DNA of 34,036 bases from Caldifarciminota bacterium (GTDB taxonomy: Bacteria; Hydrothermota; Hydrothermia; B15-G9): assembly GCA_015489175.1 (NCBI GenBank), contig WGAI01000015.1:1-34036 (forward strand), in the 5' to 3' direction. Below, one piece after another: positions 1-34,036 of this stretch (position 1 is the stretch's first letter; each line of letters opens with the position of its first letter). Under the pieces are notes generated by a model. That model made no database searches, was not told the DNA's origin, and saw nothing but the letters and a program-made list of their open reading frames with translations. Both the position numbers and the translations under genes were made by a program.

Positions 1-78
1 ATTGGAAAGAGAGAATTTTCCTGTTTTAAAATATTCTATGGTTTTATCAACGGTTATCACTTCTTTTAAATCCTCCAT
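1..78 (-). CDS. N-terminus of an unidentified protein cut by the window edge (MEDLKEVITVDKTIEYFKTGKFSLSN...)
   Basis: Minus-strand ATG at 76-78 opens a frame to the window edge; a sigma70-like promoter (TTGACT-N17-TATCAT) lies just upstream. Confidence 0.5.
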   Translation of the reverse strand, partial: MEDLKEVITVDKTIEYFKTGKFSLSN

Positions 79-122
79 GACTTTTGTGTCTGCTATAGCT
101 TATTATCATCTTGTGTGGCACG

Positions 123-151
123 ATGATAGCAAAAGAAGAGCGAAAAGTCAA
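123..151 (-). promoter_or_regulatory. sigma70-like promoter TTGACT-N17-TATCAT
   Basis: Read on minus strand: -35 at 146-151, -10 at 123-128, 17-nt spacer; points at the ATG at 78. Confidence 0.5.
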
Positions 152-173
152 ATTCCTGTCAAAAATTCTTATT

Positions 174-380
174 TTAGACAGACTTGACCATAAAAATGTT
201 ATTAAGAACCTCAATCAACTTGTCTAACGCTATATCAATGCCCATTGGTAATCCAAATTTTAAAAAGTATATCTGGTGCGTTTTAAAAGCGATGTTACGG
301 AACGCGTCTGCCCCAATGAGTTGTATTGCTCGTTGTTCCCTGCTGCGGTCAATTTGGTCGGGCGTTGGGCAGGTTTTATA
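174..380 (-). pseudogene. Possible C-terminal gene remnant without start codon (...TPDQIDRSREQRAIQLIGADAFRNIAFKTHQIYFLKFGLPMGIDIALDKLIEVLNNIFMVKSV*)
   Basis: Open minus-strand frame with protein-like composition ending in TAA at 174-176; the only ATG is late (243-245); absent from the ORF track. Confidence 0.35.
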
Positions 381-382
381 AT
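354..382 (+). promoter_or_regulatory. sigma70-like promoter TTGGTC-N17-TATAAT
   Basis: -35 TTGGTC 354-359, 17-nt spacer, perfect TATAAT 377-382, directly before the first gene of the lptB-rpoN block. Confidence 0.45.
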
Positions 383-937
383 ATGCCCGTGATCGGAAGT
401 CATATACTCTTGATGGCCGTCGCCCTGCTTCAGCCCAAAAACGACATTGACATGCTGCGGGCTACGGTAAAAGAAGCTGTCGATTCGGGCCTGAATGTTG
501 TCCGTTTGCCCGATTCCATGAGTATCGTTCAGGACGGCAGTTACAATAACAGCTGGATCGTGGAAGACGCTATTACTCAGAAGCTTATAGACAAGCATGT
601 GAGGGTCATCAGGACTGCGCCAACAAAGCTGCATTACAGAATTGTTGACATGCGAGTGTCTTACTCTGTGTTTCGCAGGTCGTTTTTCGGCCCTCAGATG
701 GCAGTGCGGACATTTTACATCGACATAACATTCAAGCTCGTTCATGACGGTGAGGTCGGATGGATACGGTCGTTTGAGGTTATGCGCTCGGACACCGTGC
801 CGCTCAGGATGCTCGCTGATCTCAGATACGATGGGATCTCGCCGCAGGTGCCTGAAACCATGTCGGTTGTTGAACCTGTCATAATCGTCATAGCACTTGG
901 CTACATACTGTTTTACCTTTACTCTGGAGGAAAATGA
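383..937 (+). CDS. Conserved-looking protein of unknown function with C-terminal transmembrane helix, upstream of lptB
   Basis: Open frame ending 1 nt before the lptB ATG; C-terminal hydrophobic helix VVEPVIIVIALGYILFYLY. Start uncertain (326, 383 or 413). Confidence 0.65.
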   Translation: MPVIGSHILLMAVALLQPKNDIDMLRATVKEAVDSGLNVVRLPDSMSIVQDGSYNNSWIVEDAITQKLIDKHVRVIRTAPTKLHYRIVDMRVSYSVFRRSFFGPQMAVRTFYIDITFKLVHDGEVGWIRSFEVMRSDTVPLRMLADLRYDGISPQVPETMSVVEPVIIVIALGYILFYLYSGGK

Positions 938-938
938 T

Positions 939-1667
939 ATGGGAGAACACACACTTAGAGCTGAAGAACTGAGAAAGATTTATGGGGGGCGCGAGGTAGT
1001 GTCAGGTGTTAACCTTGAAGTGCGGACAGGCGAGATCGTTGGGCTTCTCGGCCCGAACGGCGCAGGCAAAACCACCACATTTTACATGATCATGGGGGCT
1101 ATCAGACCTAACGGCGGGCACATCTACTTCGACGACATGGAGATAACCGGTCTGCCCATGTTCAGGAGGGCGAGGCTCGGCATGAGCTACCTGCCACAGG
1201 AGGCCTCCATATTTCGGAAACTCACGGTCTTTGAGAATGTTTACAGCATTCTTGAGATTCGCGGAATAGGCGGCGAAAGAGGCAGAGAGGAGGCGCGTAA
1301 GGTTCTGGAACAGATGAATGTATGGCATCTTCGAGAGCAAAAGGGGTATATGCTCTCAGGTGGAGAGCGGAGGCGAGTTGAGATAGCCCGTGCGCTCGTC
1401 ACACAACCCAGATTCCTGCTGTTAGATGAGCCATTTACAGGCATCGACCCGAAAACTCGTCAGGAGATTCAGGACATCATACTTGGTTTGAAATCCCTTG
1501 GCATAGGCGTGCTTATAACGGATCACAATGTGCGCGAGACTTTGGAAATAACCGACCGCGCCTATATAATTTACGAAGGGAAAATTCTCATCTCAGGCAC
1601 CTCTGAAATGCTCATAAACAATCAGAAGGCTCGTGAGGTATATCTTGGGGAGAGATTTAAACTATGA
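939..1667 (+). CDS. lptB: LPS export ABC transporter ATP-binding protein LptB
   Basis: Walker A GPNGAGKTTTFYMIMG, signature LSGGERRRVEIARAL, Walker B FLLLDEPFTGIDP; GGAGG at 926-930 favours ATG 939 over 897. Confidence 0.93.
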   Translation: MGEHTLRAEELRKIYGGREVVSGVNLEVRTGEIVGLLGPNGAGKTTTFYMIMGAIRPNGGHIYFDDMEITGLPMFRRARLGMSYLPQEASIFRKLTVFENVYSILEIRGIGGERGREEARKVLEQMNVWHLREQKGYMLSGGERRRVEIARALVTQPRFLLLDEPFTGIDPKTRQEIQDIILGLKSLGIGVLITDHNVRETLEITDRAYIIYEGKILISGTSEMLINNQKAREVYLGERFKL

Positions 1668-3052
1668 CCGAACGGCATGGCTTAAAATTCACAACCGAAA
1701 ACAGGGTAAGCACGCGGCTGGTGCCGCATCTCTCCACGCTTATCGTCGCCAGACTCAGCGCAGTTCCCATCCTTGAACTCCAACACCTTGTAATTCAGGA
1801 GGTCGAAGAAAATCCCTGCCTCGAAATAGAGTCATGGGATCCGCCTCAGATTGACATCATCGAGGAGACCATGAAGGAGACGCCCGAAATAACTCCTGAC
1901 GAAAATGAGCTCCTGCCGACATGGCCAAGGGGCATAATATCCAACAACGAGGATAATGAAGACCTTGAGCCTGAGGCACCTCCAATTGGATTCTGGGATC
2001 GGGTGGAGGCACAGCTTGAGGTGAATTTTGCGCGCGATAAGCGCCGTTACCCCATTGCCAGAGCCATAATTGATTCGCTCGACGAACGGGGGCGCCTCTC
2101 CGTCGCGGTGGAGATCATCGCCAGAAGGCTTGGCGTTGATGTCGATGAGGTCGAGAAGGTCAGGCAGTTCATCCTCAGGGAGTTCGATCCGCCCGGCATC
2201 GCCGCAGTTAACCTCCGTGAAACACTGCTTGTGCAGCTTGAACAGAGGAATTTGACGGATTCGTTGCTCTACAAGGCCATCTCGGAGCATTGGGATGAGG
2301 CGAAAAGGGGGCTCAGAGAATACATCGCAAAGGTAAGCCCGAACAACGAAGAGAAAGAAGATAACATGAAACTCCTTGAGTCGCTTTATCTTTTCCCCAC
2401 CACAGTCTATGAACACGAATCGATAGCTTACATTTATCCGGAGGTCATTTTTAAGGAGCGCGATGGCAGAATTGTGGTTGAGCTCGTGCGCGGGATGTAT
2501 CCATTGCTTGCAATAAATTCGTATTACGCCAGTTTGCTGGATGACCCGAATGTCGATAAGAAGACGAAGCGTTTTATAAAGGAAAAGCTTGATCGGGCAA
2601 GGATCTACATCGAAGCGCTGGCGTCAAGGCGCCGCAACATAGCCATGATCGCTGAGTTCATAGCCCTGAATCAGGAGGATTTTCTCCTCGGCAGAAGCAA
2701 ATACCTGAAACCGATCACCCAGCTTGAAGCCGCCGAACGGCTTGGCATGTCGGAATCGACGCTCAGCAGGATTGTCAGGGGAAAATATGCTGAGACGCCG
2801 GTCGGCATCTTTGAGCTCAAGTTCTTCTTCAGCCGGGGCGTGATGAAAAACGGCATGGTGGTCTCCAAAGAGCGAATGATCGACCGAATGTTGCAGATAA
2901 TCGAATCTGAGGACAAAGCCAATCCGCTGAGTGACGAAAAGATCGCATCAATTCTACGGAAAGAAGGTTATAAAATTTCAAGGCGAACTGTTGTAAAATA
3001 CAGGCAACAGCTTGGCATACCGTCAAGCAAGGCGAGAAAAAAGACAAAATGA
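1664..3052 (+). CDS. rpoN: RNA polymerase sigma-54 factor RpoN
   Basis: N-terminal region I-like LELQHLVIQEVEENPCLEIE; RpoN box SRRTVVKYRQQLGIPSSKARK at C-terminus; ATGA overlap with lptB. Confidence 0.95.
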   Translation: MTERHGLKFTTENRVSTRLVPHLSTLIVARLSAVPILELQHLVIQEVEENPCLEIESWDPPQIDIIEETMKETPEITPDENELLPTWPRGIISNNEDNEDLEPEAPPIGFWDRVEAQLEVNFARDKRRYPIARAIIDSLDERGRLSVAVEIIARRLGVDVDEVEKVRQFILREFDPPGIAAVNLRETLLVQLEQRNLTDSLLYKAISEHWDEAKRGLREYIAKVSPNNEEKEDNMKLLESLYLFPTTVYEHESIAYIYPEVIFKERDGRIVVELVRGMYPLLAINSYYASLLDDPNVDKKTKRFIKEKLDRARIYIEALASRRRNIAMIAEFIALNQEDFLLGRSKYLKPITQLEAAERLGMSESTLSRIVRGKYAETPVGIFELKFFFSRGVMKNGMVVSKERMIDRMLQIIESEDKANPLSDEKIASILRKEGYKISRRTVVKYRQQLGIPSSKARKKTK

Positions 3053-3068
3053 TGTGCAGGAGGAAAAT

Positions 3069-3683
3069 ATGCTGATAAAAAAGGTCAAACATCCGGCTAA
3101 AAATGCCCGTGTCGGTGTTTTTGTGGATGTGCAGAACATGTTTTATTCGGCAAAGGAGTATTATGATGGAAAGGTGGACTTTGAGAAGATTTTGGACTCG
3201 GCCGTTCGCGGCCGCTCGTTGATAACGGCAATAGCCTATCTTGTGTGTGTCGATGATGTGGATCAGACGGCCTTCATTTCCGTGCTTGAGAGGCTTGGTT
3301 TCATCATAAGAATGAAATACTTGAAGCGCCGTGCTGACGGTTCCGGGCGCGGTGATTGGGACATGGGCATAGCTATCGATGCATTGGTTCGGGCGCCGAA
3401 ACTCGATGTTGTCGTGCTTGTTACAGGAGATGGGGACTTCGTTGAGCTGGTGCACGCACTCAAAGCGCAGGGTGTTACAGTGGAAGTCCTGTCGTTCCCA
3501 CAGAACACCTCAGAAGACCTCAAGCGTGTGTCTGACCTCTACATCCCCATGGATGCGGATTTCATCAGGCGATCGAGCAGACCCGAACGGCACGAGGAGC
3601 CTGTCCCTGATACGGTTGATTGGGCCAATGCCCCTGAGATAGAAGAGGAGGAATTTACAACTGATCCTGCTGCGAGCGTATAG
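3069..3683 (+). CDS. NYN domain (LabA/DUF88, PIN-like) protein
   Basis: Acidic PIN-like motifs FVDVQN, GDWDMGIAIDAL, VTGDGDFVELV; AGGAGGAAA RBS before ATG 3069. Confidence 0.85.
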   Translation: MLIKKVKHPAKNARVGVFVDVQNMFYSAKEYYDGKVDFEKILDSAVRGRSLITAIAYLVCVDDVDQTAFISVLERLGFIIRMKYLKRRADGSGRGDWDMGIAIDALVRAPKLDVVVLVTGDGDFVELVHALKAQGVTVEVLSFPQNTSEDLKRVSDLYIPMDADFIRRSSRPERHEEPVPDTVDWANAPEIEEEEFTTDPAASV

Positions 3684-4854
3684 GTTACTGACCGATTGGG
3701 TCGGGCTTTTCGCCTCCTCCAGATCTGATCCTGGAACAGCTGATAGGAGTTTCTGGATACATGCTGCATCCGTCGGAGAAGTGCTTGCTTCATATCCGTT
3801 TACTAAACTGCTCCTTGAGACCTATCCGAATGTCAAACTCTTTTACACGGTCGTTACGGACACAGGAATAGCACGTGCACGGGAGCTTTTCGGGAACAGG
3901 GTCATGGTCACAAAGTTCCCGTTCGACAGCTATCGCCACCTGTCCAGCATCCACAATGCCCTGCATCCACAGGCGCTTTTTGTGATCGAGACGGAGATAT
4001 GGCCTAACCTTTTGCTTAGTGCCCATGAGCGAGGCGTCCCGATATTCCTGCTCAATGCACGCATATCGCCAAACACGGTCTCACATCTTCGCCTCATAAA
4101 ACGGCTTTCGAGATACCTGTTGAGCTCTTTTACAATCATTTTCGCCCGCAACAAGACCGATGCAAGGCTGTTCACGATGGCAGGTGCGGATCCCTCTAAA
4201 ATCGTCGTCATAGGCAGCCTCAAGTATGACACAATACAGCGGCCTCTGAAAGGCTTAACCCGCAAGGAGTTGGGCTTCTCGGATGACAGGTTTGTGGTTG
4301 TTTTTGGGAGTGTGAGGAGCCGTGAATTCAACGATGTGGTTCGAGCCATGCAGGCCATAAGGGGCAAGGCTGGCATGGTTGTTGCGCCACGCCACCTCAA
4401 AAATGTGCCGATCCTCGTTAACCTTCTGCGCAAGCATGGATTTAAGCCGACGCTACGCAGTGAAAAGAGGCCGTGCAATGACGGCGTCTTGATACTCGAC
4501 ACGATAGGCGAGCTCTGGGATGTGTATCATCTCGCAAACGCCGCTTTCGTGGGTGGTTCACTGGCAAACTATGGGGGACACAACATCCTTGAACCGGCCT
4601 ACGCTGGCATACCGGTCATTTTCGGGCCATACATCTGGAATGTTGAGGATTACGCATACCCGATGATGGAGGAGGGGATTGCGTTTCGGGTTTACGATGG
4701 AGATGAGCTCGGCAGGGTGCTGAAGGAGCTTGTCCACTCGCCGTCGAAAGCCGCCTCAATAGGTCGAAAGGCGAGGGAGTTCGTCAGGAAAAGGTCAGGA
4801 GTGTCTCGAAGGATATTAGAAATGGTCAGGCCTTACATAGAGCCTATTGGTTGA
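3661..4854 (+). CDS. waaA: 3-deoxy-D-manno-octulosonic acid (Kdo) transferase, probable CTG start
   Basis: WIHAASVGEV catalytic N-terminal motif lies upstream of the track start (GTG 3781); also FVIETEIWPNLL, FGPYIWN, SLANYGGHNILEPA. In-frame TAG at 3640-3642 bounds the start; AGAGGAGG lies upstream of CTG 3661. Confidence 0.9.
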   Translation: MILLRAYRLLTDWVGLFASSRSDPGTADRSFWIHAASVGEVLASYPFTKLLLETYPNVKLFYTVVTDTGIARARELFGNRVMVTKFPFDSYRHLSSIHNALHPQALFVIETEIWPNLLLSAHERGVPIFLLNARISPNTVSHLRLIKRLSRYLLSSFTIIFARNKTDARLFTMAGADPSKIVVIGSLKYDTIQRPLKGLTRKELGFSDDRFVVVFGSVRSREFNDVVRAMQAIRGKAGMVVAPRHLKNVPILVNLLRKHGFKPTLRSEKRPCNDGVLILDTIGELWDVYHLANAAFVGGSLANYGGHNILEPAYAGIPVIFGPYIWNVEDYAYPMMEEGIAFRVYDGDELGRVLKELVHSPSKAASIGRKAREFVRKRSGVSRRILEMVRPYIEPIG

Positions 4855-6067
4855 GGACATATCGAATTTGTTTGCCCCTGCCTTCCCGCTTCAGGATGCC
4901 GGATTTTACCATCTCCTCAAGGTCAAGTCTGGCCGTGCGCTCCGAGATGCCCATCATCTGCTCGTATTCCTTTCTGGTTATAACTTTGTGACGCGTTAGG
5001 TAACGGTAAAGCTCCTGCTGGCGCGGGTTCAAACTGTCAAGTTTTACGATCCTCTTTCCGATCGGCAGCGATATGAACAGGCCGCCCCACTGAACCGCCG
5101 TCTGTATCCCATCGAGGCCGCAATGTTGAACCTTTTGACGCAACATCGCCCATCCGGGCGATGGATGCACAATTCCGGCAAAATACATGACACGCCTCAA
5201 CAGTGGGTTGCGCGGCATGGATGGAACATAACCGTTTTCTGCCGGATATCTGCCAGTGGGTGGCACGCCCGGCGAGAATATCGAGATGCCTTCGATCGAG
5301 ATCGAGATCTCGGTCAGTGCCGGTAAGCTGTAATCGCGGTGCATGATCGCATTTCCGAAGATTTCCCTCAACATCTCCTCAACGCAGCGAAATTTTCCCC
5401 CCTCAAAGACCTGTCTGGCCTCATCTGCGACATAGCCGAGTATTCGGTCGAATTTTTCTAAAATAGGCCCTAAAAAACTCTTTGATGTCAATTTCTCACT
5501 GTCGGAGAATGACTTTGTCCTGTTGACCTTAACTTCGCTCTGCGGGAGATAGGCCTCTGGCATGGCTCCGAACATCAAAATGGCTGCTACCGTCGGCTTG
5601 CCGCCGTGCGTCAGGCCGAGCTTTTCGAGGAGCTTCAGAGGCCACCTGTGGCCCATCTTTGATGCAAATTGCTCAACGAGCTCAAGGTTGAGGGCGTCAA
5701 CTGACAGGTTGTCCAACAGCCTTGCGTCGTATGAAGGGGTAGCCCATCGCTCCATGAACATCCGTTCCACTTCGTTTACGGCAAGATGCTCTATCCTGCC
5801 ATTGCGATACACCGGGAATTTTCCGGCAAACATGTAAGGTTTAAACACCCCGTCGGGAACGGCGATGATGGCGTTGTCGTTTACCGGTATAATCACCGGC
5901 ATAATTGATGGGGATACCAGCTTAATCGCTTCCGAAACGGCCTTTTCAGCATCGTTCGGGGTGGAGTAGTAGAGCAGTTCCCCACCGCCTGCATTTGCCA
6001 CAGAAGCGATGACTTCAGCGAGCTCCTGCTGTGTCACTCCCCGTTTTATTGCCGCTTTTACCGCCAT
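4844..6067 (-). CDS. COG2865-type putative transcriptional regulator (AlbA_2/Schlafen-like N-terminus, HATPase-like middle, C-terminal winged helix)
   Basis: REIFGNAIMHRDYSLPALTEISI motif; C-terminal HTH RKEYEQMMGISERTARLDLEEMVKSGILKREGRGKQIRYVL; RBS GAGGTGG. Confidence 0.8.
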   Translation of the reverse strand: MAVKAAIKRGVTQQELAEVIASVANAGGGELLYYSTPNDAEKAVSEAIKLVSPSIMPVIIPVNDNAIIAVPDGVFKPYMFAGKFPVYRNGRIEHLAVNEVERMFMERWATPSYDARLLDNLSVDALNLELVEQFASKMGHRWPLKLLEKLGLTHGGKPTVAAILMFGAMPEAYLPQSEVKVNRTKSFSDSEKLTSKSFLGPILEKFDRILGYVADEARQVFEGGKFRCVEEMLREIFGNAIMHRDYSLPALTEISISIEGISIFSPGVPPTGRYPAENGYVPSMPRNPLLRRVMYFAGIVHPSPGWAMLRQKVQHCGLDGIQTAVQWGGLFISLPIGKRIVKLDSLNPRQQELYRYLTRHKVITRKEYEQMMGISERTARLDLEEMVKSGILKREGRGKQIRYVLNQ

Positions 6068-6081
6068 GATACCACCTCTTT

Positions 6082-6151
6082 ACCGGAATTGCCGGCATTA
6101 TTTTACCGGTAACTTGCCGGTAAGTCAAACTGCGGTGACGGCATTTGCCGG
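6082..6151. promoter_or_regulatory. Cluster of three CCGG-containing inverted repeats (operator-like), overlapping a minus-strand promoter
   Basis: ACCGGAATTGCCGG, ACCGGTAACTTGCCGG, ACGGCATTTGCCGG; TTGCCGG at 6089, 6114 and 6145. Confidence 0.6.
6100..6128 (-). promoter_or_regulatory. sigma70-like promoter TTGACT-N17-TAAAAT for the COG2865-type regulator
   Basis: Minus strand: -35 at 6123-6128, -10 at 6100-6105; the 17-nt spacer is TACCGGCAAGTTACCGG. Confidence 0.6.
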
Positions 6152-6213
6152 CTTCTATGATTGCAAAGTAGGGCTGGAGATGTATCCTTTAAACCCTTAA
6201 CGGAGGTTGTGTT

Positions 6214-6657
6214 ATGATTGCGGCAATGGCTTTGTGGGCTTTGCTTTCAGCTGGAGGTCAAAGCCTCCATTTCTACATTTACGGCAGCCATAGCTGTTCG
6301 CATTGCGTGATGCTTGAGACGGAGCTCAGGTCGAAGTTCCCTGATAGCGCCATAACCTTCTACCCGGTAGAAGATACCGCCAATTGGGGGAATTTCCTTA
6401 AGCTCAGGCACAAAACGGGCATCCCTGTTATCCCGATGACTGCCATCTTCCTCAATGACACGCTCAGGGTTGTAAGAGGCGCATCGTTCGCAGTTGAGGA
6501 TGTGCTTCCGTTCGTCAAACTTGCACAAGATTCCGGTTGTATGGTAATTTTATGGAGTAAAGCGGAGCTTCTGCGCGACACTACCGAAATAAAATCGCTT
6601 CAAAGTCTTTTTCTCACCGGTCGCACGGGGCAACAGACAGGCACGCACCGACGATGA
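6214..6657 (+). CDS. Secreted/periplasmic thioredoxin-fold protein with CSHC active site
   Basis: N-terminal hydrophobic segment, FYIYGSHSCSHCVMLETELRSKFP, cis-Pro-like IPVIPMTAIF; RBS GGAGG. Confidence 0.75.
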   Translation: MIAAMALWALLSAGGQSLHFYIYGSHSCSHCVMLETELRSKFPDSAITFYPVEDTANWGNFLKLRHKTGIPVIPMTAIFLNDTLRVVRGASFAVEDVLPFVKLAQDSGCMVILWSKAELLRDTTEIKSLQSLFLTGRTGQQTGTHRR

Positions 6658-6664
6658 GTAGTCC

Positions 6665-7654
6665 CTAAAATTCGCCGCTCACAAGGTAGTTCCGAAATCC
6701 TGGAGAGAACAGCGTGTCGCTCTCCGTCACGATCATGGTTTCATATCCATCGAGTGAATTAATCAGTTTCAGGCCCTTTTTTGGCCCGAGCACGAAGACA
6801 GCGGTAGCCAATCCGTCGCTCATTGTGCTGATTGGGCCGATGACGGTGACGCTGACAACGCCTCTTACAGGCCATCCGGTGCGCGGATCGAAGATGTGCG
6901 AGTATCTGACTCCGTTCACCTTTATGAAGCGCTCATAGTCGCCCGATGTGCATACGGATTTGTCGCTCAACGCCAGTATTCCCATGATGTTGCCGCGGTT
7001 GAACGGGTCCCTGATGCCAATTCTCCACTTCCCGTGCGGCCCGTTGCCGAGCGCGTAGATGTCTCCTCCGGCGTCGATCAAAGCGTTTCGTATGCCGAGC
7101 CGTTTCAGTCTCTCGACGGCCAGATCGATTGCATATCCCTTTGCGATGCCGCCAAGATCGATGCGCTGTCCCCTGCCTATCCGCACCGAATCGTCATTAA
7201 CCTCTATCTTCCTGAAATCAACGAACTTACTGGCACTATCGATGCTCGACTTCGATGGCTCCACCCAGCCCTTTTCCGTGTCAAAGTGCCACAGGTGAAC
7301 GAGTGCGCCCGCCGTAATGTCAAAGGCGCCCCCGGACAGCTCGCCAATTTGAAGGGCATAACGGATGCATTCCGCCGTCAGCGGCGACACCCTGACCCAT
7401 CGTCCTGCATTCCCGTTTATTCTGCTCAGATCAGAGCTGTCCTTGAGAGGGCTCATCAGGGAATCCACCAGCCTGAACGCCTCGATTGCGGTGTCAGCAG
7501 CCCATGCACTCTCCGCTGGCACATCGACATTTATCACGGTGCCCATGATGAACGCTGTCCGACGGACAAACCTTCTCTTGCCGCCCCTGTGGCATGATGT
7601 CAGAAGCGGCGACGATAACATCATCAGAATTAAGAATTTATCTGTTATTTTCAT
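6665..7654 (-). CDS. apbE: FAD:protein FMN transferase ApbE (lipoprotein)
   Basis: Lipobox LLTSC; GGAFDITAGALVHLW, IDLGGIAKGYAIDLA, NALIDAGGDIYALG, SHIFDPRTGWPV, SDGLATAVFVLG. Confidence 0.93.
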   Translation of the reverse strand: MKITDKFLILMMLSSPLLTSCHRGGKRRFVRRTAFIMGTVINVDVPAESAWAADTAIEAFRLVDSLMSPLKDSSDLSRINGNAGRWVRVSPLTAECIRYALQIGELSGGAFDITAGALVHLWHFDTEKGWVEPSKSSIDSASKFVDFRKIEVNDDSVRIGRGQRIDLGGIAKGYAIDLAVERLKRLGIRNALIDAGGDIYALGNGPHGKWRIGIRDPFNRGNIMGILALSDKSVCTSGDYERFIKVNGVRYSHIFDPRTGWPVRGVVSVTVIGPISTMSDGLATAVFVLGPKKGLKLINSLDGYETMIVTESDTLFSPGFRNYLVSGEF

Positions 7655-8186
7655 CCTGATGTCCCTCCGCGATGCTTTTCATGACCTGTTCGGCCATTTC
7701 AAACGCCTCAGATGGCGAAAAGCCGCGCCTCACGGCGAATGCCGCAAGCCTGCGCCTTATCTCGTCCATTTTTTTGCCCCTCAGCGAGCTCAATTTTATT
7801 CCCATCAGCCTCTTGATCTCGGCGACTGCCCTATCCCTGTCGTATTCGGAAGCTATTGCACTGTGAGCTGTTTCATCGTCGATGCCGAATTGCGATTTCA
7901 GTTTGTAGAAGATGAGCTCAGGCGAGAGTCCTCTGGCGTTTTTGGTCCGCACAAACGATTTTGCAAATTCGAGATCGTTCAGGAAACCGTCGTTTTTGAG
8001 GCTTTCGATGACCGTCTGCACCGTTTTGGCAGAATATCCTTTCTGTAGCAGGCGATTTCTGAGCTCATACTCGCTTCTGTCCCTGAAAATCAAAAGCCTG
8101 TAAGCTGCTGCAAAAGCAGATTTTATGTCCTCAGGATCAATCCTCCTGCCGCGCTTTTTAGTGCGTGAACCTCTTTGTCCTGCCAT
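7638..8186 (-). CDS. recX: Regulatory protein RecX
   Basis: RSEYELRNRLLQKGYSAKTVQTVIESLKNDGFLNDLEFAKSFVRTK, typical RecX tandem three-helix repeats. Confidence 0.88.
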   Translation of the reverse strand: MAGQRGSRTKKRGRRIDPEDIKSAFAAAYRLLIFRDRSEYELRNRLLQKGYSAKTVQTVIESLKNDGFLNDLEFAKSFVRTKNARGLSPELIFYKLKSQFGIDDETAHSAIASEYDRDRAVAEIKRLMGIKLSSLRGKKMDEIRRRLAAFAVRRGFSPSEAFEMAEQVMKSIAEGHQDENNR

Positions 8187-9552
8187 AGACCTCGACCTCT
8201 GCTACCCACATCATATCAGGGCGGTCAACGGAGCCATCTCCTCTGTCCTGTTCAATTCGCACCCTGCTGCCTGTTATGTTATTTATAATGATCTTCGTTC
8301 TGGGGCGGCGGCCGAGCGGTTTCACATCTGCCACCAACCTGTTGTCGATGAAGATCTTGATGTGGCGAGATGTCTCGAAATAATCACCGATCATGCTGAG
8401 CTCACGCGGCCAGTAAATTATCACGGACTCTATCTTCGCCGGACCATCGGCCAGCTGCACATCTATGAAGTGGGGGAAGGTCGAATCATCAGATGCCCAT
8501 GCAGCATCCGACCACAACATCCTGAAATCGTTTCTTATGCCGTCGTTCAACACATCTGGCCTGTAACTTATGTCATACGAGTCTGTTGTGACCTTCCCGC
8601 CATTGCCCTTGAACGCAAGGTTATATTCGGACTCACGGATGTAGATGTCACCCTTCAGCCTAAACAGCGGGTCGAACTTGAAAGCGCGCTCGGACAGCCC
8701 AACTGTGCATCTCACCGTATGGTGAAACACGGAATCGAGAAAAATTGTCGCAACATAAGGTATGAAGCCGTAAGAACATGCGCGATTGTAGTAAAAAGCG
8801 ATCTTTTCGGTGTCTGACGGGTCGGCATAGTCCAGAGCGAAAACCTGAAAGTTGTATCTTGCACGCAGTCGGTTGATGAAGTTCACAGCGAAATAATCCG
8901 TCCACCACAAAAACGATGAATCCGCTTCAAGATATTTTTTCTTCTTGAAATCGTAGCCTGCCATCGAGAAATCTTCCCACATCATGCCGTCTATCACCGG
9001 TGCTATGTCTTCCAATATCGTAAATCCGCGATTTGCAACAAGCTTCATATCAGGGAACGAGTCTCTGATCTCCTTAATGAGCTGAATCATGGCATCGTGG
9101 AATTCAGGTTTGAGGTCTGCATTGTCGATGGTGTCCATGAAGATGCCCACAACTCCCTGTTTTTTCAGCTTCTTTATGCGGTCAAAGATGTGTTTGTGCC
9201 ATAAAGTTGATGCGGGATTGATATAATAAGAATGCCAATTCGGGTTCATGTCAGGCTGACCGTCTCCATCGTCGTCGAAGTAATAGGATGCGTAACCGCC
9301 GGGGCCTTTGCCATCGCCTTTGTGCAGTCCATCCGATTCTCCGAGCGACACATATCCTATGACCCATGTGCCGGCATCCGATATGGATCTTATCTCATCT
9401 TCCGTGTAATTTCGGGGCTCCATGATTGCGACATCGAACTGCGTTATGTCGTTTATCCTGCCTTTTCCGTAATAGCACACATAGGTTTTAACCGAATCCC
9501 ACGCTGTTCGTGGGGTAAAAGTAAGTGCCAGAGAGATTATCAGATAAGTCAC
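8158..9552 (-). CDS. GH114-like (endo-alpha-1,4-polygalactosaminidase-related) secreted protein with C-terminal beta-rich domain
   Basis: YYGKGRINDITQFDVAIMEP, VIGYVSLGE, GIFMDTIDNADL, LVANRGFTILEDI, MWEDFS; signal peptide; GTG start with upstream GGGAGG. Confidence 0.75.
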   Translation of the reverse strand: MTYLIISLALTFTPRTAWDSVKTYVCYYGKGRINDITQFDVAIMEPRNYTEDEIRSISDAGTWVIGYVSLGESDGLHKGDGKGPGGYASYYFDDDGDGQPDMNPNWHSYYINPASTLWHKHIFDRIKKLKKQGVVGIFMDTIDNADLKPEFHDAMIQLIKEIRDSFPDMKLVANRGFTILEDIAPVIDGMMWEDFSMAGYDFKKKKYLEADSSFLWWTDYFAVNFINRLRARYNFQVFALDYADPSDTEKIAFYYNRACSYGFIPYVATIFLDSVFHHTVRCTVGLSERAFKFDPLFRLKGDIYIRESEYNLAFKGNGGKVTTDSYDISYRPDVLNDGIRNDFRMLWSDAAWASDDSTFPHFIDVQLADGPAKIESVIIYWPRELSMIGDYFETSRHIKIFIDNRLVADVKPLGRRPRTKIIINNITGSRVRIEQDRGDGSVDRPDMMWVAEVEVYGRTKRFTH

Positions 9553-9581
9553 CTTCCACGCCTCCCTTATTGTTTCGATAC

Positions 9582-9611
9582 ATTATAAATTTTGCTGAAA
9601 CCGTGATGCAA
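9582..9611 (-). promoter_or_regulatory. sigma70-like promoter TTGCAT-N18-TATAAT for the GH114-recX-apbE block
   Basis: Minus strand: -35 at 9606-9611, perfect -10 at 9582-9587, 18-nt spacer; about 25 nt upstream of the GTG start region. Confidence 0.5.
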
Positions 9612-9944
9612 TGCTGAAGTTTTTGTTAGCTACGACTAACCTTTTAAATAACTCTCCTTATGTCAATAACTTGAATAATATGCACGCCTGTCATAAACCT
9701 GCGTGCAAGCTAACACATTGCAGATCAAAATTATACGCTGCAGGGGACAATTTTCCCCTCTACAGGCTCGAAAAACTCCTATTTCCCCTTTAAAACGGCC
9801 TTAAAAGGGTGCGAAAAACAAGTAAAAGGTAGCCTTTTTGATACCTTGAAATATGAACACATCAATCTAAAGTAAAACTGTGAAGACGCGGGAATTGCCG
9901 ATAGGATGGTGGAGGTAAGATTTAACCCAAAGGAGGTGTGTTAA

Positions 9945-12900
9945 ATGAAAACATCATCAAAGCTAATGCTGGTAATGTCCCTCCTCGCAGGAGGACTATT
10001 TGCCGATGCCCAAAGGGTGCATTTGAACTGGAGCTGGCCGTTCACAGGTGCCTCATCAGGCGCGCTGGCGATAGACGCGTCAAGGCATTACGCATTTTAC
10101 TCAGCCGGAATGGGCATTGTCGGCGTTGACCTTTATAACTCGCCATATTCAATTGTTGGGCGGATTTTTACATCAAACACGGCCCTTGATATAAAAATAT
10201 CGCCCGATGGTAACACGCTTTTTGCTGCAGTTGGAGACAGTGGCATCGATATCTGGAACATCTCGGACACAGCAAACCCCGCAAGGATTGCAAGGATAAA
10301 CGACGGAAACATAGTCTTCGTGAAGGTTCACGGCAACTATTTATTCGCATCGGATACAAACTCAGCGAGCGTAAAAATTTACGACATATCGACGCTATCA
10401 TCCCCCTCTCTCGTCTCAACATTCGACCTCCCAAATGGTAAACCTGGTGAGATGGAGGTTGTAGGAACAGTCCTATATGTGGCGGGTTACACTGGAGGCA
10501 CTTATGTTTTTGACATCAGCAATGCCTCATCCCCGACACTTATTGCTACACTGAATCAGGCTGCATGGCACACATACATCGATGCCGCGAATAACCGACT
10601 TTTTACGGGCATTTTCAACGGGCCCGGGGTTGGCTCAACCATCAACTATTACGACATAACGAATCCCTCAATCCCGTCATTCCTGTTCAGTGAAACTATA
10701 AGTGCTTACCCCACTTTCCAGATGTGGGATTTTGCAGCGAGCAGCGATACGCTTTTCCTGATCTCATCAGGGAATGGTGTATCAACCCGTCAGATAATAT
10801 GGGAAGGTGACTCAACCATACCGCTTCTTTCAAACAGTGATGGGAGCCTTGATGATGCCAGAGGTATTGCACTTTTTGAAGATAAAGTTCTTGCAGTTTC
10901 GGACAATTACATATCAGGCACGCTTTACGAGCTCTCCAGGACCAATCTCAACATTTCCGATTCAGCTAATCCGATTGGCTGGATTTCTGATGTGTGGGTG
11001 AATGGCGATTACGCTTATGTAGCAGGTGCCGGAATTCTGACATTCCATATCGTCGGTGACACCATGGAGTTCATAGGCCAAACACTTAGCGAAACCATGT
11101 TCGATAGGCTCATGGTCAGAGGCTCATATCTCTTAGCCTCAAGCGGAGATTCGATTTACCTCTTCAGCATCGGTGCAAACCCGCAGTCGCCCAGTCTATT
11201 GGGAAAATTTTATTCTGGCGGCGATCTCGGCGGCTTCGATGCCGTTGTAACCCATAAAGGTCTTTATATCTACACAGCCGTAACAAATACAGCCGTGTTT
11301 TTTGTGTTTGATGCCTCAAATCCCTCATCGCCCACGATGCTCTACGATGTGCCTGTCGCTTACACCTCAAATGACATCAAGGTCATGAACGATCTTGCAT
11401 ATCTGGTGAGCAGTTATGGTGATAGGTTCATGGTTTACGATATAAACGACAGTTCTCAGGTTGCATCTATTTATTACGAAGACCCATTCGGCCTTGAGCT
11501 CAGAGGAAATTACGCCTATGTCGTGGGAAACCGCCCCGGAATTGTTGACATCAGCGACCCATCAAATCCGCACATAGTCGGTAATATCCTCTTTAACGGC
11601 AACTCGTGGACTGCATACGATGTTTGTCCATTTGATAGCGGTGCCGTGTTCATAGGTAACATTTACCTTTCTAACGGCTCAGGCTTTGTGATTGTGGATA
11701 TGAGGGATACATCGAACATCAGGACGCCGGGCTATCTACTTTATAACGGAGGATATGGCCGAGGAGTTTTCTTCAAAGATTACAAGATCTATGCTGCATT
11801 TTATGACCTTGGGCTTCACGCCTTTACAAGTGATTCGCTCCCACCACAGCCTGCACCAGTTGTCCTGGTTGAACCCACAGGTGGGCAATGGGCGCCAAGA
11901 AATGTCCATTTTGAATGGCAGGATACGACCGGCGTCACCGGAGCTTACTACATCCTGAAAGCCTATGGCTCATTCTACATCATTGATGATACGCTGACCA
12001 CCACTTATTTTGACACAGTCCTTACACAGAAAAGGAGATATTGGTGGTATGTGATCACTTATTACGCCCCCGGTTATGACGCAAGAACCTATACGACCTC
12101 ATTTTACCTCGACCCCGACCCACCGTTTGGATTTAATCTCCTATCCCCTGACAGCGGCGCGTCTATTTCTGATTCTATTGTCAGTTTCGACTGGTCAGAA
12201 GCACAGGATACATCGAGTGGCATGGGGCATTATCTTCTGCTCATTTCAAACGATTCTACTTTCGCGTCTTACGATTCGTTTGTCGTGGATACATCAGGCA
12301 TGAGCGTTGCGCTCGCCTCTTACGGCACATTTTACTGGAAAGTCATAGCCGTTGATTCGGCAGGCAATACGGCGGAGTCGAATGTCTGGAGCTTCACAAG
12401 GGAAATGCCTACGCCGTCGGTCCCCGGCCTCGTCTCACCGATTGGAGGAACATGGCTGAACGACACAACCGTAGCATTTTCATGGACGACAGGCGGCAAA
12501 AAGGTGAGTGACACTGGATTTATAGGTAAATTCAGACATAAAGGCGCCCTTCAAAAGGATCTGCTCGATGGCCCTACAAGCAAGGACACTGGAATTAAAT
12601 ACGACCTCAGGTTTGTTATCGAGATCCTGAGCGGGAACACGACGGTCGTCTACGACACGGTTGATACGAATTTTGTCGAAATTCCGCTTTCCGAAGGCAC
12701 TTACAGGTGGCATGTGAAGGCGTTTTATGTCGGTGCAGGTGCGTCTGACTGGTCACCAACCGATTCGTTTGGAGTTGACACCACGCCGCCGTCGGCTGTC
12801 TCGCTTACCTCGCCCGAAAACGGGGTTTATCTCAATTCCACAACCGTCCATTTCGACTGGGCTGATGCCGTTGATACCCTGAGCGGCGTAGCGAGTTACC

Positions 12901-13955
12901 TGTTGCTCGTGTCACAATCGCCAGATTTCTCATCCGCAGATTCGTTCTTCTGCACATCATCTGAGACGACGCTGACACTGGCTGAGATGTCTTACTGGTG
13001 GAGGGTTCAGGCGTTCGACCATGCTGGCAATGGTTCGGGTTTCACCGATGCATGGTCGTTCGAGGTGGATACGACCCATCCCGAAGCGCCTGCCCTTATC
13101 CTACCCGTTGGCGGGACATGGCTTTCGGACACTTCCGTGGTGCTCTCATGGTCAGCTGTTTCGTTCAAGAGCGGTAAACCTGCCATCAAAGCCGCACCCG
13201 TGAGCTATATTTTCGAGGTGAGTTCAAACGGCAGTGTCGTGGTAACCGATACGGTTGACACCAATGTGGCGCATGTAACTCTTTTCGAAGGCTTTTACAC
13301 ATGGCGGGTTATGGCGTTTGACGGTGCTGGAAACACATCGCCGTGGTCGCATGTCGATTCGTTCGGAATTGACATCACGCCGCCCGAAATCGACTCCATG
13401 ACCATCTGGAGTGACACAAGCTGGTTCTTCGGCCCCTACGAGGTGCACGCATGGATAACGGACAACCTTAGCGGCGTTCAAGATGTATGGCTCTTCTATT
13501 CCATCGATGGCCAGGGCTACGATTCCACGCAGATGAACGAGTCATACAGTGGCTGGATAGGCGAAATCCCGGCATTTTCGGATTCTGCGAACCACTCGGT
13601 TTCATACTTTGTCCGCGCCAACGACAGCTCACAGCCGCCAAATCACAGCCTGTCTGACACAGTCTCGTTCGAGGTCACATCCATCGAAGAGGGAAACATT
13701 GATCCGTCGGTGTATGCCGTTTCTCTCAGATCCACGGTGGCATCAGAAATCGTCTTTGAGGTTAAAACGCCGTCTTCGACGCCATACAGGCTGGAGATCT
13801 ACTCGACGGACGGACGACTTGTCGGTCTGAAAACCGGGCATCTGAATAGGGGATACAGCAGCCTCAGTGTGAATTTGAGCACAAACGGCGTTTACATGGC
13901 AGTTTTGAGAACGAAATTCGGAACCGAGATTCGCAAGCTTGTGATTTTAAAATAG
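9945..13955 (+). CDS. Large secreted protein: LVIVD-like beta-propeller repeats, FN3-like repeats, C-terminal T9SS-type sorting tail
   Basis: Signal peptide; recurrent VDISDPSNPHIVG-type segments; repeated FDWSEAQDTSSGMGHYLLLIS / FDWADAVDTLSGVASYLLLVS; C-terminus LEIYSTDGRLVG...YMAVLRTKFGTEIRKLVILK; AGGAGGTG RBS. Confidence 0.8.
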   Translation: MKTSSKLMLVMSLLAGGLFADAQRVHLNWSWPFTGASSGALAIDASRHYAFYSAGMGIVGVDLYNSPYSIVGRIFTSNTALDIKISPDGNTLFAAVGDSGIDIWNISDTANPARIARINDGNIVFVKVHGNYLFASDTNSASVKIYDISTLSSPSLVSTFDLPNGKPGEMEVVGTVLYVAGYTGGTYVFDISNASSPTLIATLNQAAWHTYIDAANNRLFTGIFNGPGVGSTINYYDITNPSIPSFLFSETISAYPTFQMWDFAASSDTLFLISSGNGVSTRQIIWEGDSTIPLLSNSDGSLDDARGIALFEDKVLAVSDNYISGTLYELSRTNLNISDSANPIGWISDVWVNGDYAYVAGAGILTFHIVGDTMEFIGQTLSETMFDRLMVRGSYLLASSGDSIYLFSIGANPQSPSLLGKFYSGGDLGGFDAVVTHKGLYIYTAVTNTAVFFVFDASNPSSPTMLYDVPVAYTSNDIKVMNDLAYLVSSYGDRFMVYDINDSSQVASIYYEDPFGLELRGNYAYVVGNRPGIVDISDPSNPHIVGNILFNGNSWTAYDVCPFDSGAVFIGNIYLSNGSGFVIVDMRDTSNIRTPGYLLYNGGYGRGVFFKDYKIYAAFYDLGLHAFTSDSLPPQPAPVVLVEPTGGQWAPRNVHFEWQDTTGVTGAYYILKAYGSFYIIDDTLTTTYFDTVLTQKRRYWWYVITYYAPGYDARTYTTSFYLDPDPPFGFNLLSPDSGASISDSIVSFDWSEAQDTSSGMGHYLLLISNDSTFASYDSFVVDTSGMSVALASYGTFYWKVIAVDSAGNTAESNVWSFTREMPTPSVPGLVSPIGGTWLNDTTVAFSWTTGGKKVSDTGFIGKFRHKGALQKDLLDGPTSKDTGIKYDLRFVIEILSGNTTVVYDTVDTNFVEIPLSEGTYRWHVKAFYVGAGASDWSPTDSFGVDTTPPSAVSLTSPENGVYLNSTTVHFDWADAVDTLSGVASYLLLVSQSPDFSSADSFFCTSSETTLTLAEMSYWWRVQAFDHAGNGSGFTDAWSFEVDTTHPEAPALILPVGGTWLSDTSVVLSWSAVSFKSGKPAIKAAPVSYIFEVSSNGSVVVTDTVDTNVAHVTLFEGFYTWRVMAFDGAGNTSPWSHVDSFGIDITPPEIDSMTIWSDTSWFFGPYEVHAWITDNLSGVQDVWLFYSIDGQGYDSTQMNESYSGWIGEIPAFSDSANHSVSYFVRANDSSQPPNHSLSDTVSFEVTSIEEGNIDPSVYAVSLRSTVASEIVFEVKTPSSTPYRLEIYSTDGRLVGLKTGHLNRGYSSLSVNLSTNGVYMAVLRTKFGTEIRKLVILK

Positions 13956-13966
13956 CGAAATAAATG

Positions 13967-13993
13967 GCCTGAATGCCTCAGGCGTGAGTTTTT
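13967..13993 (+). terminator. Rho-independent terminator-like hairpin
   Basis: GCCTGA-ATGCC-TCAGGC stem-loop followed by GTGAG then TTTTT, 12 nt after the stop at 13955. Confidence 0.55.
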
Positions 13994-14001
13994 CGGACAG
14001 G

Positions 14002-14023
14002 CGAGGGGGGGTGATCCCCCTCG
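14002..14023 (+). terminator. Second GC-rich hairpin, terminator or leader structure
   Basis: CGAGGGGG-GGTGAT-CCCCCTCG, 8-bp perfect stem; downstream sequence TTCTCTTCAATTTT. Confidence 0.4.
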
Positions 14024-14094
14024 TTCTCTTCAATTTTAAGAATTGAGCGCTTATCATAAGTGGCTTTTTGAAACAAAATAGGGAGGTTGAAGCC

Positions 14095-15996
14095 ATGTTC
14101 AGAAAATTTATGGCAGGCTTTGTCGCCGTTGCCGCGCTTGCATCCAGCCTGAACGCTGCGAGGTTCCTTTTCGATTACACGAAGGACGAAACAGCTGGTA
14201 ATGCCGATTGGACGATAGACGACGATTTTCCATACCCATATCCAACATACCCATCCAATGGAGACGATTGGCTCGGAGGCATTTCCGATTGGGGCTATGA
14301 CCTGTGGGTCTCTGGACACGAGGTCGTGACATTGCCGCCCAGTTCAAACATAACCTACGGGGACACCACGAACCCACTTGATCTCTCGAATTTCGATGTC
14401 TTCATAGTTTGCGAGCCGCAGGATCCGTTCACGCAGGACGAGATCGACGCAATCTTGCAGTTTGTCAGCAGTGGTGGTGGTCTGTTCATGGTTTCTGACC
14501 ACAACGCATCGGATAGAAACAACAATGGATGGGATTCGCCTCGTATCTGGAACCAGTTTGAGCCCTATTTCGGCATCCATTTTCATGTGACCGGGGACCC
14601 GAACAACTCTGTGTCGATCCACCCGAACTACAATGTCTCGAACGATCCTGACGACCCTGTAATTCACGGCGAATACGGCGATGTGCATGCAATGAGTTTC
14701 TACGCAGCGACCGTCATGTCGCTCGATGTCAGCGTCAACCCAACTCTCAGAGGTCATGTGTGGTATGATGCGGTCAACGGCTCCTATGTGATGTTCGCAA
14801 CTGGCAGCTACGGGAACGGTAAGATAGCCGCATTGACCGACAGTTCACCTGTTGATGATGGCACAGGTCGCCCCGGCAACAGCCTTTACGACGGCTGGAC
14901 GGAGCGGGGAGTTGACAACCGAGAGGCCGTTCTGAACGCAAGTATCTGGCTCGCAGGTGGGACATCGTCCAACATTCCGCCGTTCATCGGGAATATCATC
15001 CAGATACCTGCATACCCCGACCCGAACGACACGGTCACGATTAAGGCTGAGGTCAGAGATCAATCGGCGATAGTGGCGGATTCCATCTTCGTGAGCGTGG
15101 ACAGCTCCGATTTTGTGGCTTTTGGCCATTTCGATCGCGTGGCTGACACATCGTTCTATCGCATACAGCCTTATCCCGTTGGCACTTATGTGAGCTACTA
15201 TCTCTGGGCGATGGACGACTCCGGTGCCACCACGACATCGGAAATCAGGGGATACACCGTTATGCCCCCTACCGGTAGTCCCATACGGAATCCCGGATTT
15301 GAGGTGTGGGAAAATGACAGCCCTGCTTTCTGGATAAGGCAGAGCGGTATAACATGGGCGAAGGACTCCATACATGTCCATTCCGGGAATTACAGTCTGA
15401 TGGTCAACTCACTGGATAGAAAGAACATTTACTCCGATACACTTACCATAATTCCGGGTGACACCTACTATCTTTCAATCTGGGTCTATGAGAACACAAC
15501 GGGCAGAGCCAGACTTTTGATCAGATGGTTGAACGATCGCGGGCGCTGGGACAACGACTGGTCGGGCTCCTATTCGGTGGATTCCACGGGCTGGCAGGAG
15601 CTCACATACTCGTGGACGGCGCCCTTGAGCGCCAGAAAGGCCATGCTCGGTGTGAGGTTCTATGTCAGCAACAAAGATGCCGGCCCCTTTTACCTCGATG
15701 ACGCTTACATTCAGGATGTTACAGCCATCCAGGAGGGAGACAGTGCGCCGATAACAAGTTTCATCGTCAGCAGCATGGATGATGCCATCAGGCTCAGGCT
15801 CTACTCGACAGAAAATGCCCTCGCCCGTTTCAGGGTGATGGATGTGACCGGCAGGCAGATTAATAGTTTCGTCAGGAACCTGAATGTCGGAGCGAACGAT
15901 TTCTCGATACCTATGAGATTGAGCTCCGGAATTTACTTTGTTGAAGCGGAAATCGGCGATTTTAGCCGTGTTGAGAAGGTGACGGTTATACATTAA
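14095..15996 (+). CDS. Secreted protein with GATase-like/DUF4350-like N-terminal domain, CBM-like domain and sorting-tail C-terminus
   Basis: Signal peptide from ATG 14095 (GGAGG upstream); [41 protein letters not shown]-like start; [22 protein letters not shown]...[22 protein letters not shown]. Confidence 0.65.
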
Positions 15997-16009
15997 AATC
16001 AAGTTCGAC

Positions 16010-17356
16010 ATGTTCAAACGGGTTCTAATTGCAAACAGAGGTGAAATTGCCTTACGCGTTATCTACGCACTGAAAGAGCTTGGGATAGAAAGTGTTGCCA
16101 TCTATTCTGAGGCGGATGAGCATTCCCTTCATGTCCAGTTTGCAGATTATGCAATCAGGATAGGGCCTCCATCGCCTCAGGATAGTTACCTCAACATAGC
16201 GCGGATCATCAGCGCTGCTGAGGTAGCCGGCGTTGACGCTATCCATCCGGGCTATGGGTTCCTTGCAGAAAACCCTGAATTCGCTCAGGTTGTTGAGGAG
16301 AGCGGCTTTGTGTTCATCGGTCCGCCATCCGAAGTCATGGCTATGATGGGGGACAAGATCGAGGCAAAGCGAGCTATGCGTGAGGCTGGGGTGCCTGTTC
16401 TGCCGGGAGTTGATGAGCCTATCTGGGATGTTGACAAGGCATTAAAGATAGCGGATTCCATGGGTTATCCCGTCATCATAAAGGCGGCAGCTGGCGGCGG
16501 TGGGCGCGGTATGCGCATCGCAAGGACACCTGAGGAACTGGAAAACAACTTCAAGGTCGCAAGGGCTGAGGCTGCTGCATCTTTTGGGGATCCACGCCTT
16601 TACATCGAGAAATACATCCAAAAGCCACGCCACATCGAAATCCAGCTCCTTGGCGATAAGTATGGCCATGTTATACACCTCGGCGAGAGGGAGTGCTCAA
16701 TCCAACGCAGACATCAAAAACTGATGGAAGAATCGCCTTCACCTGCCGTCGATGCCAAGTTGAGGGAAAAAATCGGCAGGGCTGCGGTCAAAGGTGCAAA
16801 AGCCATTGGCTACCAATCCGCTGGGACTATGGAATTCCTCATGGATGAGGATGGCAATTTTTACTTCATGGAGATGAACACAAGGATACAGGTTGAACAT
16901 CCTATCACCGAGATGGTTACGGGTATCGACCTTGTTAAGCAACAGATTTTGATTGCGGCGGGAGAAAAATTGGAATACAAACAGGGTGATGTGACCATAA
17001 CCGGGCATGCGATAGAAGCTCGCATCAACGCCGAAGACCCTGACATGGACTTTGCGCCTTTCCCCGGGAAGATCACACTCTTTCACAAGCCGGGCGGCCC
17101 CGGTGTCCGCATAGACACACATGTCTTCGCGGGCTACACCATACCGCCGTATTACGACTCACTTGTCGCCAAACTCATCGTTAAGGGTAGGGACAGGAAG
17201 GAAGCTATTTCACGGCTGAGACGGAGCCTTGAAGAGTTTATCATAGATGGCATCAGAACAACCATACCTTTCCACCTTAAAATTGTAGAACATCCTGACT
17301 TTGTTAGCGGCAACATCGACACGCATTTTATAGAAAGGATGAATAAAGAGGGGTAA
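16010..17356 (+). CDS. accC: Biotin carboxylase (acetyl-CoA carboxylase subunit A or related)
   Basis: [75 protein letters not shown]. Confidence 0.95.
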
Positions 17357-17357
17357 G

Positions 17358-18539
17358 ATGAGCACTATATTTAACAGTGTGATTTCGCCAAAAGGTGATC
17401 CCAATGTGGCAAGGAGCCTTGCCTTTGAACTTCTTGAGGGATTTTCAGGTCAGATGCCAGATCTTATCTTTGTTTTTGCTGACGCGGATCTCAATTTGCC
17501 GGATATACTTTCTGCTATACAGGAAGTTGCACCATCTGAGATAATCGGTGCGACTACGGGCGGTGGTCTTTTCGCCAATCGTGGCGGAATTATTAAGGGA
17601 CTATGCATAGCCGGTCTCGTCTCAAATGAAATGCGTATAGTTGTATCGCATGCTACAGGAATATCGAGAGACCTGCATGGCGCATTAAAAACGTTAACCG
17701 ATCCTGTGAATAAAATGTTTCCAGAAGCTTTAAAGGCGGATATGGAACATGGCATCTTTATCTTCTTCTTCGACCCGTTATTTGTCGATGGCAATGAGGT
17801 TGTTCGGGAGCTCAGAAGACTTCTGCCTGTCAGCATGCAGATTGCCGGTTCAGCGGCCGGAGATAGCCTTAATTTCCGCAGCGTTAAAGTGATTCACAAT
17901 TACAACGCCTTCCCTGACGCCATAGTTGGCGCTGCAATCTACAGCAAAAAACCGATAGCTGCAAGCGTGGCCTATGGGTGGGAGCCGCTCACTATCGACC
18001 TCAACATTACAAATATGGTGGGTAAAAGGGTTTACGAGATACAAAATCAACCAGCGATTAATATTTGGAAGCAAATATTTGCCAAGAAGAGCATCAATAT
18101 GGCACCTGAGAATATCCAGAGGTTACTTGCCAGTTTCCCGATAGGTTACCGGTCGGGGGTCTCAGCTCTCTACAAGATCAGAACACCTGTTAAGCTGTAT
18201 GATGATGGTTCTGTGGAGCTTATGAGCCCGGTTCCGAATGGGATACCCATAAGGATCATGCACACCACCATACAAAATCTTGTCTCGTCATCGCTGAAAG
18301 CCGCAAAAAAGGCGATTGAGGAGATGGAGGGAGTCCCTGCGTCCGGACTCCTTGTCCTCGATTCGCTCCCGCGTTTGCTTGTGATGGGCGACAAATTCTA
18401 CAAGACGATGGCGGCTGTTAATCAGATACTCCCCGTAAAATTCGCAGGCTTTCATGGCTATGGTGAGGGCTATCGACTGAAAGTTGGTCCGGTTGGCTAT
18501 AACAATGGCACAGCATCGTTTGTGGTTTTCCCCAAATAA
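17358..18539 (+). CDS. FIST N/C domain sensory protein
   Basis: FIST-N-like EIIGATTGGGLFANRG, QIAGSAAGDSL; FIST-C-like C-terminus LVLDSLPRLLVMGDKF...FAGFHGYGEG. Confidence 0.8.
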   Translation: MSTIFNSVISPKGDPNVARSLAFELLEGFSGQMPDLIFVFADADLNLPDILSAIQEVAPSEIIGATTGGGLFANRGGIIKGLCIAGLVSNEMRIVVSHATGISRDLHGALKTLTDPVNKMFPEALKADMEHGIFIFFFDPLFVDGNEVVRELRRLLPVSMQIAGSAAGDSLNFRSVKVIHNYNAFPDAIVGAAIYSKKPIAASVAYGWEPLTIDLNITNMVGKRVYEIQNQPAINIWKQIFAKKSINMAPENIQRLLASFPIGYRSGVSALYKIRTPVKLYDDGSVELMSPVPNGIPIRIMHTTIQNLVSSSLKAAKKAIEEMEGVPASGLLVLDSLPRLLVMGDKFYKTMAAVNQILPVKFAGFHGYGEGYRLKVGPVGYNNGTASFVVFPK

Positions 18540-18550
18540 GGAGAAACATT

Positions 18551-18922
18551 ATGGGTAACATTATTGATGTTCTGGCCAAAATATCATCGAAGATTGGGGC
18601 GGTTGAGGCCATCCACATCGTTACTATGGATGGTGCCGTGGTTGCATCATACCCGACAATCTCTGTGGAACAGGCTGAGAAGTTGCAGAAATACTACTAC
18701 AATCTGCTTGATGCTATAAGCAAGATATTGGGCATCAACGGGTGGGGCAAACATGAAGAAGTGATAATGAAAACCTCAAACCATCAAATCCTCTTCTACC
18801 CGATAATTGAACCGGATTTCTATTCGATAATGGTGTTGCCCAAAGCCTTTACAAACTTTGGCATTGTCAAAGTCACTCTAAAGGGGGCTGTGAAGGATCT
18901 AAAGCCGTTTCTTACATTTTAG
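18551..18922 (+). CDS. Roadblock/LC7-like small protein
   Basis: 123 aa; GAVEAIHIVTMDGAVVASYPT followed by alpha/beta pattern typical of roadblock/LC7; AGGAG RBS. Confidence 0.6.
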   Translation: MGNIIDVLAKISSKIGAVEAIHIVTMDGAVVASYPTISVEQAEKLQKYYYNLLDAISKILGINGWGKHEEVIMKTSNHQILFYPIIEPDFYSIMVLPKAFTNFGIVKVTLKGAVKDLKPFLTF

Positions 18923-18933
18923 GAGAACAGGTT

Positions 18934-19287
18934 ATGACGCTCGACATAGAGTTATACAGGAAACTATTGCTTGATAAAAAGAAAGGTTTACTACGCAACC
19001 TACTGGAAGAGAAGGAGTTATCAGAGAAAGTCGGTGAGGAATGGCTGGAGCCTAAAGACATCGAGGACCTTGCACATGTGACTCTTGATGAACTTTCCAG
19101 ATCTGTACTTGCTGAGCATGAGCTTAGTCTTGTTAAAGAGATTGACATAGCGTTGAAAAAGATAGAGCGCGGAGAGTATGGGATTTGTGAGCGGTGCGGC
19201 GCACAAATTAAGCCTGAAAGGCTCAAACTCATTCCGTGGACAAGGTATTGTGCAAAATGTTCAAGGGAAATCGGAGGTGGACTGTGA
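18934..19287 (+). CDS. DksA/TraR family C4 zinc-finger protein
   Basis: ALKKIERGEYGICERCGAQIKPERLKLIPWTRYCAKCSRE (CxxC-x17-CxxC). Confidence 0.9.
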   Translation: MTLDIELYRKLLLDKKKGLLRNLLEEKELSEKVGEEWLEPKDIEDLAHVTLDELSRSVLAEHELSLVKEIDIALKKIERGEYGICERCGAQIKPERLKLIPWTRYCAKCSREIGGGL

Positions 19288-20246
19288 AAAAGGCTATATG
19301 GATTATTTTGCTGCTTGTGCCGGTCTATCTGTATGGCAAGGAGCAGCGCATTGGATTTGTGAACATCAAACGCATAATGCGAGAATACCAGGACTTGCAA
19401 AATGCCAAAAGTGAGCTTTCAAACTATATTCAGAAGTGGGAAGCTCAACGCGACAGCCTCAAGCAGGTAATTGACAGCCTTAAATCGGCCTACAATAAGG
19501 AAAAACCCATGCTCAGCGACGAAGCGCGCATGAGAAGGGAACAGGAAATTCAACAGATAGAGAACGAATACAAAAACTTTTGGAAGTCAATATGGGGTCC
19601 CAACGGCAAACTCGAACGGAAAAATGCTGAACTTTTGCAGCCTTACATCCACAACATAGATTCAGTGGTCTCGTCCGTAGCAGAAGATATGGGATATTCG
19701 GTCATTTTTGATCTGTCAAGCAGCGGAATTATGTATTACAACTCCGACGATGACATAACCGATCTGGTTCTCGAGCAATTGAATAGGAGCTATGAAGTGG
19801 CGATGGACACCACATCGATCATCAAACCCAAACTTGCCATATTCCCGTTGAAGGAGAAAAACAACGACGCCGTTAGTGCCCATCTTGGTAGTCGCATTCA
19901 GAAACTCGCTTATGATGCGCTGCGCGGTTCGCCCAACATCGAGCTTATCCCCTCCACTACGGTTAATCAGGCAGTTGATCGTGAGATACCGTCTCGCGAC
20001 CTGATCGATCAGGGCAAATGCATCAGGATAGCCAGAAACATAGGCGCAGATCTGATTATGTATGGCGAGGTTACCCGCAGCGGAGAAACCGTTTCTTTCA
20101 ATTTCAAGCTTATCTCACTGAAGACGGGACAGGAACTTGTCGCCGATGGAGGCACATCCTCCGACAGGGATACCGACCTCATGGTCAAAGTCGGCGATGT
20201 CGTCCGCCGCATGATAGCCGAATACTCAATGAAGGCCAACCAGTAA
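19284..20246 (+). CDS. OmpH/Skp-like periplasmic chaperone fused to a TolB-N/CsgG-like domain
   Basis: GTG start overlapping the DksA stop, RBS GGAGGTGG; signal peptide; IGFVNIKRIMREYQDLQNAKSEL (OmpH); C-terminus ARNIGADLIMYGEVTRSGETVSFNFKLISLKTGQEL. Confidence 0.75.
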   Translation: MKKAIWIILLLVPVYLYGKEQRIGFVNIKRIMREYQDLQNAKSELSNYIQKWEAQRDSLKQVIDSLKSAYNKEKPMLSDEARMRREQEIQQIENEYKNFWKSIWGPNGKLERKNAELLQPYIHNIDSVVSSVAEDMGYSVIFDLSSSGIMYYNSDDDITDLVLEQLNRSYEVAMDTTSIIKPKLAIFPLKEKNNDAVSAHLGSRIQKLAYDALRGSPNIELIPSTTVNQAVDREIPSRDLIDQGKCIRIARNIGADLIMYGEVTRSGETVSFNFKLISLKTGQELVADGGTSSDRDTDLMVKVGDVVRRMIAEYSMKANQ

Positions 20247-20469
20247 GCCGAACTGTCTGGATTTTATGGTGAAATTGTGATCATTTTTGCGTATTATCGC
20301 CTTCGATTTTTTCAAATATTTTATGCATGAGTAGGTATTTCCTTCGTCATATTTCCAATTGCAAAAATAATCCATAATTGGTTTGCCAGCACTTAAATTT
20401 GACACTTTATGCCGCGATAAAGATGGTGTCGCCTTTATTGAACCATGCAATGGAATTAAAATAAATGGC

Positions 20470-22647
20470 ATGATTGCATTAGTGATGATAATTGTAGCCC
20501 AATCGATCTATTTGCCTGAACCTTATGAAGGGTTTTGGAACATAAGGCTTTTATCGAACAAACTTATTGAAGACGGCTATCGATTTTTGCAATCAGGCGA
20601 ATATCAAGAAGCCTATGAAGCTTTCAAAGAGGCAAGCTATCGGGTATGGGATAGGAAAGATCAGTTTGCGGCGTCACTCGGAGTTGCAATAACCGCTTAC
20701 TACCTGAACAAGCCAGATGAGAGGGCATCGTATCTCAAGAAAGCGTATGACCTTGCTTCTGACCTTGAGGATTCGTCGTTTGTGGCGATGTGGGAAGCGT
20801 ATATCCTTTACAGAAATGGGGATCACGACGGTGCATTTGCAACAGTCTCCCCATACGCAAAGGCTGTAGGAGAATACAACCCTGTGATGCTCGGGCTCAT
20901 TTATCTTAGCGTCAACCAGCCTGATTCTGTAGTCAAATATGTGCGCGCGGTGAATGCAGAGACCATGTATATAGTCGGATATGCCGCTTATTTGATAGGG
21001 AATTACAACAAAGCGATTCGCATGTTCCGAATGTGCACTGAGACGAGCGAAAACAGTTTCATCTTCCCATACGCAATATACATGCTGGGAGAATCTTACA
21101 GGGCAAAAGGGGACATAAAGACCGCTGCTGCCACAATGGAAAAGCTGGCATACATCTACACAGGGGCAGAGATAACCGAAAGGGCCATATTTGCAGCTGC
21201 CTGCCTGTACGATTCACTTGGCCAACTGAACAAGGCCGACTCGCTTTTAAACATTCTCATCTCATGGTATTGGCCGCGCGGCAGATTTGGCGCAGTTGTG
21301 CGGTTCAAAAAAGCTGAGATACTTGTTAAAATCGCATCGAAAATCCCATGGAATACATCCAAACGCTATGCTCTAATCAATAGAGCTATAGCTATCTTAG
21401 ACAGCATCAAAAATGTGCCCGATGACCTTGCTGATGATGTCGTTTACCTGAAAGCAAAGTCGTATTACAGAATGTGGGATCATTATGATGCGGAAAAGAT
21501 GTTCGAGTATGGGGTGACCAATTATCCCAACAGCGAACACCACAAAGAATTCCTCTTTGGAGCCGGTAGAAGTGCTTTTTATCGTGGAAATTACAGAAAA
21601 ACTATCATCTATATGTCAAAACTTTTGAACGACAGCGCATATTCCTTCAGTGCGTCTTATTACATAGGTGCTGCGCTTTACCGGGAGGATGGGAATGCAT
21701 CGAAAGCCATGCAATATCTAAATTACGCACTTCTATCGCCAAGTAAAAGATACATCGCCCTTGCTGCCAAAGAGATAGGTGATATCTATCTAACCGGTGG
21801 GAAAATCGATTCAGCTTTAACTTACTATCAGCTTGCACTTAAATCCAAAGGTTTGACTGAAACGGACATGGATGATGTCATCTACAATATAGAGTATATC
21901 AGATATCTCAAAGGCGAATACAAAGATATTGTTGAGTTTGCCGACAAGTTTTCCGACAATTATCCAAACAACCCCAACACGCTGCCCCTGATCTTAAATG
22001 CATTTAAATCCAATTCGTTAACCCAGCAGACTGCCCTTAAACTTCTTCGCAAAGCTGTCCACATATCGCCCCTTGACTCAATAACATTCCAGATTTTCCA
22101 CTTATCAATAGGGCATTTAAACGGGCCATCCGTGGAGCCGATCCTTGATACACTTTTGCTGATGGCAATGTCAAAGGACAAGAACATTTCCATACAAACC
22201 CTGATGGGTATAGCCGACCTTTATGAAAAATTCGGCCTGCATTTTGGGGCAATCAAGACATACCGATATGCTTTGAGCAAAGCAGCCAAAGGCAAAAACT
22301 CGGGGTTGGAGGTTTACATCAGGTATCTCCTCGCATCGAACTACTTGAAATTTAACGATTACCTGAGCTCGACAGCCCAATTCGATACCGCTTTCTCCAT
22401 CATAATGGAGATGGACACTCTCCCTTACTACTTCCTGGATTTCATGGAAAAATATGTCGATGCGTCCCTTGGTGCGGGCGACACGGTTAAAGTCCGTAAA
22501 ATCAGTGAGATAGCGCTGCGTGTCATGAACTCCAGCGACAGGCTGAACTTCATAGGGTTTCTGAACTCGAGAGGTATAGACATACTCGCGCCGAAGGAAG
22601 AAAACACGCAATCGGCGGAAAATCCACCCGCATCGGGAAGCCGTTAA
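20470..22647 (+). CDS. TPR-repeat secreted/envelope protein
   Basis: Hydrophobic N-terminus MIALVMIIVAQS; repeated TPR-like helices (SGEYQEAYEAFKEASYRV, ALTYYQLALKSKG). ATG 20470 preferred over 20383, weak RBS. Confidence 0.75.
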   Translation: MIALVMIIVAQSIYLPEPYEGFWNIRLLSNKLIEDGYRFLQSGEYQEAYEAFKEASYRVWDRKDQFAASLGVAITAYYLNKPDERASYLKKAYDLASDLEDSSFVAMWEAYILYRNGDHDGAFATVSPYAKAVGEYNPVMLGLIYLSVNQPDSVVKYVRAVNAETMYIVGYAAYLIGNYNKAIRMFRMCTETSENSFIFPYAIYMLGESYRAKGDIKTAAATMEKLAYIYTGAEITERAIFAAACLYDSLGQLNKADSLLNILISWYWPRGRFGAVVRFKKAEILVKIASKIPWNTSKRYALINRAIAILDSIKNVPDDLADDVVYLKAKSYYRMWDHYDAEKMFEYGVTNYPNSEHHKEFLFGAGRSAFYRGNYRKTIIYMSKLLNDSAYSFSASYYIGAALYREDGNASKAMQYLNYALLSPSKRYIALAAKEIGDIYLTGGKIDSALTYYQLALKSKGLTETDMDDVIYNIEYIRYLKGEYKDIVEFADKFSDNYPNNPNTLPLILNAFKSNSLTQQTALKLLRKAVHISPLDSITFQIFHLSIGHLNGPSVEPILDTLLLMAMSKDKNISIQTLMGIADLYEKFGLHFGAIKTYRYALSKAAKGKNSGLEVYIRYLLASNYLKFNDYLSSTAQFDTAFSIIMEMDTLPYYFLDFMEKYVDASLGAGDTVKVRKISEIALRVMNSSDRLNFIGFLNSRGIDILAPKEENTQSAENPPASGSR

Positions 22648-23982
22648 TTAGGGCTGCTTGAGGCCGTATCTTTTAATTTTCTCCCTGAGCGTATTTCGGT
22701 GAATTCCAAGGATTTCAGCGGCCTTTGAGATATTCCAATCAGTTAGGTTTAGCACAAGGGCGATGTGTTCCTTTTCCACATCTTCGAGTTTCAGACTGGT
22801 GCGCCTCTCGGATTTCAAGGAGATAGGTAGATCCTGAGGCAAAATCAGGTTGGTTTTGGCCAACACAACGGCACGTTCAACAGCATTTTCGAGCTCACGG
22901 ACATTTCCGGGCCAATCATAAGACAACAACAGCTCCACCGCCTCCCGTGAAAAGCTTTTGACCTGTTTGTGAAGCTGTGTAGATATCCTTTTGAGGAAAT
23001 GCTCTGCAAGCGGGACTATGTCCTCTTTCCTTTCCCTCAAAGGCGGTATGTGTATATGGATGACATTTATCCTGTAATAGAGGTCTTCCCTGAACCGTCC
23101 TTTGCGGACGAGCTCCTCAAGATTCTGGTTCGTAGCGGCGATAACCCTGACATCGACTTTCCGAGCCTTTGTGGCTCCAAGCCGCTCGACCTCACGCTCC
23201 TGCAAAACCCTCAATATTTTAGCCTGTGCGAACATCGGCATATCGCCTATCTCGTCGAGAAAGATGGTGCCCTTATCTGCAAGCTCAAACTTGCCGGGCT
23301 TTGATCCGACAGCGCCCGTAAAAGCCCCTTTTTCATAACCGAAAAGTTCAGCCTCAATGAGGGATTCAGGGATGGATGGACAGGCAACAGCGACAAACCT
23401 ACCCCGTCTGCCCGACAGCTGGTGGATAATTCGAGCTATCATCTCCTTGCCGGTGCCACTTTCACCAGTGATAAGCACTGTGGACGATGTTGGCGCCACA
23501 TGAGCCACCATATCCATAACCCTGCGCATCTGCTCGCTTTTAAACACGAAATCGATGTTAAATTCCTTCGCAAGCTCTTCCCGCAACGCCCTCAACTCGA
23601 TTTCCATGCTCCGCTTTTCAACGATATGGTTAATTCTCAGTATAAGTTCCTCTACATCAACAGGTTTTGTTATGTAATCATAGGCCCCAGCCTTTATGGC
23701 GGCTACAGCTGTATCGATCGACCCGTAAGCGGTGACTATGATCGCATCGATGGTGGGATCCAACGCTTTGATTTGCTTGAGGAGTTCAATGCCATCGGTG
23801 TCGGGCAACCTCCTGTCTATCAGGACAATGTCGAAGTATTCGGATTCCAGTTTCTCAATGGCTTCATGACCGGAGGCGGCACCTTCGACATGGAAATCTG
23901 CCTCTTTTAAAATATCGAGGAGCTCCATACGCTGGAGCTCCTCATCCTCAATGACAAGTATTTTCGGTTTTTCCGAGCTCAC
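22648..23982 (-). CDS. NtrC-family sigma54-dependent response regulator (REC-AAA+-Fis HTH)
   Basis: Receiver LVIEDEE...VLIDRRLPDTDG...TKPV; GESGTGKEMIAR, GAFTGA, FLDEIGDMP; HTH NISKAAEILGIHRNTLREKIKRYGL. GTG at 23982 overlaps the upstream stop. Confidence 0.93.
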   Translation of the reverse strand: MSSEKPKILVIEDEELQRMELLDILKEADFHVEGAASGHEAIEKLESEYFDIVLIDRRLPDTDGIELLKQIKALDPTIDAIIVTAYGSIDTAVAAIKAGAYDYITKPVDVEELILRINHIVEKRSMEIELRALREELAKEFNIDFVFKSEQMRRVMDMVAHVAPTSSTVLITGESGTGKEMIARIIHQLSGRRGRFVAVACPSIPESLIEAELFGYEKGAFTGAVGSKPGKFELADKGTIFLDEIGDMPMFAQAKILRVLQEREVERLGATKARKVDVRVIAATNQNLEELVRKGRFREDLYYRINVIHIHIPPLRERKEDIVPLAEHFLKRISTQLHKQVKSFSREAVELLLSYDWPGNVRELENAVERAVVLAKTNLILPQDLPISLKSERRTSLKLEDVEKEHIALVLNLTDWNISKAAEILGIHRNTLREKIKRYGLKQP

Positions 23983-25214
23983 TGCCCTCCAAAATTCCAT
24001 GAAAATTCGAGGCGTGTGCCGTAGGTATCGTGCGGCACATACTTGCCCTCGGTCCCATCATAGATGAAAGAACGACGCATGGTCAGGTAGATGGTCAGGA
24101 ATGGATAAATCCTGTAACCGCCTTCAAAGATGAAGAAGGCTCTGTCGTTGACAGAGAATACCTCGTTAAGTTTTTCAATTCCATCTTTGTGGTATCTGAA
24201 ATTGGCTGTCAATACAGGGATCGCTTTGCCCGTGGTTGCTTCGATGTTCAACACGCCTGAGCCCGGCACGCCATGCTTGTGGAAATAGTTCCCTGCGACG
24301 GATATTTCGCCAAGAACGGTGCCAGCCAGCTCCCCGAATGTCCCTTTTACAGGCTCGACAATAGTGTCCAGCAGTGCGTATTTGCTGGCCTTATCGATTT
24401 CATACATGTTATCGAAATAGGAGGGCACGAAGTGCTCCGATAGGTCTCTCTGCTCAAGTTTGGCGTCAAACTGGAGCAGTCCGAGTATATTCGGCACCGA
24501 AAGTGCTGCCCCGTAAGCCATACCGTGACCTTTATCCTTTATCGCCGCATAATCTCCGTAAATTCTAAACCTCAGAAACTGAAAGTTTAAGATCGGGAGC
24601 CCTACATCGGCGCCGTAAACCATCACAGCGGGCAGAGTTGTATCCGGTTCGCCGGGATTGAAGTCGTTTACCACACTTGCGCCGATCTCGAAGTTCTTGA
24701 TTATCGGGATGTGCTGTGGCATGGGACGGACAAGTCCCCTGAAACCGATGATTCCTAACCGCTTAACATCAGAAGTGATGAGCTCAAAACCAACCGGTCC
24801 GATGATGGCTCCAAGTTCCACGCCGAGCTTCGGGTCGTCGTATTCACGCAACCTGTTGTTGTAGTCATACATTATGAAACCATCGCCCAATGTAGAGTTG
24901 TAGAGCGCGCCAACCCTGAAATGGAAGGGGTCACCCATCTGCCCCCATCTGACATATTTGACGATGTTGCCAAGGATCTTCTGAGATTCCCAATCCGCCT
25001 TTCTAAAACCGTATTTGGGACTAACTCTGAGTGGGACATCGAGACCAAGTCCAAGTTTGCCGATACTAAGTTCGGTATTCACCCTCATATCAAACCACAG
25101 GGTATCCCCGATAAAGACAGCGCCAAGCCCACCTCCAAGTCCTATCTCATCAAATTGCGCAAACAGAGGCACACTGAACAAAATCAATACCACCACAACA
25201 TAAGCTTTCTTCAT
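23979..25214 (-). CDS. Predicted outer membrane beta-barrel-like protein of unknown function
   Basis: Signal peptide MKKAYVVVVLILFSVPLFAQ; alternating beta strands; C-terminus TRLEFSWNFGGQ; AGGAGG RBS. Confidence 0.65.
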   Translation of the reverse strand: MKKAYVVVVLILFSVPLFAQFDEIGLGGGLGAVFIGDTLWFDMRVNTELSIGKLGLGLDVPLRVSPKYGFRKADWESQKILGNIVKYVRWGQMGDPFHFRVGALYNSTLGDGFIMYDYNNRLREYDDPKLGVELGAIIGPVGFELITSDVKRLGIIGFRGLVRPMPQHIPIIKNFEIGASVVNDFNPGEPDTTLPAVMVYGADVGLPILNFQFLRFRIYGDYAAIKDKGHGMAYGAALSVPNILGLLQFDAKLEQRDLSEHFVPSYFDNMYEIDKASKYALLDTIVEPVKGTFGELAGTVLGEISVAGNYFHKHGVPGSGVLNIEATTGKAIPVLTANFRYHKDGIEKLNEVFSVNDRAFFIFEGGYRIYPFLTIYLTMRRSFIYDGTEGKYVPHDTYGTRLEFSWNFGGQ

Positions 25215-25238
25215 TGGCTGCCTCCTGGTTAAATGGGA

Positions 25239-25376
25239 TTATCTCCTTTTCCTTCTTTTGGGTTTTTCTTCCTCAAAATGATGCTTTGTCGTCAAAAGTT
25301 TGTAGAATGAAAACACAACGAGGCCAATAACAAAAGTCCAATAAAGCATCATCATAATCCAACCGTATAGATTCAT
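25239..25376 (-). CDS. 45-aa single-pass small membrane protein with charged tail (MNLYGWIMMMLYWTFVIGLVVFSFYKLLTTKHHFEEEKPKRRKRR)
   Basis: Manually translated; AAAAAGGAGGTC RBS before ATG; sigma70-like promoter upstream; below the track length cutoff. Confidence 0.7.
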   Translation of the reverse strand: MNLYGWIMMMLYWTFVIGLVVFSFYKLLTTKHHFEEEKPKRRKRR

Positions 25377-25436
25377 CTTGACCTCCTTTTTGCAGGAATC
25401 CAATCAAACTAATTCCAACAATCGAGTTTTGTTTAA

Positions 25437-25465
25437 ATAATAGGCAATCAGGCTGTCTTTTTCAA
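25437..25465 (-). promoter_or_regulatory. sigma70-like promoter TTGAAA-N17-TATTAT
   Basis: Minus strand: -35 at 25460-25465, -10 at 25437-25442, 17-nt spacer, about 60 nt upstream of the 45-aa ORF. Confidence 0.6.
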
Positions 25466-25619
25466 GCGGACGCTGGCTATTTAGCTTTTGTTTTTGAGTA
25501 AAATTTATCCCCTGTTAGATTCACTTGAAAGCACTTTGCTCAACAAAAATGCGGGTATAGCAAACTGTGCATAAAGAGAGAACAACAATGTGTAGAAAAG
25601 GAAAGAACAGTCGCCACTC

Positions 25620-25925
25620 GAACCTCATTTCAAAGCTATCGCTAATCATTACCTCCAAAAGATGCAGCGGGGCGAAAAAGTAACCATCCTCTACCTTCTT
25701 GAAGAATTGCTCAATGCTTTCATGGACGCTGAAAGAGATTTTCACTTCTCCTCAGCTACGGATAACCAGGCAAACGGTTTCTACAACAGAACTTTAAGAT
25801 TGACTATGGGAAACTTAGACCTGAAAGTTCCGAGAGAGAGATATGGCAATTCTTTCAGACCATCGCTGTTTCCTGAGAGATGGAAGAGGGTTACGCGGAC
25901 AGCATATTTAACCATTGCCCCATAG
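25620..25925 (+). pseudogene. Fragment of IS256/Mutator-type transposase
   Basis: LLEELLNAFMDAERDFHF..NQANGFYNRTLRLTMGNLDLKVPRERYGNSFRPSLFPERWKRV matches the familiar IS256 transposase N-terminal pattern, then stops. Confidence 0.6.
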
Positions 25926-26261
25926 CCGGGGCTTCTCTCACGAGGTTGAGGTCTGCGCTCAGTGGTGAGAGATGGGTCATCTATCAAGCGGATGATGATT
26001 TACGGTGGAGAGCTGTGCCTGTTGCATCTCGTTGAGAAGGATATGTTTTCCTTTCTTGAGGCCTTTTTGTAGCGAGATTTCATCAGGAGCAAGTAATTGC
26101 GCCTTTCCGAGAAGCTCGTAGGTAGCTTTTTAGTCATAGAACACCTTACATTTTGGTAACATCACCATCTGGTGCAAGGTTTCGTTTAGGTAACATTTTA
26201 GCTGAGTGATAACACATTCCACTTTATCATATCACGGCTCAAGCAATAAAATAAAGATGTT

Positions 26262-28805
26262 ATGCTGAAAGGACTTTTGCCACTGGTTATAAATCTCGGA
26301 TTTTTCGGATTTTTTGCGCTTAGCGTTCCGAGAAAGAAAAAGCGAAGCAGGAAAGCTAAATCTCAGAAAACGGATTGGGCGTCCATTCTTACATACCTCA
26401 CCATCGAAATTGCCGCAATCATAGCGTTGTTAGGCATGTTGGGGCAGCTCTCCAGCTCAAATCTCGGCGGCCAGATGGGCAAGCTGTTATCGTCCTTAAT
26501 GGTCTATCACTACGGCTGGCTAACGGCGGTGGTCTCTGCCGTGTCATTCGCATGGCTCAGCCTTCTCGGTCTTTTCGGCAGACTGACTGCCCGTAAGGTT
26601 TCAAAATTCCTGTGGCTTAATATACTTGCGTTTCTTCTCACAACGATATGGTGGTCACTGGCTGTGCCAGCAGAACCGGCATCACCGTGGAGCTATGCTA
26701 AGTTTGTCGTGCAACTTTTCCCGACGCTAAGTCGCGCGGGGGTTTTCATAATAGCCTCAATCCTGACGCTTATCGCTCTAAAGATCGGGTTCAGCGTTAA
26801 AATACCGTCGAAGTTGCCGAAATGGCGGTTAAATCTGTCATCCGCATTCGGTTCAATGGCAAAACTTTTTGGCAAGCTCGTGTCCTCCGTCCCAAAGCCG
26901 ACAAGGATGGAAAAGGTTGTTTCTGAAGAAAAACCATCGGCGGCGGACGGCGAACAGCAAAGTCGTAGGGGGACATCCGATACATCAGTCAGTCCGCCAT
27001 CATCTCAAACAGAGATAATCATTTACGGCGAGGACGGTGTCAAAAAGATCATCTCGACGCCGGATGACAAGGCCAATTCAGGCGAACATAAGCCTGTCGA
27101 AACTGGCGGTTCGGCCTCAAATTTCGGGCCTATTGAGGCTCAGGCATCGATCCTTGATGAAATCAATGTGCCGTTCGACCGGCTCCTCACGCTTCTGAAC
27201 CGTGGAGATAGCTCTTACCGCATGGATGAGAAAGAGTTAAAGCAGAACGCGCGCCTGATCGAGGAAAAACTCGAGGAATTCGGCGTCAAAGGTAGGGTGG
27301 TCGGGTATCATCCCGGCCCGGTCGTCACCCGATACGAATATGAGTTAGCTCCAGGCATAAAACTCTCGAAGATAACCAATCTTGCGGACGATCTCGCTCT
27401 GCGCATGAAAACCCATCAGATTCGCATTGTGGCGCCACTGGCCGACAAAGGGCTCATCGGCATAGAGGTGCCGAACAGGAAACGCAGTATCGTTTACTTG
27501 AGGGAACTCCTTGAGAAGAAGGAATTTAAGGAGAAAAAGCACAAGCTCGTTTTTGCACTCGGCGTTGATACGGGCGGTAAGCCTTTCTACACGAACCTTG
27601 CGCGCATGCCACACCTTCTGATTGCCGGAGCAACTGGGTCAGGTAAGTCCGTGAGCATAAACACGATAATATCAAGCTTCCTTTTCAGGGCGAGACCGTC
27701 TGAGCTCAGGATGCTGCTGATCGACCCCAAGCGAATAGAGCTGTCCTATTACGAGGGGGTGCCCCATCTCCTGTTGCCAGTGGTGAAAGACCGCAAGTTC
27801 GCAGGTTCCATTTTGAAGCAGGCCGTGATGTGGATGGATCTGCGTTACAAGCACTTTGCAAGAGATGGGGTTCGCGATATCGAGAGCCACAACCGATCAG
27901 CTGCGGCACGAGGCGACAGGCCGTTGCCATACATCGTTATCATAATCGACGAGTTTGCCGACCTTATCCTGACAATCGGCAAAGAGGTCGAGGAGCCACT
28001 TGCCAGACTTGCTCAGATGGCGCGAGCGGTCGGCATCCACCTTATAGTCGCCACGCAGCGCCCGTCAGTCGATGTCATCACAGGCATCATAAAGGCGAAT
28101 TTCCCCGTCAGGGTGGCGTTCAAGGTGCCTTCGAAGGTGGATTCGAGGACGATATTGGATGAAATTGGCGCAGAGAAACTTCTGGGGCTTGGCGACATGC
28201 TGTTCATCCCGCCGGGCAGTTCCGAACCCATAAGGCTGCACGGGCCGTTCGTGTCCGAGGAGGAAACGCGTCAGATAGCCCACACATACACAAGGCTTTA
28301 CCTGACCAACAGGTTGCGCCGCGAATTTGGGGATGCTCGCAATCTTCCGAAATTCGTCAATTCATTGATTGACAATGGCTTGATTTCCGCACTGACACGT
28401 GACGACGAGCCGGGGAGCGAGGAGCGGTTCCAGATCGCACTCTCGATGTTCTCGAACATCACTGGTGTGCCAACCGATAAGGCTGAGATAGGGCTCAAAA
28501 AGATAAGGTCGTCCTACTACATCCCAATTCCCGAGATGAAAGAGACTGCCGAGCAGATGGAGCGCGAAGCTCCTATAATCGAAGGACTTGACCCGCTCAT
28601 CAAGGAGGCGATAAAACTCGCAACCGCGCGCGGTGAGGTGTCAGCCACAATGCTTCAAAGGAAGCTTAGGGTTGGATTTGCACGAGCCGCCAGAATTATC
28701 GATCAGATGGAGGAGCTGGGTATCGTCACGCCTCAGGAAGGTTCCCGCCCGAGACGGGTTATGATGTCCTACGAGGATGCAATGCAGCTGATCAAAGGAG
28801 CATGA
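26262..28805 (+). CDS. ftsK: DNA translocase FtsK/SpoIIIE
   Basis: N-terminal TM helices; GATGSGKSVSINTIISSFLFRARPSELRMLLIDPKRIELSYYEGVPHLL; C-terminal gamma-like domain ATMLQRKLRVGFARAARIIDQMEELGIV. Confidence 0.95.
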   Translation: MLKGLLPLVINLGFFGFFALSVPRKKKRSRKAKSQKTDWASILTYLTIEIAAIIALLGMLGQLSSSNLGGQMGKLLSSLMVYHYGWLTAVVSAVSFAWLSLLGLFGRLTARKVSKFLWLNILAFLLTTIWWSLAVPAEPASPWSYAKFVVQLFPTLSRAGVFIIASILTLIALKIGFSVKIPSKLPKWRLNLSSAFGSMAKLFGKLVSSVPKPTRMEKVVSEEKPSAADGEQQSRRGTSDTSVSPPSSQTEIIIYGEDGVKKIISTPDDKANSGEHKPVETGGSASNFGPIEAQASILDEINVPFDRLLTLLNRGDSSYRMDEKELKQNARLIEEKLEEFGVKGRVVGYHPGPVVTRYEYELAPGIKLSKITNLADDLALRMKTHQIRIVAPLADKGLIGIEVPNRKRSIVYLRELLEKKEFKEKKHKLVFALGVDTGGKPFYTNLARMPHLLIAGATGSGKSVSINTIISSFLFRARPSELRMLLIDPKRIELSYYEGVPHLLLPVVKDRKFAGSILKQAVMWMDLRYKHFARDGVRDIESHNRSAAARGDRPLPYIVIIIDEFADLILTIGKEVEEPLARLAQMARAVGIHLIVATQRPSVDVITGIIKANFPVRVAFKVPSKVDSRTILDEIGAEKLLGLGDMLFIPPGSSEPIRLHGPFVSEEETRQIAHTYTRLYLTNRLRREFGDARNLPKFVNSLIDNGLISALTRDDEPGSEERFQIALSMFSNITGVPTDKAEIGLKKIRSSYYIPIPEMKETAEQMEREAPIIEGLDPLIKEAIKLATARGEVSATMLQRKLRVGFARAARIIDQMEELGIVTPQEGSRPRRVMMSYEDAMQLIKGA

Positions 28806-30265
28806 AAATGGATAGAAACATTCTCAAAGTCTTTCTAAAAGTGCAATTTAAAAAGCAGTTTCGCGGAAAGTCGTCCAGACACAGGTTCAGGTATGCTACG
28901 ATGATTTTGTTGTTGCTTTTCATCGGCTATTCCCTCGGCAGAATCACGGTGATCCTTGAGAGGATGGCGGTTTCGGGGATGGCGGTCACACTGGTCGCCA
29001 TCTTTTCGTATCTCCTGTTCTACTTTTTGACCGAAATTGCATACCTGATTGACCGAAAGAAAGACATCGAGTTCCTTTTTTCGATGCCCGTCAGGATTGA
29101 GCTATGGTTCAAGGCGAAAACGATCCTCGTTGTGGCTCAAGGGGCGGCCATCTCCGCACTCGTGGCCTTGGGTTATGCGGTTGGGCTTGGCAAGGAGTTC
29201 ATAAGTGCTTTTCTCGCAGCGATGTCCACAGGGCTCCTTGCATTCGGAATTATACTCATGGGCGTCTCAATCGCTGTCGATAGAAACATGGCTATGGAAA
29301 AGGCCGTCGAGATTGGTCAGATCATGCTGAGCATCACGGTCAGCCTCTGGTTCCTCTTTTACGACGAGATCAAAAAACTGTTGATCACCATATCCGACAA
29401 CAGTTTTGCGAGATACCTGCCGTTTCACCTATTTGGAAAGGCTTACAGTGAAGGCAGACTTGAAGTTCAGGTTTTTTATTTCCTCATAACGGTTGCGCTG
29501 ACCGCTGCCGTCGCTGCCTATTTTTACAGAGTTATCTCCGTATCCGGTTCGTCCGAACGGTGGGACACAGCTCAGCGGAAAGGTCCTTCTGTAGCAGGCA
29601 CATCTCCCACAACTGTGAAACTGGCTCGTTCTCCGAGAACAGCTGTGTGGAAACTCGCACTATCCCACATCATGCGCGACGTAGGGTTCCGTGCCTCGTT
29701 CATCCCAACGCTGACCGTATATCTTTTTGTGGCACTTAAGTATGCATACCAGCCAGGTGACAAGTTTGAAGGTGCGCTTATCGGCATAGTGCTGTTTGTG
29801 GCGTTCTTAACCCTGTTGACCTTCAGATATTCGTCGTCCTACAAAGGGGCGTGGATACTTCAGACGACGCCGATCGAGAAGGGCAAAATCATAGCCTACA
29901 CCGTGGAGTTCGCAATCCTGTTCCTGCTCGGCGCATACCTTTTGCTGCTCACGGTGATTGTCCTGATCGCAGCTCCACACGCCTTTTGGGACACGGTTGA
30001 GATCATGCTCTTTTCGTGGTTGTCCTCTCTCGCCATGGGGTATGCCTATGGGCTTATTGATCGCAAGCTCCCGTTCACCCTCGACTTTGCAGCCTCAAGG
30101 TCAGAGCGAAGGCTGGCGATCCTCGCCGGGTTCCCCATGATAGCTGTCATCGCACTCATCTGGTTCCTCATCACATACTACAAAATCATGCTCATGCCGA
30201 TCATAGGGTTCATCCTTTTGCTGGACATTGTGTTAAAACGATCCCTTGAGAAGGTGAAAGCTTGA
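28802..30265 (+). CDS. Polytopic membrane protein, ABC-2-type permease-like
   Basis: Many hydrophobic helices; FLTEIAYLIDRKKDIEFLFSMPVRIELWFKAKTI resembles ABC-2 permeases; ATGA overlap with ftsK. Confidence 0.6.
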   Translation: MKMDRNILKVFLKVQFKKQFRGKSSRHRFRYATMILLLLFIGYSLGRITVILERMAVSGMAVTLVAIFSYLLFYFLTEIAYLIDRKKDIEFLFSMPVRIELWFKAKTILVVAQGAAISALVALGYAVGLGKEFISAFLAAMSTGLLAFGIILMGVSIAVDRNMAMEKAVEIGQIMLSITVSLWFLFYDEIKKLLITISDNSFARYLPFHLFGKAYSEGRLEVQVFYFLITVALTAAVAAYFYRVISVSGSSERWDTAQRKGPSVAGTSPTTVKLARSPRTAVWKLALSHIMRDVGFRASFIPTLTVYLFVALKYAYQPGDKFEGALIGIVLFVAFLTLLTFRYSSSYKGAWILQTTPIEKGKIIAYTVEFAILFLLGAYLLLLTVIVLIAAPHAFWDTVEIMLFSWLSSLAMGYAYGLIDRKLPFTLDFAASRSERRLAILAGFPMIAVIALIWFLITYYKIMLMPIIGFILLLDIVLKRSLEKVKA

Positions 30266-30918
30266 GGCTTAAGGACATACTGAATGCTCCGATCAACCTG
30301 ATAGCACCTCCGACATGCCAAATCTGCGGCAACAGGGTTGAGGATGGCCCAATCTGCGAGGATTGCACCCTCGAGCTCGCCAGACTGAAACTCCCTATAT
30401 GCTGTTACAGGCCACTAATCGAAAACATCGAGCTGATTTTTGCGGTTTACAGGTTCGATTCCGTCGCGGCGGATGTGGTGCATCTGTTCAAATACAGCGG
30501 AAACATGGCCATGGGCAAATTCATGGCGAAAATGATGGCAAAGGAGATAGATGGTCATGATTTCGACATCATCACAGATGTGCCGCTGTTCGTGTCGAGG
30601 CGTAGGGAGCGCGGGTTCAGTCAGACCGAACTCCTTACCAGATGGATAAGTGAGCTGGCAGGCATTCCTGAGCGCAAACTGCTCAGGAGGAATCGTTACA
30701 CCCCTCCGCAGGCGAGGTTAAAGGATCACTCAATGCGGATTGAGAATGTGAGGGACGCATTTGAATTGATTGTGCCTGCTTACGAGGTGGACGGCAGGAA
30801 AATCCTGCTCATCGACGATGTTACGACGAGTGGTGCCACATTGAACGAAGCCGCGCGTCCTCTGGTGGATGCAGGAGCCGAATTGGTTTCAGCGCTTGTG
30901 TTCGCAGTGGCAGGCTGA
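30262..30918 (+). CDS. comF: ComF-family amidophosphoribosyltransferase-like protein
   Basis: CQICGNRVEDGPICEDC zinc-ribbon; RRRERGFSQTELL; PRTase motif ILLIDDVTTSGATLNEAA; TTG start overlapping the previous stop. Confidence 0.9.
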   Translation: MRLKDILNAPINLIAPPTCQICGNRVEDGPICEDCTLELARLKLPICCYRPLIENIELIFAVYRFDSVAADVVHLFKYSGNMAMGKFMAKMMAKEIDGHDFDIITDVPLFVSRRRERGFSQTELLTRWISELAGIPERKLLRRNRYTPPQARLKDHSMRIENVRDAFELIVPAYEVDGRKILLIDDVTTSGATLNEAARPLVDAGAELVSALVFAVAG

Positions 30919-30922
30919 TCGG

Positions 30923-31090
30923 TTCTGCCATCTGGCTCCGAGAGAAGCGAGTGCCTCCCCTAAATTTTTTGCTTGAACTGCTTCCGTCAGCTTGTTTCCG
31001 AGTAAAGAGGAATGAGACAAAAAACATTTCGGTTGAGTTAGTTCTGTCGGCTCGTTTCTCAGAGATGATGGTTTTGAGAGAGGAAGGAAA
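30923..31090. repeat. Three degenerate, roughly 60-bp direct repeats
   Basis: TTCTGCCATCTGGCTCCGAGAGAAG (30923), TTCCGTCAGCTTGTTTCCGAGTAAAG (30982), TTCTGTCGGCTCGTTTCTCAGAG (31042); spacing 59 and 60 nt. Confidence 0.4.
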
Positions 31091-31097
31091 TTATATC

Positions 31098-31124
31098 GGC
31101 GGGGCGGCCGAAGGCCGCCCCGCC
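31098..31124. terminator. Perfect 12-bp GC hairpin between convergent genes
   Basis: GGCGGGGCGGCC-GAA-GGCCGCCCCGCC between comF (+) and the sorting-domain gene (-). Confidence 0.6.
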
Positions 31125-31130
31125 TCAGCT

Positions 31131-31649
31131 TTACCTCACAACTACAAGCTTTCTGGTTATGTCACGACCAGCAGCTCGAAATCGAACAACATACACCCCG
31201 GAAGTCACACGCGTGCCTGAATTTGAGCGACCGTTCCAAACCACACGATGGTTGCCCGCGCGGTATGTCCCTCTCGTCTCCCAGACCAATCTGCCGCTGA
31301 TGTCGATGACCTGGATATCGACCTCGCCCTTTTGCGGCAAAGTGAACTTTATCTCTGTGTTCCCTGCGGAAGGGTTTGGGCTGAGCGGTAGGAACTTGAA
31401 CACATAGGGAGCGGTGCCAGAACCTTCCTCTATGCTCACTCTGATTGCCCCGTAAGGCATACCTGATGTGATTTTGAACCCGCTGCCTGCGCTCACTCCG
31501 GAGACACTGACGCCTGTAACCCCGACGAGGCTATACGATGGGGATAGCGAGATTCCGCCTCCGGCGGTCACCTGCCCAAAGTTGAGCACATAGCCCGTCT
31601 GCCCCCACAAAATCGCCGGAACCATGAGAAAAAGCAGCTTCCTGATCAT
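31131..31649 (-). CDS. Small secreted protein dominated by a T9SS type A-like C-terminal sorting domain
   Basis: Signal peptide; YVFKFLPLSPNPSAGNTEIKFTLPQKGEVDIQVIDISGRLV...SGVYVVRFRAAGRDITRKLVVVR; ATGA overlap with the upstream fibre gene. Confidence 0.8.
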   Translation of the reverse strand: MIRKLLFLMVPAILWGQTGYVLNFGQVTAGGGISLSPSYSLVGVTGVSVSGVSAGSGFKITSGMPYGAIRVSIEEGSGTAPYVFKFLPLSPNPSAGNTEIKFTLPQKGEVDIQVIDISGRLVWETRGTYRAGNHRVVWNGRSNSGTRVTSGVYVVRFRAAGRDITRKLVVVR

Positions 31650-34036
31650 TGTCCACTGCTCCGTTCAATTCTATCGAGCCTTTGTTTAAGCTGTTCGATC
31701 TCAGCCTGTTGTGCCTTTATGGCCTCGATCAAAATCGGGACCAGTTTTGAGTAATCGACGCCTTCGACCTTGCCATCCGGCCCATAGATCACAGCCTGAG
31801 GTGCAACCTTAGCCACTTCTTCAGCCGGCACACCTATGTCCTGACCGTCGGCTGTGGAATAAGTTTTTCCCTCAAGCTGCTTGACCTTGTCAACGGCGTT
31901 ATCGACCTTTTGAGAGACAGCCGTGCCTTCAGGAGCAGGTTTCTGGTAAAATCCTTTGGAAGACCCAATCGTGCCGTTCACATAGAGAGCATTCGATGTG
32001 GCAAACGAGTTGGTGGCCACAAACACATGCCCTTTGCCGTCCCAGTTGAACACTGCCACACTGTCTGTATCAGCCTGTGCGTGATAGCCGAACGCAAGAG
32101 AGAATTTTCCATTGGCCTGATTATACATACCTCCCGGCACCGAGGAGTAACTCCCACTGGCCGTGTTGGTATAGCCGCCAGCTATGACCGATTTTGAGCC
32201 ATAAGCACGGTTGTAATATCCGCCTCCTACAAATGACTTATCACCTGATGCCTCGTTATACATGCCGCTTCCAACAAAAGAGTAATTTCCGGATACCATG
32301 TTGCCAAAACCTGCACCTATGAACGAACCTGAAGACGAGATCGTGTCTTTCGCACCTGTCACAATTGCCGAATAAGTTTCGGTTACAGCATTTTGACTAC
32401 CACTTCCTATGAAAGAATACCCTGCTGTAATGCTGTTGCTGTCACCTGTGGCGATAAAGGAAAAACTATCCGCCATAAATATGGTATCTCCGTAGCCGGT
32501 AATTATCGCCGAGTTGTTTCCTAAGATGTAATTGATAGTACCGCTGCCTATAAAGCTATTATAAGAGGCTTCGATGTAGTTGTAAGTCCCCGATCCTATG
32601 AAAGAGTTGCTTGAAGGAGTTGCTGACATGTATGTAGAGATTATCCCGTTCCATTCGCCTCCAACAATCACATTCCCATGGCCATACATTCCGCCTAATT
32701 CGTTACTCAATATAATGTTATTATAGCCGCCGCCTATAAAAGATGAGGTGTCATAAATGATGCGATTGTTGAGACCGCCAGCTATCACGGAGTAATTGCT
32801 ATGGTCAAGCGTGTCATAACTGCCAGCGAAAATGCCACCGTAGTTTGAATATTGGATGAGGTTTGATAGCCCATTTCCGATCACAGAGTTGAGCGTGAAT
32901 AACATGCCGTTCTGACTGCCTCCACCGATGGAACTGAACGAAGATGTATAAACATAGTTGTCGGAGCCACCAGCTATTGTCAGCAAATTGCCTGATATCT
33001 GGTTGTTAATTCCTGAGACGACGGAGGAAGCATTACCTCTGGCCGAATTGTTGTATCCGCTCAAAACAGCGGCATACTTGTAATTGGATCCATCGGTTCC
33101 TGTCACCGATCTGAATCCAAGATTAACATGTGTCCACGCCGAATCCCCATAGAGCGTATCGCCTGCATCGAGGGCTATGCCGTAGTGATCAACCGGGAAC
33201 ATAATGTTTCCAATTGTATGCCATGGGCTTGGAGTATAGTCAGCTACTGAGTCGGCTATGCTGGCGTATGATGCGGTATCGGCATAGATGGCAAATATGG
33301 CCTGGCCAGTGTATTGAGAGGTGTCAGCATAAACCGTGTGATGTGATTCTATGGCCGTGTCTGAGTTCACCGAGTGAGAAGCGGCGGCGGCGTAGTTGGC
33401 TGTGTCCGCAGTGGTCGCGAACACCGAAAGGGCTGCAGTATCTGAATTGAAAGCACGGTGGGCGTAGTATGCTGTGTCCGATGTGACGGCATGGCCAGCA
33501 TTTGACGCATAGTTCGCAGTATCCGCCTGTGTCGCATGCTCGACATTTCCGGCGTTCGAGGCGTAGCCTGCTGTGTCGGATGTCACTGCGTGGCCAGCAT
33601 TTGACGCATAGCTCGCGGTATCCGCCTGAGTCGCATGCTCGACATTGGCGGCATTTGAGGCGTAACCAGCCGTGTCGGAAGTGACTGCGTGGCCGGCACT
33701 TGACGCATAGCTCGCAGTGTCCGCCTGTGTCGCATGCTCGACATTTCCGGCGTTCGTCGCATAACCTGCTGTGTCGGATGTCACTGCATGGCCGGCACTT
33801 GACGCATAGCTCGCAGTGTCCGCCTGTGTCGCATGCTCAACATTTCCGGCGTTCGTCGCATAACCTGCTGTGTCCGAAGTTACTGCGTGGCCGGCACTTG
33901 ACGCATAGCTCGCAGTATCCGCCTGAGTCGCATGCTCGACATTTCCGGCGTTCGTCGCATAACCTGCTGTGTCGGATGTCACTGCGTGGCCGGCACTTGA
34001 CGCATAGCTCGCAGTATCCGCCTGTGTCGCATGCTC
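31646..34036 (-). CDS. Partial (5' end outside window) fibre/adhesin-like protein: tandem repeat stalk, YadA-like head repeats, S74-like C-terminal region with coiled coil
   Basis: Frame stays open to base 34036 (EHATQADTASYASSAGHAVTSDTA...); repeated SxIGGGxxN motifs; C-terminus GVPAEEVAKVAPQAVIYGPDGKVEGVDYSKLVPILIEAIKAQQAEIEQLKQRLDRIE. Confidence 0.8.
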   Translation of the reverse strand, partial: EHATQADTASYASSAGHAVTSDTAGYATNAGNVEHATQADTASYASSAGHAVTSDTAGYATNAGNVEHATQADTASYASSAGHAVTSDTAGYATNAGNVEHATQADTASYASSAGHAVTSDTAGYASNAANVEHATQADTASYASNAGHAVTSDTAGYASNAGNVEHATQADTANYASNAGHAVTSDTAYYAHRAFNSDTAALSVFATTADTANYAAAASHSVNSDTAIESHHTVYADTSQYTGQAIFAIYADTASYASIADSVADYTPSPWHTIGNIMFPVDHYGIALDAGDTLYGDSAWTHVNLGFRSVTGTDGSNYKYAAVLSGYNNSARGNASSVVSGINNQISGNLLTIAGGSDNYVYTSSFSSIGGGSQNGMLFTLNSVIGNGLSNLIQYSNYGGIFAGSYDTLDHSNYSVIAGGLNNRIIYDTSSFIGGGYNNIILSNELGGMYGHGNVIVGGEWNGIISTYMSATPSSNSFIGSGTYNYIEASYNSFIGSGTINYILGNNSAIITGYGDTIFMADSFSFIATGDSNSITAGYSFIGSGSQNAVTETYSAIVTGAKDTISSSGSFIGAGFGNMVSGNYSFVGSGMYNEASGDKSFVGGGYYNRAYGSKSVIAGGYTNTASGSYSSVPGGMYNQANGKFSLAFGYHAQADTDSVAVFNWDGKGHVFVATNSFATSNALYVNGTIGSSKGFYQKPAPEGTAVSQKVDNAVDKVKQLEGKTYSTADGQDIGVPAEEVAKVAPQAVIYGPDGKVEGVDYSKLVPILIEAIKAQQAEIEQLKQRLDRIERSSGQ
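33490..34036 (-). repeat. 99-bp in-frame tandem repeat array (33 aa unit), cut by the window edge
   Basis: GTCGCATGCT (plus strand) recurs at 33531, 33630, 33729, 33828, 33927 and 34026, exactly 99 nt apart. Confidence 0.95.

Follow-up and report, generated by a model that had tools for sequence, protein, structure and literature searches.

MAT-type fibres are the adhesins by which Bdellovibrio recognises its prey, and they have homologues across many uncultured phyla. According to the available text of Caulton 2024 (PMC10769870), MAT fibres comprise a signal peptide, a beta domain of ~130 aa, a long trimeric fibre and a variable tip, S74 domains included, with the conserved base at the N-terminus and the tip at the C-terminus. 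The same text reports that Bdellovibrio MATs do reach the surface and states that the surface element bound by their N-domain is unidentified. Cargo of the T9SS is described, in the available text of PMC8545088, as invariably carrying its own CTD, which is a precedent against transport in trans, and in Porphyromonas the sorting domain is removed by PorU (PMC5445135).

Here we describe a fibre gene and a small partner gene at the right end of a window of 34,036 nucleotides, the whole stretch of DNA that we analysed, which is an entire contig (C15) of a WOR-3 (Stahlbacteria-type) bacterium with a genome of 2.06 Mb in 77 contigs. The nearest named relative of the fibre gene lies on a contig recorded as 'candidate division WOR-3 bacterium' (L099). 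Neither the type of fibre nor the partner's sorting domain is new in kind. In the literature searched, which covered few subscription journals and no preprints, we found no description of a MAT-partner pairing, of a T9SS signal acting in trans, of T9SS export without a CTD or of a T9SS in WOR-3.

Architecture of the fibre and its small partner

Both genes are convergent with ftsK- and comF-type genes and share a stop/start overlap (Table 1). The hairpin directly behind the small gene is consistent with a two-gene transcription unit, and a look at the neighbours of the pair within this window turned up neither another export signal nor a secretion gene. Elsewhere in the window, positions 9945-13955 (+) encode a 1336-aa protein with LVIVD repeats, an Ig-like domain and a sub-threshold sorting tail, probably a large T9SS cargo.

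Table 1. Positions of the two genes and their parts in the window
Feature	Position	Strand	Details and basis
Terminator-like hairpin directly behind the small gene	31098-31124	(-)	12 G-C pairs; strong stem, weak T tail
Small partner gene, 172 aa, ATG start	31131-31649	(-)	Codes for the three partner segments below
T9SS type A sorting domain, residues 90-170	31140-31382	(-)	TIGR04183 + PF18962; AF2 pLDDT >90 over most
Partner module, about residues 17-72 (~55 aa, glycine-rich)	31434-31601	(-)	GGG..S.Y..G..G...GM/FW pattern; alignments A1, A6, A7
Partner signal peptide, about residues 1-16, MIRKLLFLMVPAILWG	31602-31649	(-)	Hydrophobic stretch; helix in AF2 model
Stop/start overlap ATGA of the fibre and partner genes	31646-31649	(-)	Identical 4-bp overlap in L057, L058, L060, L061
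Fibre gene, 3' part, 796 aa, open at contig end	31646-34036	(-)	5' part at C27 end, L023:16693-17421
C-terminal coiled-coil-like helix EAIKAQQAEIEQLKQRLDRIERSSGQ	31649-31774	(-)	Sequence; PHROG tail-fibre profiles align across the helix
S74-like chaperone region, residues 709-749	31790-31912	(-)	PF13884, 22.7 bits vs cut-off 22 (marginal)
Beta-roll head, SxIGGGxxN-like motif repeats, about residues 350-645	32102-32989	(-)	Pfam + motif count
Stalk: 99-bp tandem repeats, 33-aa HATQADTASYASSAGHAVTSDTAGYATNAGNVE units, 5.7 copies	33470-34036	(-)	Contig end inside array

An earlier note, made from the letters of this DNA, had described the ATGA overlap, a repeat stalk, a coiled-coil-like C-terminus and the lack of a sorting tail on the large ORF, and all four are confirmed, as is the observation as a whole. 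The head carries 13 motifs of the [IVFA]-x-x-G-xx-[NDTA] type against a mean of 1.1 and a maximum of 7 in 1000 shuffles, with spacings of mostly 15-16 residues or multiples thereof, and the S74-like region passes its Pfam cut-off marginally. The YadA_head model, however, has no match in the window fibre protein, and Pfam instead assigns the head to LbR_Ice_bind (36.2 bits against a cut-off of 30). The S[DS]xxxK catalytic Ser-Lys motif of S74 is absent from residues 651-796, which suggests that the S74-like chaperone of this clade is probably not cleaved off. The motif is missing from the S74-like domains of this clade (window, L057, L059) and, judged by eye, kept in distant homologues (L072, L073, L088). 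The C-terminal tip is variable, being S74-like in the window and S74 or another end in relatives. Searches with Pfam and TIGR04183 gave no T9SS sorting domain on the window fibre.

The fibre ORF is broken at its 5' end by the contig end, within the 99-bp repeat array. This repeat occurs at only two sites of the genome, the end of C15 and the end of a second contig, C27, and the latter bears an ORF with a signal peptide, an N-terminal domain (N-domain; PHTINYQGYLT...VSVGYSFRA) and the same 33-aa repeats, running off the contig. No exact overlap joins C27 to C15, as the longest common ends are 20-23 bp and the gap falls within the repeat array; we link the two contigs because the repeat is found nowhere else in the genome and because the gene front is intact in a genome of the same genus. 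There, a single contig (L056/L099) spans the gene from the signal peptide through N-domain, repeats and head into the S74 region, most of which it includes, and the fibre is 91% identical to the window protein over the C-terminal part. The front adds a signal peptide and a beta domain of ~110 aa to the window fibre. With this front seen at C27 and intact in the same-genus contig, the complete fibre starts with a Sec signal peptide and ends without a sorting tail. The earlier note had taken the fibre to lack an export signal of its own, which remains true of the T9SS sorting tail and fails for Sec, since the signal peptide stands at the true N-terminus on C27. The order of stalk, head and chaperone, read there as an inverted autotransporter layout, is the normal one for MAT fibres, with an N-terminal base and a C-terminal tip (PMC10769870, available text).

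The N-domain appears to be distantly homologous to the N-domain of Bdellovibrio MAT fibres. All 26 relatives have an N-domain that matches NCBIfam NF053851 (Bdello_MAT_N), at best with E 9e-10. The C27 N-domain scores 22.8 bits against the 60-bit cut-off of this Bdellovibrio-named model; we use the term MAT-like for the fibre without assigning it to the Bdellovibrio subfamily. The AF2 model of the N-domain has seven strands with a core pLDDT of 92-98. We found no significantly similar solved structure in PDB by sequence or by fold, a best match to a viral structure library that was weak (7e-4, TM-score <0.5), and no N-domain in a plasmid collection. The fibre is presumably a trimer.

The partner has the composition given in the earlier note, namely a signal peptide, about 60 residues and a T9SS sorting domain, the last scoring 47.6 bits with TIGR04183 (cut-off 23) and 33.1 with PF18962 (cut-off 27). 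The segment between them, hereafter the module, is the part of the partner that is common to fibre partners of other phyla (alignments A1, A6, A7). These ~55-60 residues match no Pfam family and resemble no solved structure, and the module folded alone reaches an AF2 pLDDT of <50 from a shallow alignment. Across the genome, 38 places resemble the small protein, nearly all within the stretch of the sorting domain.

Separate profile searches of this genome returned exactly two N-domains and two modules. The second MAT-like fibre is divided between the ends of two further contigs, C47 (L180:1252-2511) and C77 (L024:7071-8397). In it, DSIDP/INFSGPI repeats replace the YadA-like head, and it adjoins its own 183-aa gene of module and sorting domain.

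Pairing of fibre and partner within the WOR-3 phylum

Eight relatives, from genus to class level, have 3' flanks that can be read (G002, G003, G005, G007, G008, G009, G014 and G032). In all eight the small gene lies directly downstream of the fibre gene, with a gene overlap of 1-4 bp in six of them. The order is reversed in the more distant L071, L063, L079 and L088, where the partner gene precedes the fibre gene; in L071 the two again overlap by 4 bp.

To describe the association in 147 genomes of the WOR-3 phylum, the small protein was split into module and sorting domain, and module and N-domain were searched separately. Both occur in 65 genomes and neither in 78, with two genomes having the module only and two the N-domain only; in the latter two, the gene meets a contig break or the partner has diverged. 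Since related genomes are not independent, labels were shuffled inside each family, using the 100 genomes to which a family was assigned. The observed concordance of 97 was reached in none of 20,000 shuffles, which gave at most 93. For 69 modules, a listed N-domain is at most 5 kb away, and in every case module and N-domain share a strand. No single-protein fusion of module and N-domain (Rosetta stone) was found. N-domains exceed modules in some genomes (15 vs 1 in G108, 11 vs 4 in G138, 6 vs 1 in G113), so the pairing is not strictly 1:1, and one partner may serve several fibres or some fibres may use another partner.

On this genomic evidence, the two genes form a conserved unit, and their association is genuine and widespread. 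The earlier note had named two findings that would speak against coupling, namely homologues that regularly lack the small neighbour and a complete large protein with its own anchor or sorting domain. All eight relatives named above have the neighbour, further out the association is strong, if not strictly 1:1, and no anchor or sorting domain was found on the complete protein.

Exchangeable tails of the module in other phyla

Contigs were also scanned with the N-domain, using alignment A3 because A2 was too diverse. The scan gave 80 loci, by their record names from WOR-3, Zixibacteria, Nitrospirota, Krumholzi-, Latesci-, Eisen- and Ignavibacteria, KSB1, Proteobacteria and others. The module lies at most 300 bp from the fibre at 35 of the 80 loci; at 34, several but not all of them at contig ends, the module profile did not find it. 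Every module gene at these loci is on the strand of its fibre (48/48). In 148 Nitrospirota genomes, three of the four module matches fall in the seven genomes with an N-domain, each close to it (hypergeometric p 2.6e-4). A hydrophobic signal segment is present in 75 of the 76 fibres with a start, and none of the 80 homologues carries a sorting domain.

What follows the module differs by lineage: a sorting domain, dockerin type I, Kelch, FG-GAP, DUF5648 or undescribed sequence. The genome of the window encodes SprA on contig C60 (481.6 bits against a cut-off of 200). This SprA is divergent, with a 1839-aa frame (C60:20352-24152), and represents a T9SS outside Bacteroidota. Across the compared genomes, SprA is present in 23 of 25 with a sorting-domain partner versus 6 of 16 whose partner ends differently (Fisher p 3e-4); in one of these six the match is weak. 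Zixibacteria and KSB1 have SprA, yet their partners end in dockerin or other tails. At two Zixibacteria loci (L144, L159), similar genes of module and dockerin stand on both sides of the fibre, with SprA present, an arrangement that suggests a cohesin-dockerin attachment route.

The pairing persists without SprA in Nitrospirota and in Beta- and Gammaproteobacteria, so the T9SS cannot always be needed for fibre export. The partner could accordingly be a surface anchor only, exported separately by the T9SS, with the fibre crossing the outer membrane in some other way and its N-domain docking afterwards, as might also be expected from Bdellovibrio MATs, which reach the surface while their surface element is stated to be unidentified (PMC10769870, available text). 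We consider this unlikely, though still a serious contender, given that this window showed no other export signal or secretion gene beside the pair and that the coupled ATGA overlap in T9SS lineages suggests joint production.

Another reading makes the partner a periplasmic or surface assembly factor, or a cap, whose sorting domain merely exports the partner itself and which does not hold the fibre. The Kelch, FG-GAP and DUF5648 domains of some partners are enzyme- or binding-like and not necessarily anchors, as such a role would allow. Against this, the two most frequent of the exchangeable tails, the T9SS sorting domain and dockerin, serve attachment or export, and the presence of the sorting tail follows that of the T9SS, which makes this reading improbable. 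That the two genes are adjacent by chance or through shared operon ancestry and functionally unlinked is highly improbable even though the evidence for the pair is genomic throughout, as their co-occurrence withstands shuffling inside families, is seen again in several phyla and always places both on the same strand (48/48).

Proposed mechanism and comparison with known systems

We favour, as reasonably probable, a two-gene fibre system in which the module of the partner binds the N-domain and the sorting domain brings partner and fibre to SprA and the surface. The large gene would encode a MAT-like fibre with a Sec signal peptide, an N-terminal beta domain as base, a stalk of ADTA repeats, a beta-roll head and an S74-like folding tip, and the small gene a dedicated partner whose ~55-residue module binds the N-domain of the fibre. 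Heads, stalks and tips vary while N-domain and module stay constant, from which we infer that these two are in contact. The T9SS sorting domain of the partner would then direct either the complex or the receptor by itself to the translocon, SprA, and on to the outside of the cell. Should a sortase of the PorU type cut off the sorting domain there, as PorU does in Porphyromonas, only the module would be left, which suits a surface peg holding the base of the fibre. In lineages without T9SS, dockerin or other tails on the same module would do the attaching, with the contact between module and N-domain as the constant element. Points against this reading are the surplus of N-domains over modules in some genomes, the 34 loci at which the module profile found nothing, the SprA-bearing Zixibacteria and KSB1 genomes whose partners have other tails, the low AF2 confidence of the module and the published description of T9SS cargo as always having its own CTD. 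Binding between the two proteins, trimer formation, transport in trans and surface attachment are proposed here on genomic evidence. The earlier note's suggestion that the small protein might anchor, cap or route a fibre is, given the conserved pairing, the best reading of the locus.

More tentatively, and with distinctly less confidence, the module may be a general surface receptor of the MAT N-domain across phyla, with the sorting signal acting in trans in T9SS bacteria and the folded fibre passing SprA in complex with its partner, which would be the first piggyback export by a T9SS. If the T9SS tail does act in trans, the rule that every T9SS cargo has its own sorting domain would be broken. 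With its near-exceptionless co-occurrence in one phylum, its recurrence elsewhere and a tail fitted to the lineage, the module is a testable candidate for holding the MAT base.

Several known systems share parts with this pair. The ~70-80 N-terminal residues of the CPR-type pilus protein PamT (NCBIfam NF058579), covering signal peptide and module, align with partners from other phyla, whose C-terminal part is different. NF058579 matches 11 of 20 modules (best whole-protein E 5e-9, L137) and does not match the window partner; the best score among relatives is 35.9 bits against a cut-off of 240 bits, and the module would correspond at most to the N-terminal stretch of PamT. The partner modules of Nitrospirota and proteobacteria (L137, L145, L160) resemble CPR_pilus_PamT, a hint of a link to a pilus system of Patescibacteria. 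The literature search described above yielded no publication on PamT.

Phage tail fibres with an S74 chaperone (PHROG 5668, 1330) align with the C-terminal 80-110 residues of the window fibre (E 1e-16). Unlike them, the window fibre has a signal peptide, a MAT-like N-domain and a chromosomal site beside ftsK/comF-type genes, and no phage genes were recognised alongside the locus. A prophage tail fibre was rejected as its identity, since signal peptide and neighbourhood speak against it. With type Vc trimeric autotransporter adhesins of the YadA type, the fibre shares beta-roll head motifs and coiled-coil segments; in contrast to them, its conserved base is N-terminal, its C-terminus is S74-like and Pfam finds no C-terminal YadA-type membrane anchor, for which reason a trimeric autotransporter identity was rejected.

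In layout the fibre is like the MAT fibres of Bdellovibrio bacteriovorus, in which a signal peptide is directly followed by a beta-rich N-domain (~110-130 aa), a long repeat fibre and a variable tip. The window fibre differs in its stalk of ADTA repeats, in its YadA-like beta-roll head and in being encoded with a dedicated small partner; no such partner is described in the available main text of Caulton et al. The partner in turn resembles T9SS type A cargo (TIGR04183/PF18962) in combining a Sec signal peptide with a sorting domain in a genome that has SprA. It departs from such cargo in that its only other part is the ~55-aa module, neither enzyme nor adhesin, and in apparently acting for another protein, one with no sorting domain of its own.
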